Shown here piece after piece: positions 1 to 64,000 of a stretch of DNA of 64,000 nt (within the stretch, counting starts at the first letter, position 1; every line of letters starts with the position of its first letter). Below the pieces are notes generated by a model. That model was given only the letters and a program-made list of their open reading frames with translations. It was not told the DNA's origin and did not search any database. Made by a program: the position numbers and the translations under genes. Where the stretch lies: contig NZ_JACHMI010000001.1 of assembly GCF_014207985.1 (NCBI RefSeq), positions 1,719,001-1,783,000 on the forward strand, read 5' to 3'. Source of the stretch: Nonomuraea rubra (GTDB lineage: Bacteria; Actinomycetota; Actinomycetes; Streptosporangiales; Streptosporangiaceae).

Positions 1-1
1 T

Positions 2-541
2 GGGATGTGGTGGATCCGCCAGGCCATCGAGCGGGGCATCCACGACAAGAGCCGTACCGTGCGGCTGCCGATCCACGTCGCCGAGGAGCTGTCGCGGCTG
101 ATCAGGGTGGAGCGGCAGCTCTCGGCGGCGCTGGGCCACGAGCCCACCGACACGGAGCTGGCCGAGGCGGCCGAGCGCTCGATCGGCCAGGTCGCCGCGT
201 TACGCAGGCTCGGTCAGGACCTGGTCAGCCTCGACGTTCCCGTCGGCGAGCACGGCGAGGGCCGCATCGGCGACATGATCGCCGATGAGGACGGGCTGCA
301 GGTGCAGGAGCTGACCGAGCGCCGCGCGCTCAGCGCCGAGCTGCGCCAGGTGGTCACGACCCTGCCGCCGCGGGAGGCGTTCGTGATCAGGCTCAGGTAC
401 GGGCTGACCGGAGAGGAGGTCCGCACCTACACGGAGATCGCACAACATCTCGGCCTCACGAGGGAGCGCATCAGGCAACTGGAGAAGCAGGCGCTGAGAC
501 GGCTCAGGCAAGGCGGGCCGCTGCTGGCGTGGGCGTCTTGA
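2..541 (+). CDS. Sigma-70 family RNA polymerase sigma factor, 5' end missing
   Basis: The gene is already open at the window edge, so about 179 C-terminal residues are visible. The first residues, MWWIRQAI, are the end of region 2.4, which reads the -10 element. Region 3 follows, and region 4.2 with LTRERIRQLEKQALRRLR, the -35 binding helix-turn-helix, closes the protein. The strong region 2.4/4.2 match places it with the primary-like (HrdB/HrdD type, group 1/2) factors rather than ECF factors, which lack region 3. It directs core RNA polymerase to promoters. Which paralogue it is cannot be decided without the N-terminus. Confidence 0.93.
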   Translation, partial: GMWWIRQAIERGIHDKSRTVRLPIHVAEELSRLIRVERQLSAALGHEPTDTELAEAAERSIGQVAALRRLGQDLVSLDVPVGEHGEGRIGDMIADEDGLQVQELTERRALSAELRQVVTTLPPREAFVIRLRYGLTGEEVRTYTEIAQHLGLTRERIRQLEKQALRRLRQGGPLLAWAS

Positions 542-701
542 CCAGGCCAGGTCAGGGGCAGATAAGCCCGACATAAAGGGATAACCGTTTCGTATCACAT
601 CATGCCCGGCAAGTCCGACTAAGTGGTCTGTCGGGTAGTAGTCGGGACACCGACATGTCGCTGCCACAGGGGGAAGCGACTGTCTCGACGATGGGGGCGA
701 A

Positions 702-1091
702 ATGTTCAGACGCCTTGCTGCCGCGGCCTTAGTGGCCGCCGCCGCGACCACGCTCATGGCGGCACCCGCGGAAGCCACCAGCGCGCAGCTCATCCGGACC
801 AAGGTCTACTGGGGCAAGTGTGAGGACACCTGCCGCGTCAAGGTGCGGATCACCAACATCTCCCGCAAGAACCTGTTCAGCGTCAAGCTCAACGTCAACC
901 TGAAGGTGAACGGCCGCAAGGTCGGCTCCTGCTCCACCAACGTGGGCCGCATCGCGGCGCGCAAGGTACGCCACGTGGGCTGCACCGTGCGTACCGAGCG
1001 GCTGTCCGACGCGTGGGACGCCTACGCCGACGGGCGCAGGGACTTCGACCTCTACGCCAGCACGCGCGTGTCGTACAGGTACTACCGCTGA
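702..1091 (+). CDS. Small secreted protein of unknown function
   Basis: A 129-residue protein with a clear Sec signal: MFRRLAAAALVAAAATTLMA, then a probable AxA-type cleavage near APAEA. The mature part, about 100 residues, is basic and holds four cysteines (CEDTC, then two more), suggesting two disulfides and a compact beta fold. I do not recognise the family. The ATG is preceded by a G-rich ribosome site (GGGGG) about 5 bases upstream. A perfect hairpin ends the unit shortly after the stop. The last codons and the stop are duplicated in tandem at 1076-1115. Confidence 0.75.
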   Translation: MFRRLAAAALVAAAATTLMAAPAEATSAQLIRTKVYWGKCEDTCRVKVRITNISRKNLFSVKLNVNLKVNGRKVGSCSTNVGRIAARKVRHVGCTVRTERLSDAWDAYADGRRDFDLYASTRVSYRYYR

Positions 1092-1115
1092 CGACCAGGT
1101 ACTACCGCTGACGAC
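1076..1115. repeat. 20-bp tandem duplication across a stop codon
   Basis: Two identical adjacent 20-bp copies (1076-1095 and 1096-1115). The first holds the last codons and the stop of the secreted-protein gene; the second is non-coding. The unit is not divisible by three. Confidence 0.9.
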
Positions 1116-1122
1116 GGCTGAA

Positions 1123-1143
1123 GGGGCCGGGACGCCCGGCCCC
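1123..1143. terminator. Perfect 9-bp hairpin, probably bidirectional terminator
   Basis: GGGGCCGGG, loop ACG, CCCGGCCCC: nine G/C pairs with a 3-base loop. It sits between the end of the secreted-protein gene (+) and the end of the 28-codon frame on the minus strand. There is no U-tract, as is usual in high-GC actinomycetes. Confidence 0.7.
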
Positions 1144-1151
1144 TCCGAGGC

Positions 1152-1238
1152 TCACGCGGTGACGAGGAGCGCCACTCCGATCAGCACCACGACCGGGACG
1201 AGCCACATCACGACCTCGCCGGCGAACTCCTTGTACAT
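1152..1238 (-). CDS. Tiny single-span membrane protein (28 aa)
   Basis: A 28-codon frame that starts MYKEFAGEVVMW, runs through a stretch of V, L, I and A, and ends LLVTA. It reads as a short charged N-terminus followed by one transmembrane helix. The support for it being real is a consensus ribosome site (AAGGAG at 1248-1253, spacing 9 to the ATG), a hydrophobic helix filling the rest of the frame, and a terminator hairpin right after the stop. Function unknown; single-span proteins this short often modulate a membrane partner, but no partner can be named here. Confidence 0.5.
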   Translation of the reverse strand: MYKEFAGEVVMWLVPVVVLIGVALLVTA

Positions 1239-1297
1239 CGCGCAGGTCTCCTTCGCATCAGGGGGCGGGGCAAACGTCAATGCGCAGCATAGCCGCC

Positions 1298-1377
1298 CCC
1301 GCCCGCTGCTCGATCCGCCGCCCTCACGCCGTCACGGCCCGCCCGCTGCTCGATCGGCCGGCCTCACGCCGTCACGG
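1298..1377. repeat. 40-bp tandem duplication across the end of ilvD
   Basis: Two adjacent 40-bp copies (1298-1337 and 1338-1377) with two mismatches. The right copy contains the last codons and the stop of ilvD; the left copy is non-coding. Confidence 0.88.
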
Positions 1378-3013
1378 CCCCGTCGGAGGCGGAGCCGACG
1401 GTCGCCACGTACTTGGCCAGCACCCCCCGCTCGACCGCCCGCTCGGGCCGCACCCAGGCGGCCCGCCGCTCGGCCAGCTCCGCCTCGGGCACCAGCAGGT
1501 CGAGGGTGCCGGCCGCGCTGTCGATGACCACCGGGTCGCCGTCGCGCACCAGCGCGATCGGCCCGCCGTGGTACGCCTCCGGCGCCACGTGCCCGATCAC
1601 CAGCCCGTGCGAGACCCCGCTGAAACGGCCGTCGGTGACCAGCGCCACGGAGCCGCCCAGGCCCCGGCCGACCAGCGGGCCGGTGATGGAGAGCATCTCG
1701 CGCATGCCGGGGCCGCCCGCCGGGCCCTCGTACCGGACCACGATGACGTCCCCGGCCACGATCCGGCCCTCCTGGATGGCGACGTAGCAGTCGCTCTCCG
1801 AGTCGAATACCCTCGCGGGGCCCTCGTGCCGGAAGTCGTCCTTGCCGCCAAGCTTGAGCACGCACCCGTCGGGCGCCAGCGAGCCGCGCAGGATGGCCAG
1901 CGCGCCACGCTGCTTGAACGGCCGCTCCGCGCTCGCCACCACCTGCTGCCCCGGCGTCTCCCGCGCCTGCGCCGCCACGTCGGACAGCGAGCGGCCGTCC
2001 ACCAGCGTGACGTTCTCGCGCAGCAGCCCCGCCTCCAGCAGGCGGCGCACCACCAGCGAGGTGCCGCCGGCCCGCCACAGGTCCAGCGCGGTGGCGTCGC
2101 CGCCGCTCGGCTTGAGCCCGGTGATGATCGGGACCTGGCGGCAGACCTCGCCGATCCGGTCGATCTCCAGCGGCAGCCCGGCCTCGCGCGCGATGGCCAG
2201 CAGGTGCAGCACCGCGTTCGTGGAGCCGCCCATGGCCGCCACCGACACGATCGCGTTGTGCAGCGCGTCCTCGGTCAGCACCCGCGAGGGGCGGGCGTCG
2301 CGGGCCAGCGCCTGCATGGCGAGCTCGCCGATGCGGCGGGCCGCGGCGTCCTTCTCCTCGGCCACCGCGGGGATGTCACCGATGCCGAACGGGGCCAGGC
2401 CCAGGAACTCGGCGACCGTGCCCATGGTGTTGGCGGTGTACTGGGCGGCGCAGGTGCCGGCGCCCGGGCAGGCGTGCCTGGCCAGGTCGTCCAGGTCGGC
2501 CTGGTCCATCCGGCCCACCTCGCGCTCGCCGAGCGCCTCCCACATGTCCTGGATGGTCACGTCACGGCCGCGCCAGCGGCCCGGCATCATGCTGCCGCTG
2601 TAGAGCACCACCGACGGCACGTCGAGGCGGGCCAGCGCCATGATCGCCGCAGGCACCGTCTTGTCGCAGCCGACGATCGCCACCAGCGCGTCGAACTGGT
2701 GGGCCCGGCCCATCAGCTCGATCGAGTCGGCGATGACCTCCCGGCTGATCAGCGAGGTCCGCATGCCGGGCGTGTGCATGGTGAGGTTGTCGGAGACCGC
2801 GATGGTGTTGAACTCCATCGGCAGCCCGCCCGCCGCCCGCACGCCCTCGGCCACCTCGGCGGCCAGCTCGCGGTGGGTCAGGTTGCACGGCATGGTGCCG
2901 GTCCAGGTGGAGGCGATGCCCACCACGGGGCGGCGCATCTCCTCCTCCGACAGGCCCATGGCGTACAGGTGGGAGCGGGCCGGTGCGCGGTCGGGATCGT
3001 CGGCGATGCTCAA
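1364..3013 (-). CDS. ilvD: Dihydroxy-acid dehydratase (IlvD/Edd family)
   Basis: Dehydrates 2,3-dihydroxy-isovalerate and 2,3-dihydroxy-methylvalerate to the 2-keto acids of valine and isoleucine synthesis. The protein has 549 residues, normal for the family. The Fe-S cysteines are visible at about C43 (MPCN), C116 (GCDKT) and C188 (ACPGAGTC), with QYTANTM directly after. The TTG start is chosen because GGAGGA (3020-3025) lies 6 bases upstream; an in-frame ATG 12 codons earlier has no such site. A sugar-acid dehydratase of the same family cannot be fully excluded, as no other ilv genes are nearby. The 3' end lies in a 40-bp duplication. Confidence 0.88.
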   Translation of the reverse strand: MSIADDPDRAPARSHLYAMGLSEEEMRRPVVGIASTWTGTMPCNLTHRELAAEVAEGVRAAGGLPMEFNTIAVSDNLTMHTPGMRTSLISREVIADSIELMGRAHQFDALVAIVGCDKTVPAAIMALARLDVPSVVLYSGSMMPGRWRGRDVTIQDMWEALGEREVGRMDQADLDDLARHACPGAGTCAAQYTANTMGTVAEFLGLAPFGIGDIPAVAEEKDAAARRIGELAMQALARDARPSRVLTEDALHNAIVSVAAMGGSTNAVLHLLAIAREAGLPLEIDRIGEVCRQVPIITGLKPSGGDATALDLWRAGGTSLVVRRLLEAGLLRENVTLVDGRSLSDVAAQARETPGQQVVASAERPFKQRGALAILRGSLAPDGCVLKLGGKDDFRHEGPARVFDSESDCYVAIQEGRIVAGDVIVVRYEGPAGGPGMREMLSITGPLVGRGLGGSVALVTDGRFSGVSHGLVIGHVAPEAYHGGPIALVRDGDPVVIDSAAGTLDLLVPEAELAERRAAWVRPERAVERGVLAKYVATVGSASDGAVTA

Positions 3014-3088
3014 GAGGGTTCCTCCGGTGTACGGGTCTCGGCACCTCAATGATCCAAGGTCCGGATCCGGTGGCGGCGCCCGCCCCCC

Positions 3089-4309
3089 TCACTGCTCGCG
3101 CAGGCCCCAGGGAGAGCCGTACTCGACCAGCAGATCCAGGAACGGGCGCGGCTCGAACGCCTCGGGCCCCAGCACGCCAGCACCGCGCCAGACCCCGCCG
3201 GCCAGCAGTTCCAGCGCGATCACCGGGTTGACGGCGGTCTGCCAGACCACGGCCTGCGAGCCGTACTCGCGCATAGACCACTGGTTGTCCACCACGTGGT
3301 AGAGGTACACCTCGCGGGGCCTGCCGTCCTTGACGCCCTTCACCCAGGTGCCGGCGCACGTCTTGCCGTGCATGCGCTCGCCCAGCTCGGCCGGGTCGGG
3401 CAGCACGGCGGCGACCACGTCGCGCGGTGACACCCTGGCGGTGCCCTGGTCGGTCCTGACCGCGACCGGCTCGGTACGGTCCACGCCCAGCGCGTGCAGG
3501 GTCTTCAGGGTGCCGATGAACTCCTCGCCCAGCCCGTACTTGAACGTCACCCGCTGCGCCGGGATCCACCTGGGCACCAGCACGACCTCTTCGTGCTCGA
3601 CGTTCACGCACTCCACGGGGCCGATCCCGTCGGGGAAGTCGAAGATCTCGGGCTCGCTGAACGGCTCCGTGGTGTACCAGCCGCGGCCCTTCTCGTAGAT
3701 GAGCGGCGGGTTGAGGCACTCCTCGATCGTGGTCCAGATGGAGAAGGAGGGGGCGAAGTCGTAGCCGTCCACGGTCAGGTTCGCGCCGTCCCTGATCCCG
3801 ATCTCCTCGATCTCGTCGAAGAGCTCGTCGGCGGCGTACCGGGCGAAGACGTCGGCCAGGCCGGGCTCGACGCCCATGCCGACCAGCGCCAGCCGCCCCT
3901 TGGCGGCCCACTCGGGCGCGCGGGCGAACTGCTCGTCGCCCAGCTTGACGCCCACCTCCTGGTACGGGCGGTCGGGGTGCGGCTTGGACATCGACATGGC
4001 CATGTCGAGGTAGTGCACGTCGGCCGCGAGGGCGGCCTCGAACAGCGGCAGCACGAACCGGGGGTCGGTCGCGTTCAGCAGGACGTCGCAGCGGTGCTCG
4101 GCCAGCAGCGCGGTGACGGCGCCGGTGTCGGCGGCGTCGATCCTGGCGGGGGTGAATCTGGCGGCCTCGTCGCCGAGCGCCGCGACGGCCGCCTTGGCGC
4201 GGGGGAGGTCGTAGTCGGCGACCACCATGTGGTCGAAGAAATGTCGGCGGGCGGCGATCCGGGTGATGGCGGTTCCCACACCGCCTGCTCCTACGAGAAG
4301 GATACGCAT
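3089..4309 (-). CDS. Saccharopine dehydrogenase family oxidoreductase
   Basis: A 406-residue NAD(P)-dependent reductase. The N-terminus is a textbook Rossmann start, MRILLVGAGGVGTAI, followed by an acidic residue at the end of beta 2 (VVADYD). The rest follows the LYS9/saccharopine-dehydrogenase pattern (LLNATDPRF, HYLDMAMS, GMGVEPGLADVFARY). Family members act in lysine metabolism, carboxyspermidine synthesis or unknown amino-acid reductions; the substrate here is not visible. It lies 75 bp upstream of ilvD on the same strand and may be co-transcribed, and is divergent from a TetR gene 101 bp away that is the likely regulator. The start is the ATG before ILLVGAGG, with an AAGGGG site upstream. 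Confidence 0.85.
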   Translation of the reverse strand: MRILLVGAGGVGTAITRIAARRHFFDHMVVADYDLPRAKAAVAALGDEAARFTPARIDAADTGAVTALLAEHRCDVLLNATDPRFVLPLFEAALAADVHYLDMAMSMSKPHPDRPYQEVGVKLGDEQFARAPEWAAKGRLALVGMGVEPGLADVFARYAADELFDEIEEIGIRDGANLTVDGYDFAPSFSIWTTIEECLNPPLIYEKGRGWYTTEPFSEPEIFDFPDGIGPVECVNVEHEEVVLVPRWIPAQRVTFKYGLGEEFIGTLKTLHALGVDRTEPVAVRTDQGTARVSPRDVVAAVLPDPAELGERMHGKTCAGTWVKGVKDGRPREVYLYHVVDNQWSMREYGSQAVVWQTAVNPVIALELLAGGVWRGAGVLGPEAFEPRPFLDLLVEYGSPWGLREQ

Positions 4310-4410
4310 GACGATAGATCCCCTTTTATGGCTTTTTTGGGGGGTGTGTCGTACATCAAACGCTCGTATGCTCATCAACGTCAATGGTGTTGGCATAAGG
4401 GAGGCGTTCC

Positions 4411-5109
4411 ATGGCCAAGCGGGTGGTGCCGGAGGCGGCGCGCCGGCGGCGGCGTCCCACCAAGCAGGGGCAGGTGCTCAGCCACGCGCTCATCGTGGAG
4501 ACGGCGCTGCGCATGCTGCGCGAGCACGGGGCCGCCGGGCTCACCGCCCGCCGCCTCGGCCTGGCGCTCGGCGCCGACGCCAGCACCGTCTACCGGTACT
4601 TCCGCGGCATGGACGACCTGCTCCTGGCCATCGCGGACGAGCTGTTCGGCCGGGCCATGGCCTCGTTCCGGCCCACCGGCGACTGGCGGGCCGACCTGCG
4701 CGAGCTGGGCACGCGCATCCACAACGCGTACCTGGCCCACCCGCAGGCCGCCGTGCTGACCGCCAGCCGGGTCACCGGCCGGCCGAACGAGGTGGCCAGC
4801 GACGAGACGATCATCGGGATCCTGCGCGGCGCCGGGTTCCCCGACAGGGACGCGGTGCGGATCTACCACGCGTTCATCGATCAGAGCCTGGCCTTCGCCA
4901 TCCTCGACGCCGCCACCCTCGCCCTGCCGAAGGCCGCCAGGGAGGCCGACGAGGAGGTGTGGCGCGACACGTACGCGCGGCTGCCGGCCAGCACCCACCC
5001 CAACATCGCCGCCACCGCGCCGCTGCTGGTCGCCAGGATGAACGACAGCGCGTACCCGACGGCGCTCGACCTGCTGCTCGCCAGCGCGGCGGCCCAGCTC
5101 GCGGGGTAG
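4411..5109 (+). CDS. TetR family transcriptional regulator
   Basis: A 232-residue repressor-type protein. After an arginine-rich N-terminal tail comes a typical TetR helix-turn-helix (residues ~24-70; LTARRLGLALGADASTVYRYF). The C-terminal ligand domain resembles the tetracycline-repressor-like C-terminal families. It diverges from the saccharopine-dehydrogenase-like gene, so the shared 101-bp gap is its probable operator; I see no clean palindrome there. The ligand is unknown. Confidence 0.88.
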   Translation: MAKRVVPEAARRRRRPTKQGQVLSHALIVETALRMLREHGAAGLTARRLGLALGADASTVYRYFRGMDDLLLAIADELFGRAMASFRPTGDWRADLRELGTRIHNAYLAHPQAAVLTASRVTGRPNEVASDETIIGILRGAGFPDRDAVRIYHAFIDQSLAFAILDAATLALPKAAREADEEVWRDTYARLPASTHPNIAATAPLLVARMNDSAYPTALDLLLASAAAQLAG

Positions 5110-5119
5110 ACCCCCGGGC

Positions 5120-5881
5120 ATGCCGGAAGGTCACCTGATCCACCGCCACGCCCGCGAGCAGCACGCGGCCCTGGCCGGCCACGTCGTGCGCGCCGCCGGC
5201 CCGCAGGGCCGCTTCGACGCCCGGCCGTACGACGGGCGGGCGCTGGCCGGGGTGGAGGCGGTCGGCAAGCACCTGCTCTACCACTTCGAGGACGGCCTGC
5301 CGGCGATCCACGTGCACCTGGGCATGCGGGGGATCTTCCTGCGCTACGACGATCCGGCCGCCGAGCCCCGGCGCGGCACCCGGCTGCGGCTGGCCACGGG
5401 GGAGGTGGCGTACGACCTCATCGCCCCCTCCCGGTGCGAGCCCCTCGGCGCGCCCGGCGTCGGCGCGCTGTTCGCCTCGCTCGGGCCCGACCCGCTGCGC
5501 GAGGACGCGTCCGCGCCCGAGGCGGTGCGGCGGCTGACCGCGTTCCGGGGGCCGATCGGGGCCGGGGTGCTCGACCAGGGGGTGTGGGCGGGCCTCGGGA
5601 ACGCCTGGCGGGCGGAGCTGCTCTTCCTCCTGGGGCTCCATCCCGGCACGCGTGGCCTCGACGCGGAGACGGCGCTGCGGTTGTGGGAGGCGGCGGTCAC
5701 GTACCTCGCCCTGGGCCGGGACGCGGGGCAGGTGGTCAGCGACCCGGCCGCGCCCGACGAGCGCTGGGTCTACAAGCGCGAGCGCTGCCGGCGCTGCGGC
5801 ACGCCCGTCGAGACCTGGCAGCTCGCCTCCAGGACCGCGTACGCCTGTCCACTCGACCAGCCCGCCCCTTACGAGGTCTAG
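5120..5881 (+). CDS. Fpg/Nei family DNA glycosylase (endonuclease VIII-like)
   Basis: Base-excision repair enzyme that removes oxidised bases and nicks the abasic site. It begins MPEGH, with the catalytic Pro2 (Schiff base) and Glu3 of the Nei branch, and carries the conserved beta-turn lysine (VGKHLLYHF). The N-terminal domain, helix-two-turn-helix region (LGNAWRAELLF) and C-terminal zinc-finger region are in the usual order in 253 residues. The zinc finger is odd: C223, C226 and C243 are present, but the fourth ligand position is Asp246 (ACPLDQ instead of CPxCQ). It starts 10 bp after the TetR gene and its end overlaps the convergent gene by 4 bp. Confidence 0.9.
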   Translation: MPEGHLIHRHAREQHAALAGHVVRAAGPQGRFDARPYDGRALAGVEAVGKHLLYHFEDGLPAIHVHLGMRGIFLRYDDPAAEPRRGTRLRLATGEVAYDLIAPSRCEPLGAPGVGALFASLGPDPLREDASAPEAVRRLTAFRGPIGAGVLDQGVWAGLGNAWRAELLFLLGLHPGTRGLDAETALRLWEAAVTYLALGRDAGQVVSDPAAPDERWVYKRERCRRCGTPVETWQLASRTAYACPLDQPAPYEV

Positions 5882-6867
5882 CGGTCGCGCGCCAGGCGCT
5901 TGTGCAGCGAGGCCAGGGAGTCGTCGGCCATGAGGGCGGGCAGGCGGGGCGCGTCCTGGTCGATCTGGCGCAGCACGGCGGGGTGGCCGCCCTGATGACG
6001 GGTCCAGGCGCGGACGACGTCGGGCATGGCCGCGATCGCCGCCTCCGACAGGATCGCCTCCCTGGGCAGCCACTGGGTCAGGAACTGCGCGGCCCTGGCG
6101 GGGCTCCACCACAGCGGGCGGTCCCCGACGAACTCGACCAGCTTCCCGAACGCCTCCTGGGCCCCGGGCTCGTCGGGCAGCACGATCTCGGTGGCCGTGT
6201 CACGGGCGCGGCCGGGCTCACCAGGCTCGGAGGCCCGGGGTTCCGGCGTGGTGTCGTGCGTGCGGGTGAGGGCGGCGCGGGCGCGGGCGATGGCGAACGG
6301 GCGCACGGCGGGCAGCGTGTCGGCGACCTGTGCCCCCATGACGCGGTCGGTCAGCTCGAAGGCGTCCAGGATCCGCGCCGCCACGCTCTCGGGCGGCGTC
6401 GGCCGCAGGTCCAGCTCGTCGAGGAACTTGGCCTCCTCGACCACCGCGTCCACGGCCAGGCCGCCGCTGGGCTGGTCGATGCCGACGACGAGGACGTGCG
6501 GCTCCTTGCCGTTGTCGTACCGGAAGGAGAGGGCCGCCAGGACCTGCTCGCCGTAGGGGTCGGCCTTGCCGTACCAGCCGCCGTCGCAGGTGACGCGGCC
6601 CATCCGGCGCACCCATCCGGGCAGGCTCTCGATCACCGCGTGCGGGTCTTCGGGGCCCGGACCGCCGACCGCCGCCAGGGCGGCCAGGGCGAGGCGCGCC
6701 TCCCGGCCGCTGTCCTCCTCCGACCGCCGCAGGAACGCCTCCGCCTGCTCCGACGCCTCCAGCTCGGCCGCGAGCCCGGCCGCCCACAGCTCGGTGCGCA
6801 GCGGGGAACACCATCTGAGCAGGTCGCGGGCCTGGGTGATCGCCGTGTCGAACGCAGTCGTGCTCAC
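5878..6867 (-). CDS. Conserved actinobacterial-type hypothetical protein
   Basis: A 329-residue soluble protein without signal or membrane segment, starting at GTG (MSTTAFDTAI). The centre reads like an alpha/beta domain (HVLVVGIDQPSGGLAVDAVVEEAKFLDEL), followed by an alanine/arginine-rich linker and a helical C-terminus (WWSPARAAQFLTQWLP). I do not recognise the family. It converges on nei with a 4-bp stop overlap and is separated by 38 bp from the upstream regulator on the same strand. Confidence 0.72.
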   Translation of the reverse strand: MSTTAFDTAITQARDLLRWCSPLRTELWAAGLAAELEASEQAEAFLRRSEEDSGREARLALAALAAVGGPGPEDPHAVIESLPGWVRRMGRVTCDGGWYGKADPYGEQVLAALSFRYDNGKEPHVLVVGIDQPSGGLAVDAVVEEAKFLDELDLRPTPPESVAARILDAFELTDRVMGAQVADTLPAVRPFAIARARAALTRTHDTTPEPRASEPGEPGRARDTATEIVLPDEPGAQEAFGKLVEFVGDRPLWWSPARAAQFLTQWLPREAILSEAAIAAMPDVVRAWTRHQGGHPAVLRQIDQDAPRLPALMADDSLASLHKRLARDR

Positions 6868-6905
6868 CCTTAGACCGTATCGTCACGGCGTACCGGCGGC
6901 GGTCG

Positions 6906-7787
6906 TCACCGCCGGAGGCCCCGCGGGGTGATCACGGTGGCCAGGCCGTCCAGCAGGCGTTCCAGGCCGAAGGCGAACAGCGACTCCAGGTCCAGCTCCG
7001 CGCCCGGCTCGGTGATCCGGGCGATCAGCGGCCCCTCGAACGGGAGCCGCGCCGCGACCCACTGCTTGCTGGTCAGCCCCGTGTCCAGCTCGGCGCCCGC
7101 CTCGCTCTCGATGTTGATCGCCGTTCCCCGCACGAAGTTGACCAGCGTGCCGTAGACGTGCAGCCGGGTGCCCGGGTCCAGGCCGACCTCGTCGAGCGCG
7201 CGTAAGGTCCACTGCCCGTACGCCAGCAGCCCAGGCAGCGCGACCGGCCGGGTGATGGACACCAGCCGCGGCAACCAGGGATGGCGATGGTAGGCGGCCC
7301 ACTGCAGCTGAGCGGCCACCCTCAGATGGGAACGCCATCCCGGCGGCGGCTCCGGATACTCGATCTCGGCGAACGCGGCGTCCGCGATCAGCTGGGTGAG
7401 CTCGGCCCTGGCGTCGAGATGCCGGTGGAGGGTCATGGTGGCGACCCCGAGCTTGGCCGCCACCGCCCGCATGGACAGCGCCGCTAGGCCGTCGGCGTCG
7501 GCGATCTCCAGGGCCGCGCGGACGACGCGGTCACGTTCCAGCCCTCCGGCGGAACGCGACGGCAGCCTCCGCGAGGCGATCACGGCACCGACCCGGGACG
7601 TGGACTCGATGGCGCCCGCCTGCTTGAGCGCGGCCAGCGCCTTGGTCGCCGTCGCCATCGCGACGCCCCACTCGCTCATGATCGCCCTGGTCGTGGGGAC
7701 CGGATCGCCCGGCCGCAGCTCTCCCTCGGCGATGCGGCGCTCGATGTCGGCCACGATGCGCAGGTACGGCGGTCGCGGATCATTCAC
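6906..7787 (-). CDS. GntR-TetR double-HTH transcriptional regulator
   Basis: A 293-residue regulator with two DNA-binding domains in tandem. Residues ~5-70 are a GntR winged helix (YLRIVADIERRIAEGELRPG, then TATKALAALKQAG). Residues ~84-140 are a TetR helix-turn-helix (LSMRAVAAKLGVATMTLHRHL), followed by a TetR-type ligand domain. This fused architecture recurs in actinomycetes. It lies 32 bp after the carotenoid oxygenase gene on the same strand, so the two are probably one transcript and the regulator may control it. GTG start. Confidence 0.86.
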   Translation of the reverse strand: MNDPRPPYLRIVADIERRIAEGELRPGDPVPTTRAIMSEWGVAMATATKALAALKQAGAIESTSRVGAVIASRRLPSRSAGGLERDRVVRAALEIADADGLAALSMRAVAAKLGVATMTLHRHLDARAELTQLIADAAFAEIEYPEPPPGWRSHLRVAAQLQWAAYHRHPWLPRLVSITRPVALPGLLAYGQWTLRALDEVGLDPGTRLHVYGTLVNFVRGTAINIESEAGAELDTGLTSKQWVAARLPFEGPLIARITEPGAELDLESLFAFGLERLLDGLATVITPRGLRR

Positions 7788-7819
7788 GCCGCCATGCTGC
7801 CATGCCCCGGCGATCGGGC

Positions 7820-9079
7820 TCAGTGATCGGGCAGCCAGTTGCCGTGCAGGCCGAGGGGCACCCTGGCCGGGAGGTGGACCCGCGCGACGGGCTCGCCGGT
7901 GAAGTCCTGCGCCGAGAGGATCACCAGGTCGGCGGCCCCGCGCTCGGCGTCGTGCACGTACGTCAGCAGGAACCCCTCGTCCTCACCCGCACCCGTACCC
8001 GCGAACACGGCCTCCCCGACCGCCGCATCCCTGCCGAACCCGTGCACCTCGGCCGTCCCCCGCTCCAGGTCGTGCTTGACCAGGGCGTTGGTGAAGGCGT
8101 CGTCGGACGGTTTTCCCTCGGGCGTGAACGGGATCCCGTACAGGGCGGTCGCGGCCGCATAGCCGTACCGGTACGGCAGGGTGGCCCGCGCCTCGTTCAC
8201 GCGGGGGAAGTCCTGGGGCCGGTCGTCGAGCCGCCGCTGCCGGATGCCGTCCGGCGTGATCGTCCAGCGGTCCAGCGCGGGCCGGATCGCCCCGGGGTCG
8301 GCGGGATCGAACGGCCCCTCGGCCGTGACCACATCGACCACGACGCCGTCGCCGTCGTCGTAGGCGTTGAGCGTGTGGCTGACGTGCACGGGCTCGACGT
8401 CCACCCAGCGCACCTCACCACCGGCCCGCGGCATCACGCCCACCCGCGTCGGGTGCCCGGGCAGCCACCGGCACTCGAACCCGTCGAACCCCAGCGGAGT
8501 GTCCCACAACACCACGTGCGACTCGGTGAGCGCGAAGTCGTGCAGGAACGGTGTCCTGGTCATGGGGATGGTGGTGGTCCTGGCGACGTTCCCGCCGGTG
8601 TCGGTCACGATGTGCTGGACGAAATCGTGGCCCGGCATGTACGACAGCGAGTGCAGCTCGCCGGTGAGCGGGTCGTGCTTGGAGTGCGCCCCCGCCGTGA
8701 ACCCCTGGGCCGTGCCGCCCAGGTCGCACGGGCCCACCGTGTTCAGCTCCGCGTCCAGCTCGGCGGGCGGCAGGCCACCCTCGGCCAGGGCGAAGACGCG
8801 CCGGGCGTGCTCGAACACGTGCACCATGGGCGCGAAGCCCGGCGTCCGTACGAACCGGTTCCTGTACCACTCGGCCCGGCCGTCCCGCAGCCGCACGCCG
8901 TGGACCATGCCCTGGCCCATGCCCCAGATGTGCACGGCGGGGTCCTCGACGTTCAGCGGGTTCGGGCCGTTGCGCAGGTAGCGGCCGTTCAGCTCGGCGG
9001 GGATCCGGCCGGTGACGGGGAGGTCGAAGGCGGTGACCTCTTCGGTGACGGGGGCGAAGGCCCCTTCCAGGTACTTCAT
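7820..9079 (-). CDS. Carotenoid cleavage oxygenase family protein
   Basis: A 419-residue non-haem iron dioxygenase of the RPE65/lignostilbene/carotenoid oxygenase family, which splits double bonds in carotenoids, apocarotenoids or stilbenes. The N-terminal LNGRYLRNGPNP motif and four blocks carrying the iron-binding histidines are visible: AHSKHDPLTGELHS, FLHDFALTESH, VHVSHTLNAYDDG and GLHGNWLPD at the extreme C-terminus. The start is the ATG before KYLEGAF; upstream codons are repetitive and unlike the family. No carotenoid-synthesis genes are nearby, so the substrate is open. The downstream GntR-TetR gene is the likely local regulator. Confidence 0.88.
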   Translation of the reverse strand: MKYLEGAFAPVTEEVTAFDLPVTGRIPAELNGRYLRNGPNPLNVEDPAVHIWGMGQGMVHGVRLRDGRAEWYRNRFVRTPGFAPMVHVFEHARRVFALAEGGLPPAELDAELNTVGPCDLGGTAQGFTAGAHSKHDPLTGELHSLSYMPGHDFVQHIVTDTGGNVARTTTIPMTRTPFLHDFALTESHVVLWDTPLGFDGFECRWLPGHPTRVGVMPRAGGEVRWVDVEPVHVSHTLNAYDDGDGVVVDVVTAEGPFDPADPGAIRPALDRWTITPDGIRQRRLDDRPQDFPRVNEARATLPYRYGYAAATALYGIPFTPEGKPSDDAFTNALVKHDLERGTAEVHGFGRDAAVGEAVFAGTGAGEDEGFLLTYVHDAERGAADLVILSAQDFTGEPVARVHLPARVPLGLHGNWLPDH

Positions 9080-9227
9080 GCGAGCACCGTACGAACCACG
9101 GCGCCCCACCCCGGCGCCACGCGGAACATCACCGGGCTGTGCACTAGTGCAAGGCCTGCGCCCGGCGGGGCGCACGGCGCCCGCACGGCACCGGCGTGGC
9201 GTCCGCACGGCGAGGCGCACGGCGCCC

Positions 9228-9291
9228 GCATGGCGTCCCGCGTGCATGGCGTCCCGCGTGCACGGCGTCCCGCGTGCACGGCGTCCCGCAC
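9228..9291. repeat. Four 16-bp tandem repeats upstream of the carotenoid oxygenase gene
   Basis: Four head-to-tail 16-bp copies (9228, 9244, 9260, 9276), unit GCAYGGCGTCCCGCGT, differing mostly at one C/T position. Degenerate copies extend to about 9165. They lie about 150 bp upstream of the oxygenase start, inside a 311-bp gap with no other gene. Confidence 0.85.
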
Positions 9292-9335
9292 ACCTGTCGG
9301 CACGTCCACGCGACCCCGGTCTCGTGCATGCCGCA

Positions 9336-9375
9336 GCCCGGGCCCTGCGCGCAGGGGTGCGCGCAGGGCCCGGGC
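9336..9375 (-). terminator. 17-bp perfect hairpin after tex
   Basis: Left arm GCCCGGGCCCTGCGCGC (9336-9352), loop AGGGGT, perfectly complementary right arm (9359-9375). It begins 15 bp past the tex stop on the minus strand and is the strongest terminator-like structure I found in the window. Confidence 0.85.
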
Positions 9376-9390
9376 CGTTGTGCGTTCGTG

Positions 9391-11889
9391 CTAGCGGTTG
9401 TCGCCGGTCAGGCCCGCCTTGCGCAGGGCCTCGGCCATGGCGCCGGTCGGTGCGGGCCGGTCCTGACGGCGCTGGCCGCCCCGGCCGTCACCGCGCCCGC
9501 GCTGGCCACCGTCGCCATTGCGCTGACCATCGCCCCTGCCACGACCACCGTCACCGCGGCCACCGTCACCGCGGCCACCGTTCCCGCGCCCGCCATCACC
9601 GCGACCGCCATCACCGCGACCACCGTCACCTCGGCCGCTCCCGCGACCGCCGTCACCACGCGCCCCCTGGCCGCGCCCAGGCTGGCCGTCGCCGCGCCCT
9701 TGGCGGCCGGCGCCCTTGCGAGGCCCCTCGCCGCCCTGCTGGGCCGCGGTCTCGTCCTCCAGCCGCAACGTCAGGGAGATGCGCTTGCGCGGGATGTCCA
9801 CGTCGAGCACCTTCACGCGGACGATGTCACCGGGCTTGACCACGTCACGCGGGTCCTTGACGTAGTTGCGCGACATGGCCGACACGTGCACGAGCCCGTC
9901 CTGGTGCACGCCGACGTCGACGAACGCGCCGAACGCCGCCACGTTGGTGACCACGCCTTCCAGGATCATGCCGGACGTGAGGTCGGAGATCTTCTCCACG
10001 CCCTCCTTGAAGGTGGCGGTCTTGAAGGCGGGACGCGGGTCGCGGCCCGGCTTCTCCAGCTCGCGCAGGATGTCGGTGACCGTCGGCAGGCCGAAGGTCT
10101 CGTCGGTGAAGTCGTCGGGCCGCAGCGTGCGCAGCGCCGCCGTGTTGCCGATCAGCGCCTTGAGGTCGGTCTTGGCGGAGGTCAGGATGCGCCGCACCAC
10201 GGGGTAGGACTCGGGGTGCACGCTCGACATGTCGAGCGGGTCGTCGCCGCCGCGGATGCGCAGGAAGCCCGCGCACTGCTCGAACGCCTTCGGCCCGAGG
10301 CGCGGCACGCTCTTGAGCGCCGCGCGGGTGCGGAAGGGGCCGTTGGCGTCGCGGTGCCGGACGATGCTCTCCGCCAGCGTGGAGCCGATGCCGGACACGC
10401 GGGTGAGCAGGGGCGCCGAGGCGGTGTTGACGTCGACGCCGACGGCGTTGACGGCGTCCTCGACGACCGCGTCGAGCGAGCGGGAGAGCTTGGACTCGGC
10501 CAGGTCGTGCTGGTACTGGCCGACGCCGATCGACTTGGGATCGATCTTGACCAGCTCGGCCAGCGGGTCCTGAAGGCGCCGGGCGATGGAGACCGCGCCG
10601 CGCAGCGACACGTCGAGCTCGGGCAGCTCCTGCGAGGCGTAGGGGGAGGCCGAGTAGACCGAGGCGCCCGCCTCCGAGACCACGATCTTGGTGAGCCCGG
10701 GCATGTGCTGGATCAGCTCGCCGGCCAGCTTGTCGGTCTCGCGCGAGGCCGTGCCGTTGCCGATGGCGACCAGCTCGACGCCGTGCCGCTGCGCGAGCGC
10801 GCCCAGCACCGCCAGCGACTGGTCCCACTGCCGCTTGGGCTCGTGGGGGTAGATGGTGGCCGTCTCGACGACCTTGCCGGTGGCGTCGACCACGGCGACC
10901 TTGACGCCCGTACGCAAGCCGGGGTCGAGCCCCATCGTCGGCCGCGCGCCGGCCGGAGCGGCGAGCAGCAGGTCGCGCAGGTTGGTCGCGAACACCCGCA
11001 CCGCCTCGTCCTCGGCCGCCTGCCACAGCCGCATGCGCAGGTCGATGCCCAGGTGCACGAGGATGCGGGTGCGCCAGGCCCAGCGCACGGTCTCGCTCAG
11101 CCACTTGTCGGCCGGCCGGCCCTGGTCGGAGACGCCGAACCGGGAGGCGATGCGCAGCTCGTAGTCGGGGCTGTCGTCGGGCTCCAGGGTGACGGAGAGG
11201 ATCTCCTCCTTCTCGCCCCTGAACATGGCCAGGATCCGGTGCGAGGGCAGCTTGGTGAACGGCTCGCCGAACTCGAAGTAGTCGGAGAACTTGGCCCCCG
11301 CCTCCTCCTTGCCCTCGCGCACCTTCGACACCAGCCGCCCGTGGCTCCAGAACTGCTCGCGCAGCCCGCCGATGAGGTCGGCGTCCTCCGCGAAGCGCTC
11401 GATCAGGATGGCTCTGGCCCCTTCGAGCGCGGCGCCCGCGTCGGCGACGCCCTCGGTGACGAAGCCCTCGGCGGTGGCCGCCGGGTCGAGCGTGGGGTCG
11501 GCGAGGAGCTGGTCGGCCAGCGGCTCCAGCCCCAGCTCGCGGGCGATCTGCGCCTTGGTGCGCCGCTTGGGCTTGTACGGCAGGTAGATGTCCTCGAGCC
11601 TGGCCTTGGTCTCGGCGGCCATGATCTGCTCGCGCAGCTCGTCGTCGAGCTTGCCCTGAGACTCGATGGACTCCAGGATCGCCGCCCTGCGCTCCTCGAG
11701 CTCGCGCAGGTAACGCAGCCGCTCCTCCAGCGTGCGCAGTTGCGCGTCGTCGAGGGTGCCGGTGGCCTCTTTGCGGTATCGCGCGATGAACGGCACGGTC
11801 GCGCCGCCGTCGAGCAGGTCGACGGCCGCCTGCACCTGCCCTTCGCGTACGCCGAGCTCTGCGGCGATCCGCTGGTGAATAGAGAGCAC
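9391..11889 (-). CDS. tex: Tex family S1-domain RNA-binding protein
   Basis: An 832-residue Tex protein, a nucleic-acid-binding factor linked to transcription and RNA turnover. The order is normal: N-terminal helical region ([13 protein letters not shown]), YqgF-like RNase-H fold ([21 protein letters not shown]), two helix-hairpin-helix segments ([16 protein letters not shown]) and an S1 domain ([21 protein letters not shown]). The unusual part is the C-terminal ~110 residues, a tail of GRGDGG/GRGNGG repeats encoded by ~15-bp DNA repeats, ending in a conserved-looking [20 protein letters not shown] start. The amidohydrolase gene lies 27 bp upstream on the same strand; a strong hairpin follows. 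Confidence 0.93.
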
Positions 11890-11916
11890 TTGCCTGCCTT
11901 TCGATGGTCCCGCCGG

Positions 11917-13083
11917 TCAATTGTGCAGGACGACGCCGTCCTTCATGACCAGAGTGCGCGCAGGGTGAACGACCACCGCCTCCGCCGGGCTCCCGGCGGG
12001 CACCACGACGAGGTCGGCCCGGTCGCCGGGAGCCAGGCCGTAGTCGTCGAGCCCCAGCGCCCGCGCGCCGCCGACGGTGGCGGCCTCCAGCGCCAGCTCG
12101 ATGTCGTCGTCCCTGCGGAACGTGCTGCGATAGGCGAGGTGCATGGCCCGCTCCAGCATGTCGCCGCTGCCGTACGGGCCCCACAGGTCGCGGATGCCGT
12201 CGTGCCCGCACGCGACCGTGACCCCGGCGGCCCGCAGCTTCTTGACGGGCGGCACGGGGAAGCTGTAGACGGCCGCCGTCACCACCGCGACGCCGGCCTC
12301 GGCCAGGCTCTCGGCCAGACGGTCCTGGTAGGCGTCGTCGAGCTGGCCCAGCGCGTACGCGTGGCTGACCGCGACCCTGCCGCCCAGCCCGAGCACCTTC
12401 GTCCGCTCGATGATCAGCTCCAGCTCCCACCCGCCCAGCGAGCCCCCGTCGTGCAGGTGGAGGTCGAGATGGGTGCCGTAGCGCCCGGCCAGGCCGAAGA
12501 CCAGGTCGAGGTGGCGCACCGGGTCGCGGTCGATGCCCGCCGGGTCGAGCCCGCCGACCGCCTCCACGCCGCTCTTCAGCGCCTCCTCCAGCAGCTCGGC
12601 CGTGCCCGGGTTGGTGAGCACGCCGTGCTGGGGGAAGGCGACCTGGCGCACGTCGATCGGGGAGCCCGCCGCGGCCTCGCGCACGGCCTCCACCCCCCGC
12701 AACCCCGCTTCCGGGTCGATGTCGGTGTGGGTGCGCACGTGCGTGGTGCCGGCCGCGCTCATGCGCTCCAGCAGCGCGGCGATCCTGGTCACGCTCGGCA
12801 CGCCCAGCTCGGCGCGGCGGCCGAGGTCGTTGGAGATGCGGCCGGAGAGCGTGTCGTCGGCGGAGTGGGGCACCCACGGCCCGCCGTAGAGGGTCTTGTC
12901 GAGATGGCAGTGGGCCTCGACGAGGCCGGGCAGGACGAGCTGCCCCGCCACGTCGAGGACCCGGGCGCCGGGTGCGTCGATCGGGCCGAGTGAGACCCGG
13001 TCGATGCGGCCGTCGCGGACCAGGATGTCGGCAGGCGCTCCGAGCCCCCAGGGGAGCCCGCCGCGCAGCAGCACGTCGGTCAT
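11917..13083 (-). CDS. Amidohydrolase, cytosine deaminase/AtzC-like
   Basis: A 388-residue metal-dependent hydrolase. It has the AHCHLDK metal site after the first beta strand, HTDID, a later histidine segment (LHLHDGG), SHAYAL, and the C-terminal metal aspartate in CGHDGIRDLWGPYG, the pattern of cytosine deaminase and N-isopropylammelide hydrolase. It should remove an amine from, or open, a nitrogen ring; the substrate is unknown. The start MTDVLLRGG is chosen over an ATG three codons earlier by family convention. It is separated by 1.7 kb from the DUF917/HyuA operon, which also points to cyclic-amide chemistry. Confidence 0.85.
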   Translation of the reverse strand: MTDVLLRGGLPWGLGAPADILVRDGRIDRVSLGPIDAPGARVLDVAGQLVLPGLVEAHCHLDKTLYGGPWVPHSADDTLSGRISNDLGRRAELGVPSVTRIAALLERMSAAGTTHVRTHTDIDPEAGLRGVEAVREAAAGSPIDVRQVAFPQHGVLTNPGTAELLEEALKSGVEAVGGLDPAGIDRDPVRHLDLVFGLAGRYGTHLDLHLHDGGSLGGWELELIIERTKVLGLGGRVAVSHAYALGQLDDAYQDRLAESLAEAGVAVVTAAVYSFPVPPVKKLRAAGVTVACGHDGIRDLWGPYGSGDMLERAMHLAYRSTFRRDDDIELALEAATVGGARALGLDDYGLAPGDRADLVVVPAGSPAEAVVVHPARTLVMKDGVVLHN

Positions 13084-13146
13084 GCCCAGCACCCTAAAGG
13101 GCGGGACCGACGATTTCGCTGCCTCTGGTGTGACGGTTCTGAAGAC

Positions 13147-13551
13147 CTACTCGACGACCAGCTTGACGGGGATGTTGCCGCGGGTGGCGTTGGAGTACGG
13201 GCACACCTGGTGGGTGGCCTCGACGAGCTCCCGCGCGACCTCCGGCGCGAGGTCGTCCGGCAGCTCCACCCTGAGCGTGGCGTCGAGCTGGAAGCCGCCC
13301 TTGCCGTTGGGCGACAGGCCGATCTCGGCCGTGACGGCGGCGTCGGAGACGTCGATCTGCTTGCTCCCGGCCACGAGCCGCAGCGCCGAGGCGAAGCAGG
13401 CGGCGTAACCGGCGGCGAACAGCTGCTCGGGGTTGGTGCCCTCGCCGTCGCCGCCCAGCTCCTTCTGGAGGGCGAGCTTGACGTCGAGCTTTCCGTCGGA
13501 GGAGACCGCGCGGGCGTCGCGGCCGGACGAGGTGGCGATTGCGGTGTACAT
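13147..13551 (-). CDS. ohr: Organic hydroperoxide resistance protein (Ohr/OsmC family)
   Basis: A 134-residue thiol peroxidase that reduces organic hydroperoxides. Both redox cysteines are in their family contexts: GYAACFASAL and HQVCPYSNATRGN. NPEQLFAAGYAACF is the Ohr signature. It is transcribed away from a TetR gene, and two perfect operator-like palindromes lie between the two. Ohr is most often controlled by a MarR-type OhrR; here the divergent TetR protein is the likely controller. Confidence 0.93.
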   Translation of the reverse strand: MYTAIATSSGRDARAVSSDGKLDVKLALQKELGGDGEGTNPEQLFAAGYAACFASALRLVAGSKQIDVSDAAVTAEIGLSPNGKGGFQLDATLRVELPDDLAPEVARELVEATHQVCPYSNATRGNIPVKLVVE

Positions 13552-13569
13552 GATCCCGGCTCCCTAGAT

Positions 13570-13611
13570 AGACAGACCTGTCTGTGCATCTGAGACTAGA
13601 CAGGTCTGTCT
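13570..13611. promoter_or_regulatory. Paired TetR operators between ohr and its regulator
   Basis: Two 14-bp dyads of the form AGACAG-N2-CTGTCT: 13570-13583 (centre AC) and 13598-13611 (centre GT). The second is the exact reverse complement of the first, with centres 28 bp apart. They fill the 74-bp gap between the ohr ATG and the TetR GTG, so one repressor can close both promoters. Confidence 0.82.
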
Positions 13612-13625
13612 GGTACCGTCAACAG

Positions 13626-14183
13626 GTGAGCGCAGAAACGCGGAGCCCGGCGCGGACCCGGGTGCTGGAGACCGCCGCCCGCCTGTTCTACGGCGAGGGC
13701 GTCCACGCGGTGGGCGTCGACCGGATCATCGCGGAGGCGGGCGTCGCGAAGGCGACCTTCTACCACCACTTCCCGAGCAAGGACGAGCTGGTCAGGGCCT
13801 ACATTCTCGATCAGAGCGCGAGGCAGCGCGGCCTGGCGGAGAGCATGCGCGAGGGATCACCGCGGGAGCGGCTGCTGGCCGTCTTCGCGTTCATGTGCGA
13901 GTTCGGCGCCGGCCCCGCCTACCGGGGCTGCGCGTTCGTCAACACGGCGGCCGAGTATCCCGACCCCGCGCATCCCGTCCGCCAGGCCATCGCCGAGCAC
14001 CGGCGCTGGAACCGCGACCTCTACCGCGACCTCCTGGCCGCCGACGGCCACCCGGACCCCGAGCGCACGGCCGACGTGCTGCTGCTGGTCAGGGACGGCC
14101 TCGTGGTCGGCTTCGACCTCGACGACCCCGCCACCGTCAGGGCCGCCGTCGACGAGACGCTCGCCCGCGTGCTGAGGCCCTGA
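13626..14183 (+). CDS. TetR family regulator, probable controller of ohr
   Basis: A 185-residue TetR protein. The helix-turn-helix (VDRIIAEAGVAKATFYHHFPSKDELV) occupies residues ~10-60 and the C-terminal domain contains GCAFVNTAAEYPDP, common in a TetR subgroup near oxidative-stress genes. Its cysteine in that motif is a possible peroxide sensor, which is inference. The GTG start is chosen because upstream in-frame codons would run through the operator pair; the transcript may have almost no leader. The stop falls within a 22-bp tandem repeat. Confidence 0.88.
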   Translation: MSAETRSPARTRVLETAARLFYGEGVHAVGVDRIIAEAGVAKATFYHHFPSKDELVRAYILDQSARQRGLAESMREGSPRERLLAVFAFMCEFGAGPAYRGCAFVNTAAEYPDPAHPVRQAIAEHRRWNRDLYRDLLAADGHPDPERTADVLLLVRDGLVVGFDLDDPATVRAAVDETLARVLRP

Positions 14184-14239
14184 GCAGCGCGTGCCGAGGC
14201 CCTGAGCAGCGCGTGCCGGGGCCCTGAACGGCGCGTGCC
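14174..14239. repeat. Three 22-bp tandem repeats across a stop codon
   Basis: Copies at 14174, 14196 and 14218; the first two are identical, the third has three changes and a decayed fourth follows. The first copy holds the last codons and stop of the TetR gene, the rest fills the gap to the convergent RpiB-like gene. Confidence 0.88.
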
Positions 14240-14249
14240 GCGGCGCTGA

Positions 14250-14684
14250 TCAGATGGCGTCGAGGTGGGCGACGTTCGCCACGTCGGCCGGGTCGGTGCT
14301 CGGGCGCCCCGCCAGCCAGGCGTCCAGGATCTCGTCCAGCACCACCTCCGAGGTGAGCCGGAGGCTGAGCGCCAGCACGTTGGCGTCGTTCCACTTGCGG
14401 GCGCCGTCGGCGGTGTAGGCGTCCACGCACAGGGCCGCGCGCACGCCGGGCACCTTGTTCGCGGCGATCGACGCGCCCGTGCCGGTCCAGCAGCAGACGA
14501 CCGCCTGCTCGGCGCGGCCCTCGCTGACGTCCCTGGCGGCCAGCTCGCAGGCCCACGCCCAGTCGTCGCGCTCGCCGTCGTCGAGCGCGCCGTGGGTCAC
14601 GACCTCGTGCCCCCGCCGGCGCAGCTCGGACACGACCCGCTCCGCCACGCCGTCCCTGCTGTCGGCAGCCACCGAAATCCGCAT
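14250..14684 (-). CDS. RpiB/LacA/LacB family sugar-phosphate isomerase
   Basis: A 144-residue protein with the family core GTGASIAANKVPGVRAALC followed by RKWNDANVLALSLR. Relatives interconvert ribose-5-phosphate and ribulose-5-phosphate or other pentose/hexose phosphates. The N-terminus (MRISVAADSRDGVAERV) differs from typical RpiB (normally MKIAIGSDHAG-like), so a sugar other than ribose is possible. The start is fixed by a strong GAAGGAGGAGG site just upstream. It is divergent from the DUF917 gene. Confidence 0.82.
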   Translation of the reverse strand: MRISVAADSRDGVAERVVSELRRRGHEVVTHGALDDGERDDWAWACELAARDVSEGRAEQAVVCCWTGTGASIAANKVPGVRAALCVDAYTADGARKWNDANVLALSLRLTSEVVLDEILDAWLAGRPSTDPADVANVAHLDAI

Positions 14685-14775
14685 GCGTCCCTCCTCCTTC
14701 ACCTTCCAGGGTAGAGGTGGCACGCGGCCGTGAGACTGGCGTCAGAAGGCCTTATGTGCTTGGTTGTGGCGACAT

Positions 14776-15843
14776 ATGCGACTTGAAATGAACGACATTC
14801 CGGCCCTCGCCCGCGGCTGCGCCGTGCTGGGCACCGGCGGCGGGGGAGACGTGCGTACGGGATCGCTGGCCGCGATCAGAGCCATCCGCGAGTACGGCCC
14901 CGTACCCCTGCTGAAACTCGACGACCTGCCGGGCGACGCGCTGATCCTGCCGCTGTCCGGCATCGGCGCGCCGACCGTCAGCCACGAGATGATCCACGGC
15001 GAGGACGAGCCGAAGCGCATCGCCGAGGAGGCCGAGCGCATCTTCGGCCGCCCGCCGAGCGCGATCATGTCCTCGGAGATCGGGGGCGCCAACGGCGTCG
15101 CGCCCGTCGCCTGGGCCGCCCAGCTCGGGGTGCCGCTGCTCGACGCCGACGGCATGGGCCGGGCCTTCCCCGAGGTCCAGATGGTCTCGATGTACGTGGC
15201 GGGGATCCCGGCCGACCTCGTGATCATGTCCGACGTGGCGGGCAACGTGGTGACGATCCGCCCGGTCGACGGGCTGTGGTCCGAGCGCATCGCGCGGGCC
15301 GTCTGCGTGGCGGCGGGCTCGCACGCGCTGATGTCCGACTACCTGCTGACCGCCGACCGGGCCAGGGGCGCGGTCATCGAGGGTACGGTCACCCGCGCCC
15401 TGGAGATCGGCCGGGCCACCGAGGGCGCGGCGGACCCGCTGGCCGCCCTGCGTGACCGCCTCGGCGCCACCAGGCTCATCACCGGCAAGCTGACCGACGT
15501 GGCGCGGCGCACCACGGGCGGCTTCGTCAGGGGCACGGCCACGATCGAGGGCACCGGCGACGACCGCGGCCGCCGCCTGACCCTGGAGCTGCAGAACGAG
15601 AACCTGGTCGCGGACGAGGGCGGCCGGATCCGCGCCATGGTGCCCGACCTCATCACGGTCGTGGACACCGAGACCGCCGCCGCCATCCAGACCGAGGCCC
15701 TGCGGTACGGCCAGCGCGTCACGGTCCTCGCCTGGCCCTGCGACCCGCTCTGGCGCACCCCGAAGGGTTTGGAGACGGCCGGGCCGCGGGCGTTCGGCTA
15801 CGACCTGGGCTACGTGCCCGTGGAGGAGCTGTCGCATGGCTGA
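14776..15843 (+). CDS. DUF917 family protein (S-methyl thiohydantoin desulfurase-like)
   Basis: A 355-residue protein with the DUF917 hallmarks: LARGCAVLGTGGGGD at the N-terminus, SEIGGANGVAP and the LLDADGMGRAFPE segment. The family usually accompanies or is fused to HyuA-like hydantoinases; one characterised member acts on thiohydantoin. The next gene starts 8 bp before this one ends, so the two are translationally coupled and likely form one enzyme or act in sequence. The ATG before RLEMNDI is preferred; a TTG four codons earlier and an ATG four codons later are alternatives. Confidence 0.85.
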   Translation: MRLEMNDIPALARGCAVLGTGGGGDVRTGSLAAIRAIREYGPVPLLKLDDLPGDALILPLSGIGAPTVSHEMIHGEDEPKRIAEEAERIFGRPPSAIMSSEIGGANGVAPVAWAAQLGVPLLDADGMGRAFPEVQMVSMYVAGIPADLVIMSDVAGNVVTIRPVDGLWSERIARAVCVAAGSHALMSDYLLTADRARGAVIEGTVTRALEIGRATEGAADPLAALRDRLGATRLITGKLTDVARRTTGGFVRGTATIEGTGDDRGRRLTLELQNENLVADEGGRIRAMVPDLITVVDTETAAAIQTEALRYGQRVTVLAWPCDPLWRTPKGLETAGPRAFGYDLGYVPVEELSHG

Positions 15844-17515
15844 CCTGCGCATCGGGATCGACGTCGGCGGCACGAACACCGACGCGGTCGTGCTGGACGC
15901 CGACGGCCGGGTGATCGCCAAGGCCAAGCGGCCGACCACCCCCGAGGTGACCGAGGGCCTGCGGGCGGCACTCGACGCCGTGCTCGCTGAGCTAGGCAAC
16001 GGCCGCGAGCACGTCACCCGCGTCATGCTCGGCACCACGCACGCCACGAACGCCATCCTGGAGCGGCGCGGCCTCGGCCGGGTGGCCGTGGTACGGCTGG
16101 GCGCGCCCGCCACCACCGCCGTGCCCCCGCTCTCCGACTGGCCTGACGACCTGCGCAAGGCCGTCTCCGCGGGCGAGGCCATCGTGCCCGGCGGCCACTA
16201 CGTGGACGGGCGCGAGATCAGCCCGCTCGACCTGGACGCCGTCCGCCGCTTCCTGGACGGCGTGCGCGCCGACGCCGTGGCCGTCACCAGCGTGTTCAGC
16301 CCCGCGGACGACGGGCACGAGCGGCGGGTCGAGGAGCTGGTCAGGGCCGAGTACGGCCTGCCGGTCTCGGTGAGCAGCGAGATCGGCTCGCTGGGCCTGC
16401 TGGAGCGCGAGAACGCGACCGTGCTGAACGCCGCGCTCTACGGCGTCGCGGCCCACGTCACCGACGCCCTGGTCACGGCACTGGCCGAGCGCGGCCTGGG
16501 AGAGCGGGGCCGACGTGAGCAGGGCCGACGTGAGCAGGGCCAGGGGGCGCAGGGCGCGCGAGGGCAGGGGGCGCAGGGCGCGCGAGGGCAGGGGGCGCAG
16601 GGCGCGCGGGGGCAGGGGGCGCGGCCGTACCTGGCGCAGAACGACGGCACGCTCATGACGCTGGAGCACGCCGCCCGGCTGCCCGTCTCCACGATCGGCT
16701 CGGGCCCGGCGAACTCCCTGCGCGGAGCCGCGTACCTGTCGGGAGTGGCCGACGCGGTCGTGGTGGACGTGGGCGGCACGTCCACGGACCTCGGGGTGCT
16801 GGCAGGCGGCTTCCCCCGGGAGTCGGCGGCGGCGGTGGAGATCGGCGGGGTGCTGACGAACTTCCGCATGCCCGACATCCTGGCCATCGCCCTCGGCGGC
16901 GGCACCGTCGTGCGCCCGCACGGCCTCGGCCCCGACTCGGTCGGCTACCGGATCGTGCGCGAGGCGCTGGTGTTCGGCGGGGCGACGGCGACGATGACGG
17001 ACGCGGCCGTCGCGGCGGGCCGCATCCCGCCGGGCGCCGAGGACTGGCGCGACCGCCTCCAGGGAGGCAGGCAGGGTGACATGTCGGAAGAAAACGCAGA
17101 CATTCTGGAAAGCGCGGTTACCCGGGCCGACCGGATGGTGATCGACGCCGTGGACCGGATGACGCTCGGCAGGACTGACCGGCCCCTGGTGGCGGTGGGG
17201 GGCGGGGCGTTCCTGCTGCCCGATCACATCCCCGGGGTGAGCCGCGTGATCAGGCCCGAGCACGCCGAGGTGGCCAACGCCGTGGGCGCCGCCATCGCCC
17301 TCGCGAGCGGCAGAGTCGATACGATCTTGCCAGCGGGAGACAGCCGGGCGGCGGCGATCGAGAGCGCCAAGGAGGAGGCGCGGGCGCGAGCCGTGGCGGC
17401 GGGGGCCGACCCCGCCGGAGTCGAGATCGTGGACCTCCTCGAGGTGCCGCTGAGCTATCTCTCGGAGCCCGCCGTGCGGGTGCACGTCAAAGCAGCCGGA
17501 CCCCTCGCCCGGTGA
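15836..17515 (+). CDS. Hydantoinase/oxoprolinase family protein (HyuA-like)
   Basis: A 559-residue ATP-dependent cyclic-amide hydrolase of the HyuA/oxoprolinase family. The N-terminal actin-like ATPase motif is IGIDVGGTNTDAVVLD; the second domain has DVGGTSTDLGVL and ALGGGTVVR, and VAVGGGAFLLP closes the core. There is no HyuB partner, and DUF917 takes its place. Residues ~224-262 are an insertion of GRREQ and GAQGARGQ repeats, encoded by 15- and 24-bp DNA repeats at a surface loop position. It overlaps the DUF917 gene by 8 bp and is followed 22 bp later by the ABC transporter genes, arguing for uptake plus hydrolysis of one compound. Confidence 0.87.
   Translation: MADLRIGIDVGGTNTDAVVLDADGRVIAKAKRPTTPEVTEGLRAALDAVLAELGNGREHVTRVMLGTTHATNAILERRGLGRVAVVRLGAPATTAVPPLSDWPDDLRKAVSAGEAIVPGGHYVDGREISPLDLDAVRRFLDGVRADAVAVTSVFSPADDGHERRVEELVRAEYGLPVSVSSEIGSLGLLERENATVLNAALYGVAAHVTDALVTALAERGLGERGRREQGRREQGQGAQGARGQGAQGARGQGAQGARGQGARPYLAQNDGTLMTLEHAARLPVSTIGSGPANSLRGAAYLSGVADAVVVDVGGTSTDLGVLAGGFPRESAAAVEIGGVLTNFRMPDILAIALGGGTVVRPHGLGPDSVGYRIVREALVFGGATATMTDAAVAAGRIPPGAEDWRDRLQGGRQGDMSEENADILESAVTRADRMVIDAVDRMTLGRTDRPLVAVGGGAFLLPDHIPGVSRVIRPEHAEVANAVGAAIALASGRVDTILPAGDSRAAAIESAKEEARARAVAAGADPAGVEIVDLLEVPLSYLSEPAVRVHVKAAGPLAR
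16541..16624 (+). repeat. 24-bp in-frame tandem repeats in the HyuA-like gene
   Basis: Three and a half copies of a 24-bp unit (16541, 16565, 16589, partial at 16613) encode repeats of GQGAQGAR. Just upstream, two copies of a 15-bp unit (16511-16540) encode GRREQ twice. Both periods keep the reading frame. Confidence 0.9.
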
Positions 17516-17537
17516 CACATCGAAAGGACCCCCCACC

Positions 17538-19154
17538 ATGCGCTGGCACAAGCGTCTGCTCGTCGCCGGGGTAGCCGGTGTCCTCGCCCTGACCGCCTCC
17601 GCGTGCGCGGGCGGCCAGGTGCGCGGCGCCGGCGGGACGCCCCGGCCACAGGCGAGCAGCGGCAGTCCGGCAGATCAGACAGGCGGGCAGGCCAACGACA
17701 GCACGTTCGTCTACGCGCCGAACTCCGACGTGGTCACCGACTGGGACCCGGCGACCTCCTACTCCAACGAGATCGTCGCCCTGGCGAACATCTACGAGGG
17801 CCTCACCAGGTACGACTCCCAGACCAAGCAGGCCGAGCCGCGCCTGGCGACCGAGTGGACCTCCTCGGACGACGGCAAGGAGTGGACGTTCAAGCTGCGG
17901 CAGGGCGTGAAGTTCCACACCGGCGACCCGATGGACGCCGAGGCCGCCAAGAAGGCGATCGAGCGGACGATCGAGAAGAAGGGCGGCGCAGCCTACATCT
18001 GGGACCCGGTGGACGAGATCGAGGCGGTGGACGCGGGCACGCTCAAGTTCACCCTCAAGTACCCCGCCCCGCTCGACCTGATCTCCTCCTCCGGCTACGC
18101 CGCCTGGATCTACGACGTGGACGCCGTGGACGCCGACGGCAAGACCACCGCCGGCACCGGTCCGTACACGATCGACTCGTGGAAGAAGGGCGAGGAGAAC
18201 GAGCTCGCGCTGAAGGCGTACGAGGACTACTGGGGCGGCTGGAAGCCCGAGCAGTACAAGAAGGTGACCTTCCGCGTCACGCCGGAGATCACCACCGCCT
18301 GGCAGCTGCTGCAGAAGGGCGAGGTGAACTTCGTCAGGCGCCTGAACCCGCAGCTCTTCGCCCAGGCCGGCACCACGCCGGGCGTGCAGAGCGCGCAGGC
18401 GCAGTCGTTCCAGAACCTGCTGGTGCTGTTCAACACCGCCGACGGGCCCACCAAGGACGTCAAGGTGCGGCAGGCGCTGCAGCTCGCGATCGACTACGAC
18501 GGCCTGGCGGCGGCGCTGGAGGGCTCGGGCGTGAAGGCCAGCGGCCTGGTGCCGCAGGGCCTGCTCGGCCACGTGGACGGCATGGAGCCCAAGCAGGACC
18601 TGCCCAGGGCCCAGCAGCTGCTCGCCGACGCCGGGTACGGCCCCGACCTGGAGGAGCTGGAGCTCGACCTGACCTACGCCATCGGCGACGAGGACCAGAA
18701 GCTGCTGGTGACGCTGCTCAGCTCGACGCTGAAGCAGCTCAACGTGACGCTGCGGGCCAAGCCCATGAGCTGGAGCGCGCAGTGGGACCTGGGCAAGAAG
18801 GGCGGCCAGGACCTCTTCGTCATGTACTGGTACCCCGACTATCCGGACGCCTACTCCTGGTTCCTCAACGTGTTCAAGAGCGCCGACAAGCCGCAGTTCA
18901 ACCTGTCGTACCTGAAGAACGCGGAGATCGACGCGGCCATCGACAAGCTGCCCGAGCTGACGGCCACGGACCGGGCGGCGGCCGAGGAGGAGTACAGGAA
19001 GCTCCAGCAGCAGATCATCCAGGAGGAGGCGGCGGTCGCGGTGCCGTACGTGCAGCGCTACCAGCGCGCGCTGTCGGCGGACGTCCAGGGCTACCAGGAC
19101 AACCCGGCCTATCCCAGCGTGGTCTTCTTCTACGAGCTCACGCGCGCCGGCTAG
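17538..19154 (+). CDS. ABC transporter substrate-binding lipoprotein (family 5)
   Basis: A 538-residue extracellular binding protein of the peptide/nickel/opine (SBP_bac_5) class. A lipoprotein signal with lipobox LTASAC anchors it by its cysteine, followed by a Gly/Ser/Pro-rich linker. The body has FVYAPNSDVVTDWDPATSYSN near the N-terminus and a C-terminal NLSYLKNAEIDAAIDKL. It heads a five-gene importer and follows the HyuA-like gene by 22 bp with a good AAAGGA site. A close paralogue is at 27024. Confidence 0.92.
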   Translation: MRWHKRLLVAGVAGVLALTASACAGGQVRGAGGTPRPQASSGSPADQTGGQANDSTFVYAPNSDVVTDWDPATSYSNEIVALANIYEGLTRYDSQTKQAEPRLATEWTSSDDGKEWTFKLRQGVKFHTGDPMDAEAAKKAIERTIEKKGGAAYIWDPVDEIEAVDAGTLKFTLKYPAPLDLISSSGYAAWIYDVDAVDADGKTTAGTGPYTIDSWKKGEENELALKAYEDYWGGWKPEQYKKVTFRVTPEITTAWQLLQKGEVNFVRRLNPQLFAQAGTTPGVQSAQAQSFQNLLVLFNTADGPTKDVKVRQALQLAIDYDGLAAALEGSGVKASGLVPQGLLGHVDGMEPKQDLPRAQQLLADAGYGPDLEELELDLTYAIGDEDQKLLVTLLSSTLKQLNVTLRAKPMSWSAQWDLGKKGGQDLFVMYWYPDYPDAYSWFLNVFKSADKPQFNLSYLKNAEIDAAIDKLPELTATDRAAAEEEYRKLQQQIIQEEAAVAVPYVQRYQRALSADVQGYQDNPAYPSVVFFYELTRAG

Positions 19155-19157
19155 GCC

Positions 19158-20174
19158 GTGCTCCGCTATCTGGCTCGCCGGCTCGGCCAGGCGCTCCTGG
19201 TCGTGGCCGGCGTGGTCGTGCTCACGTTCGCGATCATGCGGCTGGTGCCCGGCGACCCGGCGGTCGCGTTCGCCGGGCCGAAGGCCACGCCTGAACAGCT
19301 CGCCGAGGCCCGCGCGCGGTTCGGCCTGGACGACCCGCTGCCCGTGCAGCTGCTGAACTACGCGCGCGACCTGGTCACCGGCGACTGGGGGACCAGCCTG
19401 CGCACCAGGCAGCCCGTGCGCGACGACCTCTACCTGGCCTTCCCCGCCTCGCTGGAGCTGGTCGGGGCGGCGCTGCTGGTGGCGATCGCGCTGGGCATCC
19501 CGCTCGGGGTGCTCGCCGCCCGCCACAAGAGGCGGCTGCCGGACTTCGGCGTACGGCTGGGCAGCATGCTGGCCGTCTCCGTACCGGTCTTCTGGCTGGC
19601 CCTGGCGCTGCAGACGGTGTTCGCCGGCAACCTCGGCTGGTTCCCGATCGCCGGCGAGTACGACACCTCGCTCGACACCACCAGCCCGCTCACCCTCTGG
19701 ACGAACATCACCATCGTCGACGCCCTCATCACCGGCAACTGGCCCATCTTCACCAGCACCCTCGAACACCTGGTGCTGCCCGCCCTGGTCGTGGCCGCCT
19801 ACCCCACGGGCGTGATCGCCCAGATGACCAGGGCCGCGCTGATCGAGGAGTCGGGCCAGGACCACGCCAGGCTGGAGCGGGCGCTCGGGTTCGGCGAGAC
19901 GTCGATCCTGACCAGGTTCGCGCTGCGGCCCGCGCTGGGCCCGGTGCTGTCGCTGATCGCGCTGGTCTTCGCGTACGCGATCGTCAACGGCTTCCTCGTC
20001 GAGGCCGTCTTCAACTGGCCGGGCCTGGGCCGGTACGCCGCCGAGTCGATCCGCTCGCTGGACACCCCGGGCATCGCGGGCGTCACCCTGCTGGTCGCCC
20101 TGGTGTACGTCCTGGCCAACCTGGTCGTGGACATCCTCCAGGGCTTCGTCGATCCCCGTACGAGGTCCCGATGA
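19158..20174 (+). CDS. ABC transporter permease (DppB type)
   Basis: A 338-residue inner-membrane permease of the dipeptide/nickel importer class, starting LRYLARRLGQALLVVAGVVVLTF with the usual first helix and GDPA near the start of the periplasmic loop. It has about six membrane spans and the EAA-type cytoplasmic loop (RALGFGETSILTRFALRPALGP). GTG start 3 bp after the preceding stop; the end overlaps the next gene by ATGA. Confidence 0.92.
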   Translation: MLRYLARRLGQALLVVAGVVVLTFAIMRLVPGDPAVAFAGPKATPEQLAEARARFGLDDPLPVQLLNYARDLVTGDWGTSLRTRQPVRDDLYLAFPASLELVGAALLVAIALGIPLGVLAARHKRRLPDFGVRLGSMLAVSVPVFWLALALQTVFAGNLGWFPIAGEYDTSLDTTSPLTLWTNITIVDALITGNWPIFTSTLEHLVLPALVVAAYPTGVIAQMTRAALIEESGQDHARLERALGFGETSILTRFALRPALGPVLSLIALVFAYAIVNGFLVEAVFNWPGLGRYAAESIRSLDTPGIAGVTLLVALVYVLANLVVDILQGFVDPRTRSR

Positions 20175-21076
20175 CGACGGATGTGCAACCGCTGCGCCGC
20201 GGCCTCCTGCCCCGCGTCCCCGACCGGTTCGCCGTGTTCGGGGCGGTGCTGCTCGCCGTCGTCGTGCTGGCGGCGCTGCTGGCGCCGTGGCTGGCGCCGT
20301 ACCCGCTGGACGAGCCGCGCCCGCTGGAGCGGCTGCTGCCGCCGAGCGGCGCCCACTGGTTCGGCACCGACCAGGTCGGGCGCGACGTGCTCACCCGCAT
20401 CCTGTACGGCGGGCGCACCTCGCTGACCATCGCCGTGGCCGTGCTGGGCATCTCGGCGGCCGTCGGGGTGACGCTGGGCGTGGTCGCCGGCTACGCGGGC
20501 GGCTGGCTCAGGGACGTGATCATGCGGGTCACGGACGTGTTCCTGGCCTTCCCCGCGCTGCTGCTCTCCCTGGCGCTGGCCGTCGTGCTGCAGCCCAGCG
20601 TGAACACCGTGATCCTGGCCATCGCGGTGACCTGGTGGCCGTGGTACACCCGGCTGGCCGCCTCCACGGCGGCCTCGATCGCCACCCGCCCGTACGTGGA
20701 CGCCGCCCGCTGCCTCGGCGTGCCCGCCCCGCTGATCATCCTGCGGCACGTGCTGCCGAACTCGCTCACCCCCGTCCTGGTGCAGCTCTCGCTGGACGCG
20801 GGCGGGGTGATCCTCACCTCGGCGGCGCTGTCGTACCTGGGGCTGGGCGCGCAGGAGCCGACGGCGGAGTGGGGGCTGATGGTGCAGCAGGGGCAGACGC
20901 TGTTCACCACGAACTGGTGGGTGGTGGCCTTTCCCGGGCTGGCGATCCTGGTGACGGCGTTCGCGTTCAACGTGCTCGGTGAGGGGCTGCGCAACGCGCT
21001 GGATCCCCGAGCGGAGGAGCTCGGCAGGAGAGAGCGACGAAGGAGCCAACGGATGCCGAAGCGGCCGCGACCATGA
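20171..21076 (+). CDS. ABC transporter permease (DppC type)
   Basis: A 301-residue second permease with the DppC signature HWFGTDQVGRDVLTRILYGGRTSL after the first helix, and an EAA loop (VDAARCLGVPAPLIILRHVLPN). ATGA overlaps at both ends show tight translational coupling in the importer operon. Confidence 0.92.
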   Translation: MTTDVQPLRRGLLPRVPDRFAVFGAVLLAVVVLAALLAPWLAPYPLDEPRPLERLLPPSGAHWFGTDQVGRDVLTRILYGGRTSLTIAVAVLGISAAVGVTLGVVAGYAGGWLRDVIMRVTDVFLAFPALLLSLALAVVLQPSVNTVILAIAVTWWPWYTRLAASTAASIATRPYVDAARCLGVPAPLIILRHVLPNSLTPVLVQLSLDAGGVILTSAALSYLGLGAQEPTAEWGLMVQQGQTLFTTNWWVVAFPGLAILVTAFAFNVLGEGLRNALDPRAEELGRRERRRSQRMPKRPRP

Positions 21077-21831
21077 GCACGCAGGGTGGTCAAGTGATCG
21101 AGGTGCGCGACCTCCAGGTGCGGTACGGCGGCCGGCTCGTCGCCGACGTGCCCGAGCTGGACGTGGGCGCGGGGGAGTGCGTGGCGATCGTGGGGGAGAG
21201 CGGGTCGGGCAAGTCCACGACGCTGCTCTCGCTCCTCGGCCTCACCGAGAATGCCGAAATTTCGGGACAAGTGCGGGTATGTGGCGTGGACGTGCTCACC
21301 GCCTCCCAGAAGGCGCTGCGCGAGATCCGCGGCGCCCGCGCGGCCCTGGTCATGCAGTCGCCGCAGGCCGCCCTCAGCCCCGCCACCCGCCTCGGCACGC
21401 TCATGCGCCGCGCGCTCAAGCTGCACGGCAGGCAGGCCACGGACGAGGCCATGGCGCGGGCCCTGGAGGAGGTCGTGCTCGACCGCGAGATCCTGCGCCG
21501 CTACCCCCACGAGATCTCCGGCGGCCAGGCCCAGCGCTTCGCCATCGCGCTGGCCATCGCCCTGGGCGCCGAGGTCGTCCTGGCCGACGAGCCCACCAGC
21601 GCGCTGGACGTGACCGTGCAGGCCGAGGTGGTCGGCGTGCTGCGGCGGCTGCGGGCCGAGCGGGACCTGGCGCTCCTGCTGGTCTCCCACGACCTGGCCC
21701 TCGTCTCGACGATCGCCGACCGGGTGCTCGTCATGAAGGACGGCGCGGTCGTGGAGTCGGGGCCCGCCGCCGAGGTGCTGGCCGAGCCGTCCCACCCCTA
21801 CACCCGAGAGCTGCTGGAGGCGCTGCCGTGA
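21073..21831 (+). CDS. ABC transporter ATP-binding protein (DppD type)
   Basis: A 252-residue ATPase: Walker [11 protein letters not shown]-loop [10 protein letters not shown], signature written SGGQAQR, Walker [13 protein letters not shown] and the switch histidine in [10 protein letters not shown]. It has the C-terminal [13 protein letters not shown] typical of this importer class, but lacks the cysteine-rich tail that the partner ATPase has. Four-base overlaps link it to both neighbours. Confidence 0.93.
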
Positions 21832-22703
21832 CCACGCTGAGGGCCGAGCGGGTGACGCTCGGGTACGGCCGCCGCCCCGTCGTGCACGAGGTCAGCCTGG
21901 ACATCACCGAGGGCGGCGTGGGCCTGATCGGGGAGAGCGGCTCGGGCAAGACGACGCTGGCGCGCGCGTTCCTGGGCCTCCTGAGCCCCATGTCCGGAAA
22001 TATCTGGTACGGCGACCAGGATCTCAAGAAGGCGGACCTGAGGGCGTTCAGGAAGGACGTGCAGCCCGTCTTCCAGGCCGAGGCCCTCGACCCCCGCATG
22101 CGCGTCGGCCACTCGATCGCCGAGGCGCTCCCGCGCTCCGCCCGCGCCCGCGTCGGCGAGCTGATGGAACAGGTCGGCCTCGATCCCGAGCTGGCCGGCC
22201 GCCGCCCGCACGAGCTCTCGGGTGGCCAGCGCCAGCGCGTGGTGATCGCCAGGGCGCTGGCCGTCGGCCCCCGCCTGCTCATCCTCGACGAGCCCACCAG
22301 CGCGCTCGACGTCACCGTCCAGGCCAGGATCCTCGACCTGCTGGCCTCGCTGGAGACCGAGCGCCTGCTCATCACCCACAACCTGGCCGTCGTGGAGCGG
22401 CTCTGCCGTACCTCCCACGTGCTCTTCGCGGGCCGCGTGGTCGAGTCGGGCCCCACCGCGCAGCTCCTGGCGAACCCGGCCCACCCGTACACCAGGGCGC
22501 TGCGCGACGCCGTGCCGAAGCTCGGGGGGCCGCCTCCGCAGGCCAGGGGCAGGACGGAGGCGGTCCCGGCGGCGACGGGCTGCCCGTTCAGGCTGCGCTG
22601 CCCGCTAGCCGTCCCCGAGTGCGAGCGGGCGCCCGCGACGCGGGACGTGGCAGGCCGCCAGGTGGCCTGTCACCGGGCGGAGGACGTGCTGCTCTCCACC
22701 TGA
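21828..22703 (+). CDS. ABC transporter ATP-binding protein (DppF type)
   Basis: A 291-residue ATPase: Walker [10 protein letters not shown], signature LSGGQRQR, Walker [13 protein letters not shown], and the oligopeptide-transporter C-terminal extension with its cysteine group ([14 protein letters not shown]). This cysteine set binds an Fe-S or zinc centre in relatives. The GTG start is set by the GTGA overlap with the previous gene. Its 3' end overlaps the convergent MarR gene by 34 bp. Confidence 0.93.
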
Positions 22704-23152
22704 CTCTTCAGGTAACCGCACATGTCGTCGGCGAGCTTCTCCATCAGCCGGGCCAGGTCCGCCCGCTCCTGCTCGGGCCAGTCGGCCAGCACGGCCTCGA
22801 ACCACTGGGAGGCGGCCCGGCGGCAGGCGAGCGCCGCCCGGCCGCCGTCCTCGGTGAGCGCGATGCGCCAGGCCCGCCCGTCGTCGGGGTCGCGTACCCG
22901 CTCGACCAGCCCGCGCCGCTCCAGCGCGGCCACGTGCCGCGTCACGTGCGGGCTCTCCACCTGAAGGCTCTCGGCGATCTTCCCGATCCTGCGCGGCTCG
23001 TCCGCGTCCAGCAGGTCGACGAGGATCTGGACGTCCGGCCGGTCCAGGCGGATGCCCGCGGCCTGGGTCAGCCGCTCGTGCGTCTTGGCACGGTTGAGTG
23101 AGGTCGCGAGCCGGCGATAGGAGTCGACCGTTCGGTGCAGATTCTCGTCCAT
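22670..23152 (-). CDS. MarR family transcriptional regulator
   Basis: A 160-residue winged-helix regulator (core LDRPDVQILVDLLDADEPRR, then IGKIAESLQVESPHVTRHVAALERRGLVERV and the wing DPDDGRAWRI). It diverges from an MFS drug-exporter gene and most likely represses it, releasing on binding a small aromatic or toxic ligand, as is usual for MarR/efflux pairs. The ligand cannot be read from sequence. Confidence 0.88.
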   Translation of the reverse strand: MDENLHRTVDSYRRLATSLNRAKTHERLTQAAGIRLDRPDVQILVDLLDADEPRRIGKIAESLQVESPHVTRHVAALERRGLVERVRDPDDGRAWRIALTEDGGRAALACRRAASQWFEAVLADWPEQERADLARLMEKLADDMCGYLKSQVESSTSSAR

Positions 23153-23162
23153 CCGCTTGATT

Positions 23163-23220
23163 ACCTAACTTACGTATGTATTATCGGTTCTCGGTTACTT
23201 ACCCAAGTTATCTAAAGGAG
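23163..23220. promoter_or_regulatory. Divergent control region of the MarR/MFS pair
   Basis: A 73-bp, unusually AT-rich gap. It contains a TAACTT (23166-23171) and AAGTTA (23205-23210) inverted pair, an imperfect palindrome ACTTACGTATGT between them, and AAAGGAG (23214-23220) five bases before the MFS start. Probably the MarR operator overlapping the promoters. Confidence 0.5.
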
Positions 23221-23225
23221 CCGAC

Positions 23226-24620
23226 ATGGCGACAGTCGTCGTGCCCGCGTCGCGGGCAACGACCAGCCGGAACCCTTGGCCCGCGGTGATCTCACTGGCC
23301 TTCGCCGCCTCCATCGCCGCTCTGCAGAACACCGCGGTGGTTCCGCTGCTTCCCGTGCTGCAACGGGAGCTGAACACCTCGTTGAGCGCCGTGAGCTGGA
23401 CACTCACGCTGAGCCTGCTGGTGGGCGCGGTGTCCACGCCGTTGTTGTCGCGCTTCGGCGACATGTACGGCAGGCGCCGCATGATCCTCGCCGCCCTGAC
23501 GCTCCTGGTGATCGGCTCGGTCATGGCCGCGCTGGCGACCTCGCTCACCTGGCTGATCGTGGCGCGGGTGCTGCAGGGCTTCGTCTCCGCGCTGGTGCCG
23601 CTGTCGATCGGGGTGGTCCGCGACTCCCTGCCCAGGCAGCAGCTCGCCACCGGCATCGGGGTGCTGAGCGCGACCATGGGGTTCGGCAGCGGAGGCGGGA
23701 TGATCCTGGCCGGGCTCGCCTCCGGCGACTACCACCTGGTCTTCTGGATCACCGGCGGCATCTCGCTGGTGGCGGGCATCGTCGTGGCCTTCCTCGTGCG
23801 TGACTCGGCCCCGCCGGTCAAGGGCCGCCCCGACCTGCTCGGCGCGGCGCTGCTGACCGCGTGGCTGGTCGCGCTGCTGCTGGCCGTCAGCGAGGGCGGC
23901 TCATGGGGCTGGACCTCGCCGGGCGTGCTCGGGCTCTTCGGCGCCGCGGTCGTGCTGGCGGTCGTCTGGGTGCTGGTCGAGCGCAGGGTGGCCGAGCCGC
24001 TGGTGGAGATGGCGATGCTGGTGCACAGGGGAACGGTCGGCGCGACGGTGTCCTCGTTCCTGCTCGGGTTCTCGTTCTTCACCCTGCTGACCGGCATGTC
24101 CGGCTTCGCCCAGGCGTCCGAGGCGGCGGGCGGGCTCGCGGCCACCACCCTCCAGGTCGGCGTCTACCTGCTGCCGAGCACGCTCTTCATGCTGGTGATC
24201 TCGCTGTTCGCGGGCCGGATCATGCGCAGGCTCCCGGCGGCCGCCATGGTGGCGATCGGCTCGGGCGTCACCGCGCTGGCCGGGCTCTGGCTGGTGATCC
24301 AGCACACGGCCCCGGCGCACCTGTACGTGGCGTCCTCGCTGATGGGCGTGGGCCTCGGCGTCGGCTACGCGGCGCTGGGCACCATGGCCGTGGAGCACGT
24401 GGCTCCGGAGAGGACCGCCGTGGCGGCGGGGGTGAACGCGCTGGTGCGCATCGTGGGCGGCAGCGTGGCCGGCGCCGCGATCGCCGCCGTGCTCGCCGCG
24501 GGCGGCGGCTACCCCTGGGTCTTCGGGGCAGCCGCCGGAGCGGGCGTCGTGGCCGCGCTGTTCGCGGCCGGGTACGGCTATCTCAACCGCAGGCCGGTCA
24601 CAGCGCCTTCAGGCCACTGA
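23226..24620 (+). CDS. MFS multidrug transporter (EmrB/QacA, DHA2-like)
   Basis: A 464-residue exporter with about 14 hydrophobic spans. Motif A is present in the 2-3 loop (LSRFGDMYGRRRMIL) and motif C-like antiporter residues near GIGVLSATMGFGSGGG. It exports drugs or toxic metabolites by proton exchange. Strong AAAGGAG ribosome site; controlled most likely by the divergent MarR gene. The last 23 bp overlap the convergent DUF742 gene. Confidence 0.9.
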   Translation: MATVVVPASRATTSRNPWPAVISLAFAASIAALQNTAVVPLLPVLQRELNTSLSAVSWTLTLSLLVGAVSTPLLSRFGDMYGRRRMILAALTLLVIGSVMAALATSLTWLIVARVLQGFVSALVPLSIGVVRDSLPRQQLATGIGVLSATMGFGSGGGMILAGLASGDYHLVFWITGGISLVAGIVVAFLVRDSAPPVKGRPDLLGAALLTAWLVALLLAVSEGGSWGWTSPGVLGLFGAAVVLAVVWVLVERRVAEPLVEMAMLVHRGTVGATVSSFLLGFSFFTLLTGMSGFAQASEAAGGLAATTLQVGVYLLPSTLFMLVISLFAGRIMRRLPAAAMVAIGSGVTALAGLWLVIQHTAPAHLYVASSLMGVGLGVGYAALGTMAVEHVAPERTAVAAGVNALVRIVGGSVAGAAIAAVLAAGGGYPWVFGAAAGAGVVAALFAAGYGYLNRRPVTAPSGH

Positions 24621-24954
24621 TCACTTCCAGCAGCACCTTGGCGTCCGGGGCCGGCGGCGGCAGCTCGACCTGCACGAGTTGCTGGGCGTGCAGGTCGCCG
24701 ACCAGCACCCGGACCACGCCGATGGGCAGGTTCAGCTCGGCCGCCACGTCCACCAGCCGCGTGGGCTGGGTGCACTTCTGCAGGATGATGAGGTGTTCGG
24801 GGTCGAGGCCGCGGGGCGGCGTGAGGCCGCCGGCGGTGATGATGACCGCGATGAGGTCGATGGCCTCGCTCGCGGGCACCGTGCGGCCCCTGGTCAGCAG
24901 GTAGGCGGGGACGATCGGACCGGCGTCCTCGTCCAGCCAGCGCTCTTCAGTCAC
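24598..24954 (-). CDS. DUF742 protein (conservon CvnC-like)
   Basis: A 118-residue protein with the DUF742 winged-helix-like pattern: a PAYLLTRGRT start, then LDPEHLIILQKCTQPTRLVDVAAEL and LPIGVVRVLVGDLHAQQLVQV. In actinomycete conservons it sits third after a sensor kinase (A) and a roadblock protein (B) and before a small GTPase (D). Here it overlaps the kinase gene by 8 bp and neither B nor D is present. Confidence 0.88.
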   Translation of the reverse strand: MTEERWLDEDAGPIVPAYLLTRGRTVPASEAIDLIAVIITAGGLTPPRGLDPEHLIILQKCTQPTRLVDVAAELNLPIGVVRVLVGDLHAQQLVQVELPPPAPDAKVLLEVISGLKAL

Positions 24955-26848
24955 TTCGCACCACCCGCATGGGGCGAGCGGCGGGCTCCTTCTGCACGGC
25001 GATCGCCGGGGCTTCTGGCTCCGGCTCTGCCACGTGCTCTTCCGGGATCAACACGATCGCGGTGGTCCCTCCATATGGTGAACCGCGCAACGTCACGCGG
25101 ATGTCGTGCCTGGCGGCCAGGCGGGAGACGACGAAGAGGCCGAGCCGGTCACTGTCGGCCAGGTCGAACTCCGGCGGGCTGGCCAGCCGCTCGTTGTAGT
25201 CGGCCAGCTCTTCTGGTTCCATCCCGAATCCCCGGTCCTCGACCTCGAAGGCGAAGCCCCGGGCCGTCCCCTCACCGCGCACGATGACCGAGGTGTGCGC
25301 GGGGGAGTAGACGGTGGCGTTCTCTATCAGCTCGGCGATGAGGTGGATCACGTCGCCGACCACGGCGCCGGCCAGGCGCTGGCCGGACATCGGCTCGACG
25401 ACGACGCGCTGGTAGTCCTCCACCTCGGCGGCGGCGCCGCGGGCCACGTCCAGCAGCGGCACCGGCCGGCTCCAGCCGCGTCCCGGCGTGGCGCCCGACA
25501 GGATGATCAGGCCTTCCGCGTGGCGGCGCATGCGCGTCGTCAGGTGGTCCAGTTTGAACAGGTCGTCGAGCTGCTCGGGGTCGGTGGCCCGGTGCTGCAT
25601 GTCGGCGAGCTGGATGCGCTGGCGGTGCAGCAGCGTCTGGCTGCGCCTGGCCAGGTTGCGGAAGACGTGCCCCACACCCTCGCTGAGCTGCGCCTGGCCG
25701 ACCGCGGCCTCCACCGCCGTCTGCTGCACGGTGGAGAACGCCTGGCCCACGTCGTCGATCTCGACCGTGGTGCTGGCCAGGGACAGCTCGGGCATCTCGA
25801 CCTTCTCGCCCCTACGCAGCTTGGCGACCACGTGCGGCAGCCGCTCCTGCGACACCTCCAGCGCCGCCAGCCGCAGCGCGCCGAGCTCCTTCGACAGGCG
25901 GTCGCCCATGCGCAGGGAGAACGCGATCGACACGATCACCAGCGCGAGCGCCGTGCCCGCCAGCAGGAACGCCCGCGACAGCACCTCGTCGGCCACCGGT
26001 TCGGCCCGCTCGTTCAGCAGCGTGCTGGCCTTCAGCTGGGCCTCGTTGAACGACTTGGCCAGCCCCTCGGTGGTACTCAGCCAGCCCTGCGGCGTGCCCC
26101 CGGCGATGATCTGGTCCTCCATCATCCGCATCCGCTGGTAGGCGGGAGAGCTGATGAGGGCGACCTGGGGGTCGCGCAGCGCCGGGTCGAGCTCCGCGAG
26201 CCCCTGGTCGATGAGGAAGCGCCGGTTGCCCGCGATCTGGGTGAACAGCCTGCGCTCGGCCGCGTTGACCGGGCCGAGGCCGATGGCCTGCTCCCTGCTC
26301 AGCAGCTCCCTGGCGTAGCCCATGTCGATGACCACGCGCGACTGCTCGTAGATCGGGATGTCGTCGATCAGCGCGACCTTGCGGTGCAGGCCGTACAGGG
26401 AGTCGACGATCGCGTTGTACGCCTCCACGCTGTGCAGACGGTCCGACAGGCCCGCGTCGATCTCCCCACGGACCGAGTCGAGCCTGTCGAGTTGCGTGTA
26501 CACCGCGTCCACCTGTGTGCGGATCTCTTCCGATCTGTCCTTGGAGGTGCTGGAGAGCTGGGTGAAGGAGTCGCGGGCGGCGTCGGTCCTGGTGCGCTGC
26601 GCGGCGACGGTGGATTCGTCCGCCACGTTACGCAGGAGCTGGGCCGAGCTGAGACGTTCGCGTTGGATCTCGCTGATCAGTTTGTACGCGGGCAGGCGGA
26701 GGTTCGTCCAGACCGTCTTGTATTGACGCAGCTCCAGGCTCTCACCGGCGGTGACGGCGGTGATGACCCCCCACAACACCACCATGGAGGTCAGCGGCAC
26801 CAGTAGTAGTCCGATGATCTTCATGCGGATCGTTCGGCTACGACCCAT
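24947..26848 (-). CDS. Sensor histidine kinase-like ATPase of conservon type (CvnA-like)
   Basis: A 633-residue membrane sensor. One membrane helix near residues 9-32 and a second near 293-315 enclose an extracytoplasmic, nitrate/nitrite-sensor-like helical domain; a HAMP-like linker and a cytoplasmic ATPase follow. The ATPase has the N-box LIAELIENATVYSP, the G1 box VEDRGFGMEPEEL and DRLGLFVVSRLAARH. These kinases signal through roadblock and GTPase partners. It overlaps the DUF742 gene; no partner genes follow. The promoter probably lies in the 175-bp gap shared with the divergent binding-protein gene. Confidence 0.88.
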   Translation of the reverse strand: MGRSRTIRMKIIGLLLVPLTSMVVLWGVITAVTAGESLELRQYKTVWTNLRLPAYKLISEIQRERLSSAQLLRNVADESTVAAQRTRTDAARDSFTQLSSTSKDRSEEIRTQVDAVYTQLDRLDSVRGEIDAGLSDRLHSVEAYNAIVDSLYGLHRKVALIDDIPIYEQSRVVIDMGYARELLSREQAIGLGPVNAAERRLFTQIAGNRRFLIDQGLAELDPALRDPQVALISSPAYQRMRMMEDQIIAGGTPQGWLSTTEGLAKSFNEAQLKASTLLNERAEPVADEVLSRAFLLAGTALALVIVSIAFSLRMGDRLSKELGALRLAALEVSQERLPHVVAKLRRGEKVEMPELSLASTTVEIDDVGQAFSTVQQTAVEAAVGQAQLSEGVGHVFRNLARRSQTLLHRQRIQLADMQHRATDPEQLDDLFKLDHLTTRMRRHAEGLIILSGATPGRGWSRPVPLLDVARGAAAEVEDYQRVVVEPMSGQRLAGAVVGDVIHLIAELIENATVYSPAHTSVIVRGEGTARGFAFEVEDRGFGMEPEELADYNERLASPPEFDLADSDRLGLFVVSRLAARHDIRVTLRGSPYGGTTAIVLIPEEHVAEPEPEAPAIAVQKEPAARPMRVVRSD

Positions 26849-26949
26849 GGCACCTCACTCCGGTCGGTCCCAAGCTGGCAACCCCGGACGGGACAAGCCC
26901 CGAGAATAGCAATTCGATCACCTGAATGCCCAATTTTTCGGGACTTTTG

Positions 26950-26959
26950 GACACGTGTC
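26950..26959. promoter_or_regulatory. Palindrome GACACGTGTC in the divergent gap
   Basis: A perfect 10-bp dyad, in a 175-bp gap between the conservon kinase (-) and the orphan binding protein (+), 65 bp upstream of the latter. A possible operator; no regulator can be assigned. Confidence 0.35.
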
Positions 26960-27023
26960 ACGCCTCTACGGGATCTTGGAGTAGGTTTCCCGGGAATCAC
27001 ATCGGCCACAGAGGGAGCCTGCG

Positions 27024-28583
27024 TTGCGCCGTCGACTCGTAGCGGCCGCCGCGCTCGTCCTCCTGGCGGCCTGCTCGACCCCCCAAGAGCCGCAGCGGGC
27101 GCCGGCGGGGGAGTCACCCTTCGTCTACGTCAAGAACACCGACATCGTCACCGAGTGGGACCCCAGCCGCTCCTACTCCAACGAGATCATCGCCTTCCAG
27201 AACGTCTACGAGACCCTCACGCTCTGGAACCCCGTCACCAAGAAGTCCGCCCCCCGCCTGGCCACGTCCTGGCGCTCCTCCGCCGACGGCCGTACCTGGA
27301 CCTTCTCCCTGCGCTCCGGCGTCACCTTCCACACCGGCAGGCCGCTGGACGCCGAGGCGGTCAAGGCGTCCATCGAGCGCACGATGAGGGCCAAGACCGG
27401 CGCCTCCTACATCTGGGACGCCGTCTCCTCCATCAGGGTCGAGGGGCCGCTCACGGTGACGTTCGCGCTGAAGTACCCCGTGCCGCTGGACCTGGTGGCC
27501 TCCGCCGGGTACGCGGCCTACATCTACGACACCAAGGCCGCCCCCGACCTGGCCGCCTTCTTCCGGCAGGGCAGGGACGCCGGGTCCGGCCCGTACACGG
27601 TGACGAAGTGGAACCAGGGCAAGGAGGACGAGCTCACGCTCTCGGCGTACGACGGGTACTGGGGCGGCTGGCGGCGCCCGCACTACAACACGATCAAGTA
27701 CAAGGTCGTGCCCGACACCGAGCGGGCGTACCGGATGTTGCAGAGCGGCGAGGCCAGCTTCGTCGACCGGCTCGACCCGCGGCTGTTCGCCCGCGCCTCC
27801 GCCGCGCCCGGGCTGCGCACCTCCGACCGGCCGTCGTTCACGACGGCCATGATGTTGTTCAACACGGCCTCCGGGCCGATGAAGGACATCAGGATCCGCA
27901 AGGCCGTCCAGAAGGCCGTCGACTACCAGGGCCTGGTCAAGGCGCTCAAGGGCTCGGTGATGCCGGCCAGCGGCGTCGTGCCGGAAGGGCTGCTCGGCCA
28001 CGTGCCCGGCCGGATCCCCGAGCAGGACCTCGCCGGCGCCACCCGGCTGCTCCAGCAGGCCGGCTACGGCCCCGGCGGCCGGCCGCTGCGCCTGCGGCTG
28101 ACCTACGGCGAGGGCGAGGCCGACGAGCAGGTGCTCGCCCGGCGGCTACGGGCCACGCTGCGCAAGCTGAACGTCACCCTCGAAGCCCGGGGCATGCACT
28201 GGAACGCCCAGTGGGAGCTGGGCAAGAAGCGCGGCCAGGACATCTTCGTCATGTACTGGTGGCCCGACTACGCCGACGGCTACTCCTACTTCGGCCAGGT
28301 CTTCCACAGCGCGAACCCGCCCGTGTTCAACCTGTCCTACCTCAACGACCGGACCCTCGACGCGCTGCTCGGCACGGTGCCGGAGCTGACGGTGACCGAC
28401 AAGCCGGCGGCGCAGCGGGCGTACGAGCAGGCCACGACGCGCGTGCTGGACCAGCGGGCGGCCGCCGCGCTGCCCTGGGTGGTCAAGGCGCGGCGGGCCT
28501 ACCTGGGCGGCATCCAGGGCTACGAGGACAACCCCGCCTACCCGGACGTGGTCTTCGGCTACGACCTGCGGCCCTCGGGCTGA
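27024..28583 (+). CDS. Orphan ABC substrate-binding lipoprotein (family 5)
   Basis: A 519-residue binding protein with lipobox LLAAC, clearly paralogous to the one at 17538: both share the DWDP/EWDP-SYSNEI block, the FHTG segment, a WDPV/WDAV-type loop and closing EDNPAYP/QDNPAYP motifs. No permease or ATPase gene is next to it. It may feed the importer at 19.2-22.7 kb or serve as a sensor or chaperone; this is inference. TTG start with a GGGAG site upstream. Confidence 0.9.
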   Translation: MRRRLVAAAALVLLAACSTPQEPQRAPAGESPFVYVKNTDIVTEWDPSRSYSNEIIAFQNVYETLTLWNPVTKKSAPRLATSWRSSADGRTWTFSLRSGVTFHTGRPLDAEAVKASIERTMRAKTGASYIWDAVSSIRVEGPLTVTFALKYPVPLDLVASAGYAAYIYDTKAAPDLAAFFRQGRDAGSGPYTVTKWNQGKEDELTLSAYDGYWGGWRRPHYNTIKYKVVPDTERAYRMLQSGEASFVDRLDPRLFARASAAPGLRTSDRPSFTTAMMLFNTASGPMKDIRIRKAVQKAVDYQGLVKALKGSVMPASGVVPEGLLGHVPGRIPEQDLAGATRLLQQAGYGPGGRPLRLRLTYGEGEADEQVLARRLRATLRKLNVTLEARGMHWNAQWELGKKRGQDIFVMYWWPDYADGYSYFGQVFHSANPPVFNLSYLNDRTLDALLGTVPELTVTDKPAAQRAYEQATTRVLDQRAAAALPWVVKARRAYLGGIQGYEDNPAYPDVVFGYDLRPSG

Positions 28584-28726
28584 TCGTCCGCCACCCGTTC
28601 GCGCAGCCGCGCCCTGATCTCCTCGGGCGTGTACGCGCGGCGCCGCCGCTCCGCCCGCGCGATCACCACTCCCGTGGCCGCCACACCCATGATTCCGGCC
28701 AATCCGAGCATCTTCCACCAGCGCAT
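28559..28726 (-). CDS. Small single-span membrane protein (55 aa)
   Basis: A 55-residue protein starting MRWWKMLGLAGIMGVAATGV, one membrane helix followed by an RAERRRR stop-transfer cluster and a charged cytoplasmic tail (YTPEEIRARLRERV). Function unknown. Its start codon lies 18 bp from the divergent GTG of the next gene, with a -10-like TAGCCT seven bases upstream, so the mRNA is probably leaderless. The 3' end overlaps the orphan binding-protein gene by 25 bp. Confidence 0.72.
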   Translation of the reverse strand: MRWWKMLGLAGIMGVAATGVVIARAERRRRAYTPEEIRARLRERVADDQPEGRRS

Positions 28727-28730
28727 GTTG

Positions 28731-28744
28731 CCTAGGCTAGCCCT
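28731..28744. promoter_or_regulatory. Overlapping back-to-back -10 elements of two leaderless genes
   Basis: The plus strand reads TAGGCT (28733-28738) six bases before the GTG at 28745; the minus strand reads TAGCCT (28739-28734) seven bases before the ATG at 28726. Both would place transcription start on the start codon, and the two hexamers share five base pairs. Confidence 0.5.
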
Positions 28745-29377
28745 GTGCTGACTCTCGACGAGGCCGTCAAGTTGACGAGGACCGGCGACCTGTGGATCTT
28801 CCGCGGCCGCTCCGTGCCCGACCGCGCCATCCAGACCATGACCAACAGCCCGGTCAACCACGTGGGCATGGCCATCGTGATCGAGGACATGCCGCCGATG
28901 ATGTGGCACGCCGAGCTCGGCAAGTCCCTGCTCGACCTGTGGTCCGGCACCCACCAGCGCGGCGTGCAGCTCCACGACCTGCGTGCCGCCGTGACCGTGT
29001 GGGCCGACCGCTACGACCAGCGGGCCTGGCTGCGCCAGCTCGACCCCGAGGCCACCCCCGAGATGGAGGACGCCGCCCTGCGCACGGTGGCCAGGCTCGA
29101 CGGCACCCCGTTCCCCTCCACCGCCCGGCTGGCCGCGCGCTGGATGCGGGGCCGGGTCCCGCGCAGGAGCCGCAAGGAGCAGACCCTGGAGAGCGCCTAC
29201 TGCGCCGAGGTGGTGGCCGTCACCTACGAGGCGATGGGGCTGCTGCCCGGCGGGCGCCGCCCCAACTGGTACGACCCCGGCAGGTTCTGGAGCGGCGACG
29301 ACCTGGAGCTGCTCCTGGGCCGCCGCCTCGGCAACGAGATCACCGTGGGAGTGGAGCGTACCCGGCGGCGGTCCTGA
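28745..29377 (+). CDS. YiiX/NlpC-P60-like papain-fold hydrolase
   Basis: A 210-residue protein resembling the permuted papain-like (YiiX/YebB) branch of NlpC/P60 peptidases. A histidine in SPVNHVGMAIV and a cysteine in ESAYCAEVVAVTYEAMG are the expected catalytic pair, in the permuted order His before Cys. No signal peptide, so it would act in the cytoplasm, possibly as an amidase or acyl-transferase; the substrate is unknown. GTG start, probably leaderless. Converges on the MFS gene with 38 bp overlap. Confidence 0.72.
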   Translation: MLTLDEAVKLTRTGDLWIFRGRSVPDRAIQTMTNSPVNHVGMAIVIEDMPPMMWHAELGKSLLDLWSGTHQRGVQLHDLRAAVTVWADRYDQRAWLRQLDPEATPEMEDAALRTVARLDGTPFPSTARLAARWMRGRVPRRSRKEQTLESAYCAEVVAVTYEAMGLLPGGRRPNWYDPGRFWSGDDLELLLGRRLGNEITVGVERTRRRS

Positions 29378-30464
29378 CCCTGGCCAGCGGCAGCGTCGCC
29401 AGGACGAGCAGGGCCACCAGCCCGAACCCCGCGGCGTACCCGGTGTGCCCCAGCACCAGCCCGAACCCCATCGCCCCCGCGCCCATGCCCGCGTCGTAGG
29501 CCAGGTTCCACAGCGCGCTCACCCTGGCGGCGCCGCCCCGCTCGAACATCAGCGCCAGCGTCGCGTTCTGCAGCACCCCGAACCCCGCCCCGAACAGCGC
29601 CATCCCGGCCACCACCGCGACCGGGCTGCCGGCCCAGACCTGCAGCGCGACACCGGCGGCGGTGGCGAGCACGCCGGGTACAAGCAGCCCGGCCGAGCCG
29701 TGCCGGTCCCCGTGCCTGCCCGCCCACCAGCGGGCCGCGGGCGTGGCCAGCGACTGCACGAGCAGCGCCACCGAGGCCAGCTCCGGCGAGCCCGCCAGCG
29801 GCAGGAACGTCACCAGGACGCCCGTCGCGGTCGTCACCGCCGCGAAGACCAGCGCGAGGCTCGCGAGCCCGCCCGCCGCGGGCCCCGCCGCCGACGCGGG
29901 CTTCGTGCCGTACGCGGGCCTGGTGGCGGGCAGTCCCAGCACGGCCGGCAGCCCGGCCAGCGGCACCAGCCCCGCCACGGCGAACACCGGCCCGAACCCC
30001 AGCGCGTCGCTCGCCCACAACCCCAGCGGCAGCCCGAGCACCGACGGGATGCCGACGGCCACGCCGTACAGGCCCAGACCCTCGCCGCGGCGCTCCTCGG
30101 GCACCAGCTCGGCGGTGAGCGCGGTGCCCGCGACCACCAGCACGCCCAGCCCGGCGCCGCGCAGCACGCTGATCCCCAGCACCCAGCTCAGCTCCGCCGA
30201 CAGCGGCAGCAGCAGCGCGGGCAGGCCGAGCAGCACCAGCCCGAGCCCCATCACCGCCCGATAGCCGAGCCGGGACAGCAGCCACGGGACCGCCAGCTCC
30301 GCCGCGACCGTGGCGAGCATCATGGCGCCGGTGACGGACCCGGCGCCGAGCCCGCCACCGCCGCCGGTCGCGGCGTACAGCGGTGCGGAGGAGAAGAGGA
30401 GGTAGAAGCCGAGCAGGCCGGCCGTCGAGGCGGCCATCATCAGGTTCATCTCGCGCGTCATCAT
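29340..30464 (-). CDS. MFS transporter (12-span, drug-efflux type)
   Basis: A 374-residue major facilitator protein with about 12 hydrophobic segments and conserved turns such as LLSRLGYRAVM and LVPEERRGEGLGLYG. Substrate unknown; it resembles arabinose-efflux/permease-like exporters. Two adjacent ATGs (30464 and 30461) follow a GAAGG site, and the second has the better spacing. It is divergent from the LAL regulator gene, which may control it. Confidence 0.85.
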   Translation of the reverse strand: MMTREMNLMMAASTAGLLGFYLLFSSAPLYAATGGGGGLGAGSVTGAMMLATVAAELAVPWLLSRLGYRAVMGLGLVLLGLPALLLPLSAELSWVLGISVLRGAGLGVLVVAGTALTAELVPEERRGEGLGLYGVAVGIPSVLGLPLGLWASDALGFGPVFAVAGLVPLAGLPAVLGLPATRPAYGTKPASAAGPAAGGLASLALVFAAVTTATGVLVTFLPLAGSPELASVALLVQSLATPAARWWAGRHGDRHGSAGLLVPGVLATAAGVALQVWAGSPVAVVAGMALFGAGFGVLQNATLALMFERGGAARVSALWNLAYDAGMGAGAMGFGLVLGHTGYAAGFGLVALLVLATLPLARVRTAAGYAPLPR

Positions 30465-30515
30465 GCCTTCGACGGTCGCGGAAGCGCGTTCCCGGCACAT
30501 CGGGCATGATGCGTA

Positions 30516-30553
30516 GCCGCCTCTTCATAACGGGGCCGCCTCTTCATAATGGG
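30516..30553 (+). repeat. 19-bp tandem repeat carrying -10-like boxes before the LAL gene
   Basis: Two adjacent 19-bp copies (30516-30534, 30535-30553) with one mismatch, each with a CATAAY hexamer. The second hexamer, CATAAT at 30545-30550, is 3-6 bases from the candidate GTG starts at 30554/30557, suggesting a leaderless transcript; the first copy would start 19 bases earlier. Confidence 0.5.
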
Positions 30554-33070
30554 GTGGTGTTCGTGGGACGTGCGGCGGAGCTGGCCCGGCTGACGGCGGC
30601 GCGGGAGCGTGCTCCGGGCGTCGTGCTGGTCGTCGGCGAGGCGGGCATCGGCAAGACGCGGCTGGTCGGCGAGTTCGCCTCCGGGGTGGACGCGTTCGTG
30701 GCCGAAGGCGGGGCCGATCCGGGTTGCGTGGCGTACGCGCCGTTCGTCCCGGTGCTGCGCGGCCTGGTCAGGCAGTACGGCGCCGGCCTCGTGCCGGGCG
30801 GCGGGCGCCGGGGCCTGGCCCGGCTGCTGCCCGAGCTGGGAGAGGTCGAGGAACTGCCGGACCTGGGGCGGGCCCGGCTGTTCGAGGAGGTGCTGCTGCT
30901 GGTCGAGCGGTCGGCCGAGCGGCGGCCCCTCGTCCTCGTGCTGGAGGACCTGCACTGGGCCGACCAGGCCAGCGTCGACCTGCTGGTCTTCCTGGCGCGC
31001 AACCTGATGGCCCCCGGCGTGCTCGTCGTCGCGACCTCGCGCGAGCCGCTGCGGCTGCCGGGCGCCGAGGTGATCAGGGTGCCGCCGCTCGGGCGGGACG
31101 AGGTGGCCCGCCTGCTCGGGCAGGAGCACCAGCCGCAGGACCTCGACCTGATCGTGACGCGCAGCGAGGGCAACCCGCTGTTCGCCGAGGCGCTCGCCGA
31201 CGCCGGCGCCGCCACGCCCGCCTCGCTGCGGGAGCTGCTGCTCGCCGGGGCCGAGCGGCTGCCCGCCGAGGGGCTGGACGTGCTGCGGATCGCCGCCGTG
31301 GCCGGGCGCAGGACGCCGCACGACGTGCTGCGCGCCGTCGCCGGGCTCGACGACCTGGCGCTGGACGAGGCGCTGCGGCCCGTCGTACGCGCCCGGCTGC
31401 TGCTCGTGGACGGCGACGGCTACACCTTCCGGCACGCGCTCATCCGCGACGCCGTCTACGACGACCTGCTGCCGGGCGAACGGCGGCGGCTGCACGCCCG
31501 CTGCGCCGAGGCCCACCCCGAGCTGGCCGCCGACCACTGGTACGCGGCGGGGGACCGGCGGCGCGCCTTCGAGTCCGCCTGGGCCGCCCGGCGCTGGGAA
31601 CGGGTGCTGGAGCTGTGGGACCAGGCCGAGAGCGGAACCGATCACGTACAGGTCCTGGAGCTGGCCGCCCGCGACGCCCTGGGCGAGGGCGACACCGAGC
31701 GCGCGGAGGAGCTGGCCACCCGCGCGCTGGAGGAGGCGGGCGGCCCGCACTCCGATCCGTTGCGCGCGGCGCGCCTGCTGGAGTTGCGCGTCGCCATCCG
31801 CGACCTGCTCGGCGAGGAGGGCCTGGACGACCTGCGCGCGGCCGTACGGCTGGCACCGCGCGAGTCCAGGCTGATCGGCTCCCTGGCCACCGTGCTCGCC
31901 TGGAACGGCCAGGACGCCGAGGCCAGGGCCCACGCCGAGGAGGCGCTCGCGCTCGGCGACACCAGATCCCTGACCACCCTGGCCGCCCTCACCGCCCTGG
32001 ACGGCGACCTCGGGACCGCGTCCAGCCTGTACGCCGAGGCCAGGGCGACCGCGCCCGACGACGACAGCCTGCTCATCACCTACGCCAGCGAGGCCGACGT
32101 GCTGGAGGCGGCCGGAGAGCACGCCAGGGCCGAATCCGTCGCCAGGGAGGGCATCGCCAGGGCCCGCCGCCTGGGCCTGGCCAGGTCGAGGGGCGGCCAC
32201 CTGGCGGCCAACCTGGCCGAGCCCCTGGCGTCCATGGGCCGCTGGAAGGAGGCCCGCGAGGTGATGCGGACCGCGCTCGCGCTCGACCCGCCGCCCATCC
32301 ACCGCGCCTGGATCCTCATGGTGCTCGGCACCGTCGCCGTCTGGGAGGGCGCGCTCGGCGAGGCAGAGGAGATCGTGGGCCGGGTCAGGCCGCTCATGCG
32401 CGGCCGGTCGCGGGGCTACGACTCCTGCCTGGAGCCCGACCTGCTGGAATGCCGGCTCGCCCTGGCCGGCGGCGATCAGCGACGGGCCGGGCGCGTGGTG
32501 GACCACGTGCTGGCCGAGCACGACCTCACGCTGAGCCGCCGCTACGCCTGGCCGCTGCTGGCGCTGGCGGCCTCTCTCGGGCGGGTCCGCGAGGCGCCCG
32601 GGGGCGTGGCCACGACCGGGCGGGTCCAGCAGGCGCACCGGGCCACGTTCGAGGCCGAGTGCGGCGGTCTCTGGGAGGCGGCCGTGGCGTCCTGGCGGGC
32701 GGTCGGGCAGCCGTACGCGCTGGGCCAGACCCTGGTGCGGGCGGCCGAGCAGGACCCCGGGCAGGCCCGCGAGCGGCTGCGCGAGGCGGTCGCGATCGCC
32801 GGCGGCCTCGGCTCGGAGCCGCTGCGGCACGCGGCCGAGGCGGCGGCGGCCACGCTGCGGGTGCCACTCGGCGACGAGCCGCTCCTGTCGGCCAGGGAGC
32901 GGGAGGTGCTCGTGCTCGTGGCCGAGGGGCTGAGCAACCGGCAGATCGCCGAGCGGCTGTTCATCTCGGCCAGGACGTCGGGCGTGCACGTTTCGAACAT
33001 CATGGGCAAGCTGGGCGCGTCCTCCCGGGTGGAGGCCGTCGCGCGGGCCCGGCGTACGGGCCTGATCTAA
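30554..33070 (+). CDS. LAL-type LuxR family regulator with AAA ATPase domain
   Basis: An 838-residue large ATP-binding LuxR regulator. The N-terminal ATPase has Walker A GEAGIGKT at about residues 28-35 and Walker B LVLVLEDLHWAD; a long middle part is helical TPR-like repeat; the C-terminal ~60 residues are a LuxR helix-turn-helix (LSAREREVLVLVAEGLSNRQ). LAL proteins often switch on secondary-metabolite or sugar-uptake genes. No ribosome site precedes the GTG pair at 30554/30557. The inositol-phosphate-synthase-like gene follows after 7 bp. Confidence 0.87.
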   Translation: MVFVGRAAELARLTAARERAPGVVLVVGEAGIGKTRLVGEFASGVDAFVAEGGADPGCVAYAPFVPVLRGLVRQYGAGLVPGGGRRGLARLLPELGEVEELPDLGRARLFEEVLLLVERSAERRPLVLVLEDLHWADQASVDLLVFLARNLMAPGVLVVATSREPLRLPGAEVIRVPPLGRDEVARLLGQEHQPQDLDLIVTRSEGNPLFAEALADAGAATPASLRELLLAGAERLPAEGLDVLRIAAVAGRRTPHDVLRAVAGLDDLALDEALRPVVRARLLLVDGDGYTFRHALIRDAVYDDLLPGERRRLHARCAEAHPELAADHWYAAGDRRRAFESAWAARRWERVLELWDQAESGTDHVQVLELAARDALGEGDTERAEELATRALEEAGGPHSDPLRAARLLELRVAIRDLLGEEGLDDLRAAVRLAPRESRLIGSLATVLAWNGQDAEARAHAEEALALGDTRSLTTLAALTALDGDLGTASSLYAEARATAPDDDSLLITYASEADVLEAAGEHARAESVAREGIARARRLGLARSRGGHLAANLAEPLASMGRWKEAREVMRTALALDPPPIHRAWILMVLGTVAVWEGALGEAEEIVGRVRPLMRGRSRGYDSCLEPDLLECRLALAGGDQRRAGRVVDHVLAEHDLTLSRRYAWPLLALAASLGRVREAPGGVATTGRVQQAHRATFEAECGGLWEAAVASWRAVGQPYALGQTLVRAAEQDPGQARERLREAVAIAGGLGSEPLRHAAEAAAATLRVPLGDEPLLSAREREVLVLVAEGLSNRQIAERLFISARTSGVHVSNIMGKLGASSRVEAVARARRTGLI

Positions 33071-33077
33071 TCCGGGC

Positions 33078-34049
33078 ATGAACTCTGTGAACCTCGCCGT
33101 GATCGGCGTAGGGAACTGCGTGTCCGCGCTGGTGCAGGGCGTCGAGCACTACCGTGACGGCGACGCCCCCGGCCTGCCCAACCCCATCTGCGCCGGCTAC
33201 GCGATCTCCCAGGTCCGCTTCACCGCCGCCTTCGACGTCGGCCGGGCCAAGCTCGGCCAGGACCTGTCGCAGGCCATCTGGACCGCGCCGAACAACGCCC
33301 GCAGGTTCGCCGACGTGCCGCACCTGGGCGTTCCCGTGGTGGAGGGCATCCTGGCCGACGGCGTCGGCCCCGGGTCGGCCGGCCTGGTCGACCCGCGCGG
33401 CGGCGCCACGCCCGCCGAGGTCGCCGCCCACCTGCGGGAGACAGGCAGCCACGTGGTGCTCAACTTCCTGCCGACCGGCGCGCAGCGGGCGGCCGAACTC
33501 TACGCGCAGGCCGCGATCGAGGCCGGGTGCGCGTTCGTGAACTGCATGCCGGCCGTGCTGGCCCGCTCGCCCGAATGGCGCGCCCGCTTCGCCGCCGCCG
33601 GGCTGCCGCTGGTCGGCGACGACCTGAAGAGCTCGTTCGGCGCCACGCTGGTGCACCGCGCGCTGGTCGACGCCCTGACCGGCAGCGGGGTCCGCCTCAC
33701 CGGAGGGCACCAGCTCCTCGGCGGCGGCAACATGGACTTCGTCAATCTGGAGGACCCCGGGCGGATGGCGAGCAAGCAGGCGACCAAGGCGACGGGCGCG
33801 GGCGCGTCCATCCACGTCGGCGCCCAGTACGTCCCGTTCATGGACGACCGCAAGGTCGCCTACATCAGGCTGGACGGCGAGGGGTTCGGCGGATCCCCGC
33901 TGGAGCTGGAGCTGCGCCTGGTCGTCGAGGACTCGCCCAGCGCCGCGGGCAACGCCCTGGACGCCGCGCGGCACGCCAGGCAGGCCATGGACCTGGGCGT
34001 CGGCGGGCTGCTGGAGGAGGTGTCGGGTGCGCTGATGAAGGCGGTCTGA
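33078..34049 (+). CDS. Inositol-3-phosphate synthase family protein
   Basis: A 323-residue protein of the short (actinobacterial/archaeal) myo-inositol-phosphate synthase family: NAD-binding start NLAVIGVGNCVSALVQG, a VGDDLKSSFGATLVHRAL block matching the family GDDxKSxxGAT active-site motif, and NMDFVNLEDPGRMASKQ. It would cyclise glucose-6-phosphate to inositol-3-phosphate. The usual actinobacterial enzyme has about 360 residues, so this one is somewhat short. It lies between two regulator genes (7 and 19 bp gaps), so it may serve a special inositol product instead of housekeeping lipid synthesis; that is inference. Confidence 0.85.
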   Translation: MNSVNLAVIGVGNCVSALVQGVEHYRDGDAPGLPNPICAGYAISQVRFTAAFDVGRAKLGQDLSQAIWTAPNNARRFADVPHLGVPVVEGILADGVGPGSAGLVDPRGGATPAEVAAHLRETGSHVVLNFLPTGAQRAAELYAQAAIEAGCAFVNCMPAVLARSPEWRARFAAAGLPLVGDDLKSSFGATLVHRALVDALTGSGVRLTGGHQLLGGGNMDFVNLEDPGRMASKQATKATGAGASIHVGAQYVPFMDDRKVAYIRLDGEGFGGSPLELELRLVVEDSPSAAGNALDAARHARQAMDLGVGGLLEEVSGALMKAV

Positions 34050-34068
34050 CCCGTTATGCTCGGCCGGG

Positions 34069-37000
34069 ATGGACATCCGCGTGCTCGGCCCGGTCGAGGT
34101 CAGCGAGGGCGGCGCCCAGGTTCCGGTCGAGGGCGCGCAGCAGCAGTGCGTGCTGGGGATGCTGGCGGCCCACCACGGGGCGTACGTGCCGGTGGACCGG
34201 CTCATCGACGCCCTGTGGGAGGAGGACCCGCCCAAGACCGCCAAGACCATCGTCCAGCTCAAGGTCTCCCAGCTCCGTAAGACGCTCGGCGAGCGCATCG
34301 CCAGCACGACGGCCGGCTACTCCCTGGCCGTCCCCGCGGAGGAGGTGGACCTGGTCCGCTTCCGCCGCCTTGCAGCCGAGGGGCACGCGGCAGGCCGGCC
34401 CGAGCTCGCGGTGGCCGCCTGGGAACGGGCGCTGGAGCAGTGGCGCGGCCAGCCGCTGCAGGGCGTCGGCACCGGCTGGGTCGAGCAGCGCGTCCGCATG
34501 CCGCTGCTGCGCGAGCTGTGGGACCTGCTGGAGGAGCTGGCCGCCGCCCTCATCGAGCTGGGCCGCCACCGCGAGGTGCCCACGCTGCTGCAGGGCGTCA
34601 GGCACGAGGAGCCGCTCAGGGAGACGCCGCACGCGCTGGCCATGACGGCGCTGTGGCACGACGGCCGCACCGCCGAGGCGCTGGAGCTCTTCCACGACGT
34701 GCAGCGGCTGCTGGCCAGGGAGCTGGGCGTCGATCCAGGCCCCCGCCTGCGCGACCTGCACCAGCGCATCGTTCAGGGGCACCGGCCGATGGTGCCGCGC
34801 CAGCTCCCCAGGGACGTGGCCGGGTTCGTCGGCAGGCGGGCCGAGGCCGAACGGCTGCGGTGCCTGCTGCGCGACGGGCGCGTCGCCGTGGTGACCGGGG
34901 CGGCCGGCATCGGCAAGTCCGCGCTGGCCGTGCGCGTCGGCTACCAGGTCGCCCCCTGCTACCCCGACGGCCAGCTGCACGTGGACCTGGGCGGCCACGG
35001 CCAGGGCGAGCCGCTGCCGCCCGAGCGGGTGCTGCCCCGCCTGCTCGGCGCGCTCGGCGTGCCCGCGCCCAACGGCGCCGCCGAGCAGCTCGGCCTCTAC
35101 CGGTCCACGCTGGCCGGCCGCCGCGTGCTCCTCGTCCTCGACAACGCCGCCTCCGCCGAGCAGGTACGCCCCCTGCTGCCGGGCGGCGACACCTGCGGCG
35201 TGATCGTCACCAGCCGCGACGCGCTCCGGGGCCTCGCCCTGCAAGGGGCGCAGAGTGTACGGCTCGGCACGCTCAGCCCTGAAGAGGCCCGCGACCTGCT
35301 GGCCGGCCTGGTCGGCAGCGAGCCCGTCCAGGCCGACCCCGAGGCCGCCGCCGAGCTGGCCGAGCTCTGCGGCCACCTGCCGCTGGCCCTGGCCATCGCC
35401 GGCGCGAACCTCCTCGGCCGGGCCGGCCTGCGCGACTACATCCAGGAGCTGCACGCCGACCGCTGGAGCACGCTGGCCGTCGAGGGCGACGCGCAGGCCA
35501 CGGTGGCCACGGCGTTCGCCGGCTCGTACGCGGCGCTCCCGCCGGACGCCCAGGTGCTGTTCCGGCGCTTCGGGCTGGTGCCCGGCTGCGACTTCACCGC
35601 CGCCTCCGCCGCCCGGCTGGCCGGCGGCGACCCGGGCACGGCCAGGCGGCTGCTGTCCAGGCTCGCCTCGGCCCACCTCGTGGAGGAGCACGCGCCCGGC
35701 CGCTACCGGCTGCACGACCTGGTCGCCCTGTACGCCCGCGAGCACTGCACCGAGGGGGACGACGATCCCGCGCCGCTGCACGCGTACTACCTGCACACCG
35801 TACGGGCCGCGGGGCGGCTGCTCGCCCCCTCCGTCGAGCTGCTCCCGCTGACCCCCGAGGACCCGCCGGACGACGCCGAACGGTTCGCCGGCGCCGAGGC
35901 CGCGAGCACCTGGTTCCGCGCCGAGCAGCTCAACCTGCTCGCCGTGATCGACCACGCCCGAGGCCGGCTGCTGTGGCGGCTGGTGGAGAGCCTGCGGGCC
36001 TTCATGTACGACGGCTACCAGCCCGACGTGATCATCGCGCTGGCCGGCCGCGCCCTGGCCGAGGCCGAGCGGGCGGACGACCGCGCCGGGCAGGCCGCGA
36101 TGCGCCACACGCTGGCCAACGCCTGGTTCATGCTGAACGAGCCGCGCCCCGCCATCCGCCACTCCCAGCTCGCCGCCCGCCTCTACGACGAGATCGGCTG
36201 GAAGACCGGCACCCTGCTCGCGCTGAGCAACCTGGTCATGGGCACCACCAGCCTCGGCAACCTGCACGAGAGCCTGGCCAACCACGAGCGCATCATCCGG
36301 CTGTGGGAGGCGTTCGAGCCCACGACCAAGCTGGCCATGGCGCTGGAGAACTACGCGATCACCCTGCTGTGGGCCGGCCGCGCCGGCGACGCGCTGGACC
36401 GGCAGCTCCGCTCCCTCCGCGTCCGGCAGGCGCTGGCCGAGCCGCCCGGCGGGCAGGCCAGGGCCCACACCGTGCTCGGCGACATCCATCTGACGCTGGG
36501 GAACGTCGAGGCCGCCATCGACGCCTTCGACCGGGGCTTGGAGGCGGCGTCCGGCGGCTCCGGGCAGGACCGGGCGGCGGGGCGTCCGGCGGCCGGTGGC
36601 TCTCAGGTGGCCCGCACGCTGGCGGGCGCCGCCCTGGCCTGGTACCTCAAGGGCGACGCCGCGCGCGCCGCAGATCTCGCCCGCCTGGCCGTGCGGGCCG
36701 CGGGCGAGGACCGCCGGCCGAGCAGCGGGTACGACGAGGCCAGCGGCACGCTCGCCCGCGTGGACGTCTCGCTCGGCCTCGACGAGCGCGTCCGGCTGCT
36801 GGAGGACGTGCTGGCCGCCTACCGCGACAGGGCCTACCCCTTCCTCGACACCCGGGCCCGCGTGTGGCTGGCGGAGGTGCTCGTGGAGGGCGGGCGACCG
36901 GTCGAGGCCGCCCGCCACGCCCGCCAGGCCCGCGACGCGGCCGTCCGGTACGGCATGCGGCGGCTCGAAGGGCAGGCGCTGACCGTGCTGGCCAGGGCGT

Positions 37001-37116
37001 GCCCCGACGGCATCCATGACGCGCGGAGAGCCGTGGAGCTGCACCGCGAGTTCGGGCACCGGCTGGACGAGGCGGCGGCGCAGGCCGTACTGGACCGGCT
37101 CCTCGACCGGCCCTGA
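34069..37116 (+). CDS. AfsR/SARP family regulator with NB-ARC and TPR domains
   Basis: A 1015-residue regulator. Residues 1-95 are the OmpR-like winged helix of SARPs (MDIRVLGPVEVSEGG, LIDALWEEDPP), 96-240 the bacterial transcriptional-activation domain, then an NB-ARC ATPase with Walker A GAAGIGKS at about 277-284, VLLVLDNA and GHLPLAL; the C-terminal ~400 residues are TPR-like. Such proteins activate antibiotic clusters in response to phosphorylation or ligands. No biosynthetic genes are adjacent. Confidence 0.9.
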   Translation: MDIRVLGPVEVSEGGAQVPVEGAQQQCVLGMLAAHHGAYVPVDRLIDALWEEDPPKTAKTIVQLKVSQLRKTLGERIASTTAGYSLAVPAEEVDLVRFRRLAAEGHAAGRPELAVAAWERALEQWRGQPLQGVGTGWVEQRVRMPLLRELWDLLEELAAALIELGRHREVPTLLQGVRHEEPLRETPHALAMTALWHDGRTAEALELFHDVQRLLARELGVDPGPRLRDLHQRIVQGHRPMVPRQLPRDVAGFVGRRAEAERLRCLLRDGRVAVVTGAAGIGKSALAVRVGYQVAPCYPDGQLHVDLGGHGQGEPLPPERVLPRLLGALGVPAPNGAAEQLGLYRSTLAGRRVLLVLDNAASAEQVRPLLPGGDTCGVIVTSRDALRGLALQGAQSVRLGTLSPEEARDLLAGLVGSEPVQADPEAAAELAELCGHLPLALAIAGANLLGRAGLRDYIQELHADRWSTLAVEGDAQATVATAFAGSYAALPPDAQVLFRRFGLVPGCDFTAASAARLAGGDPGTARRLLSRLASAHLVEEHAPGRYRLHDLVALYAREHCTEGDDDPAPLHAYYLHTVRAAGRLLAPSVELLPLTPEDPPDDAERFAGAEAASTWFRAEQLNLLAVIDHARGRLLWRLVESLRAFMYDGYQPDVIIALAGRALAEAERADDRAGQAAMRHTLANAWFMLNEPRPAIRHSQLAARLYDEIGWKTGTLLALSNLVMGTTSLGNLHESLANHERIIRLWEAFEPTTKLAMALENYAITLLWAGRAGDALDRQLRSLRVRQALAEPPGGQARAHTVLGDIHLTLGNVEAAIDAFDRGLEAASGGSGQDRAAGRPAAGGSQVARTLAGAALAWYLKGDAARAADLARLAVRAAGEDRRPSSGYDEASGTLARVDVSLGLDERVRLLEDVLAAYRDRAYPFLDTRARVWLAEVLVEGGRPVEAARHARQARDAAVRYGMRRLEGQALTVLARACPDGIHDARRAVELHREFGHRLDEAAAQAVLDRLLDRP

Positions 37117-37147
37117 GCCGTCACTGACGAACGGGCCTTTCGCTCAA

Positions 37148-37876
37148 TCAGACCCGAGCCGTGAGCACGGACTCGAACGTGGCCTGGAGCTCCCGCCCCG
37201 GGCTCACCCCGAGCTGGTCGGCCAGCAGCCGGCGGGTGCGCTCGTACAGCTCCAGCGCCTCAGCCTGCCTCCCCACCCGGAAGAAGGCCGTCATCAGCAG
37301 CGACACCAGCCGCTCGTGGTGCGGCGCGGCGGTAACGATCGCGCGCAGCGGCGCGACGGCCCGCTCCGGCTGGCCCAGCCGCAGCCGCCGGCGGGCCAGC
37401 TCCTCGACGGCCGCCAGCCGCGCCTCCTCCAGCTCGACCGCCGCCACCGCCAGCGACGTGCCGCCCCCCGGCTCGCCCAGCGCCGGCCCGAGCCACAGCT
37501 CCAGCGCCTCCTCCAGCAGGGCGGCGCCGGCCTCGTCCCCCGCCACGGCGGCCTCGGCCGCGAGCCGGCGGAAACGCAGCACGTCCACCTGCTCGGGGTC
37601 CGCCCGCAGCACGTAGCCGGACGCATCGGTCTCCACCTGCGCGCCCACCAGGGTGCGGCGCAGCCTGTACACATGTCCCTGCACGGTCATCCGCGCACTG
37701 TCCGGGGGGTCGCCTTCCCACACGGCGTCGATCAGCCGCTCCACCGCTACCGGACGGTTCAGGTCCAGCAGCAGGGCGGCCAGCACGTAACGACGCTTAC
37801 GCGGCCCGAGCTCCAGGCGGCGTCCCCCGACACAGGCGTCAATGGACCCGAGCAGGCGAAACTCCAAGTGATCCAC
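37148..37876 (-). CDS. SARP family transcriptional activator (short form)
   Basis: A 242-residue protein made only of the winged helix (FRLLGSIDACVGGRRLELGP, RLIDAVWEGDPPDSARMTVQ) and the activation domain (ELARRRLRLGQPERAVAPL and YERTRRLLADQLGVSPG). GTG start. It converges on the AfsR-like gene with a 31-bp gap. Two SARP-type genes tail to tail, one with and one without the ATPase, suggests linked control of a distant cluster. Confidence 0.88.
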   Translation of the reverse strand: MDHLEFRLLGSIDACVGGRRLELGPRKRRYVLAALLLDLNRPVAVERLIDAVWEGDPPDSARMTVQGHVYRLRRTLVGAQVETDASGYVLRADPEQVDVLRFRRLAAEAAVAGDEAGAALLEEALELWLGPALGEPGGGTSLAVAAVELEEARLAAVEELARRRLRLGQPERAVAPLRAIVTAAPHHERLVSLLMTAFFRVGRQAEALELYERTRRLLADQLGVSPGRELQATFESVLTARV

Positions 37877-37919
37877 CCGTCACAGGATGCCGCAGCACGC
37901 TAAAACCCGGCTAAATGAG

Positions 37920-38001
37920 GCCGGGCCGGCGGCGCGTGGGTCCGGTCTGTTAAGCCGGGCCGGCGGTGCGTCGGTTCGGTTTGTTCAGCCGGGCCGGCGG
38001 C
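37920..38001. repeat. 34-bp tandem repeat, two and a half copies
   Basis: Copies at 37920-37953 and 37954-37987 with about five mismatches, and a partial third from 37988. It occupies the gap between the SARP start (-) and the lectin gene (+), so it probably overlaps one or both promoters. Confidence 0.85.
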
Positions 38002-38087
38002 ACCCTGCCCGCTGCGCCAACAGAACGCCAACGGGCTCTGTCAGGGTCTTTGCCTCACGATCTTCGCCTATCAGGAAGAGACGAAAG

Positions 38088-38861
38088 TTGATCACGAAGA
38101 AGGCCGCGATCGCCGCCATGGCAGGCTCGCTCCTCGCGGGCCCGGTCGCCCTCACGGCCATGGCGCAGCCGGGCAACGCCGCTGTCGCCGTCGCCGCCGA
38201 CGACCGGCTCACCCCGGGCGAGTGGCTGCTGTCCGGGCAGTCGCTGACCTCGGTCGGGGGCCGGTTCAAGCTCGTCCAGCAGTCGCAGGGGAACCTCGTC
38301 TTCTACGACGGCACCAAGGCCCTGTGGACCTCGCCCACCGCGGGCAACCCCGGCGCCAAGGCGACCATGCAGAAGGAGGGGAACCTCGTCATCTACAGCG
38401 CCTCCAACAAGGCCCTGTGGTCCACGCCGACCGCCGGCAACCCCGGCGCGTACCTGCTGCTGCCCAAGCAGAGCGGCAACCTGGTGATCTACTCCAAGGA
38501 CAACAAGCCGCTGTGGTCGTCGAAGGCGTACCTCGGCGGCAAGCTGCCCTCAGGGGACGTGCTGCGGGCCGGCCAGTCGATCCAGTCGGCCAACGGGCGC
38601 TACAAGCTGATCCAGCAGGAGGAGGGCAACGCGGTCCTGTACGACGGGCAGCGCAGCCTGTTCACCACGCCGACGGCCGGGCACCCGGGCGCCCGCTCGA
38701 TCATGCAGGCCGAGGGCAACTGGGTGGTGGTCGACCGTAACAACAGGGCGCTGTGGAGCACCAAGACCGCCGGCAACCCCGGCGCCTGGCTCGCGGTCAG
38801 CAACGACGGCCGGGTCATCATCTACTCCAAGGACAACAAGCCCCTCTGGACCAGCCGCTGA
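38088..38861 (+). CDS. Secreted bulb-type lectin-like protein
   Basis: A 257-residue secreted protein: signal peptide (ITKKAAIAAMAGSLLAGPVALTA) cut near AQPGNAA, then two beta-prism (B-lectin) domains of three repeats each, with lines such as GNLVFYDGTKALWTS and GNLVIYSKDNKPLWSS. The mannose site in this fold is QxDxNxVxY; here the motifs read QSQGNLVFY, QKEGNLVIY and QEEGNAVLY, so Q, N, V and Y are kept but Asp is lost throughout. It may bind another sugar or act structurally. TTG start, AGGAAG site upstream. A nested hairpin follows. Confidence 0.85.
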   Translation: MITKKAAIAAMAGSLLAGPVALTAMAQPGNAAVAVAADDRLTPGEWLLSGQSLTSVGGRFKLVQQSQGNLVFYDGTKALWTSPTAGNPGAKATMQKEGNLVIYSASNKALWSTPTAGNPGAYLLLPKQSGNLVIYSKDNKPLWSSKAYLGGKLPSGDVLRAGQSIQSANGRYKLIQQEEGNAVLYDGQRSLFTTPTAGHPGARSIMQAEGNWVVVDRNNRALWSTKTAGNPGAWLAVSNDGRVIIYSKDNKPLWTSR

Positions 38862-38928
38862 CCACGGCCGCGTGACGGGCCGGGCAACCGTTCCGGCCCG
38901 TACTTGCGGGTCTCCTGTGGGCCGTGGT
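38861..38928 (+). terminator. Nested double hairpin after the lectin gene
   Basis: Outer 9-bp stem ACCACGGCC (38861-38869) with 38920-38928, and within it a second perfect 9-bp stem ACGGGCCGG (38875-38883) with 38893-38901 around a 9-base loop. It starts on the last base of the stop codon and ends 15 bp before exonuclease III. Confidence 0.68.
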
Positions 38929-38942
38929 GGCAGGCTGGGGGG

Positions 38943-39740
38943 ATGCGCCTGGCTACCTGGAACGTGAACTCCGTCAAGGCACGGCTGCCCCGGCTGCTCG
39001 ACTGGCTGGCGGAGACCGCGCCCGACATCGTGTGCCTGCAGGAGACCAAATGCCCCGCGGAGGCGTTCCCGGTGGCGGAGGTGGAGGCACTCGGCTACGC
39101 CGCCGCGGCCCACGGCGACGGCCGCTGGAACGGTGTCGCGCTGCTGTCCAGGGCCGGGCTGTCGGAGGTGACGTTCAGCTTCCCCGGCGAGCCCGGCTTC
39201 GGAGAGCTCGAAGGGGTCGGCGCCGCCCGCCCCGAAGCCCGCGCCATCGGCGCGACCTGCGGCGGGATGCGCGTCTGGTCCCTGTACGCGCCCAACGGCC
39301 GCACGCCCGACTCGCCCCACTACGCCTACAAGCTCGACTGGTTCGCCGCGCTGCGCGACGCGCTGGCCGCCGAGGTGGCCGCCGGGCCCGTGGTGGCCTG
39401 CGGCGACTACAACGTGGCGCCGACGGACGCCGACGTGTGGGATCCCGCCCTCTTCGCCGGAGCCACCCACGTCACGCCCGCAGAACGCCAGGCGCTGGCC
39501 GAGCTGCGCGCCCTCGGGCTGCACGACGTGGTGCCCACGCCGATGAAGGGGCCGCATCCGTTCACGTACTGGGACTACCGGGCCGGGATGTTCCACCAGA
39601 ACAAGGGGATGCGGATCGACCTCGTGTACGCGAGCGGGGACGTGGCCGGGCGGGTGCGGTCCGCGTACGTGGACCGGGAGGCCCGCAAGGGGAAGGGGCC
39701 GTCGGATCACGCGCCGATCGTGGTTGACCTGGACACATAA
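38943..39740 (+). CDS. xth: Exodeoxyribonuclease III (AP endonuclease)
   Basis: A 265-residue ExoIII-type nuclease, acting 3' to 5' on duplex DNA and at abasic sites. Family residues are in place: MRLATWNVNSVKARL (Asn7), CLQETK (metal Glu), LYAPNG, GDYNVAP (Asp/Asn pair) and the C-terminal SDHAPIV catalytic histidine. Shorter G-rich ribosome site upstream of the ATG. It forms a single-gene unit. Confidence 0.95.
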   Translation: MRLATWNVNSVKARLPRLLDWLAETAPDIVCLQETKCPAEAFPVAEVEALGYAAAAHGDGRWNGVALLSRAGLSEVTFSFPGEPGFGELEGVGAARPEARAIGATCGGMRVWSLYAPNGRTPDSPHYAYKLDWFAALRDALAAEVAAGPVVACGDYNVAPTDADVWDPALFAGATHVTPAERQALAELRALGLHDVVPTPMKGPHPFTYWDYRAGMFHQNKGMRIDLVYASGDVAGRVRSAYVDREARKGKGPSDHAPIVVDLDT

Positions 39741-39832
39741 ATATAGTCACAAATCGCTGTCGTCCGAGTATCGTGTGTTCTCACAGTTTCGGGGGCTGTA
39801 AGCAACTTCAGAGGACCACAGGGGGGATTCCC

Positions 39833-40066
39833 GTGGAATCTGCAGACGGCCGCGTCATCTTATTCATCCTGATCGGGCTCGCCGTGTTCGCCCTGGGACG
39901 CCGGTTCCAGGCGATGATCATCATGCGGCAGGTGTACAAGCAGAGCGCCAGGCAGGTGACGGCGCGGAGGACGACGGCGCACAACGCCACCAAGTCGATG
40001 ATCGGGGTCACCCTGGTGGTGATCTTCGTGATCTGGCTCGTGCTCAACCTCAACCGCATCATGTAG
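39833..40066 (+). CDS. Small two-span membrane protein (77 aa)
   Basis: A 77-residue protein with two membrane helices (VILFILIGLAVFALG and MIGVTLVVIFVIWLVLNL) joined by a basic loop (RQVYKQSARQVTARRTTAHN). Function unknown. The GTG start is favoured by GGGGGG a few bases upstream. The gap before it is AT-richer than average and probably holds the promoter. Confidence 0.68.
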   Translation: MESADGRVILFILIGLAVFALGRRFQAMIIMRQVYKQSARQVTARRTTAHNATKSMIGVTLVVIFVIWLVLNLNRIM

Positions 40067-40073
40067 GCGGGGC

Positions 40074-40108
40074 GCGCTGTACGGCACTTGGGCGGGGCCG
40101 TACGGCGC
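40074..40108. terminator. 12-bp hairpin between convergent genes
   Basis: Arms GCGCTGTACGGC (40074-40085) and GCCGTACGGCGC (40097-40108) pair with one G-U-type mismatch around an 11-base loop. It separates the small membrane protein gene (+) from cobD (-), so it can stop both. Confidence 0.72.
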
Positions 40109-40117
40109 ACCACGCTC

Positions 40118-41086
40118 CTATCCCCCGGCCAGGCGGCGGCGTATCCAGGCGCCCGCGAACGACGACATCCCGGCCATGGCCACCCCCGCCACACAGGCGG
40201 CGGCCAGGCTCACGGCCCGCGTCAGCCGTACCGCACGGGGGATGTCACCCACCCGAGGCGAAGGCCCGTCACCCATCGTCGGCCGCTCCTCCACCCTCCC
40301 CCCGTAGACGTTCTTCCCGCCGAGCGTGACCCCGAGGGCGCCGGCGAACGCGGCCTCGCACCGCCCGGCGTTCGGGCTGGGATGGCGATGCCCGTCCCTG
40401 CGCAGCATGGCCCGCGCCGCGCCCGGATCGGGCGCGGTCAGCACGGTGAGCACGCCGGTCAGCCGCGCCGGCACGTAGTTCGCCACGTCGTCGAGCCGGG
40501 CGGCGGCCCAGCCGAACCTCTCGTAACGGGCGGATCGATGCCCGACCATGGCGTCCAGCGTGTTGATCGCCCGGTACGCCAGCATCCCCGGCACCCCCGC
40601 CACCGCGCCCCAGAACAGGGGGGCCACGACGGCGTCGGAGGTGTTCTCGGCCAGCGACTCGACCGTGGCCCTGGCCAGCTCGGGGGCTTCCAGCCCGCTG
40701 GGGTCCCGGCCGCACAGGTGGGGGAGCCGGGCCCTGGCGCGTTCCAGGTCGCCGCGCTCCAGGGCGTCGGACATGTACGCGCCCTCCCTGGCCAGGGTGG
40801 TGCCGCCGAGCACGGCCCAGGTGGTCAGGGCCGTCAGGGTCGTACGGAGGACTCTGCTGCGCGAGGTCGCCCGCACCGCCAGCACGCCGAGCGTGGCCGT
40901 GCCGCCGACGCACACGGCCACGTGCAGCACGCCGCGGCGCCTGTCGTCCGCGTACAGGACCTGCTCCAGCCGCGCCGCCCCGCGCCCGAACACCGCGACC
41001 GGGTGGGCGGGGCTCTGCGGGTCGGCGAGGAGCCGGTCGAGGGCGACGCCGAGGGCGAGCCCCAGAGGGTCATACCAAATGGGCAT
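40118..41086 (-). CDS. cobD: Adenosylcobinamide-phosphate synthase (CobD/CbiB)
   Basis: A 322-residue membrane enzyme of cobalamin synthesis that attaches aminopropanol to adenosylcobyric acid. The family landmarks are DRLLADPQSPAHPVAVFGR at the start, VESLAENTSDAVVAPLFW and RYERFGWAAARLDDVANYVPARLT, all recognisable. No other cob genes are in the window. The start ATG lies 17 bp inside the end of the upstream APH-like gene; an earlier ATG three codons upstream is possible. Confidence 0.92.
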   Translation of the reverse strand: MPIWYDPLGLALGVALDRLLADPQSPAHPVAVFGRGAARLEQVLYADDRRRGVLHVAVCVGGTATLGVLAVRATSRSRVLRTTLTALTTWAVLGGTTLAREGAYMSDALERGDLERARARLPHLCGRDPSGLEAPELARATVESLAENTSDAVVAPLFWGAVAGVPGMLAYRAINTLDAMVGHRSARYERFGWAAARLDDVANYVPARLTGVLTVLTAPDPGAARAMLRRDGHRHPSPNAGRCEAAFAGALGVTLGGKNVYGGRVEERPTMGDGPSPRVGDIPRAVRLTRAVSLAAACVAGVAMAGMSSFAGAWIRRRLAGG

Positions 41087-41927
41087 GAAGCTCATCTTCG
41101 TGCACATCCAGCCACGCGGCGGCCCGCCGGATGCGCTCACCGGCGCCGCCCGCCCACATCTTGGCCCAGTTGCCGCCGACGGTGGCGCGGGTGCGCATGA
41201 CCGTGTAGGAGCGGTGGAAGCGGAGCCTGGCCAGTTCGAGGAGGCGGCGGCGGTCGCGGGGCAGCACGCCGTACGCGTCGCAGAACAGGCGGAGCCGGGC
41301 GCCGACGTCCACGGAGCGGAGGAGGGGCGCGCGATCGACGGGGTCGGAGATGGGGGCCCAGTGGCGCAGCGTGGTCACGATGTCGAAGAGCCTGGTGGTC
41401 GGCCGGGCCAGATCAAAATCAATCAACGCGTACGGACCGGCCTCGCCACCCCCTGCGTCCCCGGAACGACCACCCGAGCGACTGCCTGAGCGACTGCCCG
41501 AGCGGCCACCCGAGCAATGCCGAAATATCACGTTCTCAGGCGTTAAATCACAATGCCCGATCACTTCCGGCGACCGATCATCATTCGACCCCCCTTCCCA
41601 CCCCAACTCCGTCAGCGGAAACCCGGCGGTCGCATCATGAAACCGCCGCAACAACCCGGCAAGCTGGGCCAACGCCTCATCGGTCACGCTCTCCAGCCGC
41701 AACCCGGTCGTACCAGGGACATAGGTGAGAATCTCCCGGCCGAACTCATCCATCCCCACCACCCTCGGCGCCCCGTCGAACCCGACGGCCTCAAGGTGTC
41801 TGAGCAGGGCATGAACGGCGGGCGTGGACCTACTGGCCGGTCTGCGCACGGTGTCACCGACGCGCACCACCCCGTCTGTCACGTCCCCGCCCTGCAGCGG
41901 AATCTCATGCAGGAGCGTCGCGACCAT
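41070..41927 (-). CDS. APH-like phosphotransferase with a serine/glycine/arginine insertion
   Basis: A 285-residue kinase-fold protein of the aminoglycoside phosphotransferase/choline kinase class. The catalytic loop is HCDLTPENVIF and the metal aspartate is in LIDFDLARP. Between them sits an insertion of SGGR/SGSR repeats, encoded by four 12-bp units (about 41466-41513). The substrate is unknown. It precedes and overlaps cobD. The ATG at 41927 is preferred; an in-frame ATG ten codons earlier is possible. Confidence 0.75.
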   Translation of the reverse strand: MVATLLHEIPLQGGDVTDGVVRVGDTVRRPASRSTPAVHALLRHLEAVGFDGAPRVVGMDEFGREILTYVPGTTGLRLESVTDEALAQLAGLLRRFHDATAGFPLTELGWEGGSNDDRSPEVIGHCDLTPENVIFRHCSGGRSGSRSGSRSGGRSGDAGGGEAGPYALIDFDLARPTTRLFDIVTTLRHWAPISDPVDRAPLLRSVDVGARLRLFCDAYGVLPRDRRRLLELARLRFHRSYTVMRTRATVGGNWAKMWAGGAGERIRRAAAWLDVHEDELHAHLV

Positions 41928-42017
41928 GCCCAGACAGCTTAGACCTATATGCCCCACCCCCGCCTGGCCTTTTTCAACTCAGGAAGTTGCCACCGCGGCC
42001 CGCTAGCCTGCACCTTC

Positions 42018-42832
42018 ATGCCGATCCTGCTGTCGCCGGCCGCGTTCGTGACGACGCTGCTTGGCGGCTTCGTCGCCGGCCGCGTCGGCAGGCTGCTCGG
42101 TGGCTTCGTCGGTGGCCGCGTCGGCAGGCTGCTCGGTGGGTTTGTCGCCGGCCGCGTCGGCAGGCGCCGCCACCTCGTCCCCGGCTTCGCGGCCGGCGTC
42201 ATGCTCGGCGTGGTCGCCTTCGACCTCCTCCCGGAGGCCCTGGCCCTCGAACCCCTGCGCGTGCACGGCGTCCCCCTGCCCATGCTCACGCTCGCCGTCG
42301 CCTTCCTCGGCATCACATCGTGGAGCGCTCGATGGGCATGCACGACACCCACGAAACGGACTACGCCACCCACCGGCACGCCCGTGCGGGCGTCGGCCTC
42401 ACCGCCGGCTCGGCCCTCGTCATCCACAGCCTCCTGGACGGCGCCGCGATCGGCGCCGCCTACCAGACGGACACCTCCCTCGCGGTGGCCGTAGCCCTAG
42501 ACGCCATCGCGCACGACTTCACGGACGGCTTCAACACCTACACCGTCACCTCCCTCTACGGCAACGCCCGCCGCCGCGCCCTCATCCTCCTCACCCTCCT
42601 CACCCTCGACGCCCTCGCCCCCGTAGCCGGCGCCACCATCACCACCCTCGTCACCATCCCCGACGCCGCCCTGGGCGCGTACCTCGGCCTTTTCGCCGGA
42701 TTCCTCCTCTACCTCGCCACGTCCGATATCCTCCCTGAGGCCCACACGCCCAGACGGGCGACGAGATGGACGTTGACGGCGACCGTGCTGGGAACGTTGT
42801 TCATGTGGGGTGTGATCGGGTTGACAGGCTGA
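42018..42832 (+). pseudogene. ZIP family metal transporter, frameshifted
   Basis: The N-terminal half (MPILLSPAAFVTTLLGG, then HLVPGFAAGVMLGVVAFDLLP) is in one frame and ends near AVAFLG at about 42313. The C-terminal half (HIVERSMGMHDTH, AGVGLTAGSALVIHSLLDGA, AHDFTDGFN, LYLATSDILPEAH) continues in the -1 frame. Both halves have the ZIP metal-site residues in place (His/Asp in HSLLDGAAIG, AHDFTDG), so the gene has lost one base near 42311-42320, or the assembly has. ZIP proteins import zinc or other divalent ions. A 12-residue triplication in the first membrane segment is a second oddity. Confidence 0.82.
42057..42164 (+). repeat. Three 36-bp in-frame repeats in the ZIP gene
   Basis: Units at 42057, 42093 and 42129 encode LLGGFVAGRVGR, LLGGFVGGRVGR and LLGGFVAGRVGR. 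The copies are nearly identical at DNA level, so the expansion is recent. Confidence 0.92.
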
Positions 42833-42886
42833 CACGGGGAAAACGTGTACGTGACATGTCGCCGGATCATGCACAATAAGGCGGGA

Positions 42887-42960
42887 GCGCCCTTAGCTCA
42901 GCTGGATAGAGCACCGGACTTCTAATCCGACGGTCGCAGGTTCGAATCCTGCAGGGCGCG
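42887..42960 (+). tRNA. tRNA-Arg (anticodon TCT)
   Basis: Complete cloverleaf: acceptor GCGCCCT with AGGGCGC, D-stem GCTC/GAGC, anticodon loop CTTCTAA with TCT at 42921-42923, T-arm GCAGG-TTCGAAT-CCTGC, discriminator G. CCA is not encoded. The anticodon stem has a C27-A43 mismatch. The integrase gene lies 208 bp past the 3' end and reads towards it, so this tRNA is the probable attachment site of the island. A plausible promoter (GTGACA at 42851-42856 and CAATAA at 42874-42879) precedes it. Confidence 0.94.
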
Positions 42961-43109
42961 CTTTGATCATGTTCTGACCTGCGGCTTTGCGGGATCGGAC
43001 TCGTTCTAGAATTTTCGTCTAGCGGCTGCGCGCTCCATACGTGCTCGCCCGCACCAACCCCGCACACACCATGATCCATTTGTCATCCTCCCACTCGGTA
43101 CAAGAGCAG

Positions 43110-43150
43110 CGGCCCCGCCTCGCCGCGAGCAGGCGGCGAATGCGGGGCCG
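43110..43150 (-). terminator. Long hairpin after the integrase gene
   Basis: Outer 9-bp stem CGGCCCCGC (43110-43118) with GCGGGGCCG (43142-43150), and inside it CGCCGC-GAGCAG-GCGGCG. It begins 18 bp past the integrase stop on the minus strand and lies between the integrase and the tRNA. Confidence 0.75.
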
Positions 43151-43168
43151 GATGCTTAATCCGACTGT

Positions 43169-44734
43169 TCAGCTCCTCAGCGAGATGACTTGCCCGGGCG
43201 CGGTCTGGTCTTCCTTGCCGAACAGCAGAGCCGCGGTCTTCTCGGCCGCGGCCATGGCCACCTGCGGATAGACGGAGGTGTAGGTGTCGGCGGTGAACGC
43301 GCTGGAGGTGTGCCCCAGCGTTTCCTGCACCACCTTCATCTCCACCCCGGCCGCCAGCATCAGTGAGGCCGCGCCGTGGCGGAGATCGTGCAGGCGGATG
43401 GGTGGCAGGCCGGCGAGGTAGGCCAGCCAGAGAAACTGGTCGGAGATGTGCTGGGGATGCAGCCGGTTGCCGTCGGGCTGGGTGAACACGAATCCGGTGT
43501 CCGCCCATGCCTCGCCCATGGCCAAGCGTTCCTGGAGCTGCTGCTGCCGGTGGGCGCGCAGCACCCGGGCGGTGTCGGTGTCCAGGGCGATGGTCCGCAC
43601 CGAGGCGTCAGTCTTCGGGGTGCCCTCACGAACGTCCCAGGCCAGCTGCACGAGCTGCCAGTTGATGGTCAAGGTCTGGCCGTCGAGATCGACCTCCTTC
43701 CACCGCAGCCCGCACGCCTCGCCTCGGCGCAGCCCACGCAGTGCGATCAGCTGGTAGAGGGCGAACAGGCGGTGGCGTCGTGCTTCTTCGAGGAACAGTC
43801 GAGTCTGGGCGGGCGTCCAGACCATGACCGGGGAGGGGCGGGGCGCGCTGGTGTAGGCGTCGATGGGATCGACCCGCCGCCCGCCTCGTCGCTGCTTCTC
43901 CCTCTCCCGGTAGCCGCGGAAGTCCTGTTGCCAGGCGCGGACCCGGTCGTCAGTCCACACCAGAGGCTTGGGCCGGGTGTAGGCGGCCATCTCCAAGACA
44001 GCGGCAGGGTTGAAGTCGATCAGCCGGTCTTGCCGCATGGCCACGTTAAGTGCGTGCCGGAGGGTGGCGCGGATGCGGTGCATGGTGGCGATGCTGATCG
44101 GCCGCCGGTACTTCACCGTGGCCCGTATCTGCGGGTCGGGGTGGGCGCGGCGTTCGGCGATGGTGTCGTTGAACTCCTCGATCTGCTCGAACATCAACGC
44201 GATGTCGCTGACCTTGAGCTGATCCAGCCGCAGCCGCCCCAGGTAGGGGGTGAGGTAGAGGCGGATGTGGCCTTCGTAGGAGCGGCGGGTGGTCTCTTCG
44301 ATCTTCCGTTTGCGGTTGAGGAACTCGGCCAGCCACTGCGCGACGGTGATCTCCTGGGTCAGATGCTGCCCGGTCTTGATCTTGCGTCGGACCGTTTCCG
44401 CGTCCGGGAGGGTGTCGGTCTCGGCCAGCGTCCGCTTGATCAGGTCAGCGATCTGGATGCGAGTGGCGGGCTCACGCGGGTCGGCCAGCGCGAGCAGGTC
44501 ACGCACTTGCCCAAGCTCGGCCTTGGCGGCGTCCTGGGTGGCGAAGCCACCGCGCCGCAGCGGCCCGCGCCGCTTACCGTCGCTGCCGGGTGGGAGTTCG
44601 ATCTGGTAGTTCCAAATGCCGTGCCGGTAGCTCCATCCGCCGTCGGCGCGGCGCAGCTTGGGGCATTGCTGCCCGAGTGCCTTGCCGTCGCTGTTGCGGC
44701 AGGAGCAGCGTTTGAAGGTGCGTCCCTCGGCCAT
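43169..44734 (-). CDS. Site-specific tyrosine recombinase (integrase)
   Basis: A 521-residue integrase of the kind carried by actinomycete integrative elements and phages. An N-terminal cysteine-containing AP2-like arm-binding part (FKRCSCRNSDGK, CPKLRR) is followed by a SAM-like core-binding domain. The catalytic domain has Arg in ALRGLRRGEACGLRW, HDLRHGAAS, LGHTSSAFTADTYTSVY with the nucleophile tyrosine in TYTSVY. It recombines attP with the tRNA-Arg attB; the tRNA assignment rests on position. The start is the ATG before AEGRTFKRC with a GAAGAGG site. Confidence 0.93.
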   Translation of the reverse strand: MAEGRTFKRCSCRNSDGKALGQQCPKLRRADGGWSYRHGIWNYQIELPPGSDGKRRGPLRRGGFATQDAAKAELGQVRDLLALADPREPATRIQIADLIKRTLAETDTLPDAETVRRKIKTGQHLTQEITVAQWLAEFLNRKRKIEETTRRSYEGHIRLYLTPYLGRLRLDQLKVSDIALMFEQIEEFNDTIAERRAHPDPQIRATVKYRRPISIATMHRIRATLRHALNVAMRQDRLIDFNPAAVLEMAAYTRPKPLVWTDDRVRAWQQDFRGYREREKQRRGGRRVDPIDAYTSAPRPSPVMVWTPAQTRLFLEEARRHRLFALYQLIALRGLRRGEACGLRWKEVDLDGQTLTINWQLVQLAWDVREGTPKTDASVRTIALDTDTARVLRAHRQQQLQERLAMGEAWADTGFVFTQPDGNRLHPQHISDQFLWLAYLAGLPPIRLHDLRHGAASLMLAAGVEMKVVQETLGHTSSAFTADTYTSVYPQVAMAAAEKTAALLFGKEDQTAPGQVISLRS

Positions 44735-45963
44735 GATGTGTGTCGTCCTCTTCTCTTCGGTGCTGTTGGGTGGGGCTGCTGTGACGGTGAGCAGGGAAGC
44801 GGATGGAGTTCGGCGCGGGGTTGCTGCGCTCAGTTCCTGATGGCTGGCGAAGGCGCTGGCCGCCCCTCGCCCACCTGCGGAGCTGGATAAGTCCGGTTCC
44901 GAGCACTCGTCCCGCGATGTCCCGCTCGGTCGCGGCCCCGGGGGTCGCTGGGCACGGGCGCACAGCGGCCCTGTCGCCCCCTGGCGCCGTCGGTACGGCG
45001 TGGGGCGCCGGGTCGTCGTGTTCCCGCCCGGCGCGGCCGATGCGGTGGGTGTGGGCCGGGCGAGCACGCCGGTGGTCGTCACCCCGCCGCATCGATGGCC
45101 GTGCCGGGCAGGGCGTATCGACGCCCACCTGGATGGCGTTGGTCAAGGCCGAATCCGACGGTCAACACCGGTCCCGGGTGCTGGCGGTTTCCGCACCGCT
45201 TCGCCGCCGCTGCATCGCTTGAAGCACCACAGAGTTAAGGACAACTCCCGTGCGCGGGAGCGCACCCACGCGTGCGAGCGAGATGAGAAGCCGTTTCCAG
45301 CACGCCGGCCGGGGATGGCGTGTGTCGTCGCTGCCGGCTCGATGGACACCTTTCGCGGCAGTCGGGAGGCGTCGGTCGTGCTGAGCGGTACGGTTTCGCC
45401 GTTTGCCTGGTACGGAGGATGATGTGGTTGGTGATGTCGCGTTGCTCTGCGGTGAAGCCATGTGGGTGCGGCCCGATTACCTGGGCCACCTGGTCCCTGT
45501 CACCTTTATAAATACCTGCGGTCAGGCCCGATTTTGGACAGCAGGCAGAGCAAAGGTTTGACTATCATTACCGGACAAAGCACTCGTATTCGGTGCACGT
45601 CGTGCCCGCGGACGGACGGGGACCGCCCCTGGTCGTAGACGCCGCAGGCATGGCGGCGTGCAGGATGCGGGCGGTGATGGTGAGAAGCTGACGCGACCTG
45701 CGAATTAAAAGTCGGCAGCTAAAGTGCCGTGCACTATCATTCTGTATTTGAATGTACCACTGCAGTCACCATTGTCATCCCTAGAAATGCCCAAGAATGC
45801 CAGTCGGCACTGCGCCGTATCGCGTGCTGACGAGCATCCACCGAGCAACCGCAGGGGTGGATCGCGTCCGTTGACAGTTTCTTGCATCTTCGGTTCTTTA
45901 ACCTGATGTCAGCCCAGAGGCCGTAGTCGAGGCGCTAGGGAGCTGACATTGTCCTCTTTAAGG
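44735..45963. other. Gene-poor stretch next to the integrase
   Basis: About 1.2 kb with no frame I can defend. From about 45490 the base composition drops towards lower GC (CTTTATAAATA at 45501-45520 region, TTGACT near 45556). A 60-codon minus-strand frame at 45705-45887 has no recognisable motif. An excisionase gene would be expected here but I cannot identify one; attP and regulatory sites may occupy the region. Confidence 0.5.
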
Positions 45964-46104
45964 ATGGCAGGACTATCGAAGGATGCGGGGACGATCCTGG
46001 CTGCTTTGGTGCTGTTGTTAGCATCTGCCCCGGCGCTCATCGGGGGTGCGCGAGCAACCCCAGCATGCGAGTCACCAGCAACTCCTAGGGGATGTAAATC
46101 TTGA
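45964..46104 (+). CDS. Possible small exported or membrane peptide (46 aa)
   Basis: A 46-codon frame starting MAGLSKDAGTILAALVLLLA and continuing SAPALIGGARATPACES, which has the charge, hydrophobic core and AxA-like region of a signal peptide or a single membrane helix. The only ribosome-site-like bases (AAGG) touch the ATG, so initiation would be weak or leaderless. Its 3' end overlaps the convergent gene at 46085 by 20 bp. It may also be the stub of a decayed secreted protein. Confidence 0.3.
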   Translation: MAGLSKDAGTILAALVLLLASAPALIGGARATPACESPATPRGCKS

Positions 46105-46495
46105 AGGTGGCCGACGTTGTGTCTTTGCCACATCTACGAGCGAACATTCCCGCCAGCCGCCCAGGACCCGTAGGCGGCTCCGGAAGCTTTTCCCGCCCAA
46201 TGAGAACGAGACCGCCAGGCGCTGCCACGTGGCCGGCAGGTGCCGAATCGCTCAGCACCAAAGAACAGCACAACGCGGCAGCGAAGGCGAGCACGTCCGC
46301 TCGCAGATCGTCGTCCTCGAGTGAGGGATTGAACACGATCCGGTTGGGGGCGACCAGTGCCGTGATGTCGTCATCCGGCCATGGGCCGTCGATGCACTCG
46401 AAGTCCGAAACCTCGATGCCGCCCTCCATGGCCATGCCATAGAGTCGAGCGAGAGGAGTGGGCAGGTCAAGCACACCTCGCGGACTGCTAGTCAT
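46085..46495 (-). CDS. Hypothetical protein (136 aa)
   Basis: A 136-residue acidic protein (MTSSPRGVLDLPTPLARLYG, then FECIDGPWPDDDITALVAPN). The RIVFNPSLEDDDLRADVLAFAAALCCSLVL segment recalls the strand-helix order around the active site of IrrE/ImmA-like peptidases, but no HExxH is present, so I do not assign it. The ATG is supported by a GAAGG site. Lower GC than the chromosome part, as for its neighbours. Confidence 0.6.
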   Translation of the reverse strand: MTSSPRGVLDLPTPLARLYGMAMEGGIEVSDFECIDGPWPDDDITALVAPNRIVFNPSLEDDDLRADVLAFAAALCCSLVLSDSAPAGHVAAPGGLVLIGREKLPEPPTGPGRLAGMFARRCGKDTTSATFKIYIP

Positions 46496-46586
46496 GATCA
46501 ATCGCCTTCTTCTGCCTTGCAGGCAGGGTCGAATTGTCCAGGGATGTCTGCCCGGTCTTGTCGAACGTGAAGCTCCCGCGACTTTG

Positions 46587-47243
46587 CTAGTGGCCGCTCG
46601 TTGACTCGACCAGTCGGCTGCGCCGGGCCAGGACAGCGGCGCGGGAGATTGCGAGCGCGAGCCTCTCAGCCTCACTCACTGGCAGCCCTCCATCGCCGGA
46701 GGTGTGGAACCAGATCAAGGCGCCGTCTTGTTCGTCGTCGTAGGTCAGCCACGCCCCATCGACGTTGCCGCTGGCGCAGCAGTCGCCAGGCCGGTGGCGG
46801 TTACACCAAGGCTGACAGCCCTCCGCCACACTGACCGATTGCGGAATCTCGCCGATCTCGGCTCGGTTACGTCCAGCCGCGACCAAGGTCAGCAGGTGGA
46901 AAGCGATCTCCTGTGCCTCGTCGAGGGTCATGTAGTACGTGGCCTTGTCGCTGCTGTCCGCGAAGCAGACACGAGGTTCGCCCTCACGATAATGCTGTAC
47001 GAGGTTGGCCATGGCCTGACAGGGCCTGTACCTCGGGTTGCCGTCCGTGCCGTAGTTGTCGTACGGCATCGTCTGCAGATCGGTCTCGAGGTAGCGGCAG
47101 CCGTGCTCTCGGTCCTCCGGGTAGTCCATGCCGTTGTGGCTGTCGCTGCACCAGGCGGGGCACATACTCACCGAGAGCCAGCCCGCCGGGCTAACGGCGG
47201 AGGCGTCGTCAACTCGCGTGCGGGCGCTCGTGCTGATACTCAT
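46587..47243 (-). CDS. Hypothetical protein with two CPxWC-type motifs (DUF6907-like)
   Basis: A 218-residue protein with two similar units: CPAWCSDSHNG near residue 28 and CQPWCNRHRPGDCC near residue 143, each followed by acidic stretches and a later segment ending in a helical SEAERLALAISRAAVLA. The pattern resembles the actinobacterial DUF6907 proteins often found on integrative elements; the assignment is from memory of the motif. Cys/His spacing suggests a small metal site in each unit. Function unknown. Confidence 0.62.
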   Translation of the reverse strand: MSISTSARTRVDDASAVSPAGWLSVSMCPAWCSDSHNGMDYPEDREHGCRYLETDLQTMPYDNYGTDGNPRYRPCQAMANLVQHYREGEPRVCFADSSDKATYYMTLDEAQEIAFHLLTLVAAGRNRAEIGEIPQSVSVAEGCQPWCNRHRPGDCCASGNVDGAWLTYDDEQDGALIWFHTSGDGGLPVSEAERLALAISRAAVLARRSRLVESTSGH

Positions 47244-47706
47244 CTAGTTACGCACCTCTCGGTTGGAACCGGTTGCCGACTAAGGCGCGGGTGCGTACGC
47301 GCTACGAGTAGTTATACCTCGAATACACAAGACGACAAAGCTACACCGATATGACTGCCTCTTGTCGCACTGGACATGAATATTCCTCAAATGGTCTCTT
47401 ATGTCCTGTGGGGAGATATTTCTTGTAGCTCGACGATTATGGGTAACTGTTACCCTGCTTGGTGAAATGCGAAGAATCGACCAAGTCAACCTCTTCCCTT
47501 GCGAAGCGTTCCATGAGCTCTTTAATCCTGATGAGGCTGGTCACGGTAGGTGTGCACAGAGCGGTGGCGGGTGATGGGAGGTTCCCGGTAAGACACCCGT
47601 CGACCAGATCGGGGACAAGAGAGCGTCAACAACAGCGTGGTTGATCGTGAAACCTCGAGTTGGGAACCCGTTGTCGCGAAATCTAGTTGCGTACGGTGGC
47701 GGCCTG
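47244..47706. other. AT-rich regulatory gap with a 15-bp palindrome
   Basis: The lowest-GC part of the window. It contains the perfect dyad GGGTAACTGTTACCC at 47441-47455, probably an operator for the genes on either side (46587 on minus, 47707 on plus). No coding frame is convincing. Confidence 0.5.
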
Positions 47707-49230
47707 ATGTCATCTGGTGATATGCGTCGGTGGGCGAAGCTGAACGAGCGCCAGATGGCGACCCTGCGCCGCATCGCGGAGGGCGAATCGATCACCGCCA
47801 AGGACAGTGATTTAGCTCGTACCGTGTATGCACTCCGGGACAGGGGACTGGTTTCGACCCCACGGCGAGACGGGGTCTGGATCGCCGAGGTAACCGAGGC
47901 AGGACGCTTCTACCTCGAGCATGGCTACTATCAGGGCGCTGCGGCTCTGACATCTCCCACCGTGACTTCCAAGGGCGGAAGACGAACTGCCAGCCCGGGG
48001 CCGCCATCACCTCACGTTTTGGCGGCTGAACTGATTAAGCGCTTGCAGGACGAAGGGGGGACGCTGCATGTCCGTGACCCGGACGAGGCCACCAGGGCGC
48101 TTCATCGACGGGCATTGGACGCGGCCAAGCGCCAGGGATTGATCCCTGAAGGCTTCCGCCTCCTGCATACCGGTCGCGACCGCGGGGATCTCATCCTTCG
48201 GCTGGAGGATGCTACACATCCCGATGATACGGAGTGGAACCGCATCCGATTGAGCGCCCGTGACCTGATCACCGATCCTCACGAGCTTGCGGACTGGCTT
48301 AGGGAAGATCGTCGTTCGATCGACGTCACCGACGCGATGTTCGGCCGCGCGTTGGAAGTGGTACGCGCCTTAGCAGAGGACCTGTTGAAGCGGGGCCATT
48401 GCATCGGCATATCCAGGCGGGGCAAACCACGGGGCCTCTACGCGCACGCGCGTGGGCACCAGTACGCGCTGCACATCAAGGAGGAACTCGACCGCGTTCC
48501 TCACGTGTACACCGAAGAGGAACTCCGGAGCCGAAAGCTCTACACCTGGCAACGGGTCACGCCCGAGTACGACGAGGTCCCTTCGGGCCGGCTCAGGCTT
48601 GAGCTGGGGGAAGGACGCGGTCTGCAGTGCTGGGCGGACGACAAGCGTTCACGCGTGGAGGACAAGATACGAGCGGCCGTCAAGGAGATTGAGCGGCGCG
48701 CTGAGGCTGACCAGCAGGCACGCCTGGCGCGAGAGAAGGCTGAGCGCGAACGCGCTGAGAAGTGGCGACGCCAGGAGGAGGAACGGCATCGACGGGAGGC
48801 GGAGCGGCAAGCAGCGCGCGATAAGGAACGTGCGCAGGCCGCCGACCAGGCAAGGGAGGAGCATCGACGGCGAGTCTTCGGCCAGGCACTAGAGGGATGG
48901 GCCCGCGCCGCGGAGATCCGCGAATTCTGCCGGGGGCTGGAAGCACTTGCGGCGACTCTGCCTGCACAGGAGGCAACGATTACGCAGTGGGTGACGTGGG
49001 CGCGAGCACAGGCAGATCACATGGATCCCTTGCACACGCCGAGCGTGCTGACCGAGGCGAACTTCGACATCGAACCGACGCCGGAGGCCCTGCACCGCTA
49101 CCTGCGGGAGGAAAGTCGAGGCGAACGAGAACCACGACCAGAAGAACCCGCCGGCGTCAGGTACGACGATCTCTACCCATCAGCATGGCAATGGGGACGC
49201 CCAGGTCGCTCTCAATGGTGGCGGCGGTAG
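47707..49230 (+). CDS. Winged-helix plus coiled-coil protein of unknown function
   Basis: A 507-residue protein. Residues ~1-75 look like a winged helix that follows an ArsR/MarR-like course (RRWAKLNERQMATLRRIAEG, then VYALRDRGLVSTPRRDGVWI). Residues ~310-420 are a long, highly charged coiled coil rich in E, R, K, A and Q (REKAERERAEKWRRQEEERH). The C-terminus is tryptophan-rich. Such a DNA-binding head with a long coil may act in element maintenance or silencing, which is inference. ATG at 47707 is preferred; a TTG 22 codons upstream is possible. Converges on the next gene with 74 bp overlap. Confidence 0.68.
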   Translation: MSSGDMRRWAKLNERQMATLRRIAEGESITAKDSDLARTVYALRDRGLVSTPRRDGVWIAEVTEAGRFYLEHGYYQGAAALTSPTVTSKGGRRTASPGPPSPHVLAAELIKRLQDEGGTLHVRDPDEATRALHRRALDAAKRQGLIPEGFRLLHTGRDRGDLILRLEDATHPDDTEWNRIRLSARDLITDPHELADWLREDRRSIDVTDAMFGRALEVVRALAEDLLKRGHCIGISRRGKPRGLYAHARGHQYALHIKEELDRVPHVYTEEELRSRKLYTWQRVTPEYDEVPSGRLRLELGEGRGLQCWADDKRSRVEDKIRAAVKEIERRAEADQQARLAREKAERERAEKWRRQEEERHRREAERQAARDKERAQAADQAREEHRRRVFGQALEGWARAAEIREFCRGLEALAATLPAQEATITQWVTWARAQADHMDPLHTPSVLTEANFDIEPTPEALHRYLREESRGEREPRPEEPAGVRYDDLYPSAWQWGRPGRSQWWRR

Positions 49231-50011
49231 CCGTAGCCCCGCGCTTGCGTAGTGCCTCGACCGCCCGGTCCAGGAGCTTGCCAAGCCGCACAACCTCATT
49301 GCGCAAGGCGATCAGCTCATCGAACCGCTCAACGGCTTCCTGCCCGCACCACTGCCGCACCAAGGCGTGCACAGGTTCGCGCTCGCGCAGCCGTACCTTG
49401 CGTTCCTCCCGGGCGTCCGCCCAGGACGGCCGGTAAGGGTACCCGTAGAGGTTCTCCGAACGCAGTTCCGCTTCTTCCCGGTGGATCGCTTCTATGATCC
49501 CTTCGGAGAAGGTCGTAGCAATCGTCGGCATCAGCCGCCGTGCTGCCCGCCAAGGGCTGATCAGCGTCCCATGACGATCATGGAAGGCGAGAGGGTCGTC
49601 GGCTAGTTCTTCGACGGTGAGTCCCAGACGATCAGCTACCCCAGCAGGCTTGTCGATCCGCAGGACCCCCGTCTCGGTCTTGCTTCGTCCGAGGATCACC
49701 CGTCGGCCAAGCCCACAGACCTTCACGACGAGCAACGCGGCTTCGTACTCCACCGTGTCGCCAGCAGCAGACGATGCTTCTCTGACGGCCAAAAGGCGCC
49801 GCTCGTCGTTGAGCCGCGGTTCGATGTCGGTCCAGCGGTCGAGCAGAGAGGTGTAGGAGACCCATTCCTGTAGCCCAGCGTCGTCGCCGTCCAGCCGGCG
49901 AATCCTGATCGAGTCGTCGCTATCCCGAATCTTCACGATCGTGACGCGGTGCACGGGATCGCCCAGCGCCCTCGGCCGCTCGCGATAAGCCCACTCTTCT
50001 CCAACCTCCAT
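49157..50011 (-). CDS. Hypothetical protein (284 aa)
   Basis: A 284-residue soluble protein with an N-terminal beta-rich part (EEWAYRERPRALGDPVHRVTIVKI, WVSYTSLLDRW) and a C-terminal helical part (RFDELIALRNEVVRLGKLLD) with heptad character. I recognise no family. The ATG before EVGEEW is used. It faces the wHTH/coiled-coil gene tail to tail. Confidence 0.62.
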   Translation of the reverse strand: MEVGEEWAYRERPRALGDPVHRVTIVKIRDSDDSIRIRRLDGDDAGLQEWVSYTSLLDRWTDIEPRLNDERRLLAVREASSAAGDTVEYEAALLVVKVCGLGRRVILGRSKTETGVLRIDKPAGVADRLGLTVEELADDPLAFHDRHGTLISPWRAARRLMPTIATTFSEGIIEAIHREEAELRSENLYGYPYRPSWADAREERKVRLREREPVHALVRQWCGQEAVERFDELIALRNEVVRLGKLLDRAVEALRKRGATATAATIESDLGVPIAMLMGRDRRT

Positions 50012-50133
50012 GCCTGACAATAACTCCGACGGTGTTACCGCACGGTCACTTTGCGCGATATGCGGTCGGCTGCTCTGCTGCGACCGGTGATTCCTGTACA
50101 CGACGGGCGGAGCTGTATCAATCGGCAGCAGGC

Positions 50134-50298
50134 AGCAGCCGTGCTGACACCTACACCTCGGTCCTGCCCGAACTCCATCACGAGGCAGCTGAGGCCACGG
50201 CACGCCTGGTCCTCACCACAGTGCGAAAAACAGGTCATAGGTTGCAAAAGATAGCGATCCAGCTTCGGCGTCGTCCCACGAACCAGCCGCTACGCTGA
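50134..50298 (+). pseudogene. C-terminal remnant of a second tyrosine integrase
   Basis: The last ~50 codons read RADTYTSVLPELHHEAAEAT and then TARLVL, with a basic tail to the stop. This matches the end of the integrase at 43169 (TADTYTSVYPQVAMAAAEKT), including the nucleophilic tyrosine, but everything upstream is missing. It reads towards the tRNA fragment at 50407, the same geometry as the intact integrase and tRNA-Arg. Confidence 0.8.
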
Positions 50299-50406
50299 CT
50301 GCTTTGCCGGAAAGGCCTGGTGGTGCTGTTTTTCCCAGAAGTGACCCAGTTATGACCCACCTCTTGACTCTGCGAACGAGGTGGTGGGTGAACCTGCAGG
50401 TTGGAG

Positions 50407-50451
50407 TGGGAGGGTGCCCGGGGCTCGAACCCGGAACCTACGGATTAAAAG
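50407..50451 (-). other. tRNA 3' half (anticodon loop CTTTTAA) marking an attachment site
   Basis: On the minus strand: CTTTTAATCCG (anticodon loop and 3' stem), TAGGT, a perfect T-arm CCGGG-TTCGAGC-CCCGG, acceptor strand GCACCCT and CCA after one base. The loop spells TTT, so it derives from a tRNA-Lys(UUU)-like gene. No D-arm or 5' acceptor strand follows upstream. A break at the anticodon loop is the usual crossover point of tyrosine integrases, so this is an att scar. Confidence 0.78.
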
Positions 50452-50456
50452 GGGCG

Positions 50457-50486
50457 TTGATCAAGAAAGTCAGTCCGCTCTACACT
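50457..50486 (+). promoter_or_regulatory. Promoter of the Mrr-like gene next to the att scar
   Basis: TTGATC (50457-50462), 18-bp spacer, TACACT (50481-50486), then the ATG at 50495. Transcription would begin at or within two bases of the start codon. The -35 lies six bases beyond the tRNA fragment. Confidence 0.55.
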
Positions 50487-50494
50487 TTTCGCAG

Positions 50495-51751
50495 ATGATT
50501 GCATCGCGGATCGCACGGCCACTTCAGAGGAGCGTTCTTTCCTTGTCTTTCCCTCCCGGTGACATGGGCGCCGCCGTCGGCACGCACCTGCACTTCCAGA
50601 GACTGGAGCGGTTGCTGCATGAACGCCACCTCGATCTGGGCGACCGAGTCCACCTCAACTCCACCGGATCCCAGCCGTACCTGATGGTCAAACTGCCAGG
50701 AGACCGAGGGGTCGTGCTGAGCCAGTCAAGGCTCGGCCACGCATTGGTATGGCTGATCGTCGATCCAGTGCTAGGGAGTGAGCCCTCCATCTGGCCGCTG
50801 GACACATCCAGCGAGGTGCTCGTCGACGCCATTCACGCCCACGCTACTGCCCGCCTCGCCGGAGTGCCGGTAGCGTCGCCTTGGCGCTGGCACGAGAGCG
50901 AACCGTCGGACATGACCGAGCTCGCCGACCTCCTGTCCGAACGAGGAGTACACGTCCAACGGGTGGCGGCCGGGAACCGATACTTCGCCTATGGACCGCG
51001 CTACGAGCCCAAGCTCCACATCGCAGACGGGCACGAAGGAGCCTACGTCGAGGCCAGGCTCTCCGACATCTTCGTCCGGGTCTCCATCAAGGCCAGCGTC
51101 GGCTGGCTGGTCGACATATACGACCCGGAGCGTGAAGCTTGGACGCGTGTCGATCTCGGCGGTTCCCTAGGGCGCGGGAAACTCCCGACGCCGGGCATGC
51201 CGCGCGCCGACGTCCCTGTGAGTCGGATCGCCGACCTAATCTGCGACGGGCCGAAGGCGTGGGTCGAGAGCGGCGTTCCCTGGGAGACGTCCAAGCCGTC
51301 GCGAGCATCCGCCGAGACGTGGTCCGACGTAGAGGAATCTCTGTTCCTCACCGAGCCGGCCCTACGGCCGGCAGGCGCAAGGGAACACCTGGACGCCGTT
51401 CTGGAGCAGCTCGCGACCTTCGGCTTCGGAGACATCCGCGAAGGCGGACCGGACAGCCTGATTCACTCCGACACCTATCACGTCGATTGGAGCGGCCGGA
51501 CCAAGGACCTGTCGACGTCCGAGATCCAGCGGCTGAACGGCCTGGCCGCAGCGGCTGGCGAAGACCTGCCGAAAAGGCTGATCGTGATCACCAATGGCAG
51601 GATCAGCGGACCAGCAGCGGAGTTCGCGGACAAGGCCAAAGCATTCGTGTACGGCCTCAACCCCGCGACGGGCAGGCTCAATCCCCTGAACTCACGCGCC
51701 CGTGACCTGCTGCCGCCCCTCACGGAGCCGAGCAGATACATCCTGGAATAG
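50495..51751 (+). CDS. Protein with a C-terminal Mrr-like, possibly degenerate, nuclease domain
   Basis: A 418-residue protein I cannot place in a known family as a whole. The N-terminal ~300 residues are mixed alpha/beta (LMVKLPGDRGVVLSQSRLGH). Residues ~309-395 follow the order of Mrr-type restriction nucleases: strand, then DTYHVDWSGRTKDLSTSEIQ, LNGLAAAAG, and LIVITNGRISGPAAEFADKA, the 'IT.G.F...A...A' block of that fold. The usual QxK catalytic pair is not evident; the K in GRTKDLS and the Asp residues of SDTYHVD are candidates. The start is the ATG fitting the promoter at 50457; TTG 50543 and ATG 50564 are alternatives. Next to DUF262 and type I restriction genes. Confidence 0.68.
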   Translation: MIASRIARPLQRSVLSLSFPPGDMGAAVGTHLHFQRLERLLHERHLDLGDRVHLNSTGSQPYLMVKLPGDRGVVLSQSRLGHALVWLIVDPVLGSEPSIWPLDTSSEVLVDAIHAHATARLAGVPVASPWRWHESEPSDMTELADLLSERGVHVQRVAAGNRYFAYGPRYEPKLHIADGHEGAYVEARLSDIFVRVSIKASVGWLVDIYDPEREAWTRVDLGGSLGRGKLPTPGMPRADVPVSRIADLICDGPKAWVESGVPWETSKPSRASAETWSDVEESLFLTEPALRPAGAREHLDAVLEQLATFGFGDIREGGPDSLIHSDTYHVDWSGRTKDLSTSEIQRLNGLAAAAGEDLPKRLIVITNGRISGPAAEFADKAKAFVYGLNPATGRLNPLNSRARDLLPPLTEPSRYILE

Positions 51752-51958
51752 CTTGTGCCCTTCGGATGACGATGTCGCGAGGGGCTATGACCTTTGTCAG
51801 CTCCGCAAACGGTCGAGAGCGGTCGGCAGGTTGCCGTCGCTCCAGTAGTCCTCACGCCAGATGATCGTGGTCACCCCGACGGTTCCGACGAAGCCGGACA
51901 GGTCACCCCTCCGGTGCTTCGGGTGACAACGGCGGGGCGTTCGTGAAAATCTTGGGGT

Positions 51959-53653
51959 ATGTCGCCGATCCCCCATGAGCGCGCTCACCGCCCCCAGTTA
52001 GAGAAGATCACCGAGCTCGCGTCGCGGGTCAAAGCGGGGGAGATCAGGCTTCCGAAGTTCCAGCGGCAGTTCGTGTGGAAGGGCCACCAGGTCCTCGATC
52101 TCCTCGACTCGATCTCACGGAACTACCCGATCGGCAGCCTGTTGCTGTGGGACAGCGAGTTGCGGCTGGCGAGCGACCACGACATCGCGGGCATCGAGAT
52201 CGACCAGGCGCCGAACCGTGAACGTACTGCCTACCTGCTCGACGGCTGCCAGCGTCTGTCGACTATCTGCGGGGCACTGTACTGGGAGCCGAAGGGTGAT
52301 CCGAAGAGCCTCTGGAACCTGGTCTATGACTTCGAGGAGGAGCGTTTCGCGCACCGGAAGGACTTCGACGAGCCGCCCGCGCACCAGATTCCGCTGAGGC
52401 TGCTCGCCCAGCCCTACCAGTACGCCAAGTGGGCTTCGAAACGGCTTCCTGATGAGTTCGAGGAGGCGGCGGGGCAGCTGTTCGACAACTTCTCGAACTA
52501 CGAGACCTCGGTCGTGACGCTGAAGACGGCCTCGATCACTGAGGTCGGCCGGATTTTCGAACGGGTCAACACTCGCGGCACACCGCTGACGGCGGTCCAG
52601 GTCATCCGCGCGGTGACTTGGCGCAGCGACTTCGATCTCCTCGACGCCATCGACGGCGTCCGCGACGTGCTCGCGGCCAAGAACTACGGCTTGATCGACC
52701 AGATGCTGCTACTCCGCGCGATCTCGGCGGCGGCCGGGCTCGGGTTCGCCAAGTCCGACATGGAGCAGCTGCCGTCCGTTGGCCATGAACGTCTCCTGGC
52801 GGCCATCGAGGAGACCGAGGAGGCCGCAAAGAAGGCCGTGGACTTCCTCACCACCGAGATAGGCACTCCGACGGCCGCCGCGCTTCCCCACGCCAACCAG
52901 CTCGCCGTCGTCATCGAGATCTTCCGGCAGATCCCGAGGCCGAACGGCAAGCAGTTCGCCCAGCTCCGCAGCTGGTTCTGGCGGACGGTCCTCGGCGGCT
53001 ACTACGAGGGCTGGAATCCCCGGAAGATGGCGGCGGACCTCGCGGCGGTGACGGCGTTCGCGAAGGGCGAGACCAAGGGCATCGAGGTGGACGTTCCGCC
53101 GCCCAGCACGCGGCTGTGGGCGGGTAAGTACGATCGGGGCACCGCGCCGCAGAAGACGTTCGCGCTCATGCTCGCGGCACGGGGCCCCGTCGACCTGATC
53201 ACCGGGGCAGCAATCGACGTGGGAAAGACGCTGGCCGGGGACAACTACCTGCAGTTCCACCACTTCTTTCCCAAAGCGGCCCTCCTACGCGACGGCATCA
53301 GGTTCGAGCAGGCCAACGTCCTCGCGAACATCGTCATGCTGACCGCGATCAGCAACCAGAAGATCTCCGACCTGCCGCCGTCCGCCTACCTGAAGGCCGA
53401 AATCGACTTCAGTGACGAACGGACGATCCGCGAGCGGCTCGACACCTGCCTCGTCTCCGCGCCCGCTTTCGACGCGGCCATGCGTGGCGACTACAAGGCG
53501 TTTCTCGCCGCCCGGTCGGAGACCCTGCTGGATTGGGCTAGGGATCTCATCCAGCGCGGCCTGGCGACGGAGGCCGCGCCGGTTGAGCTCGACGAGGAGA
53601 GCCTGCGGCTCGCGAACGAGGTCGAGGTCGTGGACGAGGACACCGACGACTGA
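51959..53653 (+). CDS. DUF262/HNH (GmrSD-like) defence nuclease
   Basis: A 564-residue protein. The N-terminal DUF262 (ParB-like NTPase) has LPKFQRQFVW at 31-40 and DGCQRLSTI at 95-103, where the family normally has DGQQR. The C-terminal part holds a DUF1524-like HNH block, FHHFFPKAALL at about 433-443 with NVLANIVMLTAISNQKI after it. This is the GmrSD/type IV restriction layout, which cuts modified phage DNA, in a single chain. The Cys in place of the first Gln of the nucleotide motif is worth noting. It stands alone, between the Mrr-like gene and radC. Confidence 0.87.
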   Translation: MSPIPHERAHRPQLEKITELASRVKAGEIRLPKFQRQFVWKGHQVLDLLDSISRNYPIGSLLLWDSELRLASDHDIAGIEIDQAPNRERTAYLLDGCQRLSTICGALYWEPKGDPKSLWNLVYDFEEERFAHRKDFDEPPAHQIPLRLLAQPYQYAKWASKRLPDEFEEAAGQLFDNFSNYETSVVTLKTASITEVGRIFERVNTRGTPLTAVQVIRAVTWRSDFDLLDAIDGVRDVLAAKNYGLIDQMLLLRAISAAAGLGFAKSDMEQLPSVGHERLLAAIEETEEAAKKAVDFLTTEIGTPTAAALPHANQLAVVIEIFRQIPRPNGKQFAQLRSWFWRTVLGGYYEGWNPRKMAADLAAVTAFAKGETKGIEVDVPPPSTRLWAGKYDRGTAPQKTFALMLAARGPVDLITGAAIDVGKTLAGDNYLQFHHFFPKAALLRDGIRFEQANVLANIVMLTAISNQKISDLPPSAYLKAEIDFSDERTIRERLDTCLVSAPAFDAAMRGDYKAFLAARSETLLDWARDLIQRGLATEAAPVELDEESLRLANEVEVVDEDTDD

Positions 53654-53729
53654 GGTCCGGGCGGCGGTGTCCGGGCCGGTCACGTTCTGTCGGTGCCGGA
53701 TGGTCTCCTAGTGGCGGGAGGTGAGTCCG

Positions 53730-54383
53730 ATGCGCGTCACTGATCTGCCCGAGGCCGATCGGCCCAGGGAACGGCTGCTTGAGCACGGCCCGCGTGCGCT
53801 TGCCGAGCGGGAGCTGCTGGCGCTGGTGCTGGGTGAGGGCCGTCCCGGCGTGGACGTCATCGAGCTGGCGTCCCGGTTGCTCGCCGACCATGGCGGGCTG
53901 GCCGCGGTGGCGGCGGCCGATCCGGGCGCGCTCCAGCGGTCGGCGGGGATAGGCCCGGCCAGGGCGGCCCGGCTGACGGCGGTGTTCGAGCTGGCGCGAC
54001 GCGCGGCCACGCCGCCGCGCCTCGGCCGGATCACGGCCACCGAGGACATAGCGGTCGCCGCCGCACCGCTGCTGCGTGGTCTCCGGCACGAGAGGGCGGT
54101 CGTGGTCGTCTGCGACGCCGGCGGCCGGATCCTGAAGACGGCCACGCTCACTGATGGCGCGGCGGATCGCACCCAGATCCCAGTCCGCGACGTCCTGAGC
54201 CTGGTCCTCGCTCTGGGCGGCGCCCGTTTCGCAGTAGCGCACAACCATCCGAGCGGCCGGACGGAACCGAGCGAGGCGGATGTCCGAGTGACCGCCCGCC
54301 TCCGCGAGGCCGCGACCACGGTCGGGCTCCGCCTGCTCGACCACGTCATCGTCACCGAGACTTCGTGGGCCAGGATCCCGTGA
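53730..54383 (+). CDS. radC: RadC family JAB-domain protein
   Basis: A 217-residue RadC (UPF0758) protein. Helix-hairpin-helix-like segments occupy residues ~20-95 (RSAGIGPARAARL) and the MPN/JAB core has HNHPSG at 171-176 with PSEAD ending at Asp184, the metal-binding JAMM pattern. Function is debated; its old DNA-repair role is doubtful and it often travels with mobile elements. The ATG at 53730 is preferred over a GTG at 53721 because GGGAGG lies 9 bases upstream of the ATG. Confidence 0.9.
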   Translation: MRVTDLPEADRPRERLLEHGPRALAERELLALVLGEGRPGVDVIELASRLLADHGGLAAVAAADPGALQRSAGIGPARAARLTAVFELARRAATPPRLGRITATEDIAVAAAPLLRGLRHERAVVVVCDAGGRILKTATLTDGAADRTQIPVRDVLSLVLALGGARFAVAHNHPSGRTEPSEADVRVTARLREAATTVGLRLLDHVIVTETSWARIP

Positions 54384-54633
54384 CCATCGCACCGGTGCCG
54401 GTCCAACCGGTGGGGACGGCTCGCACAAGCCCATCCGGTCGCCGGCCTCGACGAGCCTGTTGGGCGGCCCCGGCAGATAGGCCACCAGCTGCCCGTCGCA
54501 CGCCCGCACCAAGCCCACACGCCAGGAGTCCGTAGACGAGGCTCCATCGACGGACTCCCTCGCACTCCCGTTCGGTGAGCTCCTCTCGCAGCTCAAGGCC
54601 GTCACTTGGATGAAGTTAACGGAAGGACAACGA

Positions 54634-54827
54634 GTGACTCGCGAGGTCGCAGACCTGGAGTGGCGAAAGATCAGTTACAGCGGTTCCAGCGCCGCATGCG
54701 TCGAGCTCGCCTCTCTCCGGCACCACATCCTGGTCCGCGATGCCAGGAAACCCGGCGAGGGCCTCTGAATGTCACGGACACCGACTCCCATTCGCTCTTC
54801 GTCGCGATCTGCGCCCACCGGCCCTAA
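54634..54827 (+). pseudogene. DUF397 protein, frameshifted
   Basis: A GTG with a GGAAGGA site 6 bases upstream opens MTREVADLEWRKISYSGSSA, CVELAS and HILVRDARKPGEG, the DUF397 signature. The frame stops after GEGL at 54766-54768, but the -1 frame continues PLNVTDTDSHSLFVAI to 54827, the normal family ending, for a total near 65 codons. One base has been lost near 54760. DUF397 genes normally follow an XRE regulator; none is present upstream here. Confidence 0.8.
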
Positions 54828-54866
54828 CGAACGATCCGTGCGAGGTCGGGCAAGCTGCGCCCCCAC

Positions 54867-56003
54867 TCACAACCGCCCACTGAACGCCGCATTCAGCAGC
54901 GAATTGGTTAGAGTAACGCCCAGGTCCGCCTGCTGGTTTGAACGGTTTTGCGTGTCCCCAAGCCGGTCCAGCATTTGCGCGATTTCCTCCTGCCGCCTTT
55001 TGCTGGGAAGAGCAACCGAGAGAGACTCGAAGTCCTTCATCGAGAGGGTCTGGTTCCGAAGTACCGTTCCCGTGGATGTGCTCCGGATGAGGTCGCGGCC
55101 CGCGCGAGTCTGAAAGAAGTAATTGAGGTATCGGATATCAACTGCATCCGACGGGCGGTAGGTCAAAAAGCGGTGCGACCCGATGAATCCTGACTCGTTG
55201 GTGCCGGAGATGGCAATTGCGCCCTCCCAAGCCATTATGTTGCTTACTATCAGACGGTCTGGATGGATCTCGAAGTACTTGAGCTTGCTGAGCTCGCTGC
55301 CGAGAACTGGCGGGCGATGGAATATGCCTTTTCCGAATGAGCGGATTCCAATCTGCGAGTACTGCGCGTCTGGTTGAGGTGTCACAGGGATCCGCTCGAG
55401 GCTTAGCACGTTCCCCAGACGAGTCGGCGCATTGCCTTGCTCTTCATGGAACACGGAATCGCGAATTGCGACGCGGAGAGCTTCCGCGCGAGAGCGAAGC
55501 TTGGCAAGCTCACCAAGCTTCGCCGTGGCCGCGTCGAGGCGGGCGGCGATGCGGCGCTGCTCGTCCAGGTCTGGCAGGGGGACTGGGGTGGACATGAGGG
55601 TGGCGGGGGTGGTGCGTTTGCGGCGCACCATGGAGCCGCGCGGGGTGAGGCGGTCCCATAGTGGGGGCCAGCTGACGAGGTGGGAGATGTAGCGGACGTC
55701 GGCTTCCGCCTCGATAATGTCGAAGACCGGGTATTCCGGGGAGACGTGCGCTCCGGAGAACTCTTCGGGGACGACGGCCAGTGCCCCTTCCCAGGCGTTG
55801 AGTTTGCTCATCACGAGCTGACCGGTGGTGAGACGGCTGAGCGCCTTGTAGGCGGTTTCGTTGCCGGTGATGGTCGGGCGTTTGATCAGGCCCTTGCCGA
55901 AGCTGTAGATGCCCGCGATGCGGTATTCGTGGTCGGCATTCACAGAGACCGAGCAACGCGCGAGCGTGATGGCCTCACCGAGGGGGCGTTCCGGAAGCGC
56001 CAT
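54867..56003 (-). CDS. hsdS: Type I restriction-modification specificity subunit
   Basis: A 378-residue HsdS with two target-recognition domains separated by a helical spacer (LPDLDEQRRIAARLDAATAKL) and a second spacer at the C-terminus (RRQEEIAQMLDRLGDTQNRS). The two target domains resemble each other: IYSFGKGLIKRP and IRSFGKGIFHRP, then MSKLNAWEGALAV and SNIMAWEGAIAI. Two like half-domains would recognise a near-palindromic bipartite site. Its ATG overlaps the hsdM stop. Confidence 0.9.
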   Translation of the reverse strand: MALPERPLGEAITLARCSVSVNADHEYRIAGIYSFGKGLIKRPTITGNETAYKALSRLTTGQLVMSKLNAWEGALAVVPEEFSGAHVSPEYPVFDIIEAEADVRYISHLVSWPPLWDRLTPRGSMVRRKRTTPATLMSTPVPLPDLDEQRRIAARLDAATAKLGELAKLRSRAEALRVAIRDSVFHEEQGNAPTRLGNVLSLERIPVTPQPDAQYSQIGIRSFGKGIFHRPPVLGSELSKLKYFEIHPDRLIVSNIMAWEGAIAISGTNESGFIGSHRFLTYRPSDAVDIRYLNYFFQTRAGRDLIRSTSTGTVLRNQTLSMKDFESLSVALPSKRRQEEIAQMLDRLGDTQNRSNQQADLGVTLTNSLLNAAFSGRL

Positions 56004-57478
56004 CAGCGGTCCTCCACGTCTTTCTGGAGAGAGGTGAGAAGGCTGAGGACCTCCTGCTCGGTTTCGATCAGCTCGGCAAGGAGTTCGGTTGGCGACCGGT
56101 GCAACAGGTTGTCGATGGTGTTCGGGTTGGTGAGGTCGAGGTTGAAGCCGGAGGCCAGGAGGTCGGCGATCGGAACGCGCCAGGCGCGGTCGTTCTCGGT
56201 GCGGTCGGCGCGCTCCGGGCCGCCCCACCATGCGGCGGTGGACTCGAATTCCTCGTAGCGCATGGGCCTGGTCTTGGCGTAGCCGCGGCTGCCCTCGGGT
56301 GGGGTGATCTCGTAGAACCAGGTTTCCTTGGTGGGGCTGGTCTTGTCGAAGAAGAGGAGGTTGGCGGGGATCTGGGTGTAGGGCGCGAAGACGCCTTGGG
56401 GGAGGCGGACAACGGTGTGGAGGTCGCACTCCTCGAGGAGTTGTTTGCGGATCTTGGCGCCGATGCCCTCGCCGAAGAGGGCGCCGTTGGGAAGGACGAT
56501 GGCGCAGCGGCCGCCCTGCTTCAGTTTCTTGATGACGGCGTGGAGGAAGAGCCAGGCCGTTTCGCGGGTCTGGTAGCCGGAGGGGAAGCTTTTGGCGATC
56601 GAGTCCTCCTCTTCGCCGCCGAAGGGCGGGTTGGTGAGGATGACGTCGACCTGGGAGCCGGGACCCTTCTCGTCGATCATCACACGGAGGGAGTTGGCGT
56701 GGAGGACCTTCGGGGAGGGGATGCCGTGCAGGGTCAGGTTCATCATGCAGAGCAGGAACGGCAGGGGCTTCTTCTCGATGCCGCGGATGTTGTTGAATAG
56801 CTGCTGTTGGAGGACCCTGCTGGTGGCCTGCGGGATCAGCTCGGTGTATGCCTCGACGAGGAAGCCGCCGGTGCCGCACGCCGGGTCCATGATCGACTCG
56901 CCGAGCTTTAGGAAGGTCTGTTCGACCATGAAGCGGATGACGGGTCGCGGGGTGTAGAACTCGCCGGAGTCGCCCGCGGCGTCGCGCATCTGCTTCAGCA
57001 GGTCCTCATACAGGAACGCCATCGTGTGGATGTCGTCGCTGCTGTTGAAGTCGATGCCGCGGATCTGATTGACCAGGTCGCGGAACAGGTAACCCGACAG
57101 CATGCGGTTCTGGACGCCGGCGAATACCTGGCCGAGGACGTTGCGCGGGTCGCCAGGCACGTCACTGCGCATGCTCGCGAGTTCGGGCAGAAGCTTGCCA
57201 TTGACGAACGCCAGCAGTTCCGCGCCAGTGAACGTCTCGTCGTCGGCCCAGGCCCGCCACTGGTACTCCGGTTTGATGATCGGGTCTTCGCCGAACACCT
57301 CGCGTTCGGCCTCCAGCGCGTCGAAGGAGCGCAGGAACAGCAGCCAGGACAGTAGAGGCAGGCGGTCCAGGTCGCCGTTGAGGCCCGCGTCCTTGCGCAT
57401 GATGTCGCGGGCCGACTTGATGACGGCCGACAGACGGGCGCGGGAGGTCGCGTCCTGCTTCTTCGCGGGTGAGGCCAT
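56003..57478 (-). CDS. hsdM: Type I restriction-modification DNA methyltransferase subunit
   Basis: A 491-residue adenine methyltransferase. The HsdM helical N-terminus is followed by the SAM motif DPACGTGGF at 198-206 and the catalytic NPPFGG at about 283-288. It methylates adenine with HsdS as the specificity partner. The ATG follows a GAAGGAT site; the stop overlaps hsdS. The AbiEi-like gene is 5 bp upstream, so these three genes form one transcript. Confidence 0.94.
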   Translation of the reverse strand: MASPAKKQDATSRARLSAVIKSARDIMRKDAGLNGDLDRLPLLSWLLFLRSFDALEAEREVFGEDPIIKPEYQWRAWADDETFTGAELLAFVNGKLLPELASMRSDVPGDPRNVLGQVFAGVQNRMLSGYLFRDLVNQIRGIDFNSSDDIHTMAFLYEDLLKQMRDAAGDSGEFYTPRPVIRFMVEQTFLKLGESIMDPACGTGGFLVEAYTELIPQATSRVLQQQLFNNIRGIEKKPLPFLLCMMNLTLHGIPSPKVLHANSLRVMIDEKGPGSQVDVILTNPPFGGEEEDSIAKSFPSGYQTRETAWLFLHAVIKKLKQGGRCAIVLPNGALFGEGIGAKIRKQLLEECDLHTVVRLPQGVFAPYTQIPANLLFFDKTSPTKETWFYEITPPEGSRGYAKTRPMRYEEFESTAAWWGGPERADRTENDRAWRVPIADLLASGFNLDLTNPNTIDNLLHRSPTELLAELIETEQEVLSLLTSLQKDVEDR

Positions 57479-57483
57479 TGTCG

Positions 57484-57963
57484 TCAGAGATCCTTCTTCG
57501 TCGGCTGGATGTTCAGATCGATGAGGGTGCGGGCGAGAGTCGTCACGCGGAAGCCATCGCGGTGTTCGACGTCGGCGGGGGACAGGTCGGCGCGGTGGGT
57601 GAGCACGGCCGGGTCCCGCTGGCGGAATCCGGGCGGAACCGTCATGTGCACGACAGCCGGGTCGACCGGCGCGAGGCCGTGGACGCTCAGGGCTGTCTCG
57701 TGGGAGAAGACCGCGCGGTCTAGGCTCCACAGGGACCAGCGGACCAGATGGTCGAGGTCGCTCGGCGGGAGGTCGGCGTATTCGCGGAAGCGGTACAGGC
57801 CCCGGTCGATGCGCGTCCAATTGCCCCGGCGGACGTGGAAGTACTGCGACTGATAGGAGTAGCCGTCGAGCAGCGCCTGGGCCGCCGTGAAGAAGCCGCG
57901 CTGACGGGCGGCCCGGCGCCAGAGCCGGGTCCGGGGTTCCTCTTCCCGCTGCCTCACGGCCAC
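57484..57963 (-). CDS. AbiEi-like antitoxin-domain protein within the type I RM locus
   Basis: A 159-residue protein with the AbiEi N-terminal winged helix (RRAARQRGFFTAAQALLDGY, then RRGNWTRIDRGLYRF) and the start of the effector-like domain (FSHETALSVHGLAPVDP, RVTTLARTLIDL). AbiEi is the DNA-binding antitoxin of the type IV abortive-infection system AbiE, paired with the nucleotidyltransferase AbiEii. No AbiEii follows; hsdM does. The end is short for the family (about 190-200 residues), so the last helices may be lost. It probably regulates the RM operon. Confidence 0.82.
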   Translation of the reverse strand: MAVRQREEEPRTRLWRRAARQRGFFTAAQALLDGYSYQSQYFHVRRGNWTRIDRGLYRFREYADLPPSDLDHLVRWSLWSLDRAVFSHETALSVHGLAPVDPAVVHMTVPPGFRQRDPAVLTHRADLSPADVEHRDGFRVTTLARTLIDLNIQPTKKDL

Positions 57964-57982
57964 AAGGCTAGCGCATATGAAA

Positions 57983-58000
57983 CTTATAGTCGCTTTTAGT
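57983..58000. promoter_or_regulatory. Direct-repeat operator candidate before the AbiEi-like gene
   Basis: CTTATAGT (57983-57990) and CTTTTAGT (57993-58000), two 8-mers with one mismatch, in an AT-rich gap of 80 bp between hsdR and the AbiEi-like start. On the minus strand the first contains TATAAG, a plausible -10 box for abiEi-hsdM-hsdS. Confidence 0.45.
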
Positions 58001-58043
58001 TTTGTGCACGATGCGGATCTCGTCTGGTCCGCCCCAAAAGAAC

Positions 58044-60503
58044 TTAGGAGGCTTCGTACAGCTGAGTGCGCAGGTGGTCGACGGCGGTGCGCAGCCCGGC
58101 GCCGGAGCGGTCACCGAAGAGCTCTGCGATCTCGACGACCGTGCCGAACTCCTGGTAGGCAGGGGAGTCCATGGACTGAACTTCCAGTTCGCTCTCATCG
58201 TGTGCGGAATACTGTGCCAGCACGCGTTCGAGGATCGCGCGGGCCTCAAGGGCGAACGACTCCAGGAACTCACGGTGCTGGAGCTTGAAGCGGAGGGCGC
58301 GTTCGGAGCGCGACAGCACGGGGAGGCCCCAGCCGAGATAGATCAGCAGGTCGATGGCGTCGGCGTCGGGACGGCCCGTCAGCTCACCAAGGTCGGCTGT
58401 GCTGATCCCGATGTCCTCCAGGCGCTCCCGCAGCTCTTTACGACTCTGGCTGTGCGCCCACTGGGCAAGCAGCTGGTGCGGGGACAGGTCGAGCTCGTGC
58501 AGTTTGTCCTTGATGAACTGCTCCAGCCGCACGAGGCGCAGCCGCAGGCCCGTTCCGTCAGCCTCGGTGATGTAGACGGCCGAACCGAGGATGTTCACCT
58601 CGACGTCGTCTATATAGAGGGTGCGGCCCTCGGCGCGGATGTCGTCGATCTCCTCGCCGTCGGTGATCATCGGCGGAAGGTCACCGCCGTCGTTACTTTC
58701 ATACCCAGCCTCGGGCTCGGCCGCCTCGTCGGGGTCCGGGTCGGGCTCGATGTCGAGGTCCTCGGGAAAGGTGATGAAGCTGCCGTCCGGGTCTGCCTCG
58801 TCGCGGAGCCGTCGGAGCGGCGGGCCATCGAACTTGGGGTCGTAGAACAAGCGGGTCGCGTCCACGAAGTCGATGATGTCGAACGCGAACTTGCCGGTCT
58901 CGGGCGACAGGCGGGTGCCGCGACCGATCGTCTGCTTGAACTCCGGCATCGAGCGGATCACCCGAAACAACACGATGTTGCGGACGGTCGGGATGTCGAC
59001 GCCCGTCGACAGCATCCGCGACGTCACCGCAATGACCGGGACCTCGGAGGCGTCGTCGCGGAATTCATCCAGACGCTCTCGGCCGGCCTCGTGGTCGTCT
59101 CCGGTGATCCGGCAGACCCACTTGTGGCCGTACCGCTGCGACAGGTCGGCGTTTGCGCGGGTCAGCGCCTCGACCATGCGCATCGCGTGGTCGTTGGTCT
59201 GGCAGAACACGATCGTCTTGTGCATGCGGCCGGTCTTGTGTAGATACTCCGTCAGGTAGCGGGCTACCTCGTCGGTGCGGTCGAGGATCGCCACGACCCG
59301 CTCGAAGTCCTTCGGCCCGTACAGCTCGTCGGGGATCTCCCTGCCGTACATGTCGAGCTGACCTGTGTCCGGCCGCCAGCCGTACAAGTCAATGTCGATC
59401 CGGACGTTGCGGACCCGGTAAGGGGCGAGGAAACCGTCGCGAATGCCCTGGGCGAGGGAGTATTGGTAGATCGCGTCGCCGAAGTAGTGGTAGGTGTCGA
59501 CGTCCTTACGGCTGATCGGCGTGGCCGTCAGTCCCAGTTGGACGGCGGGCTCGAAGTACTCCAAGATCTCGCGCCACTGCGAGCCCTCCGCGGCGCTGCC
59601 CCGATGGCACTCGTCGACGATGATGAGGTCGAAGAAGTGCCGGTCGAACCTCGTGTAGAAGTCCTGCGCCCCGCCAGGCTGTGACAGTGACTGATACAGC
59701 GCGAAGTAGATGTTGCGGCTCTTCTGCACTCTGCCCTGGCCGAGCCGGTGGACGGCCTCGCCGAACATCTCGGTGAAGTAGTCGTCCTTGGGCTGGTCGA
59801 TGAGGATGTTCCGGTCGGCGAGATACAGGACACGGGGCCGCCGCCCCTTTTCTGGCCAGTTTGCGTTCCACAGTTTCGCGACGATCTGCGCCGAGACCAG
59901 AGTTTTGCCCGTGCCGGTGGCCAGCACGAGGAGCAACCGTCGTTGCCCCTTGGCGATGGACTGGACGGCTCGGTTGATCGCGTTGCGCTGGTAGTAGCGG
60001 GGGTCCTTCGGAGTGCCGTCCCAGTTGCGGGTCAGTATGAACGGCGCGGATGCCAAGTCGGCATGAGCGTCGTCGGCGAGGGATCGGTCATCGCGGTACC
60101 GGGCCCAGAGCTGCTCCGGTGTGGGGAACTCTGAGATCTCTGAGATCAGGCCAGTCCGGTAGTCGATCTCGATGGTGCGGGTGCCGTTCGTCGAGTAGGC
60201 GAATGGGACGTCCAGTAGCTCGGCGTAGCGTTTGGCCTGCTCGAAACCCTCAGCGGGATCAATGCGGGAGCGTTTGGCCTCGACGACGGCGAGCGGTAGG
60301 CCGTCGGAGTGCTCCAGCACGTAATCGGCGATCAGTGGGCGTTGCTGATGGTGGCGGCGGGCGGTCGGCTGGATCCGGCCGCGGTTGATCCGGTACTGGC
60401 TCTTGACCTGGTCTTCTACATTCCAACCGGTCCGGACGAGAGCGGGCAGGACGAACCGCTTGCAGGTCTCGTCCTCGGTGGGATTGCCGCTACTGGAAGT
60501 CAC
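58044..60503 (-). CDS. hsdR: Type I restriction endonuclease subunit
   Basis: An 819-residue HsdR. The N-terminal nuclease core shows Asp60 and the E-x-K pair in VVEAKR (about residues 75-77). The helicase has Walker A LATGTGKT (195-201), DECH at 297-300, and TATP in LGLTATPIS. The C-terminal third matches the EcoEI-type HsdR C-terminal domain. It cuts unmodified DNA after translocation. GTG start. Lies upstream of abiEi-hsdM-hsdS on the same strand, separated by 80 bp. Confidence 0.94.
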   Translation of the reverse strand: MTSSSGNPTEDETCKRFVLPALVRTGWNVEDQVKSQYRINRGRIQPTARRHHQQRPLIADYVLEHSDGLPLAVVEAKRSRIDPAEGFEQAKRYAELLDVPFAYSTNGTRTIEIDYRTGLISEISEFPTPEQLWARYRDDRSLADDAHADLASAPFILTRNWDGTPKDPRYYQRNAINRAVQSIAKGQRRLLLVLATGTGKTLVSAQIVAKLWNANWPEKGRRPRVLYLADRNILIDQPKDDYFTEMFGEAVHRLGQGRVQKSRNIYFALYQSLSQPGGAQDFYTRFDRHFFDLIIVDECHRGSAAEGSQWREILEYFEPAVQLGLTATPISRKDVDTYHYFGDAIYQYSLAQGIRDGFLAPYRVRNVRIDIDLYGWRPDTGQLDMYGREIPDELYGPKDFERVVAILDRTDEVARYLTEYLHKTGRMHKTIVFCQTNDHAMRMVEALTRANADLSQRYGHKWVCRITGDDHEAGRERLDEFRDDASEVPVIAVTSRMLSTGVDIPTVRNIVLFRVIRSMPEFKQTIGRGTRLSPETGKFAFDIIDFVDATRLFYDPKFDGPPLRRLRDEADPDGSFITFPEDLDIEPDPDPDEAAEPEAGYESNDGGDLPPMITDGEEIDDIRAEGRTLYIDDVEVNILGSAVYITEADGTGLRLRLVRLEQFIKDKLHELDLSPHQLLAQWAHSQSRKELRERLEDIGISTADLGELTGRPDADAIDLLIYLGWGLPVLSRSERALRFKLQHREFLESFALEARAILERVLAQYSAHDESELEVQSMDSPAYQEFGTVVEIAELFGDRSGAGLRTAVDHLRTQLYEAS

Positions 60504-60512
60504 CCCTCATTT

Positions 60513-60728
60513 CTACCTGGAGGGTGTGACAATTTCCGGACTATCGATCCCAAACCCCCTTTGAACGCGGGTTGGATCTTCGGCAGGATGACCGGAAACT
60601 ACCTCAGACCGGCAGACCTGCCGAATCACCTGGCTAGCCAGCCACCGGAGGTCGGTCGTCAGCGCCTCATCCTCGATTGTCAGCAACGAAGCCAGCAGGT
60701 TCGGCAGTGCGCCTGCGGATAATTGCAT
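60513..60728 (-). CDS. Possible small protein upstream of hsdR (71 aa)
   Basis: A 71-codon frame starting MQLSAGALPNLLASLLTIED, with a helical, acidic middle. It ends 10 bp before the hsdR start on the same strand, which would fit a regulator or leader protein, but no domain is recognisable and the ribosome site is weak. It may be chance. Confidence 0.3.
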   Translation of the reverse strand: MQLSAGALPNLLASLLTIEDEALTTDLRWLASQVIRQVCRSEVVSGHPAEDPTRVQRGFGIDSPEIVTPSR

Positions 60729-60821
60729 CCGGCCAGGTCATGGCTCTGCGGGGACTTCGCGTGGCGTACACGAGCTCCGCCCACTCGGAAGGCGGAAGTG
60801 CGTACGGCAGGATGATCCGTT

Positions 60822-61918
60822 GTGCTCCTTCGCCTGGCCTACCTCGCCGTTACGAACGCGTTCGCCGCGCTGCGGTTGCTGCCTATGGGCGATCGGGACA
60901 AAGACGTGGAGATTCTCGTCCTGCGTCATCAGATCACCGTCCTTGAACGCCAACTCGGCGCTGATACCAAAGTGCGATTTGCGCCTGAGGACCGGGCCTA
61001 CCTTGCCGCTCTCCTGACATCGCTGCCCCACGAGGTCCTGCGCCAGTTGCGGCTTCTCATCCGTCCTGACACTGTCTTGCGCTGGCACCGTGATCTGATG
61101 AGACGTCGTCACGCCCGTATCTGTCGGCCGAAGCGGCGAGGGCGACCGCCCACGGTCCGCTCCATCCGCACACTCGTCCTGCGCCTGGTTCGGGAGAACC
61201 CTGGCTGGGGCTATCGACGGGTGCATGGTGAGCTCGCCATGCTTGGCATCAAGGTCGCGCCGTCCACGGTCTGGGAGATTCTCAAGCAGGCAGGTCTTGA
61301 TCCAGCGCGCGAGCGGGCGTCCACCACGTGGGCCGACTTCCGGCGTTCGCAAGCCGACGCCATCCTGGCCTGCGACTTCATCGAAACCGCCACCCTTGGC
61401 GGGCAACGTCAGTATGTCCTGGCGGTCATCGAGCACGCCACCAGGCGCGTCCGTGTGCTCGGCACCACCGCTCACCCGAGCGCAGCCTGGGTCATCCAAG
61501 TGATCAGGAACCTGGTGATGGACCTGGACAATGTGGGCTGCCGGGCGCGCTTTCTGCTCCGAGATCGGGACGGGAAGTTCCCGGCCCTTATGAACGAGCT
61601 CCTTACAGAGGTCGGCATCACGATGGTGCTCACCGGCACTCCGAGGCCGCGTATGAACTCCATCATGGAACGGTAGGTGCAGTTCTGCCGTCACGAGCTC
61701 CTCGACCGCTGCCTCATATGGAACGAAAACCATCTTCGGCACGCCCTGCGCGAATACGAACACTTCTACAACCAGCACCGAGCCCACCAAGCCCTGAACC
61801 AAGCAGCCCCGCTGCGCGCCGTCCCCCATCCGATCACGGGTCCAGAGCGAATCGCCTGAATGTACGCCGACGAGACCGGCTCGGCGGCATCCTCCACGAG
61901 TACTCACCTGCCGCTTGA
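60822..61918 (+). mobile_element. Insertion-sequence transposase (integrase-core DDE), inactivated
   Basis: An rve-type transposase of about 350 codons: an N-terminal LLRLAYLAVTNAFAALRLL, HQITVLERQLG, helix-turn-helix PTVRSIRTLVLRLV, then GYRRVHGELAMLGI and the DDE core (CDFIETATL, LLRDRDGKFP, NSIMER). After NSIMER an in-frame TAG (61674-61676) replaces the expected Trp of ERW. Near 61850 a -1 shift is needed to reach the normal end RRRDRLGGILHEY. Both defects prevent a full product. Terminal inverted repeats could not be identified. Confidence 0.85.
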
Positions 61919-62089
61919 TCAGCATGGATGGAATTATCGGCAAGCGCAGAGCCGCCAGGCGACGATTCTGGCAGCGTCCTCCTGAAGGTGTCCTGCTGAG
62001 AGAAGAGGACACAAGCTCACCGGTGCCCGTGACCCTCGGATTGTCCTCAGGGAAAGCTGCCCCAGCAGTCGCTCGTGGCGGGCACGATC

Positions 62090-62935
62090 TCAGCGGACAG
62101 GACGTGGGCCAGCAGGCGGAAGCCGACGACGTCGTTCATTCACCGGGTCGGCTGGGATCACACCCTGGGCGAGCGGCACCTCGAAGTAGGCCGAACTGAA
62201 CGGTCTCCGTATCAGGAACACCCGGTACCTCCCCGTAACAGTCAAGGTGGCAGGATCGACGGCGATGGCGCCGAGCATGATCGGCCCGTTGCGAAGGCGT
62301 ACGTCACCGTCATCGAATCGGGCGATCAACAGAGCGCGATGCCACTTCACCCCGTTGCGCCCGAACAGCGCGAACAGTTGCCCGCGCGTCAAATCCTCCC
62401 GCATGGCCAACGGAGGTGCGGCCTTCGCCTCAGCCGCGGCCATTTCGACCATCGCGTCAAGTGCCCCCCGGGCGCGCCGATGCGCCTCGGCCTCCTGGGC
62501 GTCCCGTTCTGCCAACCAGGTCGGCGCCTCCTGCACGAGTTGCCACAGCCGCCCGGGCGGCATCTGATCGGCATTGAACGTCTCCAAGCGGCCGCTCGGC
62601 ACCTGTGCCCGCGAGAGGAAGAACGTCAAACCCAGCTGCCGCAGATGCCGGAGAACCACTTGCTCAAGCTCCCAGGCGTGGTCGCCGGACGCAACGGGCA
62701 GAGCTCCGACGAGCGTCCATCCGCGCCGGCGAAAGACCTCCAGGCGTGACGACTTCGCTCCTGTGATTCCGACCTTGACCGCGCCGAGTTCGTCGTGATG
62801 CATGACGTAGACGCACGCAGGCCGCTCAGCGTAAACGCCGCCGATACGGCGGGAAGACGCGGCGACATCCGCCGCCGCGTCTTCTGCAACTCGAGTTCCA
62901 GCCGCAACAGGCTCCATGCCTCTATTGAGGCACAT
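62090..62935 (-). CDS. GIY-YIG/T5orf172-like nuclease-domain protein
   Basis: A 281-residue protein. Residues ~36-110 have the T5orf172/MUG113 form of the GIY-YIG fold (ACVYVMHHDELGAVKVGITG, then RLEVFRRRGWTLVGALPV and the ELEQVVLRHLRQLGL helix). A helical middle with EAEAHRRARGALDAMVEMAA and a beta-rich C-terminus follow. Such genes are common on phages and elements. The ATG at 62935 has GAGG six bases upstream; ATG 62917 is the alternative. Confidence 0.72.
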   Translation of the reverse strand: MCLNRGMEPVAAGTRVAEDAAADVAASSRRIGGVYAERPACVYVMHHDELGAVKVGITGAKSSRLEVFRRRGWTLVGALPVASGDHAWELEQVVLRHLRQLGLTFFLSRAQVPSGRLETFNADQMPPGRLWQLVQEAPTWLAERDAQEAEAHRRARGALDAMVEMAAAEAKAAPPLAMREDLTRGQLFALFGRNGVKWHRALLIARFDDGDVRLRNGPIMLGAIAVDPATLTVTGRYRVFLIRRPFSSAYFEVPLAQGVIPADPVNERRRRLPPAGPRPVR

Positions 62936-63072
62936 CGCATGCCTCGACGACGGACGTATCGGCAGTTGTCCACGAAAAGGCGAAGGGTACCGGCGCCCCC
63001 CGCCCGATTCGCGGGGCATCTCCATCGCGTCCTTGTGGTGTCGTACCGCCTGACGCTGGTCTCGCTGCCCAT

Positions 63073-63342
63073 CTACCGCGGCAGCGACCAAGGGATGAGT
63101 CTCAGCAATTGATCAAGGGTACGGGCCGCCGCGCGGCGTACACCGTGGCGGGAAGCAAACGCCGCACCCAGGACAACGGCGGCGGCCACGGCCAGCATGA
63201 GCGCCAGCCCCGCAGCCACGAGCAGTACAGCGATTCGGCCGGCGGGCAGGCAGACGATCGCCCCTGGTGTGATCACCCAGCAGGACCACACCCTGATCCG
63301 TCGGCGGCCATCGCCTGGCCGCACCCCACGTCCGCAACTCAT
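63073..63342 (-). CDS. Small membrane protein (89 aa)
   Basis: An 89-residue protein with a basic N-terminus (CGRGVRPGDGRRRIRVW) and one long or two short hydrophobic segments (GRIAVLLVAAGLALMLAVAA). Ends in a helix (ARTLDQLLRLIPWSLPR). Unknown function. The ATG has a weak GGGCTGG-type site. Confidence 0.5.
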   Translation of the reverse strand: MSCGRGVRPGDGRRRIRVWSCWVITPGAIVCLPAGRIAVLLVAAGLALMLAVAAAVVLGAAFASRHGVRRAAARTLDQLLRLIPWSLPR

Positions 63343-63809
63343 TGCACCAGCCCTTTCCTTCACCGGTCCCGGGGCCGCGCCGATGCGGCACGGAAACCGT
63401 GGAGTCCAGTGAGCCAGAGACGAATTTTGCGATTCAGGGTCACCTCGCGGAGTTGTGAGGACGAAGATGAGGTCCAAGCCCAGATCCGGCCCGAGCAGGG
63501 CCGACCGCGAGCTGATCGCGCATCGGGTACTCCTTCGTGACGGCAGCGGAGGTGGGGCGCATCCAGGAATCCGAGGTGAGGGGGGCTGCCTGGTATCCGC
63601 TTGTAGAGGCCGAGCGCCTTGTCGGGCACCGCATTGCGCGTGCCGTCTGACCGGATCAGCCGGAGGCTGCCGGTCGGCGCGTGCATTCAGGAAGGAGAAA
63701 TCAGACCCGCCAAGGCCGAAGACACCGGTCCGTGATCCGGCAGTACGCAGCCTAAATGAGGCCGCCAGGTGCGGTCCGGAATCTCCGAGCCCTCAGTCCA
63801 GCGGTAACC
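63343..63809. other. Intergenic stretch with nothing recognised
   Basis: About 470 bp between the small membrane protein gene and the cut-off gene at the window end. No frame, hairpin or repeat stands out. Confidence 0.4.
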
Positions 63810-64000
63810 TCACTCGCCGAATGTCAGCAGGGCACGTTGTAGAGGTCGGTTTGCGGGGCGACGCATGGCGGGGGCGCTGACTTCGACGATGAGGAGTTCG
63901 GTGAGGAACTGGACGTTGGCTGCGAGTAGGTGGCTGGTGTAGCCGTCGGCAGAGTGCTGCTTGAGCCCGACAGCGACGTGGATGTGCGGAAGGATCTGGT
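63810..64000 (-). CDS. C-terminal end of an unidentified gene, cut by the window edge
   Basis: The last 63 codons are visible: ILPHIHVAVGLKQHSADGYT, SHLLAANVQFLTELLIVEVS and a basic end ALLTFGE before TGA. The frame continues beyond the window. Neither neighbouring frame has equally natural residues. It is not recognised; a mobile-element protein is possible because of the position. Confidence 0.5.
   Translation of the reverse strand, partial: QILPHIHVAVGLKQHSADGYTSHLLAANVQFLTELLIVEVSAPAMRRPANRPLQRALLTFGE

Follow-up and report, generated by a model that had tools for sequence, protein, structure and literature searches.

A possible accessory component of actinobacterial McrBC restriction operons, found as an orphan gene beside an att scar in Nonomuraea rubra

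The window, a stretch of 64,000 nucleotides from the genome of Nonomuraea rubra, holds a long open frame ending at 51751 (Table 1) which, as the sequence-only reading had supposed, is a real gene, with 84 database homologues and a dN/dS of 0.43. That reading placed its start at an ATG at 50495, which is likely wrong, as it adds 16 residues that most homologues lack. The start is aligned to the residue of TTG 50543 in 51 of the 84 homologues, falls seven residues later, at ATG 50564, in 16, and lies earlier in 6 and later in 11; a 95% identical homologue (P0002) starts at the residue of ATG 50564. An SD-like AGAGGAG, read from the sequence, is located at 50526-50532, 10 nt 5' of the TTG, and the residues FP directly past the TTG-start residue are almost invariant in the homologue alignment. 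The promoter-like element upstream matches at 8 of 12 positions, while the promoter scanner, which does not list it, has a threshold of 9. Because the start codon has moved to TTG 50543, this candidate site would leave a leader of about 50 nt, and the earlier description of the gene as near-leaderless fails.

Table 1. Features of the family gene and its surroundings (positions are those of the window).
Feature	Position	Strand	Remarks
tRNA-Lys 3' fragment (att scar)	50412..50451	-	40 bases
Promoter-like TTGATC-18-TACACT	50457..50486	+	By-eye reading, sub-threshold
Family gene	50543..51751	+	Likeliest start TTG, giving 402 aa; alternative start ATG 50564
N-terminal domain 1	50543..50878 (residues 1-112)	+	Alpha/beta; boundary set by the authors
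Domain 2	50879..51271 (residues 113-243)	+	Alpha and mostly beta; boundary set by the authors
Linker	51272..51370 (residues 244-276)	+	Low confidence; pLDDT <50 over 244-274
C-terminal PD-(D/E)XK-like domain (Mrr/EndoMS-type)	51371..51748 (residues 277-402)	+	Predicted fold
DUF262/GmrSD_N protein	51959..53653	+	Neighbour; PADLOC PDC-M55C
RadC	53721..54383	+	Neighbour; adjoins DUF262 in 5 of 6 other loci
Type I R-M: HsdS, HsdM, AbiEi-like, HsdR	54867..60503	-	Neighbours

AF2 models of the protein (mean pLDDT 85.8 and 87.6) comprise two N-terminal domains, a linker and a C-terminal domain. Invariant residues are R28, W70, W84 and T88 in domain 1, and W116, D129, N145, G187-W188 and R202 in domain 2. 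The C-terminal domain is predicted to adopt a PD-(D/E)XK fold; it shares with Mrr_cat (PF04471) and NucS/EndoMS the predicted alpha-beta-beta-beta-alpha-beta core and the 'VIT..G.s.pA..FA..A' block. Hence, the earlier proposal that the last ~100 residues follow the Mrr fold holds for the predicted structure, which is Mrr-type with an altered core and not an unrelated fold, but it does not hold for the sequence score, since Mrr_cat matches this block with E 0.12 and 13 bits, below the curated cut-off of 21 bits. The likeness to Mrr is thus stronger by predicted fold than by sequence. Furthermore, the protein differs from Mrr_cat in lacking a canonical D...(E/Q)xK at the assigned place, and from both Mrr_cat and NucS/EndoMS in its large N-terminal half, which has no known relatives.

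To find the homologues, 5.8 billion proteins were searched and the 7998 candidates with the most words in common with the query were scored. Four of the 84 are named restriction endonuclease or Mrr by their source, the other 80 are hypothetical, uncharacterized or unnamed, and none carries a precomputed Pfam domain. No NCBIfam or PADLOC profile matches the family protein at E<=1, and Pfam gives no family outside the weak Mrr_cat stretch; this agrees with the earlier remark that the first ~300 residues match nothing familiar. No library name was found for the family, in line with the earlier view of the gene as a candidate for an undescribed system. With partial copies counted, matches to the family occur in 6 of 345 genomes of the order (own genome included), in 4 of 394 genomes of the class and in 15 of 394 genomes of the taxonomic family of G589.

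For the genomic context we compared 27 full-length loci, a non-random set of which 21 were drawn from the genome collection by two peptide patterns and 6 were others; partial, interrupted, contig-end or weak-match copies (L015, L020, L025, L026, L027, L039, L069, L074 and L081) and duplicate fetches (e.g. L036, which equals L019; L071-L072, L076-L080 and L082) were dropped. In 19 of the 27 the family gene lies upstream of mcrB and then mcrC, all co-directional, and McrB is also found downstream of partial family copies outside this set (L026 and L074). The gap to McrB, measured to the start of the match, is 74-124 bp at 13 loci, 229 bp at one, 532-552 bp at four and 894 bp at one; in L009, L012 and L024 the McrB or McrC match is in two pieces. 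For a base rate, the window's own genome yielded one McrC, and McrC occurs in one of six other genomes searched. Judged by gene order, the family is associated with McrBC, and the defence-island association foreseen for the homologues is present: where McrBC is missing, some other members lie by pPIWI-RE, type I R-M or UvrD.

Two McrB types are found downstream, the first at 9 loci and the second, with DUF4357, at 10, so that the same family precedes McrBs with different N-termini; across the AAA region the two types are 36-39% identical. In the first type, Pfam recognizes AAA domains only and PADLOC reports PD-T4-1 and PDC-S02; we read its N-terminal part as EVE/YTH-like. The ordinary NxxD motif (GTMNTADRS) occurs in 18 of the 19 partner McrBs, the one in L019 being unmatched by the pattern. 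Several of these islands also hold UvrD-like helicases, N6-methyltransferases and SMC-like ATPases, as well as a DrmMI-like methyltransferase and a DpdE/DrmD-like helicase. Five loci (L014, L016, L023, L073 and L075) share an island made up of a DrmMI-like methyltransferase, an XRE regulator, the family gene, McrB, McrC, UvrD and an HsdM-like methyltransferase, in L023 with a DpdE/DrmD-like helicase ahead of the first methyltransferase; this recurrent island looks like a larger McrBC supersystem. In L007, the family gene and an intact second McrBC flank two short matches to one McrB type (22 and 21 residues, at 11830-12029), which suggest a deletion between tandem McrBC operons.

In a tree of the loci, midpoint-rooted for drawing and to be read with a long-branch warning, McrBC-linked members fall on both sides of the root, and for this reason the link may be old and have been lost repeatedly. 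But the McrBC label is no more clustered on this tree than in many shuffles, 99 of 500 of which gave a label-change count as low; one row, L037, was mislabelled as McrBC, and the label-change counts are therefore slightly off. Eight of the 27 loci have no adjoining McrBC. Their neighbours are DUF262, as in the window (L002); a complete pPIWI-RE three-gene module, downstream of which the family gene lies (L010); coiled-coil and UvrD genes within a few kb (L013); a vWA-domain gene (L021); a protein that is weakly HEPN-like, below the Pfam cut-off, that comes after the family gene (L037, 1097-3700 for the pair) and that is similar in its C-terminal part to the McrB stretch ahead of the GTPase domain; a protein of 768 aa that matches HEAT repeats weakly (L038); a convergent UvrD (L068); and a type I R-M operon upstream (L070). 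McrC was found nowhere in five genomes that carry the family (G159, G119, G098, G589 and G882, among them G119 and G882 as drafts of hundreds of contigs). Taken with the eight loci, this means that the family protein can persist in the absence of McrBC.

Where the nuclease site would normally lie, the window protein has D304, H313, D315, S317 and K321. We assigned the lysine position to 317 from the predicted strands and inspected a close alignment of 85 rows, 82 of which have letters at 315, and a diverse alignment of 28 rows. Lysine stands at 317 in 0 of 82 close and 0 of 28 diverse rows, which bears out the earlier statement that the QxK core is replaced; [DEQ]-x-K triplets are scattered over 305-324, in 8 of 82 close and 4 of 28 diverse rows, and the strand expected to carry (E/Q)xK mostly reads FHIEW followed by H, R or S in the 85-row alignment. 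A rearranged site, built from an acid at 304, D/E315 and a lysine shifted to 321, could nevertheless make the protein an active nuclease, an extra DNase working beside McrC or alone, a view close to that of the sequence-only reading. The predicted fold matches active nucleases, the three residues are kept together in 45 of 82 close rows, the window protein among them, H313 and K321 are present in 78 and 74 of 85 rows, the C-terminal domain is well conserved on average, and some genomes have the gene without McrC. Against this, the three residues occur together in only 5 of the 28 diverse members, the acid at 315 is seen in only 10 of these and is absent from 4 of the 19 McrBC-linked members, and of the polar residues in the C-terminal domain only D297, S309 and R345 reach 85% conservation or more across the 28 rows. 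We thus hold an active nuclease to be unlikely, and the earlier designation as a nuclease effector is not upheld, for the protein has no canonical catalytic set and its substitute residues are not family-wide.

Since neither the canonical nor the substitute catalytic residues extend across the family, the function that its members have in common is probably not based on nuclease chemistry in the C-terminal domain. In the 28-row alignment 23 columns are invariant, 15 in the N-terminal half and 8 in the C-terminal domain, S309 being the sole polar residue among the latter. The C-terminal domain is not simply decaying, because its mean conservation equals that of the rest of the protein (mean majority share 0.55 versus 0.50 and 0.53 elsewhere). 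Altogether, the alignments indicate that the nuclease-like C-terminus probably no longer has a site for cleavage, which makes a helper likelier than a new cutting enzyme.

With this in mind, our best explanation, which we put at about an even chance, is that the gene belongs to an undescribed actinobacterial family which supplies McrBC type IV restriction operons with a third, accessory component, and is an orphan in the window. The two N-terminal alpha/beta domains would carry the function and bind to McrB, McrC or the complex with DNA. The Mrr-like domain at the C-terminus would be a PD-(D/E)XK fold that is catalytically dead or almost so and is retained as a docking surface for nucleic acid or protein, and cleavage in the operon would be carried out by McrC. 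A more specific version appears somewhat less secure to us and falls a little short of an even chance: a pseudo-nuclease third component whose N-terminal module is common to McrBC systems with different McrB heads and which, once uncoupled, may travel by itself or with other partners and serve as a portable adaptor for restriction machines. Other partners that such an adaptor could have are the weakly HEPN-like protein with its EVE-like part, the weak HEAT-repeat protein, pPIWI-RE and type I R-M.

Textbook McrBC consists of two genes and has been studied as a two-protein machine. The family protein is neither the McrB GTPase nor the McrC nuclease (PF10117), before which 19 of its 27 homologues stand, and McrBC is not near the gene in the window. 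A recurrent protein ahead of McrBC, with two kinds of McrB head, suggests that many actinobacterial versions work with a helper or regulator, which would escape experiments on McrBC alone. Inactivated PD-(D/E)xK domains, proposed to bind nucleic acids, are described in McrBC-type assemblies in the parts of Bell et al. (2024, PMC11090510) considered here, and a dead nuclease fold as a helper would extend that set. As far as that account was covered, the likeness to the CoCoNuTs lies in an inactivated PD-(D/E)xK domain in an McrBC context, but there the dead domain is part of the McrC homologue, whereas here it belongs to a separate protein; moreover, the partner GTPase of CoCoNuTs carries NxD and 18 of our 19 partner McrBs carry NxxD. 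The same portion of PMC11090510 reports DISARM-like or methyltransferase neighbours of McrBC and announces a separate paper on those groups, and therefore the family, which is not described in the portion covered, may already be known to its authors.

In the window, no McrBC adjoins the gene, and DUF262 comes after it; the search of this genome located a single McrC, some 0.53 Mb away, and that of Nonomuraea jabiensis (G159) located none. The att scar noted earlier is confirmed as a 40-base tRNA-Lys match with one mismatch to the intact copy elsewhere in the genome. This orphan state could mean that the gene is a non-functional passenger, a remnant left after the loss of McrBC or dragged in by att recombination. 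Relative to N. jabiensis, its dN/dS of 0.43 (a rough value from only 36 changes) exceeds those of three neighbours (0.12 for DUF262, 0.15 for RadC and 0.18, likewise rough and from few changes), and several relatives (L015, L025, L026, L027 and L081) are only partial or interrupted. Yet the frame is intact in two species, the roughly estimated dN/dS is below 1, and full-length close homologues exist in Microbispora, Actinacidiphila and Streptomyces; the substitution pattern thus speaks for a gene that is under constraint, weaker than that on its three neighbours, and we regard a passenger as distinctly unlikely. Under the accessory-component explanation, the orphan copies of the window and of N. 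jabiensis, which lie without McrBC by the tRNA-Lys att scar and a mobile-looking cassette, may have kept an independent or borrowed function or may be slowly relaxing.

The DUF262/GmrSD_N gene does follow as the sequence-only reading stated, which gives the window a resemblance to GmrSD/DUF262 type IV systems, but we consider it improbable that the two genes form a two-gene type IV system in Nonomuraea: they are adjacent, co-directional and 207 bp apart, in the same order in N. jabiensis, but the loci of the two Nonomuraea species are almost copies of each other (94-96% DNA identity), a separate promoter-like site is located at 51923, the DNA similarity to G044 starts only at 51878, in the gap that separates the genes, and does not take in the family gene, and constant linkage to the gene is missing. 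Indeed, at E<=1e-60 DUF262 has relatives in 18 of 342 genomes of the order, only 2 of which, the window's genome (G000) and N. jabiensis, also carry the family, both searches presumably having covered the same genomes. Of six DUF262 loci from the 16 other DUF262 genomes, none has the family gene, five have RadC next to DUF262, and five contain HsdR. The DUF262 gene is thus probably not the partner of the family gene, judging from these gene neighbourhoods, and the system with DUF262 envisaged earlier gives way to a DUF262-RadC-type I R-M cassette that is found without the gene; a likely false pairing is thereby corrected.

DUF262, RadC, HsdS, HsdM, the AbiEi-like gene and HsdR (51959-60503) recur together in Streptosporangiales, and this block is a candidate for a combined type I / type IV cassette. 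Comparison with L094 and L100 shows that the stretch 47681-60592 and its counterpart in G044 are circular permutations of each other: in G044 the counterpart of 47681-50124 lies on the other side of HsdR, and HsdR is followed by the 47641 ORF, which in the window stands ahead of DUF262. Such a permutation is as expected from a circular element opened at different points, and the contig of G044 also has a tRNA-Lys, some 15 kb past the end of the block. The arrangement suggests a mobile element with tRNA-Lys att sites, and it is from the permuted block together with the tRNA-Lys fragment that we place the family gene at an att scar by a mobile-looking cassette. Within this block, the DNA match to N. 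jabiensis is interrupted within HsdS (54902-55516), and protein identity is 62.6% for HsdS versus 97% for HsdM and HsdR, a pattern that fits an exchange of specificity domains.
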